From NCBI GenBank assembly GCA_017999915.1, contig JAGNKX010000003.1, forward strand, positions 1 through 64,000: 64,000 bases of DNA, in the 5' to 3' direction. The position numbers were made by a program, and so were the translations under genes. This DNA is from Spirochaetota bacterium (GTDB taxonomy: Bacteria > Spirochaetota > UBA4802 > UBA5550). Position 1 is the stretch's first letter, and each line of letters opens with the position of its first letter. The notes beneath the pieces are model-generated. The model worked only from the letters and a program-made list of their open reading frames with translations, was not told where the DNA came from and ran no database searches. This document shows positions 1 to 64,000 of the stretch, piece after piece.

Positions 1-82
1 TAGTAATGACGCTTAAAATATTTGGGGTAAAAAAGAAGGGGCGCGACTAAAATAAAAAACTTCTGAACATGTCAGGAGTTAC

Positions 83-127
83 CTGTGGGCGCTACTGGAC
101 TTGAACCAGTGACCCTCTGCTTGTAAG
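83..127. repeat. Left partial copy of tRNA-Val 3' half (att site of element A)
   Basis: This 45-bp stretch is identical to the 3' half of the intact tRNA-Val at 63202-63274, from the discriminator end through the T arm to the anticodon loop, and then diverges to unrelated sequence. It cannot be a tRNA because the D arm and 5' acceptor strand are missing. Such partial copies are the usual footprint of tyrosine-integrase elements that insert at a tRNA 3' end. It is read as the outer attachment site of element A. A hairpin of the form aactt-ctga...tcag-gagtt precedes it at about 59-80. What lies to its left (1-58) is too short to interpret. Confidence 0.85.
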
Positions 128-352
128 TTGTCCAATCAGAATTTTAGTAGTGTATGTCGTGATTCGTTGCAATGCGTTGATATGTTTTGCAATGAAAAGA
201 TAAACAAATTTCAGAAACTAAACCAATATCAGGGAAGGTCGTTGCTTTACGTTGCTATGAATGGTATTGAGTATGATCCGGCGGACAAAAAAGAGGTCAA
301 AGAATGGATGATAATATTATCGATGTCAGACGACATAAATTTAAAAAAATAA
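128..352 (+). CDS. Small hypothetical protein at the element A boundary
   Basis: A 74-residue frame opens with a TTG exactly where the tRNA-derived repeat ends and overlaps the start of the next gene by about 50 bp. No domain is recognised. The true start could be the internal ATG around 182, and there is no convincing ribosome binding site. The frame may be the truncated end of a gene cut by the att junction. Support is only the open frame and its position directly upstream of a better gene on the same strand. Confidence 0.3.
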   Translation: MSNQNFSSVCRDSLQCVDMFCNEKINKFQKLNQYQGRSLLYVAMNGIEYDPADKKEVKEWMIILSMSDDINLKK

Positions 353-789
353 AGGGTCAATTTGTTAAAGTACCCCACGTACTATTGAAATGGTGGTCGC
401 CGTGGATGGAGAGGCAGTGTAAGGGGTCAAGCATGGCCTATATCCAAATGTTCACATTTATAAACAGGGATAGAAATAATCCTTTCTTTGGGTATGCTTA
501 TCCAACGCATAAGGAACTGAAGAGAAGAATGGCTATAAAAAGCGACAAGAAGATATGGCAGATAATGAAGTTTTTGGTCAGCATCCATTTTCTTGATAGG
601 AAAAAAAGTGGGAGAAAATACTATTACAGGGTAAATGAAGTACCTGAGCCCACGAAGGAGGTTTTAGAATTACATGACGAGCTTAAAAGACTACGGGTGG
701 CGGAAAGAGAGCAACAGTTCGAAAGAGTGAAAGCTATACGGGAAGCAATGCCAATTGATGAGGACTTTCTTTATGGGAAAACAAAATGA
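304..789 (+). CDS. Putative winged-helix DNA-binding / replication-organiser-like protein
   Basis: 161 residues, basic, rich in aromatic residues. Residues about 20-110 run as helix-rich sequence ending in a basic hairpin (KKSGRKYYYRV), which looks like a winged helix-turn-helix as found at the N-terminus of phage replisome organisers and small-element replication proteins. The C-terminus is a charged helix (ELKRLRVAEREQQFERVKAIRE). It is the first substantial gene of element A, so a replication or regulatory role is plausible. The family assignment is inference from pattern only. An uncharacterised HTH regulator is the main alternative. Confidence 0.6.
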   Translation: MDDNIIDVRRHKFKKIKGQFVKVPHVLLKWWSPWMERQCKGSSMAYIQMFTFINRDRNNPFFGYAYPTHKELKRRMAIKSDKKIWQIMKFLVSIHFLDRKKSGRKYYYRVNEVPEPTKEVLELHDELKRLRVAEREQQFERVKAIREAMPIDEDFLYGKTK

Positions 790-1191
790 GGCGCTGAGAC
801 TTTCCATAAAGAACAAGCCGGGATAGATCATTTTCCGAAATACATTTCCATTATTTTTAATACCTTTCCCTTTGTGAATGATTTGTTTTCTTTTTCCCCA
901 AAAATTGATTTCCTGGTCTTATACCCATTGTTTTCCTGAATTTATACAAAATATATAAAAGGGATTATATAAAAGAAATAAAAAAAGAAAAAAATGTGAG
1001 GGGGGTCTAATATCCCCATTATCTAAAATAAAAACGTATATGATGCGTTATGCGAAATAGAAAGGCACCCACACCTTTAATTTGTATATGCGGGGAGTTT
1101 CGGGCAAACAACATTTACAAAGCGGTGGCAGTTCACCGTTAGTAACTTTTTCTTGACAGAATTCATCATCTGTGCTATGTGATAAGAGGTT
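790..1191. other. Non-coding gap in element A
   Basis: About 400 bp without a convincing gene on either strand. The right part is A-rich and contains a short G-run/C-run stem (gggg...cccc near 1003-1018). The minus-strand frame 1077-1436 is the complement of the next real gene. No promoter could be assigned with confidence. Confidence 0.4.
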
Positions 1192-1449
1192 ATGGGAAAA
1201 GTTAAGCTGACTAAAAAAATGTACAAGTGTGCGGCCTTACTAAAACCGGGTACGACCAATACCTTGATTTTAAAGAGCCAATGGGGTTGCAATTTCTGGA
1301 CGGCACAATCCCGCTTGAAAAGATTGAAGAGTCTGAAAGTCATTGAAACAGAAATAGCACACGACCCCGTGACCGGCAGATTTTCCGGGATCGATATTAT
1401 AAGAATCAATCCCTTCACCGAAAGAGGAGCTGACACAGAGGATGATTGA
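1192..1449 (+). CDS. Small winged-helix-like protein
   Basis: 85 residues, basic. The middle (about residues 30-75) has a helix-turn-helix-like run (WTAQSRLKRLKSLKVI) followed by a two-strand wing ending IDIIRI, which is the outline of a winged-helix DNA-binding domain. The stop codon overlaps the start of the next gene (ATGATTGA), so the two are translationally coupled. No specific family is recognised. A regulator of element A is a reasonable guess. Confidence 0.55.
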   Translation: MGKVKLTKKMYKCAALLKPGTTNTLILKSQWGCNFWTAQSRLKRLKSLKVIETEIAHDPVTGRFSGIDIIRINPFTERGADTEDD

Positions 1450-1648
1450 GCATTTGGAAATGGAGCTGGCGTCGATAAACCGATCCATTCGGCACCTTGC
1501 CGAGGTATTAGATGACAGGTCGCGGTTTGCCAAGAATGAGTGGGTAAGGAATCAAATGCGGATCATTACAATGGACATAAAAGAATTGATGGGCGTCAGG
1601 CATGACCTGTTGAAGCAAATTAAAAATGCGAAGGTGGAAGGAGGATGA
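1442..1648 (+). CDS. Small coiled-coil hypothetical protein
   Basis: 68 residues, largely alpha-helical with heptad-like spacing (MELASINRSIRHL, MDIKELMGVRHDLLKQIK). It begins inside the stop codon region of the preceding winged-helix gene, so the pair form one transcriptional unit. No enzyme motif is present. It may be a partner or oligomerisation subunit of its neighbour. The function is unknown. Confidence 0.5.
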   Translation: MIEHLEMELASINRSIRHLAEVLDDRSRFAKNEWVRNQMRIITMDIKELMGVRHDLLKQIKNAKVEGG

Positions 1649-1708
1649 GCAAGTTTTAGTAACAGGTAATAATCTGCTATAAGCAGAAGACATAACGATA
1701 GATTCAAA

Positions 1709-1850
1709 GGCGGAGTAGCACCCGCCGAATCAATCGGAGCAATCGGTCGCAGAAATAGACCACGCATATCAGGTGGTCTTGACTTTGATTTCGGGCGACC
1801 GATTGCTCAAGGAAAAGACCGTGCTACCCTGTATGCGTGGTCTTTTTATT
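1709..1850 (+). ncRNA. Candidate structured RNA / attenuator with terminator
   Basis: Several nested complementary segments are visible. ggcgg 1709-1713 pairs with ccgcc 1722-1726. A 14-bp arm at 1737-1750 pairs perfectly with 1795-1808. Inside that, agaccac 1757-1763 pairs with 1773-1779. The same segment, extended to 12 bases (1757-1768), is also perfectly complementary to 1832-1843, which is followed by a T-rich run. One strand can thus pair with either of two partners, the layout expected of an attenuator or a self-contained regulatory RNA. It matches no RNA family I recognise. It lies between the 1442 gene and the membrane-protein gene at 1897. Confidence 0.45.
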
Positions 1851-1896
1851 TCGGAAAGGGAATATTGAAGCAAAGATAATTGAAGGAGCTCGGGTC

Positions 1897-2202
1897 ATGA
1901 AAACAAGTGTAAAGTTAATCATCATGGTGATTTCAATGTTTATTGCAGTTGCTTTACTTACGAACTTTTCTCTGTCACTTAGTCTAGGGCTTTGGAGCCC
2001 GGCGGAATATGAAAAGTGTTTTGGCGGATGTGTTGATTCGATACAGAAGTATTTGCTGGAATTAGGTCTGACTAAAAAAGAAGTAATGGAAGTGACACGG
2101 GATTGTGCCATTAGGGAAAAATGCTCGAACATTTGTCAGGGGGCCTTAGAGTTGAAACAGTTGAGAAAAGAGGGTCATGGTGTTGAAAAAATAATAGAGT
2201 AA
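1897..2202 (+). CDS. Small membrane-anchored Cys-containing protein
   Basis: 101 residues. The start at 1897 is chosen because a GGAG box lies just upstream and the protein then begins MKTSVK followed by a hydrophobic segment (about residues 6-27), a signal anchor. The rest is a short extracytoplasmic domain with five cysteines (CFGGC, CAIREKCSNIC), probably disulfide-bonded. The reading frame is open further upstream to 1837, but that part would encode the terminator region. No family is recognised. It is followed by another membrane protein on the same strand. Confidence 0.55.
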   Translation: MKTSVKLIIMVISMFIAVALLTNFSLSLSLGLWSPAEYEKCFGGCVDSIQKYLLELGLTKKEVMEVTRDCAIREKCSNICQGALELKQLRKEGHGVEKIIE

Positions 2203-2254
2203 ACTCCAATGTGGATCATGTAGTGGTTTTATTATTAAAAGAGGTATTTCGACA

Positions 2255-3379
2255 ATGAAAAATCAATCCAGCAACGACCAAATTAATAAGTCAGGAATTT
2301 TTATTATAAGAATTATTCAATGGATTCTTGTGATATTTTGTTTATTTTTGGGTATTGGTTTTATTGCCGATGGACTGATAATATCAACGATCGTCACGTT
2401 CGCTTTATTACTATTTATTTTGCCTGCGATCGAAAGATTTTATAAAGCAAAACTGCCGTTCTTGCAACCATTCTATCGAAGATTTATAATTGGGGTTATT
2501 ATTTTTATTGCTGGGTTAGGAATAGAGGCTAAAACAACAGGTTATGAGGCTGTCAAGCTTACGCTTGATAAAGAACCTGCTGAAATTATTTTTATGCCTG
2601 AGTATGTTTTTTCGGGTCAAGTCGGCGGCAATGAAACGCGATTAACTATGAATGGAAAAAAAATAGAAAGTTCCAATGGCAAATTCAGAATAACTGTCCC
2701 CTTAATAAAGGGCGAGAATAAATTTTATTTTATTTTAGAAGGTTATAGCCGCAACAACAGAAAGGGCATTGAGAAGATTGAAAAGTCATATAAAATAAAA
2801 TATCTTACAACAGATGAATATTTTGAGAGCATTTATAATGCGGCTGAAAAGAGTTTTAGAAATAAGGAATATAATGAAGCGTTGAAAATTCTTACGAAAA
2901 TTTCACAAAATTCAAAATACAATGAATCAGGTATTAAATTAAGAAAAATGATAGAGAAAGAAATTGAAAAAAATGAAAGTGTATCAAATGCAAAAATAAT
3001 TCATGATGATAAGGTATGTGATGAAGTTGACTTGTATAAATCAATCAAGACCCTGAAGGATGCGTCAGGCCATGAGATGGGACATTCATGGGTTGAGAGA
3101 CGCCTAAGCATCAATGAATGCAATAATAAAGAGATTATGTTTAGGGTGTTGGAAAAATATTATCGGGAAAAAATCGGTAAAGAGTATGGGAAACAACTAA
3201 TATTTTTCTACACAACAAGATTTGCTAAGGCATGGAATTCAAATCAATTTTGTTGGATCGGGAGTATTCGGAGAATACCTGTTGGCAACGAGAAAATTCA
3301 ATTGATATTCCAAACTGATTACGATGCCCAAACGAAAATGTACAATAACCAGCATGATAAATTTGTCGATGCTGATTAA
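2255..3379 (+). CDS. Membrane protein with large soluble C-terminal domain
   Basis: 374 residues. The N-terminus has about three transmembrane helices (residues 13-30, 32-58 and 74-92), then a beta-rich segment (about 95-175) and a helical, TPR-like stretch containing NKEYNEALKILTKI (about 190-240), then a C-terminal domain. No known family is recognised. The layout (membrane anchor, beta domain, degenerate TPR) resembles sensor or envelope proteins. A GAGG box precedes the ATG. It is the last gene before the recombinase module of element A. Confidence 0.6.
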   Translation: MKNQSSNDQINKSGIFIIRIIQWILVIFCLFLGIGFIADGLIISTIVTFALLLFILPAIERFYKAKLPFLQPFYRRFIIGVIIFIAGLGIEAKTTGYEAVKLTLDKEPAEIIFMPEYVFSGQVGGNETRLTMNGKKIESSNGKFRITVPLIKGENKFYFILEGYSRNNRKGIEKIEKSYKIKYLTTDEYFESIYNAAEKSFRNKEYNEALKILTKISQNSKYNESGIKLRKMIEKEIEKNESVSNAKIIHDDKVCDEVDLYKSIKTLKDASGHEMGHSWVERRLSINECNNKEIMFRVLEKYYREKIGKEYGKQLIFFYTTRFAKAWNSNQFCWIGSIRRIPVGNEKIQLIFQTDYDAQTKMYNNQHDKFVDAD

Positions 3380-3421
3380 AAAATTTACAAAAATATTTGC
3401 CGGTTTTAAGGAGTTTTAGTA

Positions 3422-3455
3422 TATTTACTACATAACATTTCTTATGTAGTAAATA
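3422..3455. promoter_or_regulatory. Perfect 14-bp palindrome with 6-bp centre (dif-like site)
   Basis: Two perfect 14-bp inverted arms, 3422-3435 and 3442-3455, flank the 6-bp centre catttc. The right arm contains TTATGTAGTAA. Xer sites (dif) have 11-bp arms around a 6-bp spacer, with the XerD arm beginning TTATGT, so geometry and arm sequence both fit. The site ends 3 bp before the start codon of a Xer-like recombinase, so it could be that enzyme's recombination site or an autoregulatory operator. Confidence 0.6.
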
Positions 3456-3458
3456 ATA

Positions 3459-4319
3459 ATGGGCAAAAAAGACGACAAAATTCCGGTAATTAGAGCGGCT
3501 GACATTCGGGTACAAAAGAAATCCCCGTTTAGAAATAAGGCCCTGAGCAAAAATTCTATTATCACTTACAGCGCTGCTGTAAAGGGGTTTGATAAGTTTG
3601 TAAAAGATATTCACGCCGATTATAACGTCGTCACAATCGATCAGTGGTTGAAGAAGTATCGGAACCCCAACACTTATAACCTGAAATTACAGGCCCTCAA
3701 AGAGTATATATTAAAGCAATATGAAGATGAACCACCGGAAGTTAAAATGAAGCTGGTGGAGGCCCTTGAATCAATAAAAAGACGGAAGCCACAAAAGGCA
3801 GTTATGGAAGATGACTATCTTTCCATTGAGAAGGTCGAGGAACTGGCGAGCCTTGCAAAGCCGCTAACTGCCTGTTTCATCCTGGCGTTGTTTTGGACCG
3901 GGTGCAGGGTATCTGAGCTAACCAATATCAAAATAATCGATTGTAGGGCAAATGGGAAGGTCTCAATAAGGATCAGACAGGGGAAGGGGAACAAAGAGCG
4001 CGAAGTTTATATGCCAAGAACCGTTTATGATCGCATCAGGGAAGAGTTTCAAGGAAAGGAATACCTCTTTGAAACCAGGGCAGGAACTCCTTATCACAGG
4101 CGAAATGTATCAAAAACAATCGCAAAAGAAGCGCGGGAAAAGATGGAGCTTGATATTTCTGCTCATACCCTGAGACATTCAAAGGCCATGTATTTAAAAA
4201 ATGTGAGGGGTCTGTCAGCCGATCAGATCGCAAAAGCATTGGGGCATAGTAGCCCATTGACGACATTGCAGCATTATTTTCATGGCACACCGACGGCGGA
4301 GGAACAGGGTATTGAGTAG
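3459..4319 (+). CDS. Xer-like tyrosine recombinase
   Basis: 286 residues, the size of XerC/XerD-type enzymes. An N-terminal SAM-like core-binding domain (about 30-115) precedes the catalytic domain. All catalytic residues are visible: R150 in GCRVSEL, K176 in GKGNKE, H236 and R239 in HTLRH, H263 in LGHSS and Y273 in HYF. The start ATG abuts the palindrome at 3422-3455 and has no good Shine-Dalgarno sequence, whereas a strong AAGGAG lies about 45 bp upstream before the palindrome. It is not an integron integrase because the extra IntI segment is absent. It could resolve dimers, invert DNA or act as a second integrase of element A. Confidence 0.9.
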   Translation: MGKKDDKIPVIRAADIRVQKKSPFRNKALSKNSIITYSAAVKGFDKFVKDIHADYNVVTIDQWLKKYRNPNTYNLKLQALKEYILKQYEDEPPEVKMKLVEALESIKRRKPQKAVMEDDYLSIEKVEELASLAKPLTACFILALFWTGCRVSELTNIKIIDCRANGKVSIRIRQGKGNKEREVYMPRTVYDRIREEFQGKEYLFETRAGTPYHRRNVSKTIAKEAREKMELDISAHTLRHSKAMYLKNVRGLSADQIAKALGHSSPLTTLQHYFHGTPTAEEQGIE

Positions 4320-4579
4320 TAAAATTTCGTATATATGGGGAAGAAAGGTAACAGGTATGACATCCCTGAGCGGGTATGAAAATGGCATAAGGAGAATTAA
4401 GAAAGGTATAAGCTTTTCAATGAAAAATGAGTGAAAAAGCACAGTCTTTTAGGAGGCAAGAAAAATCAATTCTGAGCACTCTTGAATAGCCTTTGAATTT
4501 TAGGAAAGCCGAGACAGACCAAGCAGTATCGACGAAGTAGAACTCTCACTTTCCAATTTATCTTATTGTGAGGTAAGTT

Positions 4580-4912
4580 GTGAAAACTATTTCGTCGTGC
4601 AGTGACCTACCAGTTAATTCTCAAAAGAACAATTACTTACTTGTAGAGTCGGAACAGAAACCGGAAAAGATTTTTGTCACCTCAAGACAATTATCTGAAA
4701 TGATCGGTATGCCGGTTTATACGATTCGCCAGAAAGCGCGGGAAGGTGTTTTCCCGGTGTATGGGGTGACAGAGAAAGGTTATTTATTTAAGGTTGCCGA
4801 GATTGTAAAAATCATCGAGGGTACTAAAATTAAGTTGAAATCAGGGGGCAACGTTGTGAAGATGCAAGAGCAACGTTGCAATGACCTTCCCGGTGGCAAG
4901 GGAGGTCAATAA
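4580..4912 (+). CDS. Excisionase-like HTH protein of element A
   Basis: 110 residues. Residues about 33-80 (VTSRQLSEMIGMPVYTIRQKAREG followed by a short wing) have the AlpA/MerR-type helix-turn-helix of excisionase-family proteins. The stop codon overlaps the integrase start by one base (TAATG), so the two are coupled. The family role is to direct excision and regulate the integrase. The C-terminal 30 residues are basic and not recognised. A similar, shorter protein accompanies the integrase of element B (7366-7545). Confidence 0.75.
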   Translation: MKTISSCSDLPVNSQKNNYLLVESEQKPEKIFVTSRQLSEMIGMPVYTIRQKAREGVFPVYGVTEKGYLFKVAEIVKIIEGTKIKLKSGGNVVKMQEQRCNDLPGGKGGQ

Positions 4913-6000
4913 TGCCTTTTCTAGAACATAAGAATCAAAATCGGACTCATGGTAGAACGCGGTATCGTTTTTATTTGCAGCATAATAATAAAAAGTACCG
5001 TAATACGGTTGTAGTTTATCGGACAACCGTTGAAAGGGTTTACCATGAGTGGGTAAGGTCAATCATGGACGGCACGATTGTCAATCGTGACCGGAAGCTC
5101 TTTGAAATAATCGATTTATATTTGGCTTATATTGCAGAACGGAAGCCAGAGAAATATTTTAAATTGCATCGGAAAGAATTAACGCTTTTTGGACAATTCT
5201 TTCGGGACATTCATGAGGATGTAAAGGTCATTGAAATTAAACGTGCCCATATTAAAGATTTCAAAGAATGGCGCAGAAAGCATTCGCTTGTTCTTCACAA
5301 GAGGGAAATATCAGTCCGTGCGGTAAACGAATCAGTCAGCGTCCTGTCTGTCTTTTTCAACTGGTGCATTGATCGAGAGTATTACACCCGGTCGAATCCC
5401 GCCTCGCGGTGCAAAGATTCGGAAGATAATTTTAGGCTTGTCATTCTGAACCCGGCTCAGATTGCTGAGCTGCTCAGCAAGGCAAAGGACTGTAAAGATG
5501 GTTGGCTGTATACAGGGGTCGTGCTCGCTCTTTTTGCCGGGTTAAGAAAGAAAGAAGTTTTAGAGCTGCAATGGGGGGATATAGACCCGTATCAAGGTGT
5601 CATTAATCTCCGTGCAGTGGCGACAAAGAGCAAGAAGCAAAGGACGATTCCGCTCCCTGGGTTTCTTGAAAATCATCTATCAGGGATCGAGAGGGAAGGT
5701 GAGTGGGTTCTCATGGATCACGGCACAAGGGTCAGGGCGGATCGATTCTGGTACAAGTGGGAACGGTTTCGGGATTCCCTGTCATTCGCAACCCTTCCCA
5801 ATGGGTTGACATTGACGTTTCATGACCTCAGGCACGTGTATGCCCAATCGCTCAGGGACGCAGGGGTCAACCTAGGAGACATCCAAGCCTATATGGGGCA
5901 TTCGTCAGTCGAATTGACTATCAGGAGGTACGCACAGCGCGGTGGAGAAGATGGGAGGGCAAAGGTAGACAGATTGACCGAAGTCTATCATGTACACTAG
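4912..6000 (+). CDS. Tyrosine integrase of element A
   Basis: 362 residues. The order is an N-terminal arm-binding region (1-60), a core-binding domain (about 60-170) and a catalytic domain with R212 (AGLRKKEV), a Lys near 239-241, H304 and R307 (HDLRH), H330 (MGHSS) and Y340 (RRYAQ). This is a complete active-site set of phage-type integrases. It ends about 95 bp before the middle tRNA-Val copy, the usual position next to the attachment site. It resembles the element B integrase in length and motif context but differs in sequence. Confidence 0.92.
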   Translation: MPFLEHKNQNRTHGRTRYRFYLQHNNKKYRNTVVVYRTTVERVYHEWVRSIMDGTIVNRDRKLFEIIDLYLAYIAERKPEKYFKLHRKELTLFGQFFRDIHEDVKVIEIKRAHIKDFKEWRRKHSLVLHKREISVRAVNESVSVLSVFFNWCIDREYYTRSNPASRCKDSEDNFRLVILNPAQIAELLSKAKDCKDGWLYTGVVLALFAGLRKKEVLELQWGDIDPYQGVINLRAVATKSKKQRTIPLPGFLENHLSGIEREGEWVLMDHGTRVRADRFWYKWERFRDSLSFATLPNGLTLTFHDLRHVYAQSLRDAGVNLGDIQAYMGHSSVELTIRRYAQRGGEDGRAKVDRLTEVYHVH

Positions 6001-6095
6001 GGGCTGAGCGGACAAAAAAGTGGACAACCAAAGGTATGAGAGGCTTTTTAGTGATGGGTCTGAAACTGTAACCCCTGAATTTATCAAGGGTTATC
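6001..6095. other. Element A right end with repeated ggacaa boxes and hairpin
   Basis: Between the integrase stop and the middle att core are two ggacaa boxes (about 6009 and 6022). A further copy sits in inverted orientation right at the left att site (ttgtcc, 127-132). These are candidate integrase arm sites. A stem-loop of the form gtaacccctga...tcaagggtta occupies 6068-6094. On the minus strand it would follow the tRNA-derived sequence like a terminator. Confidence 0.4.
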
Positions 6096-6144
6096 TGTGG
6101 GCGCTACTGGACTTGAACCAGTGACCCTCTGCTTGTAAGGCAGA
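6096..6144. repeat. Middle partial tRNA-Val copy (junction of elements A and B)
   Basis: About 49 bp identical to the 3' half of the tRNA-Val at 63202-63274, extending slightly further into the anticodon stem (through gcaga) than the left copy. It lacks the D arm and acceptor 5' strand. It forms the boundary between two elements, each with an integrase whose stop codon lies within about 100 bp of it. It is therefore read as attL of element B and the inner att site of element A. Confidence 0.88.
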
Positions 6145-6155
6145 AGTTTTCTCTC

Positions 6156-6183
6156 GTAACCCCTGAAAAAATCAAGGGTTACG
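6156..6183. repeat. Second copy of the att-flanking hairpin
   Basis: The 28-bp stem-loop gtaacccctga...tcaagggttac at 6156-6183 is nearly identical to the one at 6068-6095 on the other side of the tRNA-derived core. The stem bases are conserved and most differences are in the loop. Possible roles are transcription terminators shielding the att site, or recombinase/accessory-protein binding sites. Confidence 0.5.
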
Positions 6184-6189
6184 ATTTTC

Positions 6190-6207
6190 TTGTGACATTC
6201 TTGTGAC
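6190..6207. promoter_or_regulatory. Paired TTGTGAC repeats, left end of element B
   Basis: Two direct copies of TTGTGAC at 6190-6196 and 6201-6207, period 11 bp. An identical pair with the same period occurs at 63031-63048 inside the other end of element B. This symmetry is what integrase arm-type or excisionase sites look like. The assignment is inferred from position and spacing. Confidence 0.55.
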
Positions 6208-6235
6208 GCGATTTAGAAAAGCAGGAGGTAAATTG

Positions 6236-7297
6236 TCAATTTACCTTGGGCTCAATGATATTGACGATACGGTTTACCTTGGAAACCCCGTCGAATCCAC
6301 CTGCCTGTGCATATCGCATGTGTGTCACTACTGGCGAACTGTGTCCGAGAAAGTGCTGTACGTCATCCAGACTGACTCCCGAGTCACGCATAAGCCCTGC
6401 ATAAATGTGTCGTAAGTCATGCACGGTTAAGCGATCAACTGTTAAATTGTCCTTGAAAGACAAGGTTTCTCGAAACTCTTTGAAATGTCTCTTTAGCGTA
6501 GAGTCTGAGATAGTAATCACTTTTTCGGATGTATGTTCGAGTTTGATAAGATAATCGAACAGCAGATCAGGCATAGGGATAGATCGCATTTTTTTCGATT
6601 TTGAATTTTCGGCACGAATTTCAATGTGCCTGGTCTCAAAATCAATATCATCCCATTTTAATCGCATCATTTCTCTTTTCCGTAAGCCTGTAAAAACACC
6701 AAGCATTACGACAGTATGAAGACCCCCGAATTGTACAGACTTTTTAAGGAGTTCGACAATCTGCGCTCCATTAAGTCTGACATGGCGAAAATTTTGTTCA
6801 TTTTTTCTCAATTGAGTGCAGGGGCTTACTTTATTGTAATACTCATGCCGTATGCACCACGAAAAAAACGAACTCAAAATGTTCAGGTCTTTATTCAGTG
6901 TAGATCGAGAGACTTTTCCATTTCGCCCTTCTTGCTCAGCCCGCCATGCGAGATAGCGTTCGATATGGCATCGCTTGATTTCGATCAGATATTCGTTTTG
7001 AAAGAACTTTTTAAGCCTGTTGGCAAAAAAGACAACTTCGGTCTTGTACTGTTTGTTAGACTTATGTACCCGGACAAATTCTTGCAGGTAACGTTCGAAC
7101 AATTCGAATAGTAAATTGTCTCCGCCACTACTTCCCGCCTGGCACATTTCGACCCATTCAGCGAATTTGCGGGGTGCTTCAATGCTTCGACAAACAACTC
7201 GTTCCCGAAAACGTTGACCATTGTAACTTGCATCGAAGTAGTATTTTGTTTTACCAGCAGGTACTCCTTTTTGGTTATGATCTTTATAGTAAGGCAT
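6236..7297 (-). CDS. Tyrosine integrase of element B
   Basis: 353 residues. An N-terminal arm-binding region is followed by a core-binding domain and the catalytic domain with R206 (TGLRKREM), a Lys near 234, H293 and R296 (HDLRH), H319 (LGHSS) and Y329 (MRYAQ). The stop codon lies about 90 bp from the middle att copy, so it is oriented toward its own att site. A 21-bp palindrome (6226-6246, arms of 10 bp) overlaps the stop codon. The integrase of element A (4912-6000) has the same architecture, which fits both elements using the same tRNA-Val target. Confidence 0.92.
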   Translation of the reverse strand: MPYYKDHNQKGVPAGKTKYYFDASYNGQRFRERVVCRSIEAPRKFAEWVEMCQAGSSGGDNLLFELFERYLQEFVRVHKSNKQYKTEVVFFANRLKKFFQNEYLIEIKRCHIERYLAWRAEQEGRNGKVSRSTLNKDLNILSSFFSWCIRHEYYNKVSPCTQLRKNEQNFRHVRLNGAQIVELLKKSVQFGGLHTVVMLGVFTGLRKREMMRLKWDDIDFETRHIEIRAENSKSKKMRSIPMPDLLFDYLIKLEHTSEKVITISDSTLKRHFKEFRETLSFKDNLTVDRLTVHDLRHIYAGLMRDSGVSLDDVQHFLGHSSPVVTHMRYAQAGGFDGVSKVNRIVNIIEPKVN

Positions 7298-7365
7298 AAT
7301 CTCATTTCCTCCTTGGCGAGATTACACCATCAGCACCTATATTATAATAGGTATAGTGTTTATCG

Positions 7366-7545
7366 TCAATCAATTTTACCACTCTCTTTAATACAGTTAA
7401 TTACTTCTTCTTTATCAAAGAGGAATGTGTTATTTACCTTATAGGCAGGTATTAATTTCCGTCTCGCCATTTTTCTGATAGTGTAGGGTGGTATTGATAT
7501 TATTTCAGATAATTCATTTGTTTTAATTAATTGTTTTTTATCCAT
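7366..7545 (-). CDS. Excisionase-like small HTH protein of element B
   Basis: 59 residues. The sequence begins MDKKQLIKTNELSEI and continues IPPYTIRKMARR, a helix-turn-helix of the excisionase/AlpA type, followed by a short wing and a helix (DKEEVINCIKE). The ATG is at 7545. It lies just upstream of the element B integrase on the same strand, matching the arrangement at 4580-6000. It probably directs excision of element B and tunes integrase expression. Confidence 0.7.
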   Translation of the reverse strand: MDKKQLIKTNELSEIISIPPYTIRKMARRKLIPAYKVNNTFLFDKEEVINCIKESGKID

Positions 7546-7585
7546 TACTGTACCTCATTTTATGTATTCTAAAGAATTTTTAATA

Positions 7586-7939
7586 TTATTCTCCTGCATC
7601 TTCTTCTATTTTTGTTGGACCTTTATTGGATTCGCCAATAATGATGTTATACTCTCTGCATTTTTTATCAATTAAGTCATTAATTGCTTTTTCAATAAGC
7701 ATCGGAAATGTTAGGGAGTATTTTGTTGTTTCCTGTTCTTTCTGTAATATTTTCGTTAGTGTAAGATAATTATCCATAATTGGACGTAAAACTGATTCTA
7801 TAAAGCTACCAACACTCACTTTTTCAAATCCAGCAATCTTCAAAATAGTTTTTTTCCAAAATGGATTTAAACGAAATGTTAATAAGTCAGTTTTTTTCTG
7901 ATTATCAGCGTCTTTGTTTATAACTTTTTTCTCTTTCAT
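7586..7939 (-). CDS. Small hypothetical protein, possibly ribbon-helix-helix-like
   Basis: 117 residues, with an AAGGAG box just before the ATG. Residues about 18-50 (LLTFRLNPFWKKTILKIAGFE) have a strand followed by two helices as in ribbon-helix-helix DNA-binding proteins, and the rest is helical. It is divergent from the 8049 gene across a short AT-rich intergenic region, the typical place for a local repressor of a mobile element. The family assignment is uncertain. Confidence 0.5.
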   Translation of the reverse strand: MKEKKVINKDADNQKKTDLLTFRLNPFWKKTILKIAGFEKVSVGSFIESVLRPIMDNYLTLTKILQKEQETTKYSLTFPMLIEKAINDLIDKKCREYNIIIGESNKGPTKIEEDAGE

Positions 7940-8048
7940 ATAAACTCCTTATAAAAAAATCCTTGACGATGTATAACTAATGTATTACATTTGTAAACAT
8001 AAGTTATACAATAAAAAATGTCAACAAAAAAACAGTGAAACTAATGCC

Positions 8049-8480
8049 ATGATTCTAAATTATTATTTTAGGTTTCATAACACTTATCAGAATAATAACA
8101 TTTTTGGATTCAATTTATTTGAATATACAAAAAATATAGCTGAATTGCCTAAAACAACTGATGAAGACTTTCAGTATGTTGATTTATTGATAAATAAAGA
8201 AAATTTTAAAATTCCAGGTGTTGTTATTACTAATCATAGGGGTACAGAAATCATACATGGTTATATTCCAGATAATGATTTTAAGAATTACGGACATGGT
8301 TGTATCCTTGATTCCAAGGATGCTGTAATAATAGTATTCGAAGAAAATTATTTGGAGTTGTATATAAGTAATAATAATAGACCGTATGAATTACAACTTT
8401 ATCAATTACTTGTCAACGGTGATCTTGATAATGAGATTATAAAGTTAAAAAATAATAATATAATTACTATTACATCTTAA
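8049..8480 (+). CDS. Hypothetical protein
   Basis: 143 residues from the ATG at 8049. The frame is open from 7980, but those codons lie in the divergent promoter region. No domain is recognised. The sequence is very AT-rich with Asn/Lys/Ile-biased composition, like the replication-type gene that follows 40 bp downstream. It is likely the first gene of a short operon with the putative replication protein and RNase H. Confidence 0.5.
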   Translation: MILNYYFRFHNTYQNNNIFGFNLFEYTKNIAELPKTTDEDFQYVDLLINKENFKIPGVVITNHRGTEIIHGYIPDNDFKNYGHGCILDSKDAVIIVFEENYLELYISNNNRPYELQLYQLLVNGDLDNEIIKLKNNNIITITS

Positions 8481-8522
8481 TAAGATGGAAATAGTAACAC
8501 TTTTTGCGACGAGGACTATCGA

Positions 8523-9425
8523 ATGTACGATTTAATCAAAATAAGAATGTATACTAAAGAACCAGTATATAAAAGACTACCTAACATTATAACAGAATCA
8601 GATCCGTATGGTAGGATATCATATAAAACAAATATCAATCATTTGAGTTTCAGGCAAAATGACAACGAGATTTCTATAAATGGTAGTTTCCCCAAGTATT
8701 ACTATAATACTAATGCTTGTGTATTAAACAGAGTAGATACAAAATTTATGATAGAACAATTGAGTGATTATTTATCAGTTAATATTGGTAAAGCAAATGT
8801 ATGTCAGATTGAAATAACTAATAACTTAATTATGAAATATTCTATCGGCTTATATTTGGATTCCCTGGGCAGTTTGAGGTATTTTAAATGCATGAATATG
8901 GAAAATGAAACAAAGTATTATATCAATTCATTGCAAAAAGTTACTTTCTATGATAAAACTAAAGAACTAAAAAACAAACGTAAAATAGTACCAGAGATTT
9001 ATTACGGAAGAAATGTATTGCGATATGAAATGCGAATAAAAAAGCGAATGAGCAATTATTTTAATATGAATGAGATAAAGATGGAAGATTTGTATTCATT
9101 TGAATTTTACAGTAAAGCGTTAAGTGCATGGCAAAGTACATATTTTGATATTGAAAAGGTAAAGAAGGTAAAACCAAATAATAAATACTTAACAAACGCA
9201 AAGAACTTAGAGATTTATTTGGCCGCTGAAGGTTTAAAAGCATTAGGATATAATGAAGTGCAATCTATAATTATGTTACATAAGATAGAAACTTCGAAAT
9301 CAAACCATCACAGATTGATGAAAAAATTGAAATCTATTGCTGAAACACCATTTTGTACTGAAACAAAGGACGTGATTCAGGAGTTAGATAAAAAAATTAA
9401 ATATTGTGCTGAGTCTTACATATAA
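8523..9425 (+). CDS. Putative G2P-like (gene II/X family) replication initiation protein
   Basis: 300 residues. The N-terminal start YDLIKIRMY, the central motif VTFYDKTKELK (about residue 140) and NVLRYEMRIKK (about 160) follow the pattern of the phage/plasmid replication protein family (G2P type) found in filamentous phages and small mobile elements. Such proteins nick origin DNA to start rolling-circle replication. A GAGGA box precedes the ATG. The catalytic tyrosine cannot be assigned with confidence. It implies that element B, or an element inside it, can replicate. It is followed by an RNase HI gene. Confidence 0.6.
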   Translation: MYDLIKIRMYTKEPVYKRLPNIITESDPYGRISYKTNINHLSFRQNDNEISINGSFPKYYYNTNACVLNRVDTKFMIEQLSDYLSVNIGKANVCQIEITNNLIMKYSIGLYLDSLGSLRYFKCMNMENETKYYINSLQKVTFYDKTKELKNKRKIVPEIYYGRNVLRYEMRIKKRMSNYFNMNEIKMEDLYSFEFYSKALSAWQSTYFDIEKVKKVKPNNKYLTNAKNLEIYLAAEGLKALGYNEVQSIIMLHKIETSKSNHHRLMKKLKSIAETPFCTETKDVIQELDKKIKYCAESYI

Positions 9426-9456
9426 TTTAATATCATACAATTAGGAGGATGAAGAG

Positions 9457-10155
9457 ATGATGGAAAAAAAATATTATGCGGTAGCAAAAGGGCGGAAACC
9501 AGGAATCTATAAAAAATGGTATGATGCCAAGTTGCAAGTTGATGGATATTCCGGTGCAATTTATAAGGGCTTTCCCAAATATGACTTAGCAAGGGAATGG
9601 ATTAATAGATATAGAGGCAGCAATAAAAAAGTTATACAACCAGGTGTAATGTCAGTTGAGAACATTGAAGAAGTTACGACTTCCGTTGATGGTAAAATTA
9701 TCATATATGCTGATGGCTCATGTAAGAATAATCCAGGACCTGGAGGTTATGGAATTATCCAGATTGCAAATGGAGAAGAGAAAGAGATTACAGGTGGTTA
9801 TCGATATACTACTAACAATAGAATGGAATTGATGGCAGTTATTGTTGCTCTTGAAAATATTGATAATAAAGATTTTCCAGTAATAATATATACTGATTCC
9901 CAATATGTAGTAAATAGTATAAACAAAGGGTGGGCTAAAAAATGGAAAGCAAATAATTGGATAAAAAAAGATGGAAATCCTGCTTTAAATCGTGATCTTT
10001 GGGAAAAACTACTATTGATACTAAATAATCTCGATGTTTCATTTTATTGGATAATGGGGCATGCAGGTAATCCGATAAATGAAAAATGTGATAAATTAGC
10101 CATGATGGCTGCAAGAAAGAGTGAACTACTTGAAGATGTAGGTTATGTAGGATGA
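9457..10155 (+). CDS. rnhA: Viroplasmin-domain ribonuclease HI
   Basis: 232 residues. The N-terminal 55 residues (KKYYAVAKGRKPGIYKKW...) are a caulimovirus viroplasmin/RNase H1 hybrid-binding domain. The C-terminal part (about 78-225) is RNase HI with D86 (YADGS), E124 (NRMELMAV), D147 (YTDSQYV) and D212 plus H202 (GHAGN). It cleaves RNA in RNA-DNA hybrids. An AGGAGG box precedes the ATG. Its place directly after a putative replication initiator suggests primer removal or hybrid resolution during element replication. The AT-rich composition matches its neighbours. Confidence 0.92.
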   Translation: MMEKKYYAVAKGRKPGIYKKWYDAKLQVDGYSGAIYKGFPKYDLAREWINRYRGSNKKVIQPGVMSVENIEEVTTSVDGKIIIYADGSCKNNPGPGGYGIIQIANGEEKEITGGYRYTTNNRMELMAVIVALENIDNKDFPVIIYTDSQYVVNSINKGWAKKWKANNWIKKDGNPALNRDLWEKLLLILNNLDVSFYWIMGHAGNPINEKCDKLAMMAARKSELLEDVGYVG

Positions 10156-10646
10156 TCGATAATCTTGAATTATGGACCACAATGCAATTGATATGTCATT
10201 ATTTGTCATACATCAATTATTATATTTTTTCTAATTCAATAAAAAATCAGAATTCGATGCAGAAAATACGAATGTGAAATAGAATGATAGAATTAATCTA
10301 AAAAATATATAAATATTACTGAAGGTATTGACGATTTCATTTTAAATGATTATTATATATTGTTAACGCCGATTTGATCACAGCTTGCAGGCGTTCAAAA
10401 ATATTGCTAAAGCGTGAGGCAAAACATGATACAAACAATCCTCTCCAACCATCTTCAAAGTTTTACCACATAATAACCTTTTTCTTGGTGTGTTCTTTTT
10501 GTTTATACATATCAAAGAGTAGAAATTGATTAAGTATCAGTTCTCATTCTTTGCGTCATAACATTAAGACACCTATCGCTTTAAATTGATAAATCCGGCA
10601 ATAACCGGAACAGGCGAGCTATGCAGTAAAAGGAGCATCATTCAAG
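10156..10646. other. 490-bp gap, possibly gene remnant
   Basis: No intact gene. On the minus strand a 40-codon open stretch (about 10337-10462) reads like protein (FEDGWRGLFVSCF, then FERLQAVIKSA) but has stops on both sides and no start, so it may be a decayed gene fragment. The right end contains a short ccggcaataaccgg inverted repeat at about 10593-10606 and the ribosome binding site of the next gene. Confidence 0.35.
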
Positions 10647-11156
10647 ATGAGCATATTGAATGGCAAAGTAATATTATTTCATAATGAACGTCATGTGATC
10701 GTAATAAAGCATTCACTCAATAGTTTTGAAGAAAAAGTGCTTAATATTGAGATGGCAGATATTGATAAAGCCCTTCGTGAAGGCATCGATATCATTCTCG
10801 ATGTCTTTAAAGATTCCAAGGGACACTTTATCATTATTTCCAAATCAAAGAAATTCGGCATTCAACTCGATTGGCGGAGAGACACATTCAACACCGAAGA
10901 TAGGCGCAATCATGGTTATACCGCAACAACGCTTGATTCCGAAACGCAGAAGGAAGTGTATCGCCATGATACAAAGATATTCGTTGAAGACTTTGAAAAG
11001 CATGGAATCGCACAGTGGTTTGAAACCACTGACATAGATAAGATGATCGAGCAAACGGGATACTACGCAATCGAGATAAGCGAATGCCCTGGCTATAAGC
11101 GCTACATCAAGGAAGGAAAATTGTACGCAAACTTTGAGATCATTGAAGTGGAATAG
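10647..11156 (+). CDS. Hypothetical protein, first gene of the 10.6-14.7 kb block
   Basis: 169 residues, with an AAGGAG box upstream. Mixed alpha/beta, no domain recognised and no signal peptide. The last 14 residues (EGKLYANFEIIEVE) and stop are encoded by a 45-bp segment repeated with one mismatch at 11871-11915, after the next gene. This suggests that a second copy of this gene, or of its tail, once existed. It is followed within 11 bp by the 11167 gene on the same strand. Confidence 0.6.
   Translation: MSILNGKVILFHNERHVIVIKHSLNSFEEKVLNIEMADIDKALREGIDIILDVFKDSKGHFIIISKSKKFGIQLDWRRDTFNTEDRRNHGYTATTLDSETQKEVYRHDTKIFVEDFEKHGIAQWFETTDIDKMIEQTGYYAIEISECPGYKRYIKEGKLYANFEIIEVE
11111..11155 (+). 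repeat. 45-bp direct repeat, copy 1 (gene tail)
   Basis: The 45 bp encoding the C-terminus of the 10647 gene reappear at 11871-11915 with a single difference, exactly 760 bp downstream. The second copy begins at the last base of the stop codon of the intervening gene. A weaker 17-bp version of its end lies at about 12704-12720 after the following gene. The pattern marks past tandem duplication or cassette insertion. Confidence 0.85.
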
Positions 11157-11166
11157 GAGATTAGAT

Positions 11167-11871
11167 ATGAAAAGAACTATATCGCTATATAATCCTCAAT
11201 CCTATCAACAGCAAGTCTCTAAAAAATATCGTGGGTCATATACAAAGCGTATGTACAACGAACACCAACAATATTGCGAAGATAAGTACATTGTTCCCGA
11301 ATATTCTGAATCAGTCATATTCAGGCAATTCAATGAAGATTCGTTATCACGAATATGGCAACATGGACAAAAGGGATTTATCCTTGTATCGGCATTTCGG
11401 GGAGAGAATTCATTGGAAGAAAATTTAAAACGCCATGATAAACTGAAGGATATTGTTCAAAAAAGATTAGGAGGCTTTTCAGTGCTGGATGGCGTATGGA
11501 TAGAAAACAGGGGAAAACCAGATGAAAAGCGTGTGTCTGAACTTTCATTGTTCATACCATATAATCAAAAAATGTCACCCGATGAATTTGTTGATTTCGC
11601 GGAAGAATTAAGAACCAAATTCGAACCCAATCAAGATGCTGTTGTTGTGCGTGATCCATCGAAGGAATTCTCTCATTTGATGATAATAAAAAAAGATGGA
11701 AGTGTTGAAATCCAAAAGGGAATATTTCTGCCTGATCAAGTCGCAGAGGCGTATTCACGATTCAAAACAGGCAATCATGCGGGAAGAACATTTGTGTTTG
11801 AGGGATTTGAAGTTCCTGGAAGCATGTTTTCGTACTATTTCATGAGAACACAAGGACATATTATTTTATAG
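11167..11871 (+). CDS. Paralog family protein (DUF3293-like pattern), copy 1
   Basis: 234 residues from the ATG at 11167, chosen for the AGGAG box directly upstream. The core shows SAFRGENSLEENLKRHDKL, then a VDG-like segment with VWIENRGK, then FEPNQDAVVVRD, and near the end AGRTFVFEG. The same order of motifs occurs in the 13328 product (SAFRNDKDKNQNMKRH, VFIENKGQ, FNQDAVII, SGRTFIFEG), so the two are clear paralogs. The layout of a T/S-A-x-N segment, an EN-x-x-R helix and a Q-D/N-A-V strand recalls DUF3293. That link is tentative and the function is unknown. Confidence 0.65.
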   Translation: MKRTISLYNPQSYQQQVSKKYRGSYTKRMYNEHQQYCEDKYIVPEYSESVIFRQFNEDSLSRIWQHGQKGFILVSAFRGENSLEENLKRHDKLKDIVQKRLGGFSVLDGVWIENRGKPDEKRVSELSLFIPYNQKMSPDEFVDFAEELRTKFEPNQDAVVVRDPSKEFSHLMIIKKDGSVEIQKGIFLPDQVAEAYSRFKTGNHAGRTFVFEGFEVPGSMFSYYFMRTQGHIIL

Positions 11872-11915
11872 GAAGGAAAACTGTACGCAAACTTTGAGAT
11901 CATTGAAGTGGAATA
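11871..11915 (+). repeat. 45-bp direct repeat, copy 2
   Basis: Second copy of the 11111-11155 repeat, beginning on the stop codon of the 11167 gene. In frame it still encodes the EGKLYANFEIIEVE tail and stop but has no gene body in front, so it is a scar. The next gene starts a few bases further on. Confidence 0.85.
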
Positions 11916-11927
11916 ATGGAGAACACC

Positions 11928-12704
11928 ATGAAAGAATTTAAAGATTATATTGAAAAAGCACAAAACGAATCCAATGAAGAACAACCCTATCTTGAAAGTG
12001 GTCGTGCGCGTATGCTTCAGGTATTGAACGGAGTTGCGCCTAAAATATTCACCTTGGGTATCATAACCGCAGAGAATCCAATGGGAATGGCATTATCAAA
12101 AGAGGAAAATGAAAATCGAAATGAAGAATTATATAGTATGTTGCGTAGCGGATTCTTTGGAGTTAAACAGCATAAAGGAATGTATGGAAATCTCGAAAAT
12201 CCATTCATGATATATAATATAACATTTGGTATATTGATTAAATACGCCAAAGAATACCATCAGGAGCAATTCATCTTTGGAGAAAAGCATTATAATAAAG
12301 AAAATCTGCCATATATGAAATTCTCTTTATATGAACAAGGACATCATATGGCAAACGGAAAGAAAATCGGAGATAACAAATTTAAAGTTATTTCAGAACG
12401 ATATTTTTACAGGGATGAAAAAAACGCCAAAGACTATTATTCCGAATACAAAGGAAAGAAATTTGTTATACCGTTTTACGATAGTGATAATGGCTTCATA
12501 CACGCTAAACGAATACATGGAAAATTTGGAAGATTATCATATGCTGAAGATGAATTGGATAACGAATTTCAAAAATATTGCGCGGAGGAAATTAATTATC
12601 TAATAGAAGATTCACTAAGAACTGTTGGATATACCTCATATAGCAAACGGGGGCAGATCAAAAATAAACTGGATGCTTTCCTGAAATTGTTAGATGAGAG
12701 ATAG
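11928..12704 (+). CDS. Paralog family protein (DUF3293-like pattern), divergent copy
   Basis: 258 residues from the ATG at 11928, preferred over 11916 because a GGAG box is then correctly spaced. It begins MKEFKDYIEKAQ, like the MSRFKKYF and MSRFKEYL starts of the paralogs at 13328 and 14091. The motif GIITAENPMGMALSKEENENR corresponds to the T-A-x-N-P and EN-x-x-RN pattern of DUF3293-type proteins. The rest diverges (HHMANGKK, KFVIPFYD). Function unknown. It is probably an older duplicate of the same family. Confidence 0.55.
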   Translation: MKEFKDYIEKAQNESNEEQPYLESGRARMLQVLNGVAPKIFTLGIITAENPMGMALSKEENENRNEELYSMLRSGFFGVKQHKGMYGNLENPFMIYNITFGILIKYAKEYHQEQFIFGEKHYNKENLPYMKFSLYEQGHHMANGKKIGDNKFKVISERYFYRDEKNAKDYYSEYKGKKFVIPFYDSDNGFIHAKRIHGKFGRLSYAEDELDNEFQKYCAEEINYLIEDSLRTVGYTSYSKRGQIKNKLDAFLKLLDER

Positions 12705-12727
12705 TTGAAGTGGAGTAGGAGGAGAAA

Positions 12728-12919
12728 ATGAAAACCAAAAAACAAAAAGAAGTATTAAATCGCATCTATAAACGATGGGAAAAAGTTGCAGAGAATCCTC
12801 CCAACTCTGATGGCGATGTATATTTTATTGTGGAGAGTGATTTCGGACTTCATGGCGGAAGAGTTCTTCCAAACGGAAAACAATATTGGACAAATAAAGA
12901 ATATCAACGGAAGAAATAA
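12728..12919 (+). CDS. Small hypothetical protein
   Basis: 63 residues, with a strong AGGAGG-type box before the ATG. A basic N-terminal helix (KKQKEVLNRIYKRWEKV) is followed by a short beta region containing HGGRVLPNGKQYW. No family is recognised. It is on the same strand and closely spaced within the block of unknown genes. Confidence 0.55.
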   Translation: MKTKKQKEVLNRIYKRWEKVAENPPNSDGDVYFIVESDFGLHGGRVLPNGKQYWTNKEYQRKK

Positions 12920-13014
12920 TAATAGGATAACTATTATAGCCAGTATGGAGTTTGTAAATTAAACGAATCGAAAATAGTCAATATTTTTTGAAGAAGACTA
13001 CTGAGATAAACAAT

Positions 13015-13275
13015 ATGTCATCAAAAAAAGCAAATCATCTACAGCAAGAAATTAGAAATATATTTCATGATGTAAAGTTTAATAAAGGCCAGATAGTTTT
13101 TAAAGAATCATCAATAAAATCAGAGGAGCAATTAGTGTTGTCTAAGGAAATTAACCGGCAAATAGCTTGTTATCTTATGCATGGTTATGAAGGCGGATAT
13201 GCCAATTACATGTCCAAGGAAAGAATCAAAATGCTTATTAGAAATTATATTGATGTTAGAAGTAGAATAAAATGA
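13015..13275 (+). CDS. Small hypothetical protein
   Basis: 86 residues from the ATG at 13015. The frame can be read from a TTG at 12988 but lacks a better start there. Basic and helical, no recognised motif. It ends about 50 bp before the next paralog-family gene. Confidence 0.45.
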   Translation: MSSKKANHLQQEIRNIFHDVKFNKGQIVFKESSIKSEEQLVLSKEINRQIACYLMHGYEGGYANYMSKERIKMLIRNYIDVRSRIK

Positions 13276-13327
13276 ATATGTTTAAAAAATATTCAGAAAA
13301 AGATGAATTTAAATAGGAGGAAATATC

Positions 13328-14065
13328 ATGTCGAGATTTAAAAAGTATTTTAAAAAAACACAAATCGATATGAGAAACAATACAATTCAATTGGGATCAC
13401 CCGAATATCTTCAAACTCATACCACGAAGCGTATTCTCAATGAAGAATGGGCATTCAATACCACAATGTCGAGAATGATGAGTTATGTTAATGAAAATGG
13501 ATTATGTTTACTATCGGCGTTTCGTAATGACAAAGACAAAAATCAAAATATGAAACGTCATGTTATGATGAAGGAGCAATTCAGAAGGAAAAACGTGAAA
13601 GTTGTTGAAGTGGACGGAGTGTTTATTGAAAACAAAGGACAAGCCTCTGAAAAACACGTAGAGGAATTGTTTCTCGCTGCACCATTCTTCCCTGAAAATT
13701 GGAGCGATGAATATTCCGAAGAGGATAAAAACATTGCCGGAAGACTCATTTCAAATATATCCTTCGCGTCAACAAAAGACATGACTCCATTTGATAAATT
13801 CGTAAATTTCTGCATGAAGATAGGAGGCATTTTCAATCAAGACGCTGTTATTATCGCAAAACCTGGAGATGGCGTGTATCTGCAATATCGCACAGGAAAT
13901 ATTGAAAAAATCGGAACACACGCGACACCCGATAAGATAGGCGAGGCATACACGAGGCTGCGATATGGGATCGATTCAGGACGTACTTTTATCTTCGAGG
14001 GAACAAGATCGCCTCATAATCATATTGATGCTTACCGTTTGCAAGCCGAAGGGATATTGTTTTGA
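13328..14065 (+). CDS. Paralog family protein (DUF3293-like pattern), copy 2
   Basis: 245 residues, with an AGGAGG box upstream. It begins MSRFKKYFKKTQ and contains LLSAFRNDKDKNQNMKRH, VDGVFIENKGQ, IFNQDAVIIAK and SGRTFIFEG in the same order as the 11167 product. The short basic-aromatic N-terminus is shared by three family members here and resembles the start of many T4-like phage virion proteins. That could mean a phage origin or a targeting peptide. The function is unknown. Confidence 0.65.
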   Translation: MSRFKKYFKKTQIDMRNNTIQLGSPEYLQTHTTKRILNEEWAFNTTMSRMMSYVNENGLCLLSAFRNDKDKNQNMKRHVMMKEQFRRKNVKVVEVDGVFIENKGQASEKHVEELFLAAPFFPENWSDEYSEEDKNIAGRLISNISFASTKDMTPFDKFVNFCMKIGGIFNQDAVIIAKPGDGVYLQYRTGNIEKIGTHATPDKIGEAYTRLRYGIDSGRTFIFEGTRSPHNHIDAYRLQAEGILF

Positions 14066-14090
14066 GATAAATATGAAGGAAAATAAATTC

Positions 14091-14699
14091 ATGTCAAGAT
14101 TTAAAGAATATTTAAGAAAATTAGGATTCATAGAATATAATGAATCTTCATTATCAAGAATATTAGTTCACAAAATATTCGAACACGATACCGGAACAAT
14201 TACGGCATACAGAAACGAATATACTCATAAAGAAAATCAGCAACGAACTAAATCGCTGAAATTGAAATTATTGTCACTCAATTACCAGATCACCAGTGTT
14301 AAAGGATCATTTATTGAAAACTACAATAAACCTGGAGCAAAGGAAGTAGGCGAACATGTATTTTTTGTATGCGATTGGAAGAATAATAAACAACTCGAAA
14401 AACAACTTGTTGAATTAGGCGAGGAGTTTGAACAGGATTCCGTTTTGTATATACCGAAAGGAGGAAAAACATCTTTCCTTATTGGGACTAAAGAAGATGT
14501 TTTTCCTGGCTATCATGTGAAAAATGAATATCCCATAATAAAACTCGGCAAAGAAAATGAAATTATGACGCGAGTTAAAGGCAGACCATTCTTTTTTACG
14601 GAAGAGATAATCGGGGAATATGTTTGTGCCAACAACACATCACGTGGCTATCATAGTGTTGAGGCACGAAAGCATTGGAGCAAACTCGAAATTAGATAA
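14091..14699 (+). CDS. Paralog family protein (DUF3293-like pattern), copy 3
   Basis: 202 residues from the ATG at 14091, with a GAAGGA box upstream. The frame is open further upstream but overlaps the preceding paralog. It begins MSRFKEYLRKLG and shows TAYRNEYTHKENQQRTKSL, VKGSFIENYNKPG, FEQDSVLYIPKGG and KGRPFFFTEE, the same motif order as the other paralogs but more divergent. It is unclear whether the three copies form one complex or are successive duplications. Confidence 0.65.
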   Translation: MSRFKEYLRKLGFIEYNESSLSRILVHKIFEHDTGTITAYRNEYTHKENQQRTKSLKLKLLSLNYQITSVKGSFIENYNKPGAKEVGEHVFFVCDWKNNKQLEKQLVELGEEFEQDSVLYIPKGGKTSFLIGTKEDVFPGYHVKNEYPIIKLGKENEIMTRVKGRPFFFTEEIIGEYVCANNTSRGYHSVEARKHWSKLEIR

Positions 14700-14746
14700 G
14701 GAAAAAATTAAAATAACAAAACAAAAAAATATAATAGGAGTGAGTC

Positions 14747-14965
14747 ATGAACATTAATCGGACAAAATATATTGAAGACTAAAAATATCGTATCGAAATT
14801 AATACAGCGAATTTAATACGTTGCGAACCGCAGTTTGCAATGTCAAAATCAAAGGGAAGATTTCGCATTAAAGAATTAAAACGTCAGGGATATGATTTCA
14901 CATTATTTGAAATTGGAAGCGAAGGGCAATTGTCCCCTGCAAGAAGAAATAGTAACTATACATAA
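14747..14965 (+). pseudogene. Small gene interrupted by an in-frame stop
   Basis: A good ribosome binding site (ATAGGAG) precedes the ATG at 14747. Only 11 codons follow before a TAA at 14780-14782. The same frame then stays open and protein-like for about 60 further codons (KYRIEINTANLIRCEPQ, then KGRFRIKELKRQGYDF) to 14965. This looks like a single nonsense mutation in a 72-residue gene. Alternatives are a leader peptide plus a short unrelated frame, or a sequencing error. Confidence 0.4.
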
Positions 14966-15033
14966 ATATTATATAAAATGCCATTTCAAGGTGTGTTTAG
15001 ATCAAATAATAAGTTTAAGTAGGAGGAAAATGT

Positions 15034-16425
15034 ATGAAAAAGTTTATCACAATCGTTCTCGGCATCGTTCTTCTTTTTGGATGCAACGATAAGAAGAAGT
15101 TGAATGACAACCTGGCTATATTGGCTTTGCTTAGTGTGCTTTCCAATCCAACGTCCAATTACAAAGTGTATACGGATATTTCTTTCAGCAAAGTTGGGAA
15201 TGCAGTTGCAGTTCCAAACCCCACTGCAAAATCAAGCAAGATGTCCATCGGCAATTCTGTACTTCCTTCAAGGGATGTAACAGATGGATTAACAAACACG
15301 ATTTACATTATGGGAATCAGAGAAGGGGCGGGAACCATAATGCAAGAAATCAAGTATGTTAACAATGAAAAAACTGTAAGAACCTTGATTTTCAATTATG
15401 GGGAAACCAAAGATTATTATTCTGGACTCTACGAATTAACAAATATTCCGCCTTACTCAATTCCAACCGTTATTGAAAAGGAAGGAAAAAAATATCTTCT
15501 GTTTTATTCTATTACAGTACCGTATACTCTCGAAAACAGAATAGAATATGAAAGAATGTTTGAAGAAGAGCGAGAAAAGTTATTTCACTTCAACATGTGG
15601 GAATTGGAATCCGAAACGGAAACAACAGTACAATATAAGCTGATAACAACTTGGGATTTCAGCGCGATTGAAAATTATCTTGTGACTCTTAAAACAACGT
15701 ATGGCAATTCCATAAGAGATGCATTAGTCTCTTCCCTTGATTACAATCCCGCAAGAAACACGCTGTATTTTGGAATACGTTATTTCCGAAGATATACTGT
15801 CGGAGGCGCGGGAAAAGATGAAGACGCTTTTTTTACGTCGAAACTTGACGGAACGACATTTTCAACCCCGACAAAGATAACCGGAGTAATTGATCCTCTT
15901 AATGGAATACATTACACGGATGGAATAACTCGTAATATCGAAGACTCAAAAATAAAGTATGGCACATCTTGTTTATCGGGACTTCATCTTTCCAATGACG
16001 GAACAAAGGCATATTTCACAGTATTGGGAGAAATGTGCGACCGTGATTATGTGAAAGTAAATGATGTATATTATTTCGATACGACCGATCCCCATTACTA
16101 CTATTATCCCTATGTAGTTGTTGCGGATGTCGATGTGGATGGAAATATCACGAATCTTCAAAGAATGCCATCCGAAGTAAATGATAAAAACGCTAATTCT
16201 CTGACTGATATATCAAACGATGGAGCATATATCTATGTTGGGAAAATGGATATGTCAACCTGTAGCGTTATAGATGATTATGAAGGAATGGCTCCGTATG
16301 AGATTATGTATGGATTGAATGCAGTACCATTGAACAGTAACACATATTGGACAGGAAGTATTTGTATTTATAAGTACAACGGAACAAAATGGGAGATTGC
16401 AGATACGATAAGCCCCGTTCAATAA
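15034..16425 (+). CDS. Putative lipoprotein with beta-propeller-like repeats
   Basis: 463 residues, with an AGGAGG box upstream. It has a lipoprotein signal peptide (MKKFITIVLGIVLLFGC, lipobox LFGC, Cys17), followed by a Lys/Asn/Asp stretch and a hydrophobic run. That style is common in spirochaete lipoproteins. The body is beta-rich with repeats such as LHLSNDGTKAYFTV and ISNDGAYIYVGKMD, typical of WD40/PD40-like propellers. It is probably exposed at the cell envelope. It stands alone between unknown genes and is followed by a strong hairpin terminator. Confidence 0.75.
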   Translation: MKKFITIVLGIVLLFGCNDKKKLNDNLAILALLSVLSNPTSNYKVYTDISFSKVGNAVAVPNPTAKSSKMSIGNSVLPSRDVTDGLTNTIYIMGIREGAGTIMQEIKYVNNEKTVRTLIFNYGETKDYYSGLYELTNIPPYSIPTVIEKEGKKYLLFYSITVPYTLENRIEYERMFEEEREKLFHFNMWELESETETTVQYKLITTWDFSAIENYLVTLKTTYGNSIRDALVSSLDYNPARNTLYFGIRYFRRYTVGGAGKDEDAFFTSKLDGTTFSTPTKITGVIDPLNGIHYTDGITRNIEDSKIKYGTSCLSGLHLSNDGTKAYFTVLGEMCDRDYVKVNDVYYFDTTDPHYYYYPYVVVADVDVDGNITNLQRMPSEVNDKNANSLTDISNDGAYIYVGKMDMSTCSVIDDYEGMAPYEIMYGLNAVPLNSNTYWTGSICIYKYNGTKWEIADTISPVQ

Positions 16426-16451
16426 ATTTAAAAAGAGTATTTTCTCAATAA

Positions 16452-16488
16452 AATCTCCTCTTGATATTTAATAAATCAAGAGGAGATT
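16452..16488. terminator. Hairpin terminator after the lipoprotein gene
   Basis: Perfect 14-bp arms (aatctcctcttgat and its complement, 16452-16465 and 16475-16488) around a 9-base A/T loop, 27 bp after the lipoprotein stop codon. A-rich sequence on the left gives a T-run on the minus strand, so it may also act in that direction. Confidence 0.75.
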
Positions 16489-16567
16489 CATTAAGAAAGA
16501 TTTAAGATAATTGCAGCTAAATAGATGTAAATTTTATGAAGTATTAATGATGGGGAGGTAATGTAAT

Positions 16568-16873
16568 ATGATCAAATTATTTAAAAAAATTCATGAGCGT
16601 GTACAAAATCGAAGAGCTTTATTGCAAGAATGTATGGATTTCTGTGTAAAGCATAATGAATTCATCACCTCAATCGCGAAAGAACCTCAAACTGAGGAAG
16701 AAATATTATCCGGATTTCAAAAGCTCCTCGATGCCGGATTATTATTCAAAATTGATTTTTATTACAGTCTGATGGGGCGGGGCTTGCTGCAAAGAGGACT
16801 TATTTTAATCAAGGATGGAAATAGAGTATATGATTCGGATGGAAAATTAATTATTGTTGATAAAATGGAATAA
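16568..16873 (+). CDS. Small hypothetical protein
   Basis: 101 residues, with a GGGGAGG box upstream. The N-terminal half is helical, and a C-terminal basic/beta part ends RVYDSDGKLIIVDKME. Residues 35-60 (TEEEILSGFQKLLDAGLLFKI) resemble a small winged-helix segment, but this is not firm. It forms a pair with the gene 15 bp downstream. Confidence 0.5.
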   Translation: MIKLFKKIHERVQNRRALLQECMDFCVKHNEFITSIAKEPQTEEEILSGFQKLLDAGLLFKIDFYYSLMGRGLLQRGLILIKDGNRVYDSDGKLIIVDKME

Positions 16874-16888
16874 CAGGACAGGCAATAT

Positions 16889-17323
16889 ATGAATTCAGAA
16901 CCAAGAATTGAAGCATTTTGGATTACCCCTGGCGGAGAAATCATTCCTGTAAGTAAAACTCACATCCAAAAAGTTATAGAAAATCCTTTTTTGTTTCATT
17001 TAACTATTAAGGATGTCACTGATAAATATATTGCAGAGAATGAAGAGCTTGGAGTAGAGGGCAGAGCGAGGGAGCAGATTATCAAAGAATTAATTATGAA
17101 AAAATATATTAGAATACGATATTATCCCAAAAAAAGTACATGGACTATAAATACCATTGAATCTAATGAAGGAATATTAAAACTGTTAAAATCATGGGCG
17201 ACTATGATTGTTAATAATGGATTTTCAAGATATGATCTACTAAATATTGATCTGCCTCAAAAGCAGGTCATTGTGTCAATTGATGAGTTATTAAATATGG
17301 ATTCTATTCTTCTGGAAAGTTAA
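16889..17323 (+). CDS. Hypothetical protein
   Basis: 144 residues. It opens with a short beta region (EAFWITPGGEIIPV), then a helical part with REQIIKELIMKKYIRIRYYPKKSTW, which could be a small nucleic-acid or peptide-binding fold. No family is recognised. Its 3' end overlaps the convergent XRE regulator gene by 20 bp. Confidence 0.5.
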   Translation: MNSEPRIEAFWITPGGEIIPVSKTHIQKVIENPFLFHLTIKDVTDKYIAENEELGVEGRAREQIIKELIMKKYIRIRYYPKKSTWTINTIESNEGILKLLKSWATMIVNNGFSRYDLLNIDLPQKQVIVSIDELLNMDSILLES

Positions 17324-17534
17324 ATAGGTCTTTGGGATGGATGTTCAATTTTTGGGAAATCTTTAAGAGTGTTTTTAGGGTAATATTTCTTTTGCCGTTT
17401 TCTATGCGTTGAAAATACTTATATTCAATAATGTCAGCCATATTTTCTTGTGTCAGACCGGCATTTTCACGATGCTTTTTAATCTGCTCACCAAGGCTTT
17501 TTAAAAATATCTGAAATTCTTTATCCGTTTTCAT
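17304..17534 (-). CDS. XRE-family transcriptional regulator
   Basis: 76 residues. Residues 10-70 form a Cro/C1-type helix-turn-helix (LGEQIKKHRENAGLTQENMADI, then YFQRIENGKRN and LLKISQKLNIHPKDLF). It binds DNA as a dimer. It is divergent from the macro-like gene at 17615. A 20-bp palindrome (17569-17588) lies between the two starts and is the obvious operator, so the pair probably form an autoregulated unit. The 3' end overlaps the 16889 gene tail-to-tail. Confidence 0.88.
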   Translation of the reverse strand: MKTDKEFQIFLKSLGEQIKKHRENAGLTQENMADIIEYKYFQRIENGKRNITLKTLLKISQKLNIHPKDLFNFPEE

Positions 17535-17568
17535 CCAGATATTTATTGCATATTATGATTGACTTTAA

Positions 17569-17588
17569 CACCGTACTATATTACGGTG
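17569..17588. promoter_or_regulatory. Candidate operator palindrome
   Basis: Perfect 7-bp arms CACCGTA and TACGGTG around a 6-bp centre, midway between the divergent XRE gene and the 17615 gene. Size and place fit binding by a Cro/C1-type dimer. Confidence 0.55.
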
Positions 17589-17614
17589 ATTGGCGAATAA
17601 CAGGGGGATGAGCG

Positions 17615-18172
17615 ATGAAAATAAAAGATACTGAATTATTAGAAATTAACGATGATATTTTTAAGTTTTCTTTGAATAATGTGGATTGTTCTGTTCTATG
17701 GTTAAAATCGGGCTTGAGTGGTTTGTATTCCGATTGGATTCATGTATTCTTGCCAAAGATAAGTAAAATGAAATTACATGTAATTTCTGGTAGTCATATT
17801 TATGAAGGGTTGCCAGAAGAAATATTCTTGCATCCAGATCATCGTTTTTTTGAAATCTCTCCAGGATTTAATAAACTTAAATATTTGTATATATTTCCAA
17901 ATAGTGAAAATACGTGGATTGATACCAAAACCATAAACACCATTCCGGAGTTAATTAACAACGCCCTGAATACGATAACAAAAACAACTATTAAGGATAT
18001 AGCTTTTAATGGTATCCTGGGTTCTGGTGAACATGGTCACGATAAAAATGTAGATGATGAAATTGCAAAGAATATGATTTCATATATTAAGGATTGGTTG
18101 AATAAAAATAAAACATCGATAGAAAAAATATATCTTGTTAATAAAGTTGGCAGAGGATTTAATTTGGAATAA
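17615..18172 (+). CDS. Macro-domain-like protein, stand-alone copy
   Basis: 185 residues, with a GGGGGATG box upstream. It is clearly homologous to the C-terminal half of the 23324-24367 product: EINDDIFKFSLNNVDC versus EIHDDIYRFSIINTDC, FLPKI in both, and SPGFNKLKYLYIF versus EPGFSKLKYIYLF. The end (IAFNGILGSGEHGHDKN, then IEKIYLV) has the outline of macro domains (IAFP-x-I-x-x-G-x-x-G and a final strand), which bind ADP-ribose or related ligands. The assignment comes from pattern only. It lies next to an XRE regulator. Confidence 0.5.
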   Translation: MKIKDTELLEINDDIFKFSLNNVDCSVLWLKSGLSGLYSDWIHVFLPKISKMKLHVISGSHIYEGLPEEIFLHPDHRFFEISPGFNKLKYLYIFPNSENTWIDTKTINTIPELINNALNTITKTTIKDIAFNGILGSGEHGHDKNVDDEIAKNMISYIKDWLNKNKTSIEKIYLVNKVGRGFNLE

Positions 18173-18296
18173 TTAATATAAGATAAAGAAAAGATCGTTT
18201 TTAATCGTAAACGATTAGTTAGCCACGGATGGGAATGATTTGCAGTTATAACTTATAATAAAAATTTGATTTAATCTGACAGTCTCATCATTTAAT

Positions 18297-18917
18297 TCAT
18301 TCTGTTCCATTTCCACAATAAAATAATAAAAAGGTGTACTTCGTTTTCCATGGTTTATCAACTAAAAATTCAACTTTAACAGGATCACTTGATTTTCCAT
18401 AATTTTTTATCTTAGTCTCTATTTTATCATCATATGAATTAATTTTCTGATATTTATCTATATTTATATTTAATTTCCATGGTACAATATACTTTTCAAA
18501 CTGCTTTTTTTCATCTTGCCAATCTTGAATTATCAATATAAATAATTTTATTTTATTATATTTTGCATTTTTTCTTTTTACAATGTCGTTTTTAATTTTC
18601 TCAATATTCATTTTATTTTTAAAATCACCAGGGTATTGATATTTAATTTCAATCAAGAAATTATCATCATTATTCTTAGTGATAATTGATAAATCGACTG
18701 CTTGCCCATATTTCCCTCTGGGATATTCAGAAATAACTAAATAATTATTGTTTGATAATTCTTTATCTAATAGACTTACCAATAAATCCCTAATATGACG
18801 CTCTTGTTTAAGATTAAAAAACAACCTATTGATTTCTTTGATTCCATTAGTAAAATCAGTATTATCTTTATTTATGACTTTATTAATTGCCGTTTGAATT
18901 GATTTTATAAAATCCAT
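18297..18917 (-). CDS. PD-(D/E)XK nuclease-like protein
   Basis: 206 residues, with a GGAGA box upstream. The core (about residues 60-100) reads ISEYPRGKYGQAVDLSII...NFLIEIKYQYPG: a conserved Glu, the Asp of VDL and the E-x-K of IEIKYQ, the signature of PD-(D/E)XK nucleases. No specific family is recognised. It is downstream of the DUF2779 gene on the same strand, about 50 bp away, so it is probably co-expressed. A DNA-cleaving role in defence is likely but not shown. Confidence 0.65.
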   Translation of the reverse strand: MDFIKSIQTAINKVINKDNTDFTNGIKEINRLFFNLKQERHIRDLLVSLLDKELSNNNYLVISEYPRGKYGQAVDLSIITKNNDDNFLIEIKYQYPGDFKNKMNIEKIKNDIVKRKNAKYNKIKLFILIIQDWQDEKKQFEKYIVPWKLNINIDKYQKINSYDDKIETKIKNYGKSSDPVKVEFLVDKPWKTKYTFLLFYCGNGTE

Positions 18918-18970
18918 CGATTATCTCCAATTAATATATTATTATATCACAATATGTTAATGCTTCACAA

Positions 18971-20956
18971 TTAATTCATCCAATTAGTAATCCAATGTTC
19001 CAATATCATCACCATAGCCAATGTATCCAGCTCACAGTATTTTAAAAGTCCTTTAATTATATGACGACATTCAAGATCACTTACTTCAGAAAACTGCATC
19101 CGAGCATAAGCCATCATTGCAGTCCCGCCGTCTGCAATGAATTCATCTGAAATAAATAAATCCAATGAATCATCACCTATTCCTTCAAATATCGAGGGAA
19201 GCAATTTATATGGATCAACAATCTCGCCTTTAGCATTTGTCCGTACCCATCTCCAATCAGATGGATAATTCCTTGATGTGAAACCCGCTGGTATAGAATC
19301 AATAGGATTATTGTACTTCTCTTTTAAAAAGTCACAAGTACTAATAATTGCCGGGAATACAGCCTTTATTGAATTGGAGCCTTTTGTTGCTGGGTGATAA
19401 TAATACTTTTTTACAAGTTCCAGCATATCCACCATATTCCTATCGCCTATCCATTTATCGTTGTTTTTATCGGACGATTGAGAGATGGTTTTAATCCAAT
19501 GACATAATTCATTTTTATCAGGCTCGTCGGATCTTTGTAACTGACGGTATATATGATTAAGGATTGTATTCTCATGGCTGGCATAGCGAAAAATTGTTCC
19601 ACTATCACTGCTTAAATCGGATTTCAATGCCCGAACAAAATCAAAGTTTGGGAATTTACCCCTTTCAGTATTAATATATTCTCCTATATGCTCTATGGAA
19701 CCATCTTTATTGATTATATGATGGGAGAATTGAAATGCTATTGTCTCATAGGGCTTCATTCCTGAATTAAAGGGGATGGCCACAGCTGAGGTTTCAAAAT
19801 CAATACAGTGGAGGGGATATTCCCAAGAATCCATCTCTTCCTTGAATCCATCTTTATCAAAATAAGGTGAAGGATCATTTTCCTGTATTTTTCTGATCTG
19901 AAGCCATTGGCGATTTTGTGTGTCGAGTCTACGTTGCTTATTATTCTCTGATTTTATAATGTCATTTTTACCAACATCCTTCATAAATACGGTGTTTTTA
20001 TTCAATAAAGCATCCTTTCCTCTGAAATTCCAAATGTTAAATATCAGCGGTTGATCCAGCTCCTGTGGCTTAAGCCCAAATGCCCTTTGAAGACATTCTT
20101 TGAATCCATCTTTGTATTGCAATGCATCATCTTCACTGTTGCAGTGGAACTCACAATTTCCACATATTGAGGAAACTTTTGGATCAATACGTTTATCCTC
20201 GTTATAGGTTGCTGATAAGTAATCGATCCATTTGCTGAATTCTTTGTCACGTTTTTCTTTTGAATCACTGTTGTGAAATATTAGATCAATTATATCATCC
20301 ACTCTTACTTTAGTCAATAATTCATTGCCGAAGGATGTTTTTGATATATCGCCTACAGTTTTTATATTTATCCTGTCTTGTTTTTTATTAATAATAAACC
20401 GCTGATTTAGTCCATCAACATTTGCTGTTGAATTCTTATTTGCCATCATCAGAAATGATCTAATCTTAAATTCAGGATAAGCTTTACTGATTACATATTT
20501 TTGGAAGGCTACATCATAAAGATAGGGACTCCATTTTCTTAAAATATATTTGCCATCTTTATCCAGAAAATTTCCATCTTCATCACTGCCATATGACTTT
20601 GATTTTACTTCAATTAGATCAATACCTGAACCATTCTTTATAATGATGTCTGTTCGGATAAAGAGGTTCTCATATTTGAATGCCCCTTCAAAAATAACAA
20701 CTGAATCATTTTGCAACAACTCGATTGTCTTTGTCAGTGGTTTATTATATCCAGCATAATCAGAAAGATCAATGCCCTCTGGATAATAACACTTAGCCAA
20801 GGCTCCAACTTGATAGCCACCTTCTGCCAGAGCCTCAAGAAAGGCATCATCCAGCTTTGCATTGGAATACTCTTTTTTCTTGGCATAATATAGCTTAGTC
20901 TCACATTCACAGGCAGTTTTAAATAATGATTTTGTTAAATACCTTGGAGAATCCAT
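18971..20956 (-). CDS. DUF2779 protein: Cas4/RecB-like nuclease fused to RNase H-like exonuclease
   Basis: 661 residues. The N-terminal half is Cas4/RecB-like: C16/C18 (ACECETKLYY), an IDLIEVKSKSY nuclease motif near 115, and a distal cysteine group (CGNCEFHC near 270, CLQRAFG), together able to hold an iron-sulfur cluster. The C-terminal half is DUF2779, an RNase H-like 3'-5' exonuclease fold with CIDFETSA (D-x-E), ASHENTIL and YCELDTLAMV. No CRISPR array or other cas gene is nearby. Its neighbours are nuclease-like genes on the same strand, suggesting a role in anti-phage defence or DNA processing. Confidence 0.85.
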   Translation of the reverse strand: MDSPRYLTKSLFKTACECETKLYYAKKKEYSNAKLDDAFLEALAEGGYQVGALAKCYYPEGIDLSDYAGYNKPLTKTIELLQNDSVVIFEGAFKYENLFIRTDIIIKNGSGIDLIEVKSKSYGSDEDGNFLDKDGKYILRKWSPYLYDVAFQKYVISKAYPEFKIRSFLMMANKNSTANVDGLNQRFIINKKQDRINIKTVGDISKTSFGNELLTKVRVDDIIDLIFHNSDSKEKRDKEFSKWIDYLSATYNEDKRIDPKVSSICGNCEFHCNSEDDALQYKDGFKECLQRAFGLKPQELDQPLIFNIWNFRGKDALLNKNTVFMKDVGKNDIIKSENNKQRRLDTQNRQWLQIRKIQENDPSPYFDKDGFKEEMDSWEYPLHCIDFETSAVAIPFNSGMKPYETIAFQFSHHIINKDGSIEHIGEYINTERGKFPNFDFVRALKSDLSSDSGTIFRYASHENTILNHIYRQLQRSDEPDKNELCHWIKTISQSSDKNNDKWIGDRNMVDMLELVKKYYYHPATKGSNSIKAVFPAIISTCDFLKEKYNNPIDSIPAGFTSRNYPSDWRWVRTNAKGEIVDPYKLLPSIFEGIGDDSLDLFISDEFIADGGTAMMAYARMQFSEVSDLECRHIIKGLLKYCELDTLAMVMILEHWITNWMN

Positions 20957-20965
20957 TTCAAAGAC

Positions 20966-21373
20966 CTAATATAGCAATCCCATTGCTTGCAATTTAATCT
21001 CATCATTATAATACTTTTTTAGTGAAATCCATCGTTTCCAGTCAGGATCATAAGCATACCACTCATTATCATCACAAAAACAGAGATAAACTGCATACTC
21101 GTCTTTAAAATGATCCATATGGAATGTTTCTTTAAGACAAGTTACTTCTGTATAGAATGAGAAATTTCTAAGTTTATGTTTGATAATATTGATGTTATCT
21201 TTACAATAAAATGAACGTCCAAATAACTTTGTATCTTTAGCTATATCGGGAACCTTTTCAATTATTCGGTTATAAAATAATAATCGTCCATTTTCCTCAT
21301 AACCCACTATCAAAGCAAAGTGGTTTGGTTTCTTTTCATCTTCTGATGGAGAATATATATCAATCAACATCAT
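20966..21373 (-). CDS. Hypothetical protein upstream of the DUF2779 gene
   Basis: About 135 residues, start taken as the ATG at 21373. The sequence is beta-rich and aromatic (HFALIVGYEENGRLLFYNRI, then YAVYLCFCDDNEWYAYD). No family is recognised. It lies only 9 bp before the DUF2779 start and behind the 57-residue gene, so the three form one operon with the nuclease at 18297. Confidence 0.55.
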   Translation of the reverse strand: MMLIDIYSPSEDEKKPNHFALIVGYEENGRLLFYNRIIEKVPDIAKDTKLFGRSFYCKDNINIIKHKLRNFSFYTEVTCLKETFHMDHFKDEYAVYLCFCDDNEWYAYDPDWKRWISLKKYYNDEIKLQAMGLLY

Positions 21374-21394
21374 GATTGTCAAGTTGTATAAACA

Positions 21395-21568
21395 CTATGG
21401 CTTAATATCCAGTGAAAACAATTTATCAGCCAAATATCTAATACAATATCGTGATTGCTTTGCTTCTTCAATCGTTATGAAACCATTAGAAAGTCGTTCG
21501 TCAATGAACATTTGCATTCCATAGATACTATCTAATAACTCTGTTAATCGTTCTGATTCTTTGTTCAT
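21395..21568 (-). CDS. 57-residue helical protein, first gene of the DUF2779 operon
   Basis: A small gene with a GGAG box before the ATG at 21568. The product is almost wholly helical (SERLTELLDSIYGMQMFIDERL, then TIEEAKQSRYCIRYLADKL). It resembles the small helical partner or regulator proteins that head many toxin or defence operons. That is inference from context only, and no homolog is recognised. Confidence 0.55.
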   Translation of the reverse strand: MNKESERLTELLDSIYGMQMFIDERLSNGFITIEEAKQSRYCIRYLADKLFSLDIKP

Positions 21569-22371
21569 TGTTGATCTCCATTTGGATGAGTATTTATATC
21601 ATTTTTTCAATTTAAAATATTTTAATATTATTTTGAATTCTTGTAAATACCCATAAGATTCTTTAATAATTTTATCATTTTAATTAATAGATACCCGACT
21701 CCATGATCAGAATAAATAAGAACAACAAAAATATTATTCAAGTTGGAAAACATTGGAGGTTCATAAAATTTAATTGTTTGGTAAGTCACGTTTATGTTTT
21801 ATACCTTTGACCGACATGGCAATTCATGATGACATTCCCGTTTATTTCAAGCAGACCAATGTATCTGGAGTAATCAGATGAATATATTTAATAGTTTCTA
21901 TTTACAATATATCAGGTAGTTAATTATAAGATACACCTTTAAGGTCTATCTTCTGGTTTATCGCACGGAGAAGCACCCGAAGATCAAAGTCTGATTTATG
22001 AACAGATCCAACAATATAAGAATAAGAAATAAAATGTCGCCATATCATAAAAGTCAGAGCAGTATAAAAAAGTAATATATCTATCAATATAAAACAAATG
22101 GAGCCCAGAAATAAGGATGATGGTAATACTTATCGGATCCCATAAATTATTTATGACAGTCGCTGGCAGATTAAGTAATAGGTTTTACAATTTGACCGTT
22201 TGTTATTTTGAAATTAATACAGTTCAAAATTTTGGATAAAAGAGGATCAGTATCGAGTAATTTTACTACTTTCGTTAAATACTCCTAATATAAAGAAAAA
22301 AATGCATTATATACATCATTTATATTCGTATTTGTTATACCATGGTATAAACGCAAATATGCAGTATAATC
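21569..22371. other. 800-bp degenerate intergenic region
   Basis: No intact gene on either strand. Several short minus-strand stretches look like decayed protein: a 31-codon piece at about 22161-22270 (LLDTDPLLSKILNCINFK), the CHAT-like tail at 22084-22143, and about 42 codons at 21920-22045 (GSVHKSDFDLRVLLRAINQK). They are in different frames and separated by stops. The region probably holds the remains of one or more defence genes deleted between the operons at 18-21 kb and 22-29 kb. Confidence 0.4.
22084..22143 (-). pseudogene. Remnant resembling the end of a CHAT protease
   Basis: A minus-strand fragment of 19 codons ends HHPYFWAPFVLY and stops. The motif HP-Y-x-W-A-x-F-V-L is the characteristic last segment of CHAT (caspase-like) domains. 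Upstream the frame is closed by a stop, so only the tail survives. CHAT proteases are effectors in several defence systems. Confidence 0.35.
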
Positions 22372-23139
22372 TTAAACAATATTGATTGCCATCCCCAGAA
22401 ACAATTCAATATCATTTGGAATCATATCATTGCCTGGTACTTTGTACGGACCCATCAAATGATTTTCCTGAAATCGTGAAATCGTGTTTTCACTTAATGC
22501 AGAAATCAAATTATCAAGATCTTTCTGATTAACCGAATCTTGTCTCTGGTTGATTTTTTCAGTGACAAATTTTTCAATAATAAAAAAGGCATATTTAGCC
22601 TTTCTAATTTTCGCTTCAGCAAGGATGGAAGCAATACTATAAACTAATTGGTATCGCAATTCAAGATGTTTTATTGTAAATTTCTTCTGGAAAATCGCCT
22701 TTAATAATTCCTCAATTCTTGCGGGTACATTTGAATTTTCGCCATTCCATATATCTAATTGCTTTTGCAGTAAATATTCTTTTATAAGTTTATTTGAAAA
22801 TGGCTCATCAACCTTAGCTTCAATACCGATTACAATTTTATCTTTATTCAATTGACCAATTATCAACAAATCATGTTTTCGACCGCTACCATATTTATCA
22901 AAACGTGTTTCAAATTCAGGAGAAACCATGATGAAATCTATCTTTGATTCAAAATATTGATTTATTAAATTATTAATTAATTCACCTTGTTTAGTAAAAT
23001 CAGTAATCCAGGCCCGCCCCAACTCTTTAGCGTTCCGTCCATCTTTCCAATGTTCATCTTTTGCCGGCGGACATTTGGTTTCCCAATCCTTCAGGCTATT
23101 GATTATATCACTTTCATTTAAATCCTTACAAATAATCAT
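22372..23139 (-). CDS. DUF6946-like putative PD-(D/E)XK protein
   Basis: 255 residues from the ATG at 23139, preceded by a GGGGG box. The sequence shows ETRFDKYGSGRKHDLLII followed by VIGIEAKVDEPF, an Asp and an E-x-K in the PD-(D/E)XK arrangement. LRYQLVYSIASILAEAKIRK and YAFFIIEKF follow. The EAKVDEPF and RYQL-x-x-x-x-A-S-x-x-x-E-A pattern is, as I recall it, that of DUF6946. It is the last gene of the 22-29 kb minus-strand cluster, about 180 bp after its neighbour. Confidence 0.65.
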   Translation of the reverse strand: MIICKDLNESDIINSLKDWETKCPPAKDEHWKDGRNAKELGRAWITDFTKQGELINNLINQYFESKIDFIMVSPEFETRFDKYGSGRKHDLLIIGQLNKDKIVIGIEAKVDEPFSNKLIKEYLLQKQLDIWNGENSNVPARIEELLKAIFQKKFTIKHLELRYQLVYSIASILAEAKIRKAKYAFFIIEKFVTEKINQRQDSVNQKDLDNLISALSENTISRFQENHLMGPYKVPGNDMIPNDIELFLGMAINIV

Positions 23140-23323
23140 ACCATCCCCCAATATTAAAAATTATTTATACCAAAACCCTCGCACTCCAATTATCACAATA
23201 CTACAGCAGCAATGTCCAGGGCACTTCATGGTGCGCCACAGAACTATTTTCTCTATATGCCACCCATCATGAAACCGAATCTCATGCGTTTCCTCAATGG
23301 TACACCTTTGGGGGGCAAATAAA

Positions 23324-24367
23324 TTAAATTACGATAAATATATCTTCTATATTTGTGTTTTGATTTTCAATAAGCCAATTTCTTATAGAGAGCTTTAATT
23401 TATTTGTTATCAACTCTTTAACATTGATAGGAAAGCCTGCCTTATCTGTTTCACCCCATTCACCACTTATAGATATTTGCTTTATCTGATGCTTGTATAC
23501 ACGAGTCAAACAGTCATTAATTAAATCCTGGATACCATCAATATCTTTATCAAGAGGAATGTATCTTTCATTATTAAATAAGTATATATATTTTAGTTTT
23601 GAAAAACCTGGTTCTATATAATATAATCCATAGTGAGGATGGGCATTGATATTTTTAGGAAAGGAAATATCCTCATCATCAACATTGATTATTTCTGAAC
23701 ATTCCCGACCCTTGATTTTTGGTAAAAATTCATTTACCCATTGGTAATATGTTTTATTAAAATTCATTCTCAATAATAGGGCCATACAATCAGTATTAAT
23801 TATACTAAATCGATAAATATCATCATGGATTTCTATTATATTGGTTTTATTTATAGTTTGAATTGTAAGTGGGTTAATGTTTTCGATATTACAACCTTTT
23901 GGTTTATCTGTCCTTGATTTTACCAAAGATTTTAAACCAGACTTGATAAAATGATAAGCATTATTAGTTTCTTTTGTATCACGATCAATAAGATTACTGT
24001 TTTGCCTATTTTTCATTCTCATGTAATCTTCGATTGAAATGGTTCCATCTTTGCCGCAAGATTGTCTGCTAAAACTCTCATTGAAATCATAATTTATGAA
24101 TTTATCATAATAATCCTGAATTTCAATATCATTTCTCTTTGATTTATCCCAAAGGGTCTTGCTTACGTTTAATATTGATGTAGCCGGTGCGTTAAAAATA
24201 GTATATCTAATTTTATCATTTAGTTCTGGTTTCATAAGAACTACTTCATCTATATTCCTGACAATTCCCAGTTTGATATGATATTTTAATATATCATTAA
24301 TGTATTCAATTTTCCCACCCTCTCCATGGATGATTATCCATTTAGTCAATATTTTCTGAAGTGTCAT
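23324..24367 (-). CDS. Two-part protein with C-terminal macro-like domain
   Basis: 347 residues. The C-terminal half (about 175-347) is homologous along its whole length to the 17615 product: IIEIHDDIYRFSIINTDC, FLPKIKG, EPGFSKLKYIYLF, IKQISISGEWGETDKAG and a final IEDIFIVI strand. It has the outline of a macro domain. The N-terminal half (HGEGGKIEYINDILKYHIKL, FNAPATSILNVSKTLWDK) is not recognised and may be an effector or sensor domain. No clear ribosome binding site. It sits inside the PAD/nuclease/MBL cluster. Confidence 0.55.
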   Translation of the reverse strand: MTLQKILTKWIIIHGEGGKIEYINDILKYHIKLGIVRNIDEVVLMKPELNDKIRYTIFNAPATSILNVSKTLWDKSKRNDIEIQDYYDKFINYDFNESFSRQSCGKDGTISIEDYMRMKNRQNSNLIDRDTKETNNAYHFIKSGLKSLVKSRTDKPKGCNIENINPLTIQTINKTNIIEIHDDIYRFSIINTDCMALLLRMNFNKTYYQWVNEFLPKIKGRECSEIINVDDEDISFPKNINAHPHYGLYYIEPGFSKLKYIYLFNNERYIPLDKDIDGIQDLINDCLTRVYKHQIKQISISGEWGETDKAGFPINVKELITNKLKLSIRNWLIENQNTNIEDIFIVI

Positions 24368-24449
24368 TTGATTATGTATTACAGAATAAAATTATTATTT
24401 CATCATAAGTAAAAGAGTCAACATGGAATGATTCAGGCTAATGAGAAAA

Positions 24450-25280
24450 TTAGCAACTGAAACATTCTTCAAAAAAACACTTCAACTCCATTGATATAGG
24501 AGATTCCGGAATTTCGTTGAATAAATATTCATAAGACATCCAATGGAGGCTTAATTTTTCCGTTCTTTCTTCGATCATTTCTGGATAAAACCATTTATAA
24601 TCCTTATCATTCTTAGCCAAACAGGACCTTTTGATATCATCAATGATATGGTTTGAGTTCTCCATATATTCCTGAAACTTGTATTGATATAATCGAGATT
24701 TATTTGTTGGGTTAATAAATATCTCTGGGGTTACGAGAGTAATAAAGATTTTATCAACGTAGGTGCCATTACGCTGGAATGATAAAGCAGCTTCTATTGC
24801 CCTTGCCAACTGATTTCTGTGAATGTCATTTGCGATACCATAAGAAATATCAGAGTACCATTTCATATCACAGAAACAGACCCATGAATTTTCAGCAATA
24901 TCAAGCTCGATCAGCCTTTGTATATCATTTCTTAATGAAATATTACCAAGCGCCAAATCAATATGAAACCGTCCTTCATTTAATCGCGGACTTATCGGAA
25001 TTGGTTTGAACCATAATTTATTATAGTGGAAGGAATTGTTTTTATTTGATGTAAGAATATCTGTAATTTTTTCAACGCCCGCTTCACCTATTATTGAATA
25101 GCCGCAAACAAGCAAGAAGGTTAATATTTGTTCATCACGTGAATCAATATCTATTGGATATATTTCATGTAGAGAATAATTCTCTATTTTATCTATCATG
25201 TTATCCCAATTGGAAAAGCCGAAATATGCATAACTACTAATATCATGCTTGTATTTTCTCAATAATTCAATTAACTTCAT
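24450..25280 (-). CDS. PD-(D/E)XK-like protein
   Basis: 276 residues from the ATG at 25280 (a GTG at 25292 is also possible). The segment GRFHIDLALGNISL, then SWVCFCDMKWYSDI, followed by a helix RNQLARAIEAAL, fits a PD-(D/E)XK core with D-x-K in place of E-x-K, and the trailing Gln-Arg helix is typical of such nucleases. No named family is recognised. It lies 73 bp after the PAD-family gene on the same strand. Confidence 0.55.
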   Translation of the reverse strand: MKLIELLRKYKHDISSYAYFGFSNWDNMIDKIENYSLHEIYPIDIDSRDEQILTFLLVCGYSIIGEAGVEKITDILTSNKNNSFHYNKLWFKPIPISPRLNEGRFHIDLALGNISLRNDIQRLIELDIAENSWVCFCDMKWYSDISYGIANDIHRNQLARAIEAALSFQRNGTYVDKIFITLVTPEIFINPTNKSRLYQYKFQEYMENSNHIIDDIKRSCLAKNDKDYKWFYPEMIEERTEKLSLHWMSYEYLFNEIPESPISMELKCFFEECFSC

Positions 25281-25353
25281 TTCTTGTATCACTCATGCTT
25301 GCATCAATAATATGTTATCAATCCTCAATTCCAGGCATTTACAAATTAAGGCG

Positions 25354-26562
25354 TTAATGTTCCGACACAGGCTTTACCAGCGGGCATGCGATAACCACTT
25401 CAGTCCCATCACTATTGTATCCGGTCATTCTTTGAATATATACCAGCTTGTAATCGCATAGCACATGTCCCGGATTGTATGAGATATGATAGTCGCAGAC
25501 TATACATTCTTCCAACCTCTTCATTCTCGTAAAGAGCGGTAAATAAGGGTCATATGTTACCCACGTTATGCAGTTTAATACACCACCCTTATGGGAAAGA
25601 GCTGAGGATTCTATGGGTACAATCTTTGTATGGGGAAGCGCTTTTTTGAATGCGGATAATGCGATATCATCGCTATCTATACCGTAGATTGGAATCAGAA
25701 TGCTTGAACCCAAATGAAAATAATTGATATGATTACCGAAAGAACTTGGAACGCCTTCAGATGATTCATCGATGAATAACCCATTAGGAATATCTATAAA
25801 TTCTAAAGCATTATCCGATTCCATTTGGATTTGTTTTTTAACGCCATCGATGTACTTGTTTTCTTCGATACAAATTTCCGGATAACGTGAAACAACCAAT
25901 TTGTCTTCGCCAATAAATCGAATCAAACCGTCAACATGTCCTGTTGCATCACCTGGTTCCTCATCTATAAACATCAATTTATTGATACCAAGCATCTGGT
26001 AAAATAATTCTTGAATACCTTTTTTTGAAAAACCTTCGTTATCAGCAATAATCCTATTTGTCACTATCGCCATCCCATTGCCATTATGGGTAATATTCCC
26101 CAAATCCCAAACCAGCGGAAATCGGATATTCTCGTCATTGGACAATCCCGCCAGCATCTTACCGGCATTATCGCTCGGGTCGGCTTCATCAGAATCCAGA
26201 TATGCCGGACTATATTTTGCTTTTAAATATATACTTTTGCCTGAATCGTCAACGGCGCAAAGAGGCGACCAATCCCGAATCCAAATATCATAGGCTTTTC
26301 CACCATTGATAAAAGGTATTTCAACAAAGGAAATCGCTCTATTGATGTCATTCTCTATTAGGATTTTATTTATATCATTCCGAAGTTCTCTGTTACTGAT
26401 TATTAAAGATATACCCACCGTTTCAGGAATATGCTTTATAAAATTAACATAGAATGGGACCAGATGATTCCTATTGGCGATTCCTCCAGGCCATACAAGA
26501 AATAATTCTTTCGGGATAGACCAATCAGGGATAAGCATATAATTAAATTTGGTAATCAGCAT
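25354..26562 (-). CDS. PAD/agmatine-deiminase family enzyme (copy 1)
   Basis: 402 residues. The pentein-fold deiminase signature is complete: IRDWSP (R96, D97), WDLGNITHNG near 152, GDATGHVDGLIRF (H209, D211) and GGVLNCITW with C331 as nucleophile. The family converts guanidino groups to ureido groups (agmatine, peptidyl-arginine) with release of ammonia. About 60 extra C-terminal residues follow the active-site Cys. Biosynthetic partners for polyamines are absent. It lies in one strand with an RNase J-like MBL protein and PD-(D/E)XK genes, so a defence-related target such as protein arginine is possible. Confidence 0.88.
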   Translation of the reverse strand: MLITKFNYMLIPDWSIPKELFLVWPGGIANRNHLVPFYVNFIKHIPETVGISLIISNRELRNDINKILIENDINRAISFVEIPFINGGKAYDIWIRDWSPLCAVDDSGKSIYLKAKYSPAYLDSDEADPSDNAGKMLAGLSNDENIRFPLVWDLGNITHNGNGMAIVTNRIIADNEGFSKKGIQELFYQMLGINKLMFIDEEPGDATGHVDGLIRFIGEDKLVVSRYPEICIEENKYIDGVKKQIQMESDNALEFIDIPNGLFIDESSEGVPSSFGNHINYFHLGSSILIPIYGIDSDDIALSAFKKALPHTKIVPIESSALSHKGGVLNCITWVTYDPYLPLFTRMKRLEECIVCDYHISYNPGHVLCDYKLVYIQRMTGYNSDGTEVVIACPLVKPVSEH

Positions 26563-26580
26563 AAGATAACCTTCGCAACT

Positions 26581-26943
26581 TTACTGTCGGTCCTTAATCC
26601 ATTCAAAATAGTTACAGCCTATCCTTTCTTTGCCTTCTCCATATCCTTCTATCGAGTAACTGCCGCCATTAAAATCTATTGATGTGTAAATTTCACCTTC
26701 TTTGAAGAACTTGTCACTATCATGTGGACAGGTCGATTCAGCGCACCCGCATCCAATATATTTTAGTTTTCTTATGCACGGACGAACGCTGAATAAATCG
26801 TTTGTGAAGGATGGGTCAATATGCGCTATAATTCTCTTTACTGTTCGTGCTTTTAAAACAGGGCAGTCAGCCAGGGCTTGTGCCAATATGAGATGGAATT
26901 TATCTTCCTTCTCAAATCCTTCATAATGATCTCGATCTGCCAT
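26581..26943 (-). CDS. Small Cys-rich protein between MBL and PAD genes
   Basis: 120 residues, with a perfect GGAGG box upstream. It contains CPVLK, PCIRKLKYIGCGCAESTCPH and a final GCNYFEW, suggesting a metal- or cluster-binding site built from at least five cysteines. No known zinc-finger family is recognised. It is 18 bp before the PAD gene and on the same strand, so probably functionally linked. Confidence 0.6.
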   Translation of the reverse strand: MADRDHYEGFEKEDKFHLILAQALADCPVLKARTVKRIIAHIDPSFTNDLFSVRPCIRKLKYIGCGCAESTCPHDSDKFFKEGEIYTSIDFNGGSYSIEGYGEGKERIGCNYFEWIKDRQ

Positions 26944-27006
26944 TTTCCTTTTACCTCCAGATTCCGACGTGATTCTTTGGGGGGATTTATATCAAATAAA
27001 AATAAG

Positions 27007-28329
27007 TTAAATTATATAAGATTCGCCATCTTTGAGTCTTATGATGTTATGATGCCCCAATATATTATACTGATCAGGACGAAAAGTATGGATTGGAATA
27101 AGAGACTTCGGTTTTATGGCTTCAACGACATGTTTTAATGTATCAATACTCGCATGGCCGCTCGTATGCAAGATATATCGTTGAATCTCATTATTGTTCA
27201 AGAATTCCATCATTTTTTCCATTGATTTATCTTTAAGATAACCTTCCCACATTGAATAAATGAATAGCGCGCCATTCAGGCAATTCATTTTCTTTAATGA
27301 ATTAATCATCGATCCCCTGATTGTCATCATGATTTTCCCAGGCATGCTCATGATTTCTTCAGATGATATCTTATAGCACGCCATGGCTTTAATGAATTCT
27401 TCTTTTTCGTCAACAGGGAGTCTATCGAGATAGTTCCCGACAAAGAAGATTCTAATATTGCGGAATGATTTTGAGGGATATGGTATTTTCGCGAATTTAC
27501 TCAATTTCAACAGGATATATGCGGTATAAACATCAATAACAAACAATCTTTTTGTTGAAGATGCTGCTTTATAAAAGCCAACAAGACGATCGATATTTTG
27601 TGGAGAAAAATATAAGAATACCATACCCTGAGTATTTTTTGATAACTCTATACCTTTATCCTCAATATCCTCCTCGGTTAATACTTTTCCTGATTCTCGC
27701 CCCATCATAGTCCCTTCAAGCAGCATTGTATCCGCTCCTTTCCCAACATTTTTCACAAACTGTGGTAAGGCATACTTTTTTCTTCCATGATGCCTGAAAT
27801 CGCCGGAATAGATCATTTTTTTCCCATCGGCCTCAATTAAAAATGCATAAGAATCAAAGGCTGAATGGTCCATGATAAAAGGGGTAATCTTAAAATTTCC
27901 GCAGGTGAATGATTTGTTTTTTAAAAAATAATTAGGATTTCCGATTAGTATCTTTGTATGTGCATGCTGTTTCCCAAAGATAGATGTAATTCTTATTAGT
28001 TCACCAGTCGCCTTTCCCAAATATACCGGCAATTCGTTGGATAAATATCTATAAAGACCGTAATGGTCAGCATGTGGATGGGAAATTATTAATCCATCTA
28101 ATGGAGTAGATTCCTTATCCCATTTATAGATACCATTTATTTTAGGAAGGACTTCATTTATTAACAACTCCTGGTCAGGAATATCGTTGTAGTCATTAAT
28201 GTTGAACCGCGTCCCATCTTTGTTGACAAGAGGTATGCCTATGTCTATAACAATACGGCTGCCATTACTTTCGAGCTCAACACAGGAGCCGCCAATTTCA
28301 TGGGTGCCGCGGTGAATGGTGAGATTCAT
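27007..28329 (-). CDS. MBL-fold hydrolase, RNase J/beta-CASP-like
   Basis: 440 residues from the ATG at 28329, which overlaps the TGA of the upstream gene (ATGA), a strong sign of coupling. Metal motifs: ISHPHADHYGL (H84, H86, D88, H89), MDHSAFDSYAFLI near 150 and SGDFRHHGRKK near 172. The C-terminal part has HTSGHAS and PIHTFRPDQY, the beta-CASP-type His motifs of RNase J and related RNA/DNA-processing enzymes. RNase J proper is longer and chromosomally located. Here the enzyme is linked to a PD-(D/E)XK protein and a PAD-family protein, suggesting a dedicated nucleic-acid-processing role in the system. Confidence 0.85.
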   Translation of the reverse strand: MNLTIHRGTHEIGGSCVELESNGSRIVIDIGIPLVNKDGTRFNINDYNDIPDQELLINEVLPKINGIYKWDKESTPLDGLIISHPHADHYGLYRYLSNELPVYLGKATGELIRITSIFGKQHAHTKILIGNPNYFLKNKSFTCGNFKITPFIMDHSAFDSYAFLIEADGKKMIYSGDFRHHGRKKYALPQFVKNVGKGADTMLLEGTMMGRESGKVLTEEDIEDKGIELSKNTQGMVFLYFSPQNIDRLVGFYKAASSTKRLFVIDVYTAYILLKLSKFAKIPYPSKSFRNIRIFFVGNYLDRLPVDEKEEFIKAMACYKISSEEIMSMPGKIMMTIRGSMINSLKKMNCLNGALFIYSMWEGYLKDKSMEKMMEFLNNNEIQRYILHTSGHASIDTLKHVVEAIKPKSLIPIHTFRPDQYNILGHHNIIRLKDGESYII

Positions 28330-29102
28330 TTTACTTCTTTCCAATCAATACTATGAGGCGACAGCAATTGTGGCTTATAAATCAAAGAGTCATTTTTCTG
28401 TTTAGAGAAATCTTCATTTTTTAATTCTGCAAAAACAATATCGATACTTTTTTTTATAAAAATTTCTCTTTTTATTTCTTTAATACTATCAAATAACTCA
28501 TCATCTTGTCTCCAATAATCCCAATAGTATTTATTTGCTGCGAATATTGATAATGCATTCACTCCAACTATATCATGTATATAGTCATACCTACTATTAT
28601 TTTCAAGTAATGCATTTTCATGTAACTTTAATTGATTATTATATTTGGCTAAGTTATAGTTATAAAATAATAACTCTCCGAATCCTTTTAATGGACATTC
28701 TCCAGTTTGATCATTACCATTTTTTATTTTTAACTCAACAATAACATATTGTTTATCAATTTTTCCAAGTAAATCAAGAGATGGGCGTCTTGGACTCCCT
28801 CCTGGAATTACTGGAACCTCCATATCAATCCATTTAATCTCTTTTCCACAAAAATTCGATGACCCCTTTAAAAATATTGCTCTTTGATAAGCCTTTTCTT
28901 TATTATCACCTGTTTCTAATTTATACCTTTTAGGTGATCCACTATTAGTAAAATCTGATTTTTCATTTGCCAATAATTCAATAGATTCAATAAATTCTTG
29001 AATAAAGGATTGTTTATAGGCATAGTCGCCCTTGTTCCATTTTATTAATGCTGTTTTTGAAAAATATTTTGCTTTGGTAGAATTTTCATTATTTTGATTC
29101 AT
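28326..29102 (-). CDS. PD-(D/E)XK nuclease-like protein, first gene of the cluster
   Basis: 258 residues, with an AAGGAA box upstream. The core reads RRPSLDLLGKIDKQYVIVELKIKNG, with Asp of LDLL and E-x-K of VELKI, followed by a helix (GFGELLFYNYNLAKY) as in PD-(D/E)XK nucleases. The upstream part (KRYKLETGDNKEKAYQRAIFLKG) is not recognised. It is translationally coupled to the MBL-fold gene (ATGA overlap), the tightest link in the cluster. It is probably the promoter-proximal gene. Confidence 0.7.
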   Translation of the reverse strand: MNQNNENSTKAKYFSKTALIKWNKGDYAYKQSFIQEFIESIELLANEKSDFTNSGSPKRYKLETGDNKEKAYQRAIFLKGSSNFCGKEIKWIDMEVPVIPGGSPRRPSLDLLGKIDKQYVIVELKIKNGNDQTGECPLKGFGELLFYNYNLAKYNNQLKLHENALLENNSRYDYIHDIVGVNALSIFAANKYYWDYWRQDDELFDSIKEIKREIFIKKSIDIVFAELKNEDFSKQKNDSLIYKPQLLSPHSIDWKEVK

Positions 29103-29399
29103 ATTATTTCCTTACACTTAATTTACAATAATGCCCCACCAATGTCAGATAGCATTTTATACATTTAACCAAGCGAATACTAAATGTAATATTGTAAAAA
29201 ACAAGGACTTATTGACTTTCAATTAATGTAATATACTGAATATAAAAATATCGGGAATAATTTTTTAGGTCAAAAATATATTTTTTCTTCAAGTTAGAAC
29301 TTAGAGGTTGATGTCTTACTTGAGATATTATTTTAATTAATACAGTTAATAAACACATATAAAAAAAGGATGGCAAATAGTTGAAAGATTTAAGAAAAA

Positions 29400-29603
29400 A
29401 TGAGAGCGGTAAATGAATCAGGTTTATTGGTCAAAGCAGAACTTGGTTTTGTGAGAACTAATTTTTCGGGTCCAGTTATTTTAGCTCAACCTGACCATGA
29501 TTGTGCTATTATATTCCAAGGTGATCAAAATAATATAAAAGCTGTGGCGTTATTTGAAGTGGAAGGGGATAAAATTACTCGATTTGATCTATATATTCCA
29601 TAA
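29400..29603 (+). pseudogene. Short NTF2/SnoaL-like C-terminal fragment
   Basis: 67 codons. The end (IKAVALFEVEGDKITRFDLYI) looks like the last strands of an NTF2/SnoaL-like domain (G-x-I-x-R-x-D-x-x-x). A full domain is about 110-130 residues, so the N-terminal half is missing. There is no clear ribosome binding site. It is probably a fragment, but a short expressed protein cannot be excluded. Confidence 0.35.
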
Positions 29604-29654
29604 TTATTTCAAATCGAAGGTACTGATTTCTATCCTAAATAAAAAACTTAATTT

Positions 29655-30578
29655 TCAACAATACACACCCATGCTCTCCTTCAGCATCTTGACCATGAGA
29701 TCCCGTACATCCTTTGGCTCGAGTATTTCAACTTCCTTGCCATACATGAAAAGCTGTTTGCACAGGTATAGACCATCGGAAACATCGAATCGTGCTTCAT
29801 AATAGTTGCCTTCATCAAAGAAGGTAATCTTCGGCTCCACGATGCCCAGAAACTGCTCCATGGAGATCGCCACATCCTGGGTATACCGAATACGCACATT
29901 ATATTTTTCACCCAGAAAAGAGCCCAAGGTATCTCGAAACAATTCATCTACCGGCGGCGCCGTTTCATTGAAGGATTCATCCAGGACCTTGAGCTTCTCG
30001 AAGCGGTTAATGATGAGAATCGGATTATAATCTTTATCGCCATTAATACGGTGACCGTAGAGGTACAGGTTGTTATTCCTGAGAACCAGATGGAAAGGAT
30101 TCATGACGCAGTGAATATAGCGGCCGTCGTTGGTCGTGTAATCGAAGGAGATGCGTTTTTTTTCCTTGATGGCAAAGTAGATGCGTGCAAGAACCCAAAG
30201 GCAGTCATTGGGACGCCTCTTCATGAGCTGTCGCAGGATGACTTCACGGGATGAATCAGTTGCCACGAAGAGGCAGTAGATATTCAGTAGACGGGCAAGC
30301 ATCTCTTCGTCCAGGGGCGCTGAAAGCTCAATCCGGTGAGCGCCTTTTTCAATATCAACGTCGATTCCAAGCTCCTCAATTATGTTTTTGTTTATATAGT
30401 CCCGGATGTTCTTGTCGCTTAACGCTATGTTTTCGTCCCGGGAAAGAGTATCGGCCAGGCTGTTGCCGTTCCAATCCTTGGGATCCTGGTTGTTCTGCAG
30501 AAGGGCTATTATATGCAGATATCTTTTAATAACCGCGAGCTTTTTCTCAGGATCGGGAATAATTATGTTATTTTCCAT
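29655..30578 (-). CDS. WYL-domain transcriptional regulator
   Basis: 307 residues from the ATG at 30578 (MENNIIIPDPEKK), preferred over the longer frame because an AGGTG box precedes it. The N-terminal part is a winged helix (about 10-80), then a WYL domain (RISFDYTTNDGRYIHCVMNPF, NNLYLYGHRI) and a C-terminal WCX-like region. WYL regulators of this type (BrxR/CapW-like) commonly control defence genes and may sense nucleic acids or nucleotides. It lies at the border between the AT-rich nuclease/PAD cluster and the GC-richer ssb block and could regulate either. Confidence 0.85.
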   Translation of the reverse strand: MENNIIIPDPEKKLAVIKRYLHIIALLQNNQDPKDWNGNSLADTLSRDENIALSDKNIRDYINKNIIEELGIDVDIEKGAHRIELSAPLDEEMLARLLNIYCLFVATDSSREVILRQLMKRRPNDCLWVLARIYFAIKEKKRISFDYTTNDGRYIHCVMNPFHLVLRNNNLYLYGHRINGDKDYNPILIINRFEKLKVLDESFNETAPPVDELFRDTLGSFLGEKYNVRIRYTQDVAISMEQFLGIVEPKITFFDEGNYYEARFDVSDGLYLCKQLFMYGKEVEILEPKDVRDLMVKMLKESMGVYC

Positions 30579-30833
30579 AAAACACCTGTAATTTGTGAAG
30601 ATAGACGATGAATGTATATGTTTATAATCGGTATTTAAACACTGATTTGTAAACAAAATGCCACATGATCCATGGATAATAAAATCATGGTATATCAAAT
30701 ATTTGGATAAGGGTAAACCTTCAGGGTATATCTTTTTCAATACGGATAATCTATTTTGCTATTATCACCCGCAGGCATATCCGCCCATCGGAGGTCCCCC
30801 GGGGAAATATTTTTAGTATATGGGAGGTAACCC

Positions 30834-31163
30834 ATGAACAAAGTTCACATCAACGGTCGTCTTATCAAGGATCCAGCCCTTAAGGAGCTGGAAAACAACA
30901 ATGCTGTCTGCACGTTTTTCATTGCCAATGACGTGCATTTCGGCGCAAACAAGAAGACCGGGTTTTACAAGGTGACTGCCTGGGGGCACCAGGCCCGCAT
31001 CATCTCGGAACATTCCAAAACCGGATCGGAGCTCTTCATCACTGGACGGCTTGAGCAGTACCGATATGAAGACGAGAAGGGTGAGACTGTGTACGACAAC
31101 AGCATAGTTGTCGAGCAGTTCGATTTTGGGGCGAGGGCCGCTGCGGTCGAGAAATCAGCCTAA
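30834..31163 (+). CDS. ssb: Single-stranded DNA-binding protein
   Basis: 109 residues, with a GGGAGG box upstream. The OB fold is evident: MNKVHINGRLIKDPALKEL, then FFIANDVHF, GFYKVTAWG, ISEHSKTGSELFITGRLEQYRYEDEKG. It binds ssDNA during replication and repair. The C-terminus (RAAAVEKSA) lacks the usual acidic DDDIPF-type tip, so partner recruitment may be reduced. A hairpin terminator follows directly. It is probably an accessory SSB rather than the essential chromosomal copy. Confidence 0.9.
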   Translation: MNKVHINGRLIKDPALKELENNNAVCTFFIANDVHFGANKKTGFYKVTAWGHQARIISEHSKTGSELFITGRLEQYRYEDEKGETVYDNSIVVEQFDFGARAAAVEKSA

Positions 31164-31182
31164 TTGTGTGTCATCCATGAGA

Positions 31183-31209
31183 GCCTCCTCTCTATAAAAG
31201 AGAGGAGGC
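31183..31209 (+). terminator. Hairpin terminator after ssb
   Basis: Perfect 11-bp arms (gcctcctctct and its complement) around a 5-base loop, followed by a weak T-rich stretch (ggtatttatt), 20 bp after the ssb stop codon. Confidence 0.8.
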
Positions 31210-31280
31210 GGTATTTATTATTGTCAGATAATCATGAAAAAGGAAGAATTAAACATAACTCACAATAACGGAATGGAATC

Positions 31281-31784
31281 ATGAAGCGATATATTGTCTT
31301 TGTATTTATCATTATGTTTATCTGCCCCTTCGTTTTACAAGCCGGCGGGCAAAATGCCAGGGTGCTATATGTAATCGACGGCGATACCCTGAAGATCATA
31401 TATGACGGCAAAAAGCAATCCATTCGGCTCATTGGCATAGACGCCCCTGAGTCGAAGAAAAACAAAAAGGCCTTTAAAGACTCGCGTCGCAGCGCCGAGG
31501 ATATCAACGCCATTGTGTCCCAGGGCAGGGTGGCAAAGAAGTATGTCAAAGGCCTGGTTAAAAAAGGTGATAGAATAAAAATACAGTTCGATGTTGAAAA
31601 GAGAGACAAATACCGCAGGCTCCTGGGATATGTGTATCTTCCCGATGGGCGAATGCTCAACGATGTTATTATCCGTAACGGATACGCGAGTCCGCTGACG
31701 ATTCCACCCAATGTCAAATATAGAAAGAGGTTCCTGGGGTCATACCAGTATGCCAGGAAGCACCGGTTAGGTTTGTGGAAATAA
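31281..31784 (+). CDS. Secreted thermonuclease-like protein (SNase)
   Basis: 167 residues. A signal peptide (MKRYIVFVFIIMFICPFVLQAGG) is followed by a staphylococcal-nuclease domain: VIDGDTLKI (D33, D35), IRLIGIDAPES (R49, D54, E57) and RDKYRRLLGYVYL with the second catalytic Arg near 115. It degrades DNA and RNA outside the cytoplasm using calcium. It lies in the GC-richer block with ssb and the ADP-ribosylglycohydrolase. Confidence 0.9.
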   Translation: MKRYIVFVFIIMFICPFVLQAGGQNARVLYVIDGDTLKIIYDGKKQSIRLIGIDAPESKKNKKAFKDSRRSAEDINAIVSQGRVAKKYVKGLVKKGDRIKIQFDVEKRDKYRRLLGYVYLPDGRMLNDVIIRNGYASPLTIPPNVKYRKRFLGSYQYARKHRLGLWK

Positions 31785-31821
31785 AGATATAACCAATAAT
31801 CATTGGGAAGGGGGATGCCCT

Positions 31822-32058
31822 ATGATGGAATTTAACAGCTTATTAACGATAGAATGCGACTGCATGATTGAAAGCCCTCACTGCTGGGGAGAGTTTCTTC
31901 TATACATTACCGAAGACGAGACCAAGGCAATGGGCCTTGAAAAGCTGGGAGAGTGGGGTTGGGATTTATCAGACCCTGATTATCATGTCTGTCCGTACTG
32001 TAGTAAGGGTCTCAATAAAGAGGATGTAATTCCACCAAAGGTGAGGAGAATAAAATAA
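31822..32058 (+). CDS. Small putative zinc-binding protein
   Basis: 78 residues, with a strong GGAAGGGGGA box. It contains ECDCMIESPHC and HVCPYCSKG, two cysteine pairs suitable for one zinc. No family is recognised. It lies 17 bp before the ADP-ribosylglycohydrolase gene and is probably co-transcribed with it. Confidence 0.6.
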   Translation: MMEFNSLLTIECDCMIESPHCWGEFLLYITEDETKAMGLEKLGEWGWDLSDPDYHVCPYCSKGLNKEDVIPPKVRRIK

Positions 32059-32075
32059 AAAAGGGGGGATCAATA

Positions 32076-33119
32076 ATGGCAATAAAGAAAAATAGCGAAA
32101 GCATATGGACACCGCCGATTGTGAAGAATCGGCCTGAAGGTGTAAAACCGAATTTTGACGATACCATGGAGCGGATGAACGAGATGAGGCGGCGTATGTT
32201 CGGCGGTCTCTGGGGGGCTGTTATCGGCGACGCCCTGGGGGTCCCGGTGGAATTTAAAAGCCGGGATGAAGTAAGGCGTGACCCGGTAACGGGGATGCGG
32301 GGCTACGGCACCTTTCATCTGCCGGCTGGCTCCTGGTCGGACGATTCGTCGCTCCTGCTCTGTACGGCCGACAGCCTGGCCCGCGGCTATGATCTGAAAG
32401 ACATTGCTGACAGGTTCATGAAGTGGATGACAGGGGGCCTGTGGACGCCGTACGGCAGCGCCTTCGATATCGGAAACGCCACAGCCCATGCAATAAAGAG
32501 GCTTCAGCGCGGAATTTCACCGGAATTATCAGGGGGCGATACTGAAAGAGATAACGGAAACGGATCGCTTATGCGCATCATTCCAGTGGCGGTATGCTTT
32601 TACACTTTTGGGATCGATGAGTTCATTCAGCGTATCCACGCCATATCCTCAATAACCCATCGGCACCCGCGTTCCCTCATGGCCTGCGGCATCTATTGCC
32701 TCATTGCCCGAAACCTTATCGAGGGGAAAACAGCCATGGATGCTTACCGAGAGGCGATAGACCTGGCATCGGATATATATGACAGGGATCCCTTCAGGCA
32801 GGAGCTGCGCCATTTTCGGCGGATCCTTGGCGGCAAGATCGGGTCGCTGCCGGAAGAAGCAATCAACTCTTCCGGGTATGTGATCGATACGCTGGAAGCT
32901 TCCCTGTGGTGTCTCTTGAACACCGAATCGTACAGCGAAGCGGTGCTTAGGGCCGTGAACCTGGGGCATGATACTGATACGACCGGGTGTGTGACTGGCG
33001 GGCTGGCGGGTATATGTTATGGAATTCAGGGGATCCCGGAAGAATGGATTAATGTCATAGTGCGCAGGGATGATATTGCTGGTTTATTTGATATGCTTAT
33101 AACCTCAAATAATATCTAA
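32076..33119 (+). CDS. ADP-ribosylglycohydrolase family protein
   Basis: 347 residues, with a GGGGGGATC box upstream. The ARH/DraG fold motifs are present: FGGLWGAVIGDALGVPVEF near 45-60, SWSDDSSLLL near 87-95 (metal-binding Asp pair), GNGSLMRIIPVA near 160 and VNLGHDTDTTGCVTGG near 295-305 (second metal motif). The family removes ADP-ribose from protein or small-molecule substrates. Two macro-like proteins and a WYL regulator occur in the same element, so ADP-ribose turnover may be a theme of this island. Confidence 0.9.
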   Translation: MAIKKNSESIWTPPIVKNRPEGVKPNFDDTMERMNEMRRRMFGGLWGAVIGDALGVPVEFKSRDEVRRDPVTGMRGYGTFHLPAGSWSDDSSLLLCTADSLARGYDLKDIADRFMKWMTGGLWTPYGSAFDIGNATAHAIKRLQRGISPELSGGDTERDNGNGSLMRIIPVAVCFYTFGIDEFIQRIHAISSITHRHPRSLMACGIYCLIARNLIEGKTAMDAYREAIDLASDIYDRDPFRQELRHFRRILGGKIGSLPEEAINSSGYVIDTLEASLWCLLNTESYSEAVLRAVNLGHDTDTTGCVTGGLAGICYGIQGIPEEWINVIVRRDDIAGLFDMLITSNNI

Positions 33120-33260
33120 ACAAACGTATAGGTCAACATGTGTCATGGGTCCTGTGATATATTATAATTAAAGGTAGTCGGAACAAGTTAAGTGAAATTC
33201 GGGAACCTGTCAACTACGGGTTCCTTCCTGATCGGTTTAAAAATTTTCCAGGAGGCAGTC

Positions 33261-34397
33261 GTGACTGAAATCAGAGAAATGCTCGAAACTTACCAGAGGC
33301 TCTACCAGGAGCTCGATGAGATCGGAGGACCGGAGAAAAACGGCGAGCTCTTCGAAACGATAATATACATGGAGGAGGATATCCTCAAGGCTGTTGATCT
33401 CCCTCCGGCGCAGAAGTACCGTTCACTGCTCTGGGAGAAAGACATGGATGATATTATATCGAAACTGGAGGAGGCACGGGAAGAGTACGATAGCCGGCCG
33501 ATTCACGATCCGACCCTCATAATCATGGACGCCATTTTCAGGCATATCGACGAACCTGAAAACATACTGCCCATGGTGGGTTTTTCCCATCACACGTACC
33601 AGATATTCCTATTCAGCGGGAAGCTCCTCTCCTCGGAAGACCTGTCTGAAATAGAAAAGATAATAGCGGAGATGAAGAGAGCAGAGGAACACCTCAATGA
33701 CCTGGGGCTGCTCTCTGAGGGCGGGACCAGGGAATATCCGGACCTGTATCGGAAGCTTATAGACTTGGGTTTTGAATATCTTGATGAATTCCTGATGCAT
33801 AACGATAAGTTCGACCTTAACGATGAAGACATGGATGTGCGGCAATTCTTCCTTCGGGGAATATTAAACGCCAGGAAAGGGAATAAAGATGATGCAATCA
33901 GGGATTTTAGCTCTGCCCTGAAACTTAGACCTGACAAGGCGGTTATCTATTATAACCGCGCGCTGGCTTATGAGAGTGAAAAAGATCTTATTAAGGCCTT
34001 TGAAGATTATTCAAAAGCCATTGAGATAGATCCTGAATATTACATGGCATTGTGCAACAGAGGCATATTGCTGGCCTTTGCGGACCAGTACGACAAGGCC
34101 CTGGAAGATTTTAACCAAGCCATAGAGGCCAGGCCTGATATGCCGTTTGCGTATATCAACCGTGGGAACCTGTACGCCGAGTTGGCAAAGTTCGAGCTCT
34201 CCATTGAGGATTTTACCAAGGCAATCGCTCTTGATCCCGATATTGCATACCTTTATTGCAACCGGGGAATCAGCTTTTATCGTCTCGGTAAAAAGGAGAA
34301 GGCCCTCGAAGACCTGGAAAAATCCGCTTCCATGGGCCATGACCTGGCAAAGAAGGCCCTGGATGAATTGTTTCCTACGGAAGGCGCCAGTCATTGA
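33261..34397 (+). CDS. TPR-repeat protein
   Basis: 378 residues from the GTG at 33261, chosen for the GGAGG box 6 bp upstream (the frame extends to 33192 without a better signal). The N-terminal 190 residues are helical and unrecognised. From about 215 there are four to five TPR units (KAVIYYNRALAYESEKDL, YYMALCNRGILLAFADQY, PFAYINRGNLYAEL, AYLYCNRGISFYRLGKKEKAL). It acts as a protein-interaction scaffold. Codon use and GC content match the rpsT flank more than the AT-rich genes. Confidence 0.85.
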   Translation: MTEIREMLETYQRLYQELDEIGGPEKNGELFETIIYMEEDILKAVDLPPAQKYRSLLWEKDMDDIISKLEEAREEYDSRPIHDPTLIIMDAIFRHIDEPENILPMVGFSHHTYQIFLFSGKLLSSEDLSEIEKIIAEMKRAEEHLNDLGLLSEGGTREYPDLYRKLIDLGFEYLDEFLMHNDKFDLNDEDMDVRQFFLRGILNARKGNKDDAIRDFSSALKLRPDKAVIYYNRALAYESEKDLIKAFEDYSKAIEIDPEYYMALCNRGILLAFADQYDKALEDFNQAIEARPDMPFAYINRGNLYAELAKFELSIEDFTKAIALDPDIAYLYCNRGISFYRLGKKEKALEDLEKSASMGHDLAKKALDELFPTEGASH

Positions 34398-34469
34398 TTT
34401 GGATCAGTCTGAAATAATGTTGAAGAATGTATAAAGATCTATTAATAAACTATTTACACAGAGGTTATT

Positions 34470-34769
34470 ATGAGAGAAATGAATGTTGATGTAACTTTTA
34501 ATGAAGTGAAGAATATATCAATTTGCAGGTTGCAAAAGGGATACAGCCTCACCATCAATAAGGAAACCATAGAACTCATCAATACAACAAATTTTGAATG
34601 GCGCATTGCCCAGGGGATGTCCCCCACATTATATCATATGTATTTCGGCAACGAGAGCGGGGATAAGGATGAGTTAAATTTCCACATTACGTTTAATGAG
34701 CCCTGTTATGTAAAAATTTCTAACGGACATCCCCGCTGCTATGTGCACATAGAACTCGTTCAGGAGTAA
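34470..34769 (+). CDS. Hypothetical protein paired with a membrane WYL protein
   Basis: 99 residues, with an AGAGG box. Beta-rich (YSLTINKETIELI, LNFHITFNEPCYVKIS), no domain recognised. It ends two bases before the start of the 34772 gene, so the two are co-translated. It may be a ligand-binding or regulatory partner of the WYL protein. Confidence 0.6.
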   Translation: MREMNVDVTFNEVKNISICRLQKGYSLTINKETIELINTTNFEWRIAQGMSPTLYHMYFGNESGDKDELNFHITFNEPCYVKISNGHPRCYVHIELVQE

Positions 34770-34771
34770 TC

Positions 34772-35320
34772 ATGGAAGCCTACTGGCAAATGATAATGGA
34801 TATCACGGGCTGTCATATCACTCCCCATGGTTTGTATATTCCCGGGAATCCATACAAGTTCATCCTGTGGAATGAGCTACTGCTTATCATACTGTCTTTC
34901 GCCATGACGATTGTGTGGCTCAAGAACCGGGCCTTGAGACGCCAGCTCGCCCGGGAGCGTCTAAGAGCGTACAAACATGGATATAAGCCTGTTAATCATA
35001 TATATGATAGAATTGCTCATTGTCATGTACACTTCGAAATAGTAAAGAAAATCATCGGGGAATATAATCTTATCTGGTTGAAATATATTGATTTTCAAGG
35101 GAATGTTACTGAACGGACCATCGAATTCCATGAACTATTTCAAAAAGATGGGCACTGGTATATCGAGGGTTTCTGCCTGCTCCGCTGCGAGGCAAGGTCC
35201 TTTCGGGTGGACAGGATAATTGAAATAAAGCCGGTTATTGATGATGCAAATGGACAACATTTACCCGAATATCTTGGTGAAAATATTTTAAATGATGATA
35301 TTCCCTGGTCCCATATATGA
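34772..35320 (+). CDS. Membrane-anchored WYL-domain protein
   Basis: 182 residues, with an AGGAG box. A single transmembrane helix (about 31-51, ending VWLKNRALRR) is followed by a WYL domain (about 85-155: IWLKYIDFQGNVTERTIEF, GHWYIEGFCLLRCEARSF, RVDRIIEIKPV). WYL domains usually sit in soluble DNA-binding regulators. Here no HTH is present and the domain is tethered to the inner face of the membrane. It could sense a ligand or nucleic acid near the membrane. Confidence 0.7.
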   Translation: MEAYWQMIMDITGCHITPHGLYIPGNPYKFILWNELLLIILSFAMTIVWLKNRALRRQLARERLRAYKHGYKPVNHIYDRIAHCHVHFEIVKKIIGEYNLIWLKYIDFQGNVTERTIEFHELFQKDGHWYIEGFCLLRCEARSFRVDRIIEIKPVIDDANGQHLPEYLGENILNDDIPWSHI

Positions 35321-35359
35321 AAGAAACGAATATATATTTTTTTCTAAGGAGTTAACTTT

Positions 35360-35722
35360 ATGAGCTCAAACAATTATCCAAAACCCGATCGATCTGATCA
35401 TTATCCTCAAAAGGATGCGCATCGTAAATATTATCCGGAACTTGATTTAAGTTCTTCCGAGAAAATATTCAATGATGGAAGACCTTATATTGTTGAGGAT
35501 TGGGTTGATAAAGAGATGGAGATAGTTTGCATGACATGTTTTTATTCTACAATAGGAATAGAGAACTGGGACAGTAATCAGCATAAGGATTACCTTAACC
35601 GGCATAATCTCCTGTCCAATCAGGAAGAAAAGTATAAAAATAGCGATCCCGGAATCAAGAAAATTATGGATAATTCCGGAAATGAGATGTGGTCTGTAAC
35701 GTCTATAGTGTCTGAATGGTAG
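35360..35722 (+). CDS. Hypothetical protein
   Basis: 120 residues, with an AAGGAG box. Hydrophilic, Asn/Asp/Tyr-rich and probably soluble. It holds CMTCF near 57-61, which could be a metal or redox site. No family is recognised. A 200-bp AT-rich gap follows. Confidence 0.5.
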   Translation: MSSNNYPKPDRSDHYPQKDAHRKYYPELDLSSSEKIFNDGRPYIVEDWVDKEMEIVCMTCFYSTIGIENWDSNQHKDYLNRHNLLSNQEEKYKNSDPGIKKIMDNSGNEMWSVTSIVSEW

Positions 35723-35930
35723 CAATAAAATCAGGCAAGAACTTCATAATATGTGAAGCCCAAAAAAAATGATAACCTCTACCTTGACGGTATATCAAAT
35801 TCCTGTCTGCTGATTTGTAATGGTAATAAAAGATAAATAAATATTGTATGGTCATTATCACTAATATTTTATCCATAATATCCCTTGAAGTGAATCCGGT
35901 GCGCTAAATATATTTGAGAAGGGGATGATT

Positions 35931-36455
35931 ATGAAATTATCGGAACTTAAGCATTTCACTGCATTTATTGATGTGTTGTTTGATTTCTTCAAGGAAAACA
36001 ACATTACTTCGTGCCTGTATCAACTGGATGATTTTGATGCCATGAAAAAGAAACTTCATGACGCGGATGTGCATGAACAAACTTATCTGGGCAATTTCAG
36101 GCAATTTAACATTAGTTTGCGTTTATGTGCGGATGAATGCGAGGATGCTGTATATTATTTTTTATTCAGCGATAGAAACCCCGGCAATGAGGGCCAGTCT
36201 GGCCTTGTTAATCAGTTGCTTATTGAAGCATGGGGAAATGAATACCGGATAATGATAGAGATTATAGATAATAAATATCCTCCATTTGTTAGAGACTTTC
36301 TTAATGCATCAGGACAACTGAGAATAGCTTATATCAGCGGGGATGATGAACTGGCAACGATTGATGAAAATGAAATCATGTCCATGGGGGATTTGATGAA
36401 TTTCCTGCAGAAGAATAATGTCCGGAAAGATGTAAAATGGATAGAGGTAGATTGA
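35931..36455 (+). CDS. Hypothetical protein
   Basis: 174 residues from the ATG at 35931, preceded by AAGGGG (an in-frame ATG at 35925 is also possible). Mixed alpha/beta (FIDVLFDFFKENNITSCLYQ, YYFLFSDRNPGNEG), ending with a short linear helix. It may be an immunity- or SMI1-like protein by size, but no signature is visible. It is followed by a small unknown gene. Confidence 0.5.
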   Translation: MKLSELKHFTAFIDVLFDFFKENNITSCLYQLDDFDAMKKKLHDADVHEQTYLGNFRQFNISLRLCADECEDAVYYFLFSDRNPGNEGQSGLVNQLLIEAWGNEYRIMIEIIDNKYPPFVRDFLNASGQLRIAYISGDDELATIDENEIMSMGDLMNFLQKNNVRKDVKWIEVD

Positions 36456-36570
36456 TTCACGGTAAGAAATTATTTGAATTGCCGCAGAAAGATATTGGGG
36501 ATTTCAGTCATATATTAAGTGGCAATGTAATCTTCTTAATAATAACGAACTAAGGATAAGAAATGACGAT

Positions 36571-36822
36571 ATGCTCAGTAATAACAGCAAGAAATTATTA
36601 AAACTTATCAATGATAAAGAGATTAACTCGCGTCGATATAAAGCAATTGTGTTGATTAAAGGAAACCAGGTAATTCTTGATGGTAGGGTCGTTGACATAC
36701 TGAACAGTAATGAAAAAGTAAATGTATTGATGAAGGATTATTTTTTCAATGAATATGGCTCTGAAGATCTTGATGAGATATTGGTGAACCTGCTTCCTGA
36801 AATAATAAAACATTTAGATTGA
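36571..36822 (+). CDS. Small hypothetical protein
   Basis: 83 residues. Basic N-terminus (SKKLLKLINDKEINSRRYKAI), a short beta hairpin (VLIKGNQVILDGRVV) and an acidic helix at the end. No domain is recognised. The gene precedes an AT-rich 240-bp gap before addB. Confidence 0.4.
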   Translation: MLSNNSKKLLKLINDKEINSRRYKAIVLIKGNQVILDGRVVDILNSNEKVNVLMKDYFFNEYGSEDLDEILVNLLPEIIKHLD

Positions 36823-37063
36823 AGAGTGCCCTGTGAAGAAACAAATAACGTTTGGTGATGATGATATCAAATGAATTTTCAGTCAGATAGAAATTCCATC
36901 ATTAACTGTAATTGCAAAATTACCGTAAGACTCTATATGCTATAAGGTGACAAAAAATCGAAAATATTAATATTAATTTACATATAGATTCTTTGATAAT
37001 TTATTCAAATTTATATTGACATTTTAACCAATAATTGTAAGATAAATAAACTTCATTTCTGAA

Positions 37064-39631
37064 ATGCTGACAAAATCGATTTTCATATCACCCACCCGTG
37101 AGCGGGCCAGGGATTTTGCGCGACAGTATGATGGTAAAGGCTTTTTGCAGACCTTCACCCTCCAGGAGTATGTCTATACGACATTTGCTTCCTCCGGCAA
37201 GAACCTTGCCTTCCGCCAGGCAGGCGGAATAGAAGAAAGCCTGCTTCTGGAAGAAGCTCTGAAGGGCATCGAAGTAAAGCATTTCGGATTTCTGAAGAAC
37301 GATTTCGAATCATATACAAATACCGCAGCGGCAATCCTGCAGTTCTTTTACATGGTCAAATCGAACCATGTCGATATAAAGCATTTCAAGTACCCTCCAG
37401 AAAAACTGCATGATCTGGAACGGCTTTTCGATGCCTTTGAAAAAGCCAAAAGAAAAAGGAACCTGGTGGATTATGCTGATATACAGCTTTTCGTTCTGGA
37501 TAGGATCAGGAGCGGTAATGCCCTGAACGGTTATGAAACCATTTATTATGATAAATTCGAGCAATCCGGCATTCACCTCTGGGGCAGCGGCATTGAAAAT
37601 GAAATTTACGAAGAGATCAGGAAGCATCCGAAAGCTGTAATATCAGAAAAAGACAGGACAAACCGGCTCAGGAATATCCATGTAAACAGGGTGTTCAGCC
37701 GCTACAATGAAATCGAAGAGGCAGCCCGGATTGCAAAAACAATCCTGATCACAACCGGCTGTGATCTCAATGATATTGTCATTGCCGCGGGCAGGCTGGA
37801 TAAATATCTTCTGAGTTTCGAACAGGTATTTGCGAAATACGAACTTCCGGTTTTTGTAACACAGGGCATGCCGCTCTATCATTTCCCGGTATTTCAGGAT
37901 CTCATAGATTATCTCGGGAAGGGTAAAAGCCTTGAGGAAGCGCGGAAGATGCTCATGGCCCGGTACCATTCCATCAGGAAAATGCTCGATGATCCTTTCC
38001 TGGCGGGGATCCATGATTCCACGAAGGGGAGCCTCAGAGCCATCGAAAATCTTATCGCCCACCTGCGCAGCCTGTCGAAGCTGGAGATCCGCAAAAAGGA
38101 CCTGGCCCGTTTTGTCAACGAGTCCCTGCGGGGGGAATTCGTGTATCATAAAAAGCCCGGCATCCATGTGCAGGAGCTGAACCAGCTCGTGCACCGGCAG
38201 TTCGAGCATGTAATCCTCATCGGTGTCGATTCTGAAAATATTCCGCTGGTCCCTTCCGGCAACTTCCTCTACGGACCCCGTGATATGGTATCAGTCTTTG
38301 GCCAGAACAACTCCTGGCTCTTGAGCGCATTTCATATCGATGAAGTATTCACCAATAATACAAACGTGTATGTGGTAAAGGCAGGCAATGAGGACAGGAT
38401 GGAGCTTAAATTTGCCCGTTTGCTTGTTGATAGGGTCCCTGATATTGAAAAACTCGATCCATATATAATTCCCGATAACATCAAATACCGAGTGTTGAAC
38501 AAGGAAGATATTCTCTCGCAGCAGGAGCCTGTACGGGTCAGGCTTGATGATAATGCCGAGAAATTCATTGCGTCACTCATATCTCCTGAATTCACAGCTT
38601 ATGACGGAATCGTTGCAAATTTTAATAAAGAAATGCCGTATTTTTCTGTTTCGCAGTTCAACACCTATGCGAAATGCCCCCTCCAGTATTTTTTCAGCAC
38701 AGTGCTGAAGCTTAAGGAGCCTTCAACAACCGAGGGTTTTGACCCCATGCAGATGGGAACCATAGCCCATGCCTGCTTCGAAATGTTCGGCCGGGGAGTC
38801 ATTGACGGGAGCATCAGGATGCCGGCGTCTCTTAACGCCGTGATAAAGAAGAAGATGAAGTCCATTGCCGAAGCCGCGTTCAGGGAGATTATTAAAGAGG
38901 ATAACATCGAAGAGTCCATTGAACATCGTGTGCAGCTATACGAACTCACGAAGGGCCTTGACGGGGAGCCGGAGAATGATAAGGACAGGGGTGTGCTCCT
39001 GAAATTCCTTGATTACGTCTATAATGAGAATAACACATACGGCTACATGCTCCGCAATATCCATGAGGTGGAATATAAATTCGAGCCTTCAGAGTTCGAC
39101 ATTGAAGGAATTCCGATGAAGGGATTCATTGATCGAGTGGATATTGCCGATGACCGGGTGATCCTCATTGATTACAAGCCAACGAAAAAAGTCGATGATG
39201 ATGTGCGGGATAATCTCCTGGGAAAAATGACCTCGTTCAAGGAATTTCAGCTTCCTGTATATTCCTTATTGGCAAATAAGCGTTTCAACAAGGATGGCTC
39301 CAGAGCTGTTGAATCTTTTCTCCTGACATTCAAAGATAAAGGTGGCGAGTTTTCCAGGGTGAGTTACAAGAATGGTGTTTTCTCCTTTGAAAAGAAAACG
39401 ACAGGCAGAAATGGTAATACCGAAGTCCTGGATGACCCGGATTATGAAAAGAACATGAAAAATGAAATCAAGAATATAGTAGCCAATATCAGAAAAGGCG
39501 ATTTCAGATTTTCCCTTGATGAAGATGCATGCGAGTGGTGCGGGTTTGTTAGGATATGCAGAAAGGAAGTGAGAATTGATTGTCTCACAAATTTGATCCA
39601 TGAGGTATCACATGAAGAATTGGAAAGTTAA
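37064..39631 (+). CDS. addB: AddB-like helicase-nuclease subunit
   Basis: 855 residues. The N-terminal region has an inactive helicase-like fold (FISPTRERARDF, no Walker A). The C-terminal nuclease domain has GFIDRVD near 686 and LIDYKPTKK near 703, the RecB-type PD-(D/E)XK motif. C538 (KCPLQYFF) with C823, C826 and C832 (CEWCGFVRIC) fits the AddB iron-sulfur cluster. With AddA it resects double-strand breaks and destroys linear foreign DNA. It is shorter than AddB from Firmicutes. The partner addA lies 620 bp downstream, separated by a GIY-YIG gene. Confidence 0.85.
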   Translation: MLTKSIFISPTRERARDFARQYDGKGFLQTFTLQEYVYTTFASSGKNLAFRQAGGIEESLLLEEALKGIEVKHFGFLKNDFESYTNTAAAILQFFYMVKSNHVDIKHFKYPPEKLHDLERLFDAFEKAKRKRNLVDYADIQLFVLDRIRSGNALNGYETIYYDKFEQSGIHLWGSGIENEIYEEIRKHPKAVISEKDRTNRLRNIHVNRVFSRYNEIEEAARIAKTILITTGCDLNDIVIAAGRLDKYLLSFEQVFAKYELPVFVTQGMPLYHFPVFQDLIDYLGKGKSLEEARKMLMARYHSIRKMLDDPFLAGIHDSTKGSLRAIENLIAHLRSLSKLEIRKKDLARFVNESLRGEFVYHKKPGIHVQELNQLVHRQFEHVILIGVDSENIPLVPSGNFLYGPRDMVSVFGQNNSWLLSAFHIDEVFTNNTNVYVVKAGNEDRMELKFARLLVDRVPDIEKLDPYIIPDNIKYRVLNKEDILSQQEPVRVRLDDNAEKFIASLISPEFTAYDGIVANFNKEMPYFSVSQFNTYAKCPLQYFFSTVLKLKEPSTTEGFDPMQMGTIAHACFEMFGRGVIDGSIRMPASLNAVIKKKMKSIAEAAFREIIKEDNIEESIEHRVQLYELTKGLDGEPENDKDRGVLLKFLDYVYNENNTYGYMLRNIHEVEYKFEPSEFDIEGIPMKGFIDRVDIADDRVILIDYKPTKKVDDDVRDNLLGKMTSFKEFQLPVYSLLANKRFNKDGSRAVESFLLTFKDKGGEFSRVSYKNGVFSFEKKTTGRNGNTEVLDDPDYEKNMKNEIKNIVANIRKGDFRFSLDEDACEWCGFVRICRKEVRIDCLTNLIHEVSHEELES

Positions 39632-40211
39632 TTGGAATCAAATTGTACATTTTTCAAAATTTAAAAATGGTTATGAAGGTCTATTAAATCACCATGGTAT
39701 TTATTTGTTTGTTTATCCAACTAAAAATGGGTGTCAAATCTATTATGTTGGAAAAACTAATAATTTTAATAAAAGAATTCAAGAACATTATAAAAGATAT
39801 ATAAACGCAACATACTGGTTGCCCAGTAAGATTGAGTATTTCGACGACGATATTTATAAAATACATAGATTGAAATCGAAAGATGAATATTTGAAATACT
39901 ATTCCCGTCCAGATGGTTCTAAAAGTTTAAAAAAAGTAGGTGAATATATAGTAAATAAAACTCTAATCATATTATCGAATGTTGATGAAGAGCCTGATTG
40001 TGTAAATTTAGCATTAATAGAATCATTAATAATAATGGGGATACAGAAAAAATGCAACTTACCTGTAATGGGTTGGATGGGTGATTCCGCTTTAAAGTTT
40101 ACATCTGACAATGTATCTGTAACAAATAATTTTGATTCAAAAGAAATCAAAGATATTTTATCATTAAGTCTCCCAGAGAAAATAATCTATCAACTATCTA
40201 TAAGGAACTAA
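39612..40211 (+). CDS. GIY-YIG endonuclease-like protein inserted between addB and addA
   Basis: 199 residues from the ATG at 39612 (an ATG at 39600 is also in frame), overlapping the addB end by 20 bp. GIYLFV, then QIYYVGKTNNFNKRIQEHYK form the GIY-YIG core with its conserved Arg. A C-terminal region includes ALIESLIIMGIQKKCNLPV, with a Glu in the right place for metal binding. The gene is much more AT-rich than addB and addA on either side. It looks like a later insertion into an addBA operon, perhaps a homing or anti-phage nuclease. Confidence 0.75.
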   Translation: MKNWKVNWNQIVHFSKFKNGYEGLLNHHGIYLFVYPTKNGCQIYYVGKTNNFNKRIQEHYKRYINATYWLPSKIEYFDDDIYKIHRLKSKDEYLKYYSRPDGSKSLKKVGEYIVNKTLIILSNVDEEPDCVNLALIESLIIMGIQKKCNLPVMGWMGDSALKFTSDNVSVTNNFDSKEIKDILSLSLPEKIIYQLSIRN

Positions 40212-40254
40212 CTTTTTTAAGTGAGAAGACCTTAATAAGTAATTTTAATTTAAC

Positions 40255-43200
40255 ATGTCACGCTACAATATAACAGAAAACATCTCAATATCCGCCGGAG
40301 CAGGCACAGGGAAGACCTTTACCCTTGCCCGGCGTTATGTGAATCTGTTATTGGGCTTCGAGTTTTTCAATGACGCCTATTCTGATAAGAACAAGTTTAA
40401 TGAAAAGAACGCCATTGGCCGGAAGGCCATGCCCCACGAAATCGTCACCATGACATACACCGAGGCAGCGGCATCGGAGATGAGGGACAGGATCAATGGG
40501 CTTATATCAGAGATAATTAATGCGACCGAAGGCAAACCAGGTAAAGATGAGACTATCATCAATGCCCTGGCGCATTATTCAAAAGCCGTTGATTTTGTAC
40601 AGAAGGTCTTGAAAGAATGCCAGGTCGACATGATCTATTCCCACATATCAACTATCCATTCCTTCTCACTGGGCATTGTCAGGGCCTATTCGGATCTGAT
40701 GGCCCTTGACCTTTCTCCGGAAGTAATAAGTGAAGATGAGAGAAATATCCTCTTCAATGAAACACTCCATTCGGTTATAACAGCCCATGAAGATACTTTT
40801 TTTGAAATAATTGACGATATCGGCACATTCAAGCTCAATGCTGTGGCCCGAAAATATATGTCTGACGCTAAATTCAGACGGACCGTAAAGAATTTCATTG
40901 ACAGATCCCTCACACTGAAGGCGATTCATGAGCTTTATGCAAGGTTCGTTGTTACCATGAACATGAATCTCTTTCAGGATGCCATCCGTTTGCTTGATGA
41001 ACTGGAAGAATACGCTAAAAATCCCGAAAACTACAAAAAATACAGGGCATTCTTCATCGAATGTATTGAATCCGTAATTGACCCGGACAAAGGATTTCCT
41101 GAAACAGTGAGGATATTCAATGTGCTCGATGATGGAAAGGAATTGAGGGATGAATTTCAGAATGGCTGCCTGGCAAAGATAATGAAGCTCAGGCATCCCC
41201 ATGATGATAATGCTGAAGCTGCATTTAATAAGGCCCTGAGCAAGGTTCATTTCCTGCTGGAACAGGTTTATAAGAAGTACATGGAAAGCCTTAAGGCAAT
41301 GAACCGGATCGATTTTGATATAATTATAAATACCGCCTATGAGCTCATCATGGAGGGAAAGGCCAGGCCGGACATCAGGTATTTCATGATCGACGAATTC
41401 CAGGATACCAACGAGGTCCAGTGGGACATGTTCAGCAAACTTGCCGGGCTGAATAATGCCAACGTATTCCTGGTAGGTGACGAGAAGCAGTCCATTTACT
41501 CCTTCCAGGGGGCCGAGGTGCAGGTGTTCCGCAAGGCCTGCAGTGATATCAGGGCAACATCAATCCCTCTCGCGGTGAATTTCCGAAGCGAAAAGGTGAT
41601 TCTCGATTTCGTGAATGACTGCTGCGGGCCGATCATGACCGCTGAGAAGGTTCCGGGGAAAATCATTGTGAAAAATCCGGCACTCCGGGACCTGATGAAA
41701 AAAGTTGAGTCCCTCCGCATGGATTCAGCCGGGCCGATCTGCTATAATCCCCTGGAGCCTGAGTCGAAGAGGAAGGCAAGGCATGATGGCACCGTAACGT
41801 GGCTTACTACGCCTCCATTTGATCCTGGTGAAGCATCAGAAGAGGACATTCCGGAAAACGACAAGTTGGAGTATAAAAATATCGCCCGGTTTATTAATAA
41901 GATAAGCCGCGGGGATCTCGAAGAATACAGGGATATAACTGACCTGATAAGACAGGACAAAAAAGCCATAGCGATACTATTTGATTCCGGAGCGGGAATG
42001 GACATGCTCAAAGAAGAGCTCCTTGCCCGGGGTATTGTCCCCACCGTGCGCGCTGACGGCAACCTGTATGAGGCGAAGGAAGTGCAGGAGATATTCCTGG
42101 CATTGAGGCTTATCTCTGGTTTTTACGACAAAACGGAATGGAAATATATCAAAAAGTTTTTTCTTGCCGGTGCACTTCGGAGCAGCGTGTTCCGCCTTGA
42201 TGATGGCGACGTATTCGATATATTTGCGAGGGAGGACGTTGATCTGGTTCGGGAACTGGTCCGCGACCTGGCGCAGGCAAAAGACGTGATGTCCATATCG
42301 GATCTCATTGCTTACATCATTGACCGATATGATCTAAAGACAGTATACCGCCACCTCGATGACTATGAACAGCGCGCGGCAAACCTCGAAAAGCTGATAC
42401 AGGTTGCGCAGAAGTTTGAAGCTGACAATGGCACTGACCTGAAAAGATTCGTGGAGGAGCTGGAGCGCCTGATTTTCATTGGCGGCTCTGAAGAAGGCAC
42501 GGCCCTGTATGAGGCGCCGGGTCGGAACAGCGTACGGCTTTCCACGATACATTCGGTTAAGGGCCTTGAATATCCCATGGTGATATTCGTGCAGTGCCTT
42601 AAAAACCTGAAAAGTCAGCAGGGGAGGGAGATATTCAAGCATGCGTCGGTGCTCATGGATGACGGGTTTCATTCCACGATGGGCTTTATCACATCAGCCG
42701 GAAGGCCGGTGTCATATAGTATGGCGAATGCCGTATCCGGCATCCAGCACATGGAGGAGAAAAAGCGGCTTCTGTACGTGGCCCTCACCAGGGCGGAGAA
42801 GCACCTTGTCATATCAGTGCCGCCACTGGAAGATGAAGTCTCTGAAAACAGTTATCTTGGTTTTCTGACCACTCAATATCGGGAAAATTTTATCAACATT
42901 ATAAATGATGCACTCTTAAATACAAAACAGTTGAACAGGATGCAAATACATAAAGCCGTCGGTAATTCAACATTCCTTGTCATAGATCAAAATGACTCTC
43001 CGGTTGATAGTATAGATGACCGGAGTATTCCCATTATTGAACTGCCTGAGCCGGTTCATTTTAAATCAATCGATAGTGTCGAGTCTGTTACCGGAAAAAT
43101 CAGCTCCGATTCATGGATTCTATCCGATGATGATTCCTCTACGGTGGGCACGGCTTTTCATGAGCTGGCGGCACTCTGCTTTGATGAGCTTGACGATAAA

Positions 43201-43611
43201 AAAAAGAACCGGGTAAATATTAAGAATCTTTGCTCCAAATATCAGCTTGATGACGATGCGGAACAGTGGCTGGTGAAATATGCGGAGAATCTTGCTTCAT
43301 CGGAGATCTATCAGGAGATTAAAAATTCTGATGAGCGGTACATGGAGTTCGGCTATACCAGGAAGAATGAGAAGGGTGAGGTTGTCTCCGGTGTTATTGA
43401 CCTGGTGTATCGGCACCAGGGTAAGCTGAAGATTGTGGATTATAAGACAACATCTCTGGGGAAGAAGAGGCCGGAAGAAGTGGTCCGGGAGAATAGGTAT
43501 GACTTGCAACTGGAGGAGTATGCGAAGGCTGTGGAGGAGAGGATGGGTGAAAAGGTGATTGAAAGGGTTCTGGTGTTTGTAGGGCAGGGGGCGCTAATAC
43601 AAGTGGAATAG
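40255..43611 (+). CDS. addA: AddA-like UvrD helicase with RecB nuclease domain
   Basis: 1118 residues. UvrD-type motifs: SAGAGTGKTFTLARRY (Walker A, 14-21), MTYTEAAASEMRDRI, MIDEFQDTNEVQW near 377 (Walker B), VGDEKQSIYSFQGAE, VNFRSEK, STIHSVKGLEYPMVIF near 763 and LLYVALTRAEKHL near 840. The C-terminal nuclease motif SGVIDLVYRHQGKLKIVDYKTT is near 1046-1064. It is the ATP-driven, nuclease-bearing subunit of AddAB. It lacks a good ribosome binding site after the GIY-YIG gene, which may have displaced the original coupling to addB. Confidence 0.92.
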   Translation: MSRYNITENISISAGAGTGKTFTLARRYVNLLLGFEFFNDAYSDKNKFNEKNAIGRKAMPHEIVTMTYTEAAASEMRDRINGLISEIINATEGKPGKDETIINALAHYSKAVDFVQKVLKECQVDMIYSHISTIHSFSLGIVRAYSDLMALDLSPEVISEDERNILFNETLHSVITAHEDTFFEIIDDIGTFKLNAVARKYMSDAKFRRTVKNFIDRSLTLKAIHELYARFVVTMNMNLFQDAIRLLDELEEYAKNPENYKKYRAFFIECIESVIDPDKGFPETVRIFNVLDDGKELRDEFQNGCLAKIMKLRHPHDDNAEAAFNKALSKVHFLLEQVYKKYMESLKAMNRIDFDIIINTAYELIMEGKARPDIRYFMIDEFQDTNEVQWDMFSKLAGLNNANVFLVGDEKQSIYSFQGAEVQVFRKACSDIRATSIPLAVNFRSEKVILDFVNDCCGPIMTAEKVPGKIIVKNPALRDLMKKVESLRMDSAGPICYNPLEPESKRKARHDGTVTWLTTPPFDPGEASEEDIPENDKLEYKNIARFINKISRGDLEEYRDITDLIRQDKKAIAILFDSGAGMDMLKEELLARGIVPTVRADGNLYEAKEVQEIFLALRLISGFYDKTEWKYIKKFFLAGALRSSVFRLDDGDVFDIFAREDVDLVRELVRDLAQAKDVMSISDLIAYIIDRYDLKTVYRHLDDYEQRAANLEKLIQVAQKFEADNGTDLKRFVEELERLIFIGGSEEGTALYEAPGRNSVRLSTIHSVKGLEYPMVIFVQCLKNLKSQQGREIFKHASVLMDDGFHSTMGFITSAGRPVSYSMANAVSGIQHMEEKKRLLYVALTRAEKHLVISVPPLEDEVSENSYLGFLTTQYRENFINIINDALLNTKQLNRMQIHKAVGNSTFLVIDQNDSPVDSIDDRSIPIIELPEPVHFKSIDSVESVTGKISSDSWILSDDDSSTVGTAFHELAALCFDELDDKKKNRVNIKNLCSKYQLDDDAEQWLVKYAENLASSEIYQEIKNSDERYMEFGYTRKNEKGEVVSGVIDLVYRHQGKLKIVDYKTTSLGKKRPEEVVRENRYDLQLEEYAKAVEERMGEKVIERVLVFVGQGALIQVE

Positions 43612-43668
43612 AAATATTCGGTGAAAAAGCAGGCAAGTCATCGGTATATAAATGATTAATGCCTTGAT

Positions 43669-43709
43669 TAGTATCACATAACATCATGGTATAATGTTCG
43701 TGGATACTA
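43669..43709. repeat. Inverted repeat downstream of addA
   Basis: Arms TAGTATC and GATACTA enclose a second, weaker inverted pair (ATAACAT and ATGTT). It is AT-rich and not followed by a T-run, so it is a poor terminator. An operator, an att-like site or a degenerate attC are possible. It is followed by GTTAGAC at 43714-43720. Confidence 0.3.
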
Positions 43710-43808
43710 TTATGTTAGACAAAATCCACTATACTAATACATTGTTAATATTCTTGACAGATAATAAATAAGTGAATAAGAAATAAGTATACTCAATATA
43801 AGGAATAA

Positions 43809-45221
43809 ATGATGACCAAAGAAATATCAAACAAAGCTTTATTTAATGCTGCCCAAGCTAATGATTGTAAGAAGATAGAAGAATTAATTAACCAAGGTGT
43901 TGATCTTAATGTTATAGATAATCATGGAGAAACAGCACTAATGTATGCGTGTTGGAGCAGTAGCTATACTGCAGCAAAATATTTGATTGAAAATGGAGCT
44001 AATATTAATGTGGTTTCAAATAATGGGAAAACTGCTTTGAATTGCATTAATGCAGATAATTCGGGAAGTAATGACACTAAAGATTATAAAAATGAATTTG
44101 ATTTGATTAAGCTTCTTATCGAAAAAGGAGCAGATGTCAATGCTGAAAATAATTCAGGAGATACTATTTTAAATATTGCTGTTGAATATGGTAAAATTGA
44201 ATTATTTAATTATTTAATTGAAAAAGGAGCTAAGATTAATAATAGAACATTGATAAAAGCGTCTTCTGAAAAAGGAAATATTGAAATTATTAAAACTTTA
44301 ATTAAAAAAGGAGCAGATGTCAATTCGAAATTTGAGTCAGGATGCAACGCATTATACGAAGCTGTAACTGGAAATAGAATAGATATAGTGAAATATTTAA
44401 TTGATAATGGTGCTGAAATCAATCCCTACCAAGAACATCATTTTGTACCATTGTCGGCTGCTGTATATTTTGACAATTTAGATATGGTTAAATATTTGAT
44501 AGAACATGGCGCCAACATCAATTCGAAAAATGAAAATGGTCAAACAGCACTTGTGATGGCAAGAAAATTTGGTAACGATGCAATTGTTAATTATTTGATA
44601 GAACATGGCGCCAAAAAAATTGATGTTGATGCTGAAATGATTAAGTTTTTGAAGAAAAAAGTTGCTTGGTTAAAAAATGCCACTGTTGATGATTTTATTG
44701 AGCAATGTAAAGATAACTGGGTTGCTGCATATATGTTGGGTAATATGGGGGACGTGAAAGCTGTCGAACCATTAATTGATTCTCTTGATTATGATATTGA
44801 TGAAAGAGAACCTCAGTTCATACTTAAAAATATAGCTATTATATATTCTCTTGGAAAATTAAAAGATAGGAGAGCAGTTGACCCATTAATTAAAATCATT
44901 AATACATATTCATATGAAATCAGGTGGATGGCCGCATGGGCACTTGGCGAAATCGGGGATAAACAATGCGTGAAGGCCTTGAAAAAGGCACTTGAAAATG
45001 ATGAATACAATTCGGTATGGTCTTCCGGCACCTCAATAACAGGAGATATTAGCTGTGGTGATAATCTAATTGAATTATTCTACGATGAAGATTTTCAAAA
45101 AAATTATTTTAAAGATAAAGGCGTCATCACAAAATTTCTTCAAGACTACATTCATGATTCGTATATATTTAATAAAAATATTTCACCCATTGAGGTCGCG
45201 TTAAAAAAAATGTCAAAATGA
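43809..45221 (+). CDS. Ankyrin-repeat and HEAT-repeat protein
   Basis: 470 residues. Residues 1-275 hold about seven ankyrin repeats (NHGETALMYACWSSSYTAAKYLI, IELFNYLIEKGAKINN, DMVKYLIEHGANIN, GQTALVMARKFGND). Residues about 295-400 hold HEAT-like units (AVEPLIDSLDYDI, IYSLGKLKDRRAVDPLIKII, WMAAWALGEIGDKQCVKALKKAL). Both repeat types bind proteins and no enzymatic domain is seen. Ankyrin-HEAT fusions are uncommon. The gene is AT-rich and ends about 90 bp before an attC-like site, so it may be a cassette. Confidence 0.85.
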   Translation: MMTKEISNKALFNAAQANDCKKIEELINQGVDLNVIDNHGETALMYACWSSSYTAAKYLIENGANINVVSNNGKTALNCINADNSGSNDTKDYKNEFDLIKLLIEKGADVNAENNSGDTILNIAVEYGKIELFNYLIEKGAKINNRTLIKASSEKGNIEIIKTLIKKGADVNSKFESGCNALYEAVTGNRIDIVKYLIDNGAEINPYQEHHFVPLSAAVYFDNLDMVKYLIEHGANINSKNENGQTALVMARKFGNDAIVNYLIEHGAKKIDVDAEMIKFLKKKVAWLKNATVDDFIEQCKDNWVAAYMLGNMGDVKAVEPLIDSLDYDIDEREPQFILKNIAIIYSLGKLKDRRAVDPLIKIINTYSYEIRWMAAWALGEIGDKQCVKALKKALENDEYNSVWSSGTSITGDISCGDNLIELFYDEDFQKNYFKDKGVITKFLQDYIHDSYIFNKNISPIEVALKKMSK

Positions 45222-45308
45222 TCATTATAAAGGTTATAATCAGTTATTTGAAATAGTCATGATAGACAGAGTTTATTAAATTTAAATTTGTTCACTTATA
45301 CATTTGCC

Positions 45309-45434
45309 ATATAACTAATCCAATGCTGGTATAGGGTATGTCGCCCAATAAAGGGCAGGGCTTTTATTGTGGTTTTGGATTGGTGATATTGTTTTTCTGT
45401 ATTATAACCGTAATTCGTTTGTTGATTGTTATAT
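45309..45434 (+). repeat. attC-like recombination site 1
   Basis: The outer boxes ATATAAC (45309-45315) and GTTATAT (45428-45434) are exactly complementary. Inner segments (taatc.../...gatt and aatccaa/ttggatt) can pair, giving an imperfect hairpin of about 126 bp as in integron attC sites. A short CCGCCA-TCCG-TGGCGG stem-loop lies 30 bp further on. Sites 2-4 share the same outer organisation. Confidence 0.6.
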
Positions 45435-45524
45435 GAAATCGCACCGCCCAACGGGTTCAGGGCACCGCCATCCGTGGCGGCGTTGATTAAAATATAAATT
45501 ATTACTTCTATGATGGAGGTGATC

Positions 45525-47504
45525 ATGAATTTATCTGAAATAAAAATCTCATCATACCGGAGTATAGTAAACCAACGTATTATTATAAATAATAACTGTA
45601 TATGTTTTATTGGCCCCAACGAATCTGGTAAATCGAATTTATTAAATGCTATCAGATTCTTAGATACAAGTTATTCAGCAGATATAAAAGATAAATCAAA
45701 AATCAATGATGAACTGCCAAAAGTTCACTTTATTTTCAATTTAACAGATGATGAATCAAAAGAGGTCAACAAACATATTACTGATCACATTAATACTCTA
45801 ACGATCTTACCTGAAGATCAATTGATTAAGCATTTTAAAATTATTAATTATTCTGTAACGAAATATATGGCTAAAGAAAAAGATACTTATAAGCGTTTCA
45901 AGAGCCATAGTGGAACATACGAAATAAATATATCAGATAATTATTATAAAATTAAAGACAATACAACGATTCCTGCTGAGATAATGATAAAACACAAAGA
46001 TATTGATTATCCGCTTTCAACAATTAAAATTATACATAAAGACCTTATACCAGAAGATCAGATTAATAATTTCGAAGAAGCAGACATTGATTATGTAAGA
46101 AAAGTTATAGATAGTCAATTAAATCCTTATCTTGATAAAGCAATTCCTAATGTTATTTATTGGGAATATGATAAAAAATATCTACTGCCATCAGAAATAA
46201 CTTATGATGAATTAATTAAAAATGATGATCCTTATACAAATTCAGCTCCACTTTATAATATTTTTTTACTATCAAATAGATTAATAATTAATGATGAAGA
46301 AGAATTGATTGAAAAAATCAATGCTTGGAAACTTGACTCAAGCTTACGTAGAAGAGATTCACATATATTAACTGAGGATATTAATAAATACATTAAAGGA
46401 ATATGGAATGATTATGATCAACTATTAAATATTGATTTAGAAGAAGCGCAAATTACGATCCATGTTACTGATCCAAGTAGTTCTATTAGTAATTATTATG
46501 ATATGGAATCTCGCTCGCAAGGATTTAAAACATTTATTTCATTTATTTTAACAATCGCTGCTGAAGCAGAGAGTAAAATAATCTCAAACTTTATCTTAGT
46601 TCTTGATGAGCCAGAAACACATTTACATCCAAGTGGTGTACGTTTTATGAAAGAAGAACTAATAAAGCTTTCAAGTAATAATTATGTTTTTTATGCTACC
46701 CATTCTATTTTTATGATTGATAGAAGCAATTTGAAAAGGAATATTATTGTAAAAAAAGATAGAGAAATAACAAGATTACTACCTGTTGAAAGGAATAATA
46801 TTATTCAAGAATCCGTCATTTATGAAGCACTTGGGACAAGTGTTGATGAGTTTTCAATTAGCAATAAAAATGTTGTATTTGAAGGTACAACAGATTTATA
46901 CCTTTTCAACTCGTTTATTGAACATTGTGTACCTAAAAGAGAAAATACATTTTCTGATTATGAGCTACTTGATGGTGGCGGGACTAAAAATATTTCAACA
47001 TTTTTTAGAAGTAAAATAATTCCTCGTGATTCAGAATGGATTCTTATATTAGACTATGATAGCCCTGGAAGAAATTTAAAAAGTGAACTTGAAAAACATG
47101 ATTCGAATCTTAGGAACAATTTAAAATTTCACTATTATTCAACTATTACTGATCAAGAGCTCGAAGATATATTGCCACAAGACATTATAATTTCAACAAT
47201 TTCTGAAGTAATTAGTAGTTTTGGACCCATTGAAATACAACAAAAATTTACTATTATTGGAAATAGAACAATTTCGAGTTTAATTAATGAGTTTAAAAAT
47301 ATTAACAAGATCGATAAGCAACATAATTTTGAAGAACTATTTAAAAATGTTTTGCATCAAAAGTTAACTTTAATCATTGAGCAAATTTCAAAAGAATCTA
47401 ATTTTGATAAACGTAGGGATTTATTTAAGAAGTTACTTCCAAAATATTATGAATTTATAACACCACTATTATTGAATTATGGCATAACGATTGATTATAA
47501 TTAA
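45525..47504 (+). CDS. OLD-family ATPase-TOPRIM nuclease
   Basis: 659 residues from the ATG at 45525, which has a perfect GGAGGTGATC box. N-terminal ABC-type ATPase: FIGPNESGKSN (Walker A, 29-37), a signature region SRSQGFKTF near 330, and LVLDEPETHLHPSG near 358 (Walker B and H-loop region ATHSIF). C-terminal TOPRIM: VVFEGTTDLYLF near 450 and ILILDYDSPGR near 505. OLD proteins are DNA nucleases and effectors in phage defence (for example GajA). No GajB helicase or reverse transcriptase is adjacent, so it acts alone or with unlinked partners. It lies between attC-like sites 1 and 2. Confidence 0.9.
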   Translation: MNLSEIKISSYRSIVNQRIIINNNCICFIGPNESGKSNLLNAIRFLDTSYSADIKDKSKINDELPKVHFIFNLTDDESKEVNKHITDHINTLTILPEDQLIKHFKIINYSVTKYMAKEKDTYKRFKSHSGTYEINISDNYYKIKDNTTIPAEIMIKHKDIDYPLSTIKIIHKDLIPEDQINNFEEADIDYVRKVIDSQLNPYLDKAIPNVIYWEYDKKYLLPSEITYDELIKNDDPYTNSAPLYNIFLLSNRLIINDEEELIEKINAWKLDSSLRRRDSHILTEDINKYIKGIWNDYDQLLNIDLEEAQITIHVTDPSSSISNYYDMESRSQGFKTFISFILTIAAEAESKIISNFILVLDEPETHLHPSGVRFMKEELIKLSSNNYVFYATHSIFMIDRSNLKRNIIVKKDREITRLLPVERNNIIQESVIYEALGTSVDEFSISNKNVVFEGTTDLYLFNSFIEHCVPKRENTFSDYELLDGGGTKNISTFFRSKIIPRDSEWILILDYDSPGRNLKSELEKHDSNLRNNLKFHYYSTITDQELEDILPQDIIISTISEVISSFGPIEIQQKFTIIGNRTISSLINEFKNINKIDKQHNFEELFKNVLHQKLTLIIEQISKESNFDKRRDLFKKLLPKYYEFITPLLLNYGITIDYN

Positions 47505-47561
47505 CAGCCTACGTTATTCGTGGCTTTGGCTGACTGGTTGGTTTCAAGTCGGTGCGACTTC

Positions 47562-47736
47562 ATATAACAAAGCATAGCCGCTCCGCTCCTCGGCGGGCTT
47601 AGGCCGCCTGCAGTGCTCGGCCTCGCGCTTATCCCACCAGCTGCGGCGCGGTTTGGGGGAGGTTAAAACGCGCCTTGCTGGCGGGGCGCTCGGCAACCTG
47701 GCTTCGCCAGGTTCGGCTATGCTTGAAATGTTGTGC
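47562..47736 (+). repeat. attC-like recombination site 2
   Basis: This is GC-rich, unlike its AT-rich neighbours, and about 175 bp long. The 5' box ATATAAC (47562-47568) is followed by AAAGCATAGCC; the 3' side is GGCTATGCTTGAAAT followed by GTTGTGC. The outer arms are complementary with a few unpaired bases, as in attC. The 5' box is the exact complement of the GTTATAT that begins the preceding cassette at 45428, as predicted if the OLD gene is a cassette. A GCCCGCC...GGCGGGC stem-loop follows at 47759-47778. Confidence 0.72.
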
Positions 47737-47851
47737 GAAACGACCATATGGCCTTTTTGCCCGCCCTCCGTGGCGGGCTATAATATAACAAATCTATATA
47801 GTTAGAAATAGATTTAAACTATATAATTTAATAATCAAGTGGAGATATTCA

Positions 47852-48325
47852 ATGAAGATCTATTTATCGCTTATTATTTTTATTGGTTTATGTATTTTTC
47901 AGGTAGAAGTTTTTTCAAAAGGTGAAATGGATGGCAAATGGATGTATATAGGTGCCACTAAATCTAATGATGATACTACTATGTTCTATATTGATCCTGA
48001 ATCTATAGAAAAACCATCAGAAGACACTATTCTTTTTTCAATGAGAATGCGTACAGCTTTAGAAGAAAGTATTTACCAAATGCAAATATTTTTATATAAA
48101 GAAGGTTGGGTAGCTAAATCATTAAAAGGATTAATTGCCAATACTATTACTGGTCAAATTAAAGAAATAAATTCAACCGATATGCAAATTATTCCTGAAG
48201 ACTCAATTCTAAAAAAGATTGTTGATGAGGCATTAAAAATAAATGGAAATAAGAAAAAAGTAAGAATACCAAAAATGGATGAAATTAAAACATCTCCTTC
48301 GCGTACAAGAGACAAAATGAGATAA
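47852..48325 (+). CDS. Secreted surface-adhesin-E-like protein
   Basis: 157 residues with a GTGGAG box. A signal peptide (MKIYLSLIIFIGLCIFQVEVFS) precedes a small beta domain whose WMYIGATKSNDDTTMFYIDPESI and ILFSMRMRT follow the W-x-x-I/Y-D-x-x-S-I pattern of surface-adhesin E-type proteins. It is periplasmic or exported. The final 30 residues are basic. It lies downstream of attC-like site 2, consistent with being a gene cassette. Confidence 0.65.
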   Translation: MKIYLSLIIFIGLCIFQVEVFSKGEMDGKWMYIGATKSNDDTTMFYIDPESIEKPSEDTILFSMRMRTALEESIYQMQIFLYKEGWVAKSLKGLIANTITGQIKEINSTDMQIIPEDSILKKIVDEALKINGNKKKVRIPKMDEIKTSPSRTRDKMR

Positions 48326-48563
48326 TATTATTATCTCTTGGGGTATAATCATCGTGTCTTGCTACGATTATTTATTGAAAATATTATTCCAGGATTCCCC
48401 GAAGCTTGCAACGGGGAGGTTTATCTATTATAAGTTCTGGAATTTATTTAATTTAATCGCTCGGGAAATTGAAAAATTATAACTTGAATTATTAATTTAT
48501 ATACTTTTAAAATGAAAAAAGACCTTTTGCAAGTTTTTAAATATTCTATTATTGGAGAATTAT

Positions 48564-48731
48564 ATGGCACTTTCAAATAAATGTCCTAACTGTGGTGAGA
48601 AAGGTTTATCAGTGGGTTTAATTAAATGTAAAAAATGTGGTTCAGTTTTTTGTACTAAATGTAATGCTGCAAAAGTACTTGGATCTAAATGTCCGAAATG
48701 TGGTGGAGAAGGTGAATTGATTAAAAGGTGA
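48564..48731 (+). CDS. Small double zinc-ribbon protein
   Basis: 55 residues, with a TTGGAG box before the ATG at 48564. Four CxxC pairs (CPNC, CKKC, CTKC, CPKC) make two zinc-ribbon knuckles. No other domain. Such proteins often bind nucleic acid or act as small metal-dependent partners. It lies between two cassette-type genes on the same strand, 45 bp before the second PAD-family gene. Confidence 0.8.
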   Translation: MALSNKCPNCGEKGLSVGLIKCKKCGSVFCTKCNAAKVLGSKCPKCGGEGELIKR

Positions 48732-48776
48732 CAAAATTTATTCAATAAATATTTTTATAAATATTGGTGACCTGTA

Positions 48777-49652
48777 ATGATCTCTGATCGACAAACTAAT
48801 ACGGTTTATATTTCTGAAAAAACAAAATTACATTTCCCAAAATTTGTCAGTCAATTGGAAGATTACGTTACCAGTCATAAATATTCTTTTAAAATCCTTA
48901 TTGAAACAAGAGATTATTTTTGTCGAGATTACATGCCTATTCAAGTCGATAAAAAAGATTTCGTTCAATTTATTTTCAATCCATCATATTACTGTAGCCA
49001 TAATAATTCAAAATATAAATTAAAATCAACATCATTAACAAATCAGGTTCTTGCCGTATTAGAAAATAAAATCATCAAACCTAAATATAGTAAAATAATT
49101 CTTGATGGTGGCAATGTTGTCAAGTCTTCTCAAAAAGTTATTTTAACAAATAAAGTGATTGAAGATAATTCTTATCAGTTTAAAAATATAAACGCTATAA
49201 TTAATGAGCTTGAAAGTATATTCCAATCTGAAATTATTATAATTCCTAAATATCCAGAACAATTTGAGTCAACGGGACATGCTGATGGGTTAGTTCGTTT
49301 TATAAATGAAAAGCAAGTTTTTATTAATCGAGTAAACCAAAATCAACAAGTTGATTTAGAATTATATGATAAACTAACAAAACTGCTTTTGTCAAAAAAC
49401 CTGGACATAATAGAATTACCATTTTACGATAGTGGTAATGAATCGGCAGAAGGTTTATATATTAATTATTTACAAGTTGGTACTTTTGTTGTATTTCCAA
49501 AATTTAATAATGATATATTCGACAAAGAAGCTGAAAAAGTATTTATACAAATATTCGGTTCAGATAATGTAGTAGGTATAAATTCGGGTGGACTCGCAAA
49601 ATATGGTGGAGTTCTCAATTGTGCAACTTGGACAATATATGATTCACAATAG
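48777..49652 (+). CDS. PAD/agmatine-deiminase family enzyme (copy 2)
   Basis: 291 residues. Pentein-fold deiminase motifs: FCRDYMPI (R50, D51), ILDGGNVV near 109-115, ESTGHADGLVRF (H168, D170) and YGGVLNCATW with C282 as nucleophile. It is about 110 residues shorter than copy 1 (25354-26562). It lacks the C-terminal extension and part of the N-terminal region, and identity outside the motifs is low. The two are therefore distinct acquisitions rather than a recent duplication. Substrate unknown. It sits in the integron-like array between attC-like sites 2 and 3. Confidence 0.85.
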   Translation: MISDRQTNTVYISEKTKLHFPKFVSQLEDYVTSHKYSFKILIETRDYFCRDYMPIQVDKKDFVQFIFNPSYYCSHNNSKYKLKSTSLTNQVLAVLENKIIKPKYSKIILDGGNVVKSSQKVILTNKVIEDNSYQFKNINAIINELESIFQSEIIIIPKYPEQFESTGHADGLVRFINEKQVFINRVNQNQQVDLELYDKLTKLLLSKNLDIIELPFYDSGNESAEGLYINYLQVGTFVVFPKFNNDIFDKEAEKVFIQIFGSDNVVGINSGGLAKYGGVLNCATWTIYDSQ

Positions 49653-49748
49653 AATTGAATACAATTTATAGCATTTAGAATTGATAATTAATCCCGCATT
49701 CGCCTTCCTTGGCTCATGCGGTTCAACTTATATTTATTAGGTCGCTTC

Positions 49749-49909
49749 GACCAACAATGCATAACCGTTCCGCTCCTCGCTCGCTAAGGCTCGCTGCGGT
49801 GCTCGGCCTCGCGCTTATCCTGCCAGCTGCGGCGCGGTTTTGGGGAAGCTAAAACACGCCTGGCTTGCGGGGCACTCGGCACATGGCGGCTATGCTTGAG
49901 ACGTTAGAC
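49749..49909 (+). repeat. attC-like recombination site 3
   Basis: About 160 bp, GC-rich. The 5' end ACCAACAATGCATAACCG and the 3' end GGCTATGCTTGAGACGTTAGAC are imperfectly complementary, and the 3' core GTTAGAC fits the GTTRRRY consensus. The interior (CTCGCTCGCTAAGGCTCGC, GCGGCGCGGTTTTGGGGAAG) is closely related to site 2. The 5' box does not complement the start of the preceding cassette, so that stretch may hold more than one cassette or have been rearranged. Confidence 0.72.
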
Positions 49910-49942
49910 GACATACATAAAAATGGAGATCCTTTTTAATAT

Positions 49943-50782
49943 ATGAATGGTGTTTATAGAATAGTAAATATTAAAAATGGGAAGTCATACATTGGGCAAT
50001 CCAAAGATATTTATAGAAGATGGAAACAGCATACATCAGCATTAACTGTTTATAGTAATGAGACAATTCTTAGAAAAGCATTTGTTAAGTATGGTATGCT
50101 TCAACAAGTTTTTAAAGAAGGACAATATGGGTGTTTTCGTTTTGAAATTATTGAAGAATGCAGCCCCAATGAGTTACTTGAACGTGAATATTATTATATT
50201 GATCTTGAAAAACCAGCATATAATTTAATGTTTTTACCGCCAAATGAATTAGTAAAGTTGGATTCGAAAAGAAGAAAACACGCTGGTAAATATTATATTC
50301 AATATCATAATTATGATGTTGAAAAACATTTTCCCGGTATAGATGAAAATAATTTGGGAATTCCTATTTCTGATATTTCTCATTATATAAGTTCACGAAA
50401 AAATCTCGCGGCATATTTGGATGGTGCAAATGTCGTACTTGTTATTGGTATTTCAATAAACAATAATAAATTATATTATATATGGACGAGAACAAATGTT
50501 GATGATCTTGAATTTATTAAAGAAGAAAATAATTCTTATAATATTATTGGATTTCAGGAATTTATTAAACCTGTATGTTTAAATAGGATTGAAGGATTTA
50601 GGCCATTCCAGAAGCGGTTAGGCAATTTTGCATATGGGTTATCATCGATCAATGGTTATGATTTTACAAAAATAATAATTGATATTTGTGAAAAACAACA
50701 AGTACATTATGCTATGCCATGCAAGGATTATTTAGATTTATATAAAAAAGAATTTATATGCTCGTCGTATAATAAACCATAG
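49943..50782 (+). CDS. GIY-YIG nuclease-like protein (copy 2)
   Basis: 279 residues. The N-terminal GIY-YIG core is complete: NGVYRIVNIKNGKSYIGQSKDIYRRWKQH with the catalytic Arg, and ECSPNELLEREYYYIDL with the metal-binding Glu. The C-terminal 170 residues (NYDVEKHFPGIDENN, AYLDGANVVLVIGISI, FQKRLGNFAYGL) are not recognised and probably give specificity. It is not closely related to the GIY-YIG gene at 39612. It lies between attC-like sites 3 and 4 and is probably a gene cassette. Confidence 0.8.
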   Translation: MNGVYRIVNIKNGKSYIGQSKDIYRRWKQHTSALTVYSNETILRKAFVKYGMLQQVFKEGQYGCFRFEIIEECSPNELLEREYYYIDLEKPAYNLMFLPPNELVKLDSKRRKHAGKYYIQYHNYDVEKHFPGIDENNLGIPISDISHYISSRKNLAAYLDGANVVLVIGISINNNKLYYIWTRTNVDDLEFIKEENNSYNIIGFQEFIKPVCLNRIEGFRPFQKRLGNFAYGLSSINGYDFTKIIIDICEKQQVHYAMPCKDYLDLYKKEFICSSYNKP

Positions 50783-50799
50783 CATATCATTCCATGCGG

Positions 50800-50949
50800 G
50801 GATAACAAATAACCACGCATGTAGATTCGGCACTCGTGCTTGTCCCGACATCTGCGACGCGGTTTTGGAGAAGTTAGTGCACGCCTTGCAGGCGGGGCGT
50901 TCGGTACACTGATCTTCAGCCGGCGCCGGCTATGATTGAGACGTTATAT
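50800..50949 (+). repeat. attC-like recombination site 4
   Basis: About 150 bp. The 5' end GGATAACAAATAACCACGC and the 3' end GGCTATGATTGAGACGTTATAT show the same pattern as sites 2 and 3 with a small deletion in the left arm. Interior segments (GCGACGCGGTTTTGGAGAAG, GCACGCCTTGCAGGCGGGGC) are homologous to the other sites. A cccgcca-tcag-tggtggg stem-loop follows at 50978-50995. It ends the visible array, and the type III RM operon starts 128 bp later. Confidence 0.68.
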
Positions 50950-51077
50950 ACCATTGCAAGCCAAGCTAAACGGGGTACCCGCCATCAGTGGTGGGAGCGA
51001 AGGATGAATAAAAGGGTAGAAAATATATTTTACTTAAATATAAGAGTTATTCGTATATATCAATAATGAGGTATTAA

Positions 51078-52982
51078 ATGCAGAATTTACTAAATGATTT
51101 AACCGAGTTGCTTTCTAAAGACGAAAGACTATCTGCCGAAGGAAAGTTATTAAAAAATAAAGTAATAGAACTCGCCCTGGCCATGGATTCTTCACTTATA
51201 AAGCTCTTATTGAAAAATGAAAAGATAAAAAAACACTTTTTTACGGAAGTTGATGGCATACTGGTTTTTGACAAAATAAATTTTCAAAAGTTTGTTTCAA
51301 ATAAAGAATTTCTTCCAGACAGCTACACTGCGTTTAAAAATAAAATTGGTATTGTCAATGAGAATGGTGAATATTTTTCAAAAAGTCAAGAAGTTGTATT
51401 AGCTTGGCCTTATAAGGATTGTATTTTAGAAGGTGGTCAAACAAAAGAGGACCAAGAACGAGAAGAAATATTTTGGAATGAAACTCTTGCACCTGATGAA
51501 ATTGAAAGACTATGCGCACCTAAAGTTATAACAAATTTTAGTCGTTATTCAGGGAAAAAAGGTATAGTACTTACTTCAAATGATAAATTTGAAATATTGA
51601 ATGAAAATTTATTATTGAAAGGTAATAATTTATTATCATTATGTTCTTTAAAGAAATTATATTCTGGTAAAATAAAATGTATATATATTGATCCACCATA
51701 CAACCCCGATAGTAATGCAAATACATTCATTTATAATAATAGTTTTAATGAATCAACTTGGCTTACATTTATGAAAAATCGAATAGAAGTGGCCAAGGAG
51801 TTACTCTCTAAAGATGGTGTATTTATTATTGCAATAGATGATAATGAATTTTTAGAACTTGGCGTGCTTGTAAAAGAATTATTTCCAAATCATGAATTAC
51901 ATATAATAACAATAGTACATAATCCAAGAGGAGTACAAGGTTCAAATTTTTCTTACACACATGAGTATGCGTTTTTTATTATCCCCAAAGGCAGTATAAG
52001 CATTGGAGAACGTAAAATTGATGAATCAGAGATTTATTGGTCTAACCTAAGAAACTGGGGTGGCGAATCACTAAGAGAAGATGCCAGAAACTGTTTTTAT
52101 CCAGTCATTATTGAAAATGAAGAAATCATTGGCTTTGGTGATGTGCTGGACAATAATATTCACCCTAAACAGACCGAAAAAAAAGGCAATAAATACTACA
52201 TATACCCTATTGATACAAACGGAGTAGAACGGAAATGGAGATATGCTCGTCAAAGTGTAGAAGAAATAAAAAATTTATTACGTGTAAAAAAATCGAAAAA
52301 TGGATATGAAATTGAAATTGGCAAAGATTTCGGAACTTATAAAACCGTATGGGTAGATTCAAGATATGACGCAAATGAATATGGGACAAAAATTGTTAGT
52401 TCTTTAGTACCCAATAATCGATTTAATTTTCCAAAGTCATTATATAATGTTTACGATTGTCTCCATGCAGTTGTTTCAAAAGATAAAGATGCAATTGTTT
52501 TAGATTTTTTTGGCGGAAGCGGCACAACTGCTCATGCTGTCCTTGATTTGAATGAAGCAGATAATGGAAATCGGAAGTTTATTATTTGCGAACAAATGGA
52601 TTATGTAGAAACGATTACAAGGGAAAGAATAAATTCTGTTATAAAGAATAAGAAGACTGGTTCGTTCATCTACTGCGAACTTATGGAATTAAATGAAGCA
52701 TACATAAATAAAATCAAAAAAGCTAATTCAACTAAAGAGCTTCTCTCAATTTGGGATGAAATGCAGAAAAAAGCATTCATCAGCTATAAAGTTGACTCAA
52801 AGAGCATAAATGAAAATATTTCTGACTTCAAAGAATTTTCTTTAAAAGACCAGAAAAACTTCCTCATAGAGATTCTGGATAAAAACCAAATGTATGTTAA
52901 TTACAGTGAAATTGATGATAATGATTATAATGTTTCCGAAACTGATAAAAAGCTGAATAAAATGTTCTATGGCGAGGTGTGA
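51078..52982 (+). CDS. Type III restriction-modification methyltransferase (Mod)
   Basis: 634 residues. Beta-class N6-adenine/N4-cytosine methyltransferase layout: IYIDPPYNPDSN near 206 (motif IV) precedes LDFFGGSGTTAHAVLDL near 475 (motif I, SAM binding). Between them lies the target-recognition region (about 280-440). In type III systems Mod gives sequence specificity and is needed for cleavage by Res. A GAGG box precedes the ATG. The stop is 2 bp before the res start. Confidence 0.93.
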   Translation: MQNLLNDLTELLSKDERLSAEGKLLKNKVIELALAMDSSLIKLLLKNEKIKKHFFTEVDGILVFDKINFQKFVSNKEFLPDSYTAFKNKIGIVNENGEYFSKSQEVVLAWPYKDCILEGGQTKEDQEREEIFWNETLAPDEIERLCAPKVITNFSRYSGKKGIVLTSNDKFEILNENLLLKGNNLLSLCSLKKLYSGKIKCIYIDPPYNPDSNANTFIYNNSFNESTWLTFMKNRIEVAKELLSKDGVFIIAIDDNEFLELGVLVKELFPNHELHIITIVHNPRGVQGSNFSYTHEYAFFIIPKGSISIGERKIDESEIYWSNLRNWGGESLREDARNCFYPVIIENEEIIGFGDVLDNNIHPKQTEKKGNKYYIYPIDTNGVERKWRYARQSVEEIKNLLRVKKSKNGYEIEIGKDFGTYKTVWVDSRYDANEYGTKIVSSLVPNNRFNFPKSLYNVYDCLHAVVSKDKDAIVLDFFGGSGTTAHAVLDLNEADNGNRKFIICEQMDYVETITRERINSVIKNKKTGSFIYCELMELNEAYINKIKKANSTKELLSIWDEMQKKAFISYKVDSKSINENISDFKEFSLKDQKNFLIEILDKNQMYVNYSEIDDNDYNVSETDKKLNKMFYGEV

Positions 52983-52984
52983 CT

Positions 52985-55582
52985 ATGCCTCAAACATTAG
53001 AACAAAAAATCACCGCATATATTGAACTTGGTAATTCACTACCGGAAATTCCGATATTTCTAAAAAACAATCTTAATGCAAATTTTGAATTACGCCCTTA
53101 TCAAATAGAAGCATTTGGTAGGTTTTTGTATTATTTAGGCAATGATAAATTGAAACAAAAACCGTCTCAACTCCTCTTTCACATGGCCACTGGAAGCGGT
53201 AAAACACTTATTATGGCAGGGGCAATAATTTATCTATACAATCAAGGTTACCGCAATTTTCTGTTTTTTGTAAACAGTACAAATATCATAAATAAGACCC
53301 GTGATAATTTCTTAAATCCTCTTTCTTCAAAATACCTATTTTCTGAAACCATATCATTTGGAGACAAGAAAGTAGCCGTTCGTGAAGTTGATAATTTCCA
53401 AGTTGTAAACGATGAAGGCATCAATATCGTTTTTTCAACAATCCAGGGGCTTCATTCACGACTGAACACACCAAGAGAAAACTCTCTGACCTATGATGAT
53501 TTTGAAAATAAGAAAATAGTTTTGTTATCTGACGAGGCCCACCATATTAATGTTGATACCAAGAGAGGGAAACTGACAAAGGAAGAACAAGACGAAATAG
53601 TATCATGGGAAGGAACTGTTAACAGGATATTTCGTGCCAGCCCGGATAATATACTTCTTGAATTTACTGCCACTATTGATATGGCAAATCCAGATATTAC
53701 AGCAAAATACTCTGATAAAATCATTTTTGACTATCCGCTAAAACAATTCAGAAAAGACGGTTATTCAAAAGAAGTTAAGGTATTACAATCCGATATACCT
53801 TTAATCCAACGCGCATTACAGGCTTTTATATTAAGTCAATATAGGCGGAAAGTATTTGAGAAATACAAAAAATCAATAAAGCCTGTTTTGCTTTTTAAGT
53901 CTAAAACAATAGCCGAAAGTAAAGAATTCTATGCTGAATTCATTGAAAAGATTAAAACATTAAAAAAATCGGATATTGCCCCCATACAAAAAACCAATGA
54001 CCCTGCTTTGAAAAAATGTTTTGAATACTTCAAGGCGAACAATATCACTATTGAAAACCTCATCGAAGAATTGAAGAACGATTTTTCAGAGGAAAAATGT
54101 ATAGAGATAAACAGCAAAGAAGATAGTGAAGAAAAGCAGATTGCAGTGAACACCCTTGAAGATGAACATAATGAATATCGTGCTGTATTCGCTGTTGATA
54201 AACTGAATGAGGGATGGGATGTCCTAAACCTTTTTGATATTGTACGCTTGTACAATACAAGAGATGCAAAAGCAGGCAAGCCGGGGAATACTACAATATC
54301 TGAGGCACAATTAATTGGTCGTGGCGCAAGATACTGCCCTTTCCAACTATCAAACAATCAACCTAAATTCCAGAGAAAATTTGATGATGATATTACCCAT
54401 GAACTTCGTATTTGTGAAGAACTATACTATCACAGCGCTCATAATCCAGATTATATTAAAGAATTAAATACTGCATTGCAAGAGATCGGCATAAAGGCAA
54501 AGGAATCGAAAGAAATACAATTACAGTTAAAATTTGATTTTAAGGAATCAAGTTTTTATAAAAAAGGCTTAGTATTTATCAATAATCAAATCCCTCATGA
54601 TAGAAGCGGTTTGTTCGCACTTCCTAATACAATTACTGAACATCGGTTTCATGTAAATCTACAAACAGGAGCTATTCAATCAACCGCAATATTCGAGTCT
54701 CCCGATACAAAGGCTATTGATAAAAAGCAGCATGATTACAATCTTATTGATTTTGGTATACCTATTATCCGAAAAGCGCTCGCGCGGCTTGATTATTATC
54801 AATTTAATAATTTAAAATCTTATCTTCCTAATGTTAATTCAATTACGGAGTTTATTACTTCCAATAACTATCTTGGCAAGATAACTCTTGAAGTTGAAGG
54901 ACAAAAAGATAAAATTGACAGCCTGTCACCTGATGATAAATTATATATTGCCACAGAAGTTCTTTATCGAATCAGTGAAAACCTTCAATCAGAGAAAATT
55001 GAATATAAAGGCACTGAAGAATTTAAACCTTATGATGTATCAAAAGTATTCAAAGATAAAACTCTTAATATCTACGTTAAAGAAGGTGGTGATCAGGAAT
55101 ACGGTGTAGCACAAAGTCAAACAACAAATACCGAATTACAAATCGATTTAAGTAAAAAAGACTGGTATGTATTCAATGATAATTATGGCACTTCAGAAGA
55201 GAAGTATTTGGTAAAATATATAGACAAGACATATGATACCTTAAAGAAAAAATATAATGAAATTTATCTTGTCCGTAATGAGAAACACTTCCAGTTGTTT
55301 AACTTTGATGATGGTACCCCTGTAGAACCTGACTTTATTCTTTTTCTTAGAAAGAAGGGATCAGGCATATCCGTCTACTACCAAATATTTATTGAACCGA
55401 AAGGGAGTCAATTGCTTCAAAAGGATGCATGGAAGCAAACATTTCTACTATCATTAAAAACAAAAAATAAAATACACATCCTGAATAAAACTAAAAAGTA
55501 CAATATCTGGGGTATGCCTTTTTATAATGAAACATTAACGAAAAGTGATTTTGAAAATGCTTTTAAAGAAATCATTCAGTGA
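52985..55582 (+). CDS. Type III restriction enzyme subunit (Res)
   Basis: 865 residues from the ATG at 52985. Superfamily 2 helicase: LRPYQIEAFGRF (Q motif region), HMATGSGKTLIMAG near 66-74 (Walker A), LLSDEAHHI near 180 (DEAH) and LIGRGARYCPF near 440 (motif VI). The C-terminal endonuclease motif VEPDFILFLRKK...IFIEPKGSQ near 780-806 is the PD-(D/E)XK site. It cleaves DNA in concert with Mod after ATP-dependent translocation or sliding. Its stop overlaps the next start (GTGA). Confidence 0.92.
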   Translation: MPQTLEQKITAYIELGNSLPEIPIFLKNNLNANFELRPYQIEAFGRFLYYLGNDKLKQKPSQLLFHMATGSGKTLIMAGAIIYLYNQGYRNFLFFVNSTNIINKTRDNFLNPLSSKYLFSETISFGDKKVAVREVDNFQVVNDEGINIVFSTIQGLHSRLNTPRENSLTYDDFENKKIVLLSDEAHHINVDTKRGKLTKEEQDEIVSWEGTVNRIFRASPDNILLEFTATIDMANPDITAKYSDKIIFDYPLKQFRKDGYSKEVKVLQSDIPLIQRALQAFILSQYRRKVFEKYKKSIKPVLLFKSKTIAESKEFYAEFIEKIKTLKKSDIAPIQKTNDPALKKCFEYFKANNITIENLIEELKNDFSEEKCIEINSKEDSEEKQIAVNTLEDEHNEYRAVFAVDKLNEGWDVLNLFDIVRLYNTRDAKAGKPGNTTISEAQLIGRGARYCPFQLSNNQPKFQRKFDDDITHELRICEELYYHSAHNPDYIKELNTALQEIGIKAKESKEIQLQLKFDFKESSFYKKGLVFINNQIPHDRSGLFALPNTITEHRFHVNLQTGAIQSTAIFESPDTKAIDKKQHDYNLIDFGIPIIRKALARLDYYQFNNLKSYLPNVNSITEFITSNNYLGKITLEVEGQKDKIDSLSPDDKLYIATEVLYRISENLQSEKIEYKGTEEFKPYDVSKVFKDKTLNIYVKEGGDQEYGVAQSQTTNTELQIDLSKKDWYVFNDNYGTSEEKYLVKYIDKTYDTLKKKYNEIYLVRNEKHFQLFNFDDGTPVEPDFILFLRKKGSGISVYYQIFIEPKGSQLLQKDAWKQTFLLSLKTKNKIHILNKTKKYNIWGMPFYNETLTKSDFENAFKEIIQ

Positions 55583-57105
55583 TTGATGCGTCCATCTCCG
55601 CCGTCTATGCGGCTGTAAAGAATAATCCCAAAGGAGTAAATCATTTGACCACTTGCTTAAAACTCGCAATAACCAAAATCGGTGACCTGTTATTGCACGA
55701 CAAAATCACGCAAGATAAAGACGGTAACACCCTTACTGACATTAATTTGGTGATACCGAATTATCAGCGTCCATATAAATGGACGGCAAAAAATGTAATT
55801 CAACTGCTGGACGACATTATTGATGCCAAAAACGAAAATAAAGAAACCTACCGAGTAGGGACACTTATCCTCCACCAAGAGGGAGAATCAACATATAACA
55901 TCGTCGACGGGCAACAGCGAACTATTACCTTTTCGTTGCTACTTAAGGCTCTTGGTGCTCATTCAATTAGTTTTTTAGAACAGCCCCTTGTAAATAATCA
56001 ACATAATACTCATAATATACCCAACAACTTCCGCACACTGGAAAGACGTGCAAATACTATCATCGATGACAAGGATAAAAAAGAACTGCTGAATTACATC
56101 AAAAACAACTGTGAACTCATCGTTGTCATTACAGAAAACATATCCGAAGCCTTTCAGTTCTTTGATTCGCAAAATGCTCGTGGCAAAAAGCTTTACCCCC
56201 ATGATTTGCTGAAGGCTTATCATCTTCGTGAGATGAAAGATTTGGATGTAGTGGAAACCGAGAAGGTTGTAAAAAGTTGGGAGGATTTGGACCAAAAAAA
56301 ACTATCGTCACTATTCAGTGAATATCTTTATCGCGTGAAAGAATGGACGAAGGGTAATAAAGCTTGGGAACTCACCGAACATAATATACACAAATTCAAG
56401 GGTATCACCCGGAAGGACAACTTCCCTTACGCCCAATTCTACAAAGGGGCATTTGCCTACGCCGATATGGTCAATAATTCCGCAATGCCTTTTGTTTCAG
56501 GTATACGGAATATTAAACCGTTTCAGTTGGATACGCCAATTGTGGCGGGTAAACCGTTTTTTGACTATGCAAAACACTACTTTGAAATTCTTAAAGATAT
56601 TCAGAACAACGACAAATATGAGGGCTATTTTATCAATGATAATGATATCGTAAAAACTCTTGACCTGAGAACATACAAGAATGGTGTTGGCAACCGAATC
56701 ACTCGCTTGTTGTTTGACACGGCGATTTTGCTATATGTTGATAGGTTCTGCCCCGAACGACCTTTAAAAACGGATTCGGAAATGTTAGATCAATTTGTGG
56801 TTTTTGCCTTTGTCTGGGCTTATTCGCTTAGGGCACAGTATTATAATGTCGGTTGGCTATCGGCGCAAAACTACATTATGGGAAACGATGTTACGAACTC
56901 TTTCAATCTATACAAAATCATCATCGAAGCAGATTCACCGGTTTCACTTTTAAGCGCACTTTCCGACAGGGTGAGTCCGTTGCCCAACAGCGCTATAAAG
57001 GCGAAAAATGACAATAGAGAAGATAAGGACGAAGACGGCATTTATCAAAACTTTCTTCACTATTTCAACAGCAATAAATTCTTGGAAGGCGAAAATGAAA
57101 ACTGA
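55579..57105 (+). CDS. DUF262 (GmrS-like) protein A
   Basis: 508 residues, GTG start overlapping the res stop. The DUF262 core shows LVIPNYQRPYKWTAKNVIQLLDDI near 57-80 and TYNIVDGQQRTITFSLLL near 105-122 (the DGQQR nucleotide-binding/ParB-like motif). The rest is helical (FQFFDSQNARGKKLYPHDLLKAY, also typical of the family). In GmrSD systems the DUF262 part binds and hydrolyses nucleotide and helps cleave modified DNA. No HNH/DUF1524 domain is visible here. Confidence 0.85.
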   Translation: MIDASISAVYAAVKNNPKGVNHLTTCLKLAITKIGDLLLHDKITQDKDGNTLTDINLVIPNYQRPYKWTAKNVIQLLDDIIDAKNENKETYRVGTLILHQEGESTYNIVDGQQRTITFSLLLKALGAHSISFLEQPLVNNQHNTHNIPNNFRTLERRANTIIDDKDKKELLNYIKNNCELIVVITENISEAFQFFDSQNARGKKLYPHDLLKAYHLREMKDLDVVETEKVVKSWEDLDQKKLSSLFSEYLYRVKEWTKGNKAWELTEHNIHKFKGITRKDNFPYAQFYKGAFAYADMVNNSAMPFVSGIRNIKPFQLDTPIVAGKPFFDYAKHYFEILKDIQNNDKYEGYFINDNDIVKTLDLRTYKNGVGNRITRLLFDTAILLYVDRFCPERPLKTDSEMLDQFVVFAFVWAYSLRAQYYNVGWLSAQNYIMGNDVTNSFNLYKIIIEADSPVSLLSALSDRVSPLPNSAIKAKNDNREDKDEDGIYQNFLHYFNSNKFLEGENEN

Positions 57106-59116
57106 AACTCTGCCGCTCAAAGAGCTATCCATCGATAAAATCTATAATGGCGACAAAGCAACCTATGAAGTTCCAATATATCAGAGAAACTATGCGTGGG
57201 AAAAAGATGAGATTTCCGCACTGATTCAGGATGTCTACGATGCGTACACCGCAGAAAAACAATCCCGTGAAAAAAAAATCTATTATATCGGTACATTGGT
57301 GTCCTTCCATAAAGGTGACCAAGTCTATGAAGTGATTGACGGCCAACAGCGGCTAACCACAATTAATCTCGTGTTGGGTGCATTGGGCATCTCCCTCCAA
57401 AACAAACTGACTTATCGGGCTCGTAAAAAATCGAACAACACTATTCAGAGCATTCCTCGTTTTGAAATCGAAGAAAAAGACGATGGCATCATCAATGGGT
57501 ATAATTATGCCAAAAACGCCATTAATGAGATAGTTCCGAAAACCTGCCAAGACGAATTCAAAAACTTTTTTCAGAAGAGTGTTCATCTGATTCACTACCA
57601 AGTGCCGAAAGACATAGACTTAAACCACTACTTTGAAATCATGAATTCCAGAGGCGAGCAACTGGAAAAACACGAAATTATAAAGGCGCGCCTTATCGAA
57701 AAACTAAATGACGCGGACAAGGCAAAGTTCAGTCGCCTTTGGGAATTTTGCAGCGAGATGAATGTCTATATACAACAAAAATATAATGAAGAAGAAATAT
57801 TCGGGCAGTCTCTATTCGATTTTAAAGTTTCAAACTTTGATTCTTTACCGAAGGTGGATGAAAACACCAATACACTGAAAATCAGCGACCTTATCAATTA
57901 TAAAAGAGCAGATAAACAGCAGGACAAAGATGATAAAATCGATACGTTCCAGCCGATTATGGACTTTTCAAACTTCTTGCTTATTGTGTTAAAACTAACC
58001 CGTATTGATGATAGCGGCTTTGATCCTACGAGTTTTAATCTCGACGATAAAGATTTGATTCATGAATTTGATAAGTTGCAGGTTGAGCAGGTTGATGATG
58101 AGTTTGTTAAGAGGTTCGGCTTTAACTTGTTGAAGGCAAAATATCTTCTGGACAACTATCTCGTGCATCACTCGAATGAAGATGACACTATTGAGAACAA
58201 CCCTTGGAAGCTGCAATATTGGCAAAAAGACGGCAAAAAAGGGTATCTGAAAAATCTTGACAGCGAAAGCGATCGTCATCAAAAATTGGTTCAGTTGCTT
58301 TCGATGTTTGAGGTATCATTTACGGCAAGGCAAAGGAAAAATTATCTCTTCTATTGCTTGCTGTATCTGTTCCGTTCTAACGACAGGGATATTAGCATGT
58401 ATTGCGAATTCATATCAGGGTTGGCGGAAAAATACTTCACAGAAGTGTATTTGGTGGCTGCGAACCTTAACGAAATTAATACGCCTAAACCCGGTAGTTT
58501 CGATAAAACTATCCTAAGTGACAATCCACTCATTATTACGCCAAGCAAGGGCAATTTTGATTTTACTGCAATTTATGGAGATGGCACTGAAAAATCAAAG
58601 GGTATTCCGTTGTTTGTTTTCAACTATCTTGACTATAAATTGTGGGCAAAATATACTGATAAGCTTCGCGGCGAAAAGACAAAAGAAGGCAGTAAAGAAC
58701 GAAAGGAATTTTTTGACACACTTGGATGTGGTGATTTTGGGCTGAAAGTATTCGAACAGTTTTATTTTTCGAGAACGCGCAGGAGTTTGGAGCATTACTA
58801 CCCGCAAGCCAATGCAAATGGAGAAAATGGTGCGCCGAATGAAGAACAAATAAACTGCCTGGGTAACTACGCCATGATTGGTAGCGAGGCGAATAGTTCC
58901 GGTTCAAATTGGAGCCCGAAAACCAAGCTCGACCATTACTTGGATGCTTCCGGAAAGATTAAGCAGGTCAGTGTGGCATCAATCAAGTTTATGATTATGA
59001 TGCAAAAATGCAAAGACAATCAAAATACTCGTGAAGCGGGGCAGGAATGGAATTTTGATGACATAAAAGCGCATCAAGAAAAAATGTTAGAAGTATTATT
59101 TGGTGGATCAAAATAA
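57095..59116 (+). CDS. DUF262-DUF1524 (GmrSD-like) protein B
   Basis: 673 residues from the ATG at 57095, overlapping the previous stop by 11 bp. DUF262: YEVPIYQRNYAWEKDEISALIQDV near 23-46, VYEVIDGQQRLTTINLVL near 75-92 and FEIMNSRGEQLEKHEIIKARL near 185. C-terminal DUF1524/HNH-like nuclease: RRSLEHYYPQ, CLGNYAMIGSEANSSGSNWSP and LDHYL. It is the last gene of the mod-res-DUF262-DUF262 operon and is followed by a strong terminator. It is the likely nuclease partner of protein A. Confidence 0.85.
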   Translation: MKTETLPLKELSIDKIYNGDKATYEVPIYQRNYAWEKDEISALIQDVYDAYTAEKQSREKKIYYIGTLVSFHKGDQVYEVIDGQQRLTTINLVLGALGISLQNKLTYRARKKSNNTIQSIPRFEIEEKDDGIINGYNYAKNAINEIVPKTCQDEFKNFFQKSVHLIHYQVPKDIDLNHYFEIMNSRGEQLEKHEIIKARLIEKLNDADKAKFSRLWEFCSEMNVYIQQKYNEEEIFGQSLFDFKVSNFDSLPKVDENTNTLKISDLINYKRADKQQDKDDKIDTFQPIMDFSNFLLIVLKLTRIDDSGFDPTSFNLDDKDLIHEFDKLQVEQVDDEFVKRFGFNLLKAKYLLDNYLVHHSNEDDTIENNPWKLQYWQKDGKKGYLKNLDSESDRHQKLVQLLSMFEVSFTARQRKNYLFYCLLYLFRSNDRDISMYCEFISGLAEKYFTEVYLVAANLNEINTPKPGSFDKTILSDNPLIITPSKGNFDFTAIYGDGTEKSKGIPLFVFNYLDYKLWAKYTDKLRGEKTKEGSKERKEFFDTLGCGDFGLKVFEQFYFSRTRRSLEHYYPQANANGENGAPNEEQINCLGNYAMIGSEANSSGSNWSPKTKLDHYLDASGKIKQVSVASIKFMIMMQKCKDNQNTREAGQEWNFDDIKAHQEKMLEVLFGGSK

Positions 59117-59177
59117 AATTCCTGCAGAGATTGGCAGTAGATGATGAGCAGTTTATGAAGCTTAATGGCTTAGCTAA

Positions 59178-59219
59178 TCAACTTTACCCCCACCAGAGAT
59201 GGGGGTAAAGTTGATTTTA
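59178..59219 (+). terminator. Terminator of the RM/DUF262 operon
   Basis: Perfect 15-bp arms (tcaactttaccccca at 59178-59192 and its complement at 59200-59214) around a 7-base loop, followed by TTTTAT, 61 bp after the last operon stop codon. A textbook intrinsic terminator. Confidence 0.92.
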
Positions 59220-59258
59220 TGGTATAACAAGGCTTGAGATTATTTGGGAGGTGGTGTA

Positions 59259-59882
59259 ATGGGGGAAAAAATTGAACCATCAGTATTTATGAAAGCACTT
59301 GATTGGTGTTATGATAAAGCAATAAACGGTGGTGGTGTTTTGGTAACTGCGAATGATTTAGCAAAGGAATATTTAGAAAAAAACAAAAACAATATTGATG
59401 CTGCTAAATCATTAATAAAATGGCAAATAGCCAAATGTGCCACATCGGGATTCATAACTGGTCTTGGAGGAATAATTACTTTACCAGTTGCTATCCCCGC
59501 AAATATATCAAGTGTTCTTTATGTTCAATTACGAATGATTGCGGCAATTGCTATAATGGGTGGCTATGATCCAAAATCTGATAAAGTTAAGACATTTGTT
59601 TATTTATGTCTAACTGGAAGTTCGGTAAATGATATTTTGAAAACAACCGGTATTAATATAGGGTCGAAAGTTGCACTAAATGCGATAAAAAATATTAGTG
59701 GTACAGTATTAAGGGAAATTAATAAAAAAGTTGGTTTTAAATTGCTTACAAAATTTGGGCAAACAGGCGTAGTAAATTTAGGTAAAACAATTCCTTTGAT
59801 TGGTGGAATTATTGGAGGTTTATTCGATGCCGGCTCTACAAAAATTATTGGAAAAAAATCCATTGATGTTTTTCTTAAATAG
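59259..59882 (+). CDS. EcsC-family protein
   Basis: 207 residues from the ATG at 59259, which follows a GGGAGG box. The central part (FITGLGGIITLPVAIPANISSVLYVQLRMIAAIA) and the end (TIPLIGGIIGGLFDAGSTKIIGKKS) match the EcsC family pattern: Gly-rich hydrophobic segments probably attached to or inserted in the membrane. EcsC was first described beside an ABC transporter, and its biochemical role is unknown. It is AT-rich. A TATAACAA-GGCTTGAGA sequence 18 bp upstream may be a collapsed attC. Confidence 0.8.
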   Translation: MGEKIEPSVFMKALDWCYDKAINGGGVLVTANDLAKEYLEKNKNNIDAAKSLIKWQIAKCATSGFITGLGGIITLPVAIPANISSVLYVQLRMIAAIAIMGGYDPKSDKVKTFVYLCLTGSSVNDILKTTGINIGSKVALNAIKNISGTVLREINKKVGFKLLTKFGQTGVVNLGKTIPLIGGIIGGLFDAGSTKIIGKKSIDVFLK

Positions 59883-60155
59883 CAGCCCGGTAATATTTGT
59901 ATCATAGTCGCAATGAGATTATAGTCGATAAAATCGGCCTTCGCCCCAATTGCTTACAGTAGGAACACTACTGATTACCATGGATAAAATGCACCTTGTA
60001 TTCGACGGGCATTGGGAAATCAAGATGAAGGACTTCTTTAAAATTGGCAGGTATGACGGTGTTATAAAATTGATTAATTGTTTTGTAGATTTTATGAAGA
60101 AACATAAATGGTGTTTGATTAGTAATAGCAGCCACATGCTGCCGGGGGGTGATTC

Positions 60156-60383
60156 ATGGCTGGTAATGATAAAAACATGTTGCGGTCTCTATTGATAATA
60201 CTAATACCGCTCAAACTCTCATTTTTTTTATTCGCGGCTATTATCGGCGTTATGGGTTTTACCTTTGAAGTCCTTACTCAGAGCAAGATTTCGAAGGTCA
60301 TCAGCACTGTGTTGTTTTTACCAGCGGTAATCATGTACAGGATTATATCCAGGAGCAGAACCGGGTCGGAAGGATCAAAATAG
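60156..60383 (+). CDS. Small membrane protein
   Basis: 75 residues, with a strong GGGGGTGATTC box. Two hydrophobic helices (about 11-35 and 48-62) with basic ends (SRSRTGSEGSK). No family is recognised. It overlaps a dubious frame at 59950-60195. It may be linked to the downstream 60422 gene. Confidence 0.55.
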   Translation: MAGNDKNMLRSLLIILIPLKLSFFLFAAIIGVMGFTFEVLTQSKISKVISTVLFLPAVIMYRIISRSRTGSEGSK

Positions 60384-60421
60384 AAAACGAAATGATATAC
60401 AATTAATTTGGGATTAATAGG

Positions 60422-60829
60422 ATGAAATTTCATATTGATGAAATATCACATCTGGCTCAGGAAAAAACTAAATATATAAAAAAACTCGATATTATAAAAG
60501 ATAAAACAGTCGAGATACGTATTTCATATATTCCAATAGCACTGGAATTGAAATATTATAATTTCAATAATGGGATTATGGTTTTTGAAATTACTGGTAA
60601 TAAGATTAAAAGAGGATTGGTGCGGGCAACTACTGGATTATTTTTAAAAAAATACCATGGCATTTTTTCACGGATCCTGTCAGTCTCGGATAATACGGTA
60701 TTTTTCAAAATAAATGATTTTCTTAATAATGAAATCCCCGTTGTAAAAGGAATCCTAATATCAGGATTTGATATTGTCGGAAAAGAAGTAATATTGCATA
60801 TAATTAAAAAAGATAAAAGAAAAAAATAG
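60422..60829 (+). CDS. Hypothetical protein upstream of the NERD-helicase
   Basis: 135 residues, basic and beta-rich (VEIRISYIPIALELKYYNF, IMVFEITGNKIKRGLVRA, EVILHIIKKDKRKK). It may be a small PilZ-like or OB-like binding domain, but no signature is visible. Its stop codon is directly adjacent to the ATG of the NERD-helicase gene, so the two are co-translated. It is more AT-rich than the helicase. Confidence 0.55.
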   Translation: MKFHIDEISHLAQEKTKYIKKLDIIKDKTVEIRISYIPIALELKYYNFNNGIMVFEITGNKIKRGLVRATTGLFLKKYHGIFSRILSVSDNTVFFKINDFLNNEIPVVKGILISGFDIVGKEVILHIIKKDKRKK

Positions 60830-62731
60830 ATGCCCCATCTCCACCCTCCATCCCTTGATTTACTTAATACCCCTTCAGAGGCGGAAAAGGAGGTGTTCGG
60901 CCGCATGGCTGCATTGGACAACTCCTACCATATCTTCCATTCCGTCACATGGAAAGACTCCCGTGATGGTGAATGTGATATTATCATTTTTCATGAACTG
61001 AAGGGTTTTATCGCCCTTGAGGTAAAGGGAGGAGAGATAAAGAATGATGGCGTGAAATGGACATCAAAGAGCCAGAAGGGGATCGTCCACGAAATCCATA
61101 ATCCGGTGAAACAGGCCCGTGACGCGGTTTACGCGGTGCGGCGTACCTGGGAAGACAAGTACGGAACAGTGTTGCCGGGGCATTACTCCTGGGCGGTCTG
61201 TTTTCCCGACTGTCCCTGGGAGAAATCATGCCGTACCCTTGAACTGCCCGAGCATGCAGTACTGTCATCGAAGGGTATGGATGATGTGAAATCATGGGTG
61301 GAGCTTCAATTTGCCGATATGGAGAAGAATCATGGTTCAAAAATCATTTCATCAATTGATAAACAACGATTTTTGGATCTTTTCGGAAATACTGTATCGA
61401 TGAAGCTCTCCCTGAACCGGGCCATTGTGCGCCAGGAGGAAGAGCTCCGTATCACGGACCGGATGCAGGACTACCTGCTGGACCTCTTTGACGACAAGGC
61501 GCGGATCGGTTTCCAGGGCGCTGCCGGCACGGGCAAAACCTGGATTGCCATGAAAAAGTCTCGGCGGCTGGCGGAGGAGGGCAAATCTGTTCTATTCCTC
61601 ACATATAATCGCCAGGTGAATGATTTTGTATTCGAATCCCTTGAGGATGTTGCATCCATAACAGTTAAAACCTTCCATGCCTTTGCCCAAGGGATTATCC
61701 GGGAATATCTCAAAGATCACATGGTTGATCCGGGATGCCAGAAGTGCTTTTTTGACTGCATTAATGATTTAGCAAAGCAGGTGGGAGAAAACACTAAAAA
61801 GGAAAGCGAAAAAAGCAGCGGGAAAAAGGAACCAACCATAGACAATAAACTCAATGGCGCCCTGCATTTTTTGAGAATCATCCCTGTAAATATGACCTGT
61901 ACCGACATACTTAAGGACCATGGGGAGAAATTGCCTGCGGCTGTGCGGGAGGTAATGAAATACCTTTTACCGGATGGGAAAGGTGGCTTCTTTGAAGACC
62001 GGGTGCCCCTTGCGGTTATGTCGATTTTTGAGGCTGACCAGGGAATTCGTGAGCGGTATCATTATGATGCCCTTATCATAGATGAAGCCCAGGATTTTCA
62101 TACGTCTTGGTGTGAATGCCTCAAGTACCTGTTTCTGCAATATGGCGACCGCATCTGCTATATCTTTTACGATGACAACCAGACAATCTTCACCAATAAC
62201 GAGGAGTTGCCGGTTACTGATCTTATAGCATCGGCGGGACTGGAAGATCACATCTTCAGATTGCGGGATAATCTGAGAAACACGGCATCAATCCACGATT
62301 TTGCCGTGGCAAAGACCGGTAAGGGGGCTACGGCGCGTCCCTTCGAGATCCCTGGCTTAAAGCCGGAGGTGGCGACAGTTAAGGGTGATAACGCAGCCCG
62401 GTCGTCTGTGGCTGCTATTCTGAAAGATCTTATTGAGATCCATGGCATCAGCAAGGACCGCATCGTTATACTTTCCAATAGGAACATGGATAAATCGATA
62501 TTTTCAGAAATACCGGATGCAGGCGGTTATAACATAACTGAGGGTTCAGTAGCCAAGGGCGGAGTGCGATTTCGTACTATCCACAAGTTTAAAGGCCTTG
62601 AGGCGGATGTTGTTATTCTTGTGGCTCATCACCGGGAGCAGGATAGAGAGGTGCGATATATATCAGATGAATTGTTTTACGTGGGATATACCAGAGCTAA
62701 GCATTTGTTGTGGGTCGTGAATGTTATGTAA
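60830..62731 (+). CDS. NERD-domain UvrD-like helicase
   Basis: 633 residues. The N-terminal NERD nuclease-related domain (about 10-110) has SEAEKEVFGRM, GECDIIIF and IALEVKGGEI, with the D and E-x-K of a PD-(D/E)XK fold. The helicase part has FQGAAGTGKTWIAMK near 228-240 (Walker A), LIIDEAQDFH near 415 (Walker B), RLRDNLRNT, TIHKFKGLEADVVIL near 582 and YVGYTRAKHLL at the end. Such fusions occur in defence islands and probably unwind and cut DNA. GC content is close to addA/addB and rpsT. It is the last gene before the island end. Confidence 0.9.
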   Translation: MPHLHPPSLDLLNTPSEAEKEVFGRMAALDNSYHIFHSVTWKDSRDGECDIIIFHELKGFIALEVKGGEIKNDGVKWTSKSQKGIVHEIHNPVKQARDAVYAVRRTWEDKYGTVLPGHYSWAVCFPDCPWEKSCRTLELPEHAVLSSKGMDDVKSWVELQFADMEKNHGSKIISSIDKQRFLDLFGNTVSMKLSLNRAIVRQEEELRITDRMQDYLLDLFDDKARIGFQGAAGTGKTWIAMKKSRRLAEEGKSVLFLTYNRQVNDFVFESLEDVASITVKTFHAFAQGIIREYLKDHMVDPGCQKCFFDCINDLAKQVGENTKKESEKSSGKKEPTIDNKLNGALHFLRIIPVNMTCTDILKDHGEKLPAAVREVMKYLLPDGKGGFFEDRVPLAVMSIFEADQGIRERYHYDALIIDEAQDFHTSWCECLKYLFLQYGDRICYIFYDDNQTIFTNNEELPVTDLIASAGLEDHIFRLRDNLRNTASIHDFAVAKTGKGATARPFEIPGLKPEVATVKGDNAARSSVAAILKDLIEIHGISKDRIVILSNRNMDKSIFSEIPDAGGYNITEGSVAKGGVRFRTIHKFKGLEADVVILVAHHREQDREVRYISDELFYVGYTRAKHLLWVVNVM

Positions 62732-63030
62732 TAGATTGGTATTAAGAGATTTTTCCATAATCAAAGAAAGCTTGAAATAATGGATTGCTGCAGACTACTG
62801 ATTGCAATATGTGTGATACTTTCATAAAAAAATCTATACTATTTCCCTTCCGAGTATAAGAAATATTAACATGTACATTCTATCTTAACAATAGTTTAAA
62901 CCATTTTGTATTGTTGTACATTCTTGTTACCTCCATGATTTGTAAAAAACAAAAAAGTTTGTCCGCAAATATTTTTGTCTGAAAAATATTATATTTTTCT
63001 TACAAAATAGCTTGATAGTAAATAAATTCG

Positions 63031-63048
63031 TTGTGACGTTTTTGTGAC
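63031..63048. promoter_or_regulatory. Paired TTGTGAC repeats, right end of element B
   Basis: Direct copies of TTGTGAC at 63031-63037 and 63042-63048, period 11 bp, the same sequence and spacing as at 6190-6207 at the other end. Candidate integrase arm-type sites. Confidence 0.55.
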
Positions 63049-63064
63049 GTGCCCCCTCTTTAAA

Positions 63065-63190
63065 GAGCAACAAGATGCAACAAGGAGCAATAATTGTGCT
63101 GATGGTGTAGTCTCTGAAGATGATTTTGTGGTTAATTAATTTTTTCTGTACAGCAATTTGATGCAATACAGAGCAACATGAAGCAATAAG
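63065..63190. repeat. Two arrays of 10-bp phased GCAA repeats
   Basis: GCAA recurs at exactly 10-bp steps three times (63067, 63077, 63087) and then four times (63153, 63163, 63173, 63183), each unit resembling agcaacaNNN. The period is one DNA turn, so bound protein would lie on one face. Position next to attR suggests excisionase or integrase arm sites. It is too short and regular for a CRISPR. Confidence 0.6.
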
Positions 63191-63201
63191 AGAGAGAAAT
63201 G

Positions 63202-63274
63202 TGGGCGCTACTGGACTTGAACCAGTGACCCTCTGCTTGTAAGGCAGATGCTCTTCCAGCTGAGCTAAGCGCCC
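63202..63274 (-). tRNA. tRNA-Val (TAC anticodon), integration target
   Basis: 73 nt that fold into a standard cloverleaf on the minus strand: 7-bp acceptor stem GGGCGCT/AGCGCCC, D arm GCTC-AGCTGGAA-GAGC, anticodon stem TCTGC/GCAGA with loop CTTACAA (anticodon TAC, valine GTA codons), T arm ACTGG-TTCAAGT-CCAGT and discriminator A. CCA is not encoded. It follows the HU-type gene by 5 bp and is probably co-transcribed with it. Its 3' half is duplicated at 6096-6144 and 83-127, so it is the attachment gene for both elements and was restored at each insertion. Confidence 0.97.
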
Positions 63275-63279
63275 TATTA

Positions 63280-63552
63280 TTATTTTGCTGTTTTACCGTT
63301 CAATTTGCTTGCGCGAAAGGCGAGGGTTGTCCGGGCCGGTACTTCAATATCTTTGCCCGCTATGGGTGAAAACACCTTGCGGGCTTTTTTCTCTGACTTG
63401 TAGAATGTGCCGAATCCGCGGATTTCGATCTTATCGCCTTTGAGCGCGCACTCTTTGATCTTTTCAATGAAATTGTCAACGATATAGAGGACTTCCTTTT
63501 TCTTCAAACCGCTCTGCCTGGTAAGGCGGTCCACTATATCGGACTTTGTCAT
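63280..63552 (-). CDS. HU/IHF-family DNA-binding protein
   Basis: 90 residues, with a GGAG box. Classic HU/IHF: MTKSDIVDRLTRQSGLKKKEVLYIVDNF, then GDKIEIRGFGTFYKSEKKARKVF and IAGKDIEVPARTTLAFRASKLN. The R-x-x-R-N-P arm segment is here KVFSPIAGKDIEVPA, slightly unusual. It bends and compacts DNA and could also assist integrase recombination at the neighbouring tRNA. It lies between rpsT and tRNA-Val on one strand. Confidence 0.95.
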   Translation of the reverse strand: MTKSDIVDRLTRQSGLKKKEVLYIVDNFIEKIKECALKGDKIEIRGFGTFYKSEKKARKVFSPIAGKDIEVPARTTLAFRASKLNGKTAK

Positions 63553-63562
63553 GGAGCGGCTC

Positions 63563-63841
63563 CTATGACTGGGCTTTCGCCAACGCGTTCACTCGCTTCG
63601 CTATTCTCGATTTCTTCCGAGCCGCGGTCTTCTTGTGGACGACACCGACTCCGGCCGCCTTGTCTATGGTTGATGCGAACTTGACATACAGGTCCCTGAG
63701 CGCTTCCGGGCTCTGTTTTGCCTCCACCGCTTTCTCGACTTTCTTGGAGGCCGTGCGGATAGAGGATTTGACCTGGGCGTTACGGGCCCGCCGTTTTTCG
63801 TTCTGCTTGTTACGTTTTTCCTGGGATTTGATGTTTGCCAC
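63563..63841 (-). CDS. rpsT: 30S ribosomal protein S20
   Basis: 92 residues, starting with GTG at 63841. All-helical and strongly basic, with the S20 pattern: MANIKSQEKRNKQNEKRRARNAQ, SSIRTASKKVEKAV, ASTIDKAAGVGVVHKKTAARKKSRIAKRVN. It binds 16S rRNA early in 30S assembly. It is 10 bp upstream of the HU-type gene. It marks the conserved chromosome outside the island. The 159 bp to its right are its leader and contain no other gene. Confidence 0.97.
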   Translation of the reverse strand: MANIKSQEKRNKQNEKRRARNAQVKSSIRTASKKVEKAVEAKQSPEALRDLYVKFASTIDKAAGVGVVHKKTAARKKSRIAKRVNALAKAQS

Positions 63842-64000
63842 TGTTTTTCCCTTACAAATAGTATAGTAAGCCAGCGAATATGGCTGGTTTTCAAAATATA
63901 ATTTCGAAAGGCAAATATGTCGATACCATGGGAAACTGTCAAGAATATTACAGAATTAATTGTTGTGAATCCTTATTTTATTCCCTCCGCACTCCGATGG

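Follow-up and report, generated by a model that had tools for sequence, protein, structure and literature searches.

A predicted palindromic Xer-type core site beside a Xer-like recombinase in a tRNA-Val-integrated element of a spirochaete

Two tandem elements at a tRNA-Val gene

The window analysed here, a stretch of 64,000 nucleotides from a Spirochaetota bacterium, carries two elements in tandem at the same tRNA-Val gene. The first, element A, is 6 kb long and is flanked by two repeats that reproduce 43-48 bp of the tRNA-Val 3' part, in line with its initial annotation as a tRNA-targeted element. The left att copy (positions 80-127, minus strand) has 43 bp identical to the tRNA-Val 3' part plus flanking repeat, and the right att copy (6092-6139, minus strand) has 48 identical bp. 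The left flank of element A is short (~80 bases) because the window begins at a contig end. The intact target gene, tRNA-Val(tac), lies at 63201-63274 on the minus strand, at the far end of the second element. Element A encodes an integrase of 362 aa (4912-6000, plus strand), to which we assign integration at tRNA-Val, and a small HTH_17/excisionase-like DNA-binding protein (4580-4912, plus strand). A possible replication protein is encoded at 304-789 (plus strand), and replication of element A is proposed on the basis of its one weak match, to a DnaD-like helicase loader (PHROG 186, E=9e-4). DNA relatives of element A were not found in phages. An intergenic stretch of the element at 1690-1860 (plus strand) contains overlapping perfect inverted repeats, has a computed RNA fold of -74.9 kcal/mol (z -8.2) and terminates in a hairpin followed by TTTTTATTT. 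It matched no Rfam family and had no relative in 58 related genomes, and it is possibly a non-coding RNA.

The neighbouring element B (6140-63200) spans 57 kb at the same tRNA-Val and contains many restriction- or defence-like genes. Its integrase (6236-7297, minus strand) is 37% identical to that of element A. Element B also contains an intergenic inverted repeat at 59176-59216, with perfect 17-bp arms and a spacer of 7 bp.

A Xer-like recombinase and its upstream palindrome

Apart from its integrase, element A encodes an intact Xer-like tyrosine recombinase of 286 aa (3459-4319, plus strand; PF00589, E=2.3e-23), which supports the initial proposal that the element holds two recombination systems. 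The two enzymes share only 24% identity. Together with the fold match, the catalytic set R150, K176, H236, R239, H263 and Y273, invariant across 14 aligned family members, identifies the enzyme as a tyrosine recombinase. Its best-scoring Xer model was that of XerA (archaeal type), with 102 bits against a cut-off of 220, followed by XerC (74.0 against 335), XerD (68.6 against 330) and the NCBIfam model of XerS (27.8 against 267). All four scores lie far under the curated cut-offs. XerH was absent among the Xer-model matches, and a PDB search returned it as a weak match (E=0.00047) covering part of the chain only. A comparison of the system to XerH and XerS, made in the initial annotation, finds no support as a statement of kinship, but its other part, the action of a single recombinase, gains from the recurrent sites described below. 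The host genome encodes a canonical XerD elsewhere (356 bits against a cut-off of 329.6).

In a maximum-likelihood tree, the window enzyme grouped with recombinases from genomes G005, G020 and G035 (support 100/99), and together with other spirochaete relatives it was placed apart from the XerD of the host, the two integrases and enzymes of integron type (99/96). Related recombinases, 27-51% identical to the window enzyme, occur in other Spirochaetota and on pBHWA1, a circular plasmid of Brachyspira hyodysenteriae, and the enzyme of a further spirochaete genome (G114) is 99% identical to that of pBHWA1. A direct search for viral homologues of three of the recombinases found none. One genome of the host genus (G003) contains three related recombinases that are truncated or lie at contig edges (C13, C45 and C82; L105, L099 and L010), which suggests turnover of such elements.

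Directly upstream of the recombinase gene lies a palindrome, TATTTACTACATAA-CATTTC-TTATGTAGTAAATA (3422-3455, no strand assigned), which ends ~3-4 bp ahead of the ATG at 3459 and which we predict to be a Xer-type core site. The left arm (3422-3435) and the right arm (3442-3455) are complementary at 14 of 14 positions, so the perfect palindrome beside a Xer-like recombinase was correctly recognised at the outset. Between them lies a 6-nt spacer (3436-3441), and this centre is asymmetric, CATTTC having the reverse complement GAAATG. Xer/dif core sites are defined by arms of at least 11 bp, a centre of 6-8 bp and a dif-like inner half-site, and the window palindrome has a 14-6-14 layout with inner half-sites reading TTATGT, as in dif. 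The site can alternatively be read as 13-bp arms around an 8-bp spacer (loxP-type); a spacer of 6 scores best, as it does for most relatives having a site. By chance, perfect pairs of 14-bp arms are expected ~0.0006 times per 64 kb for one spacing and ~0.006 times for spacings of 3-12, and the score of the palindrome was never reached when the upstream region was shuffled 200 times with dinucleotides preserved. When 134 ORFs of the window and related loci were scored, the window recombinase had the best upstream spacer-6 palindrome and the G005 recombinase, which is 51% identical to it, the second best; two control recombinases from outside the family, L032 and L035, also scored above 7.5.

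Allowing up to 3 arm mismatches, we detected no second copy of the site in the host assembly (5.46 Mb), so that the window site is the single copy. A standing inversion switch, the other function suggested at first, is therefore unlikely in the present genome.

Sites and surroundings of related recombinases

Palindromes with a 6-bp centre, located by symmetry alone, were found upstream of homologous recombinases of other genera, namely in several Brachyspira genomes and pBHWA1, G161, G156, G005 and the cyanobacterial plasmid pGM03. The site reads ATATACATAA-CTTAAC-TTATGTATAT in Brachyspira, ATTTTACATAA-TGACTC-TTTTGTAAAAT in G161 and TTGTTAGATAA-TGTTAG-TTATGTAACAG in G156, while that of G005 has 19-bp arms with 16/19 matching. 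The arms differ by lineage, and the asymmetric 6-bp centre and an inner half-site near TTWTGT are constant, which upholds the Xer-type geometry assigned to the window site. Over 10 sites (20 half-sites), one of them found by motif search and four of them mutually related Brachyspira sites, positions 1, 2 and 6 of TTWTGT are invariant and positions 4 and 5 are kept in 19 of 20 half-sites. The arms co-vary, as TATATA in G142 becomes TGTATA in G187 on both sides. In the 552 kb of DNA collected we counted 301 distinct spacer-6 palindromes. Those that agree with TTWTGT at 11 or 12 of the 12 positions of their two halves are, without exception, located directly upstream of a tyrosine recombinase; loci retrieved by the motif are left aside here, and many of the remaining loci had been chosen for holding a recombinase.

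The sample covers few independent lineages. The G148 recombinase has a clean upstream palindrome whose spacer is odd (5 or 7), and no spacer-6 palindrome was found within 160 bp upstream in G255, G036, Entomospira or the close relatives G020 and G035; hence the pairing either is absent from some relatives or involves a site located elsewhere. A scan of 2.9 million viral contigs, using a pattern with the inner arms of the window site, gave 3 matches, one of which is followed 440 bp downstream by a tyrosine recombinase. The remaining two were rejected as chance matches inside long ORFs of ~4.4-kb genomes resembling RNA phages. Counts of pattern matches in Brachyspira at two mismatches did not exceed the control and were disregarded. 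Separately, we observed AGTTTATACGC-CATATG-GCGTATAAACT at positions 1012-1039 of G021:C25 (L014/L042), which may be a spirochaete attachment site of integron type; an integron-integrase-like gene and a toxin-antitoxin-like gene pair lie beside it.

The resemblance of the half-site to dif and the presence of a canonical XerD in the host are both compatible with a site used by host XerC/XerD, as in IMEX, with the neighbouring recombinase unrelated to it. Fully symmetric arms, however, cannot tell XerC from XerD, the arms differ from lineage to lineage along with the adjacent recombinase, and no matching host dif was found, which together make the use of host enzymes highly improbable. In the search for a chromosomal dif, the proteobacterial pattern yielded 3-mismatch matches only, and the best-looking candidate is not conserved in the family, so we assign no dif. 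IMEX-type integration, at the host dif by host XerCD, does not describe element A itself, which encodes an integrase and is bounded by att copies of tRNA-Val.

The position of the palindrome with respect to promoter and start codon varies among these loci and therefore argues against a pure operator or mRNA hairpin. In the window, a promoter-like sequence, TTGCCG-17-TATATT (3397-3425, plus strand), has its -10 inside the left arm, although such sequences are weak evidence here (5 in the region against 3.0 expected). Given this overlap and the small DNA-binding proteins encoded nearby, the palindrome could be an autoregulatory operator, at which the recombinase or another regulator represses the recombinase promoter and no recombination takes place. 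In Brachyspira, however, the palindrome lies upstream of an apparent promoter (TTGAAA-16-TATAAT), in G161 it is ~80-106 nt ahead of the start codon, and the constant asymmetric 6-bp centre with a dif-like half-site fits a strand-exchange core, so we consider an operator alone improbable. We consider it very unlikely that the palindrome acts as an mRNA hairpin controlling how the recombinase is translated. Looping out the 34 nt would move AAGGAG (3408-3413, plus strand), a motif with an inferred Shine-Dalgarno-like function that lies beyond the palindrome, from 45 to 11 nt of the ATG, which has no other good Shine-Dalgarno motif, and the fold is stable (-16.6 kcal/mol, z -4.15). On the other hand, this arrangement is not conserved, since G005 has an AGGAA motif between palindrome and ATG and the Brachyspira palindrome comes ahead of the promoter, and the TTWTGT half-sites would be left without a reason. 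A terminator scan of 3250-4650 found none. Since the left arm overlaps the weak promoter-like sequence, the recombinase, once bound, could also act as a repressor of its own expression; autoregulation and a translational effect could thus be compatible with recombination at the site and secondary to it.

Several of the related recombinases have plasmid surroundings. On pBHWA1, the recombinase adjoins primase and helicase genes, ParA-type genes lie beside the recombinases of G148 and G026, and Entomospira p28 carries a related recombinase on a replicon with a ParA gene. The recombinases of G020, G035 and G036 lie within elements that also encode a replication initiator and, as a separate gene, an integrase. 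For the nearest relatives in other families, these elements are integrative and the replication gene encodes a DnaD-like or replication-initiation protein. A small element in G035 (L038, G035:C56) encodes an integrase, a replication initiator, a Xer-like recombinase, a terminase small subunit and a major head protein, and resembles a spirochaete phage satellite of the capsid-carrying kind.

Sites at other positions were seen on two contigs. The G026 contig (L041, G026:C180), plasmid-like and with a ParA-type gene, holds three copies of the palindrome AAGTGTTACTTTTAACACTT, at 9535-9568, 12883 and 14950, one of them 10 bp after the related recombinase. On a Brachyspira contig (G134:C90:4434-4457), the site upstream of the recombinase is damaged and a second good site lies ~2 kb away. 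Multiple palindromes of this kind, as in G026, and a site distant from its recombinase, as in G134, would suit a second mobility or cointegration system, which would use the same chemistry to join element A to a replicon with a compatible site or to invert or excise a segment. We regard such a system as unlikely in the window, where the site is present once in the whole host assembly and element A is already equipped with an integrase and two tRNA att copies.

Proposed role and relation to known systems

We favour the interpretation that the palindrome is the core site of the adjacent Xer-like recombinase, which would act as a homotetramer to resolve dimers of element A, and we give it a probability of roughly three in four on the sequence evidence. 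Binding, cleavage, strand exchange and the dimer-resolution role are what we infer from the computed features, namely the site, the intact recombinase, the single copy, the recurrence of geometry and half-site beside relatives and the plasmid location of several of these. Two recombinase monomers would bind the two identical 14-bp half-sites with their inner motif TTATGT, two such sites would synapse within the homotetramer, and strands would be exchanged across the asymmetric centre CATTTC, the direction of which would cause directly repeated copies to resolve. A dimer of element A, circular or replicating, would contain two directly repeated sites, from which the recombinase may yield monomers, leaving integration at tRNA-Val to the separate integrase. 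One recombinase alone would probably recombine the window site. Plasmid-type multimer resolution is the most likely role, because relatives have plasmid contexts. Recombination products were not seen.

The pairing in the window joins already known single-recombinase systems with an adjacent site, and the same pairing is found on spirochaete plasmids. In XerS/difSL of streptococci and XerH/difH of Campylobacter and Helicobacter, a single Xer-like recombinase acts as a homotetramer on an adjacent site, and it has been proposed that a site next to the recombinase gene may be a hallmark of Xer systems with one recombinase (PMC5357621). The window has the same arrangement of one Xer-like recombinase with a site next to its gene, and it recurs in relatives. 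The XerS and XerH systems are chromosomal, with enzymes of ~355 aa, whereas the window recombinase has 286 aa, belongs to a mobile element and has a site with perfect arms; the site is also not of difSL type, its centre being 6 bp compared with 11 bp in difSL (PMC5357621). XerL/dif of Legionellales has uninterrupted inverted-repeat arms, and a Coxiella plasmid copy is adjacent to its site (PMC9765430). It resembles the window system in its single recombinase, its uninterrupted arms and this plasmid-borne copy but, compared by description, XerL recombines the chromosomal dif in Legionella and its active tyrosine, Y387, implies a larger protein (PMC9765430).

A search for symmetric sites close to recombinase genes, comparable to the one made here, is also how Cre-like systems such as Nigri/nox are found (PMC4957104). 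Cre/loxP and Nigri/nox share with the window an adjacent site, symmetric arms, an asymmetric spacer and a single plasmid or phage-plasmid recombinase, although in loxP-type sites a spacer of 8 bp separates 13-bp arms, whereas in the window the arms are 14 bp, the centre is 6 bp and the enzyme is Xer-like. Plasmid pXO1 carries IntXO-PSL, which is part of a plasmid maintenance system (PMC5567495, citing J Bacteriol 2016). As described there, it is likewise a plasmid-encoded tyrosine recombinase with its own short site, but belongs to a Firmicute plasmid and uses a 37-bp site. A related enzyme, the pBHWA1 tyrosine recombinase, annotated as an integrase (PMC2650404), is 27% identical to the window enzyme and has an upstream dif-like palindrome with a 6-bp centre. 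It resides on a free circular plasmid beside replication genes, whereas the window enzyme resides in an integrated element.

More tentatively, and with slightly less than even confidence, we propose that these enzymes form an unrecognised single-recombinase Xer clade common to spirochaete plasmids and satellite-like integrative elements, each with an orthogonal palindromic core, in which the integrase-bearing elements keep plasmid-style resolution for a replicating stage. In the literature searched, a partial collection, neither this spirochaete clade nor its sites were described. The present analysis offers predicted target sites for an uncharacterised clade of Xer-like enzymes, so that both become testable together, and the varied arms around a common TTWTGT core should be useful for learning half-site specificity and possibly as orthogonal recombination tools. 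The pBHWA1 integrase gains a likely role, and the window pairing suggests that a plasmid-like stage, with resolution of multimers, is retained by small elements integrated at tRNA genes.
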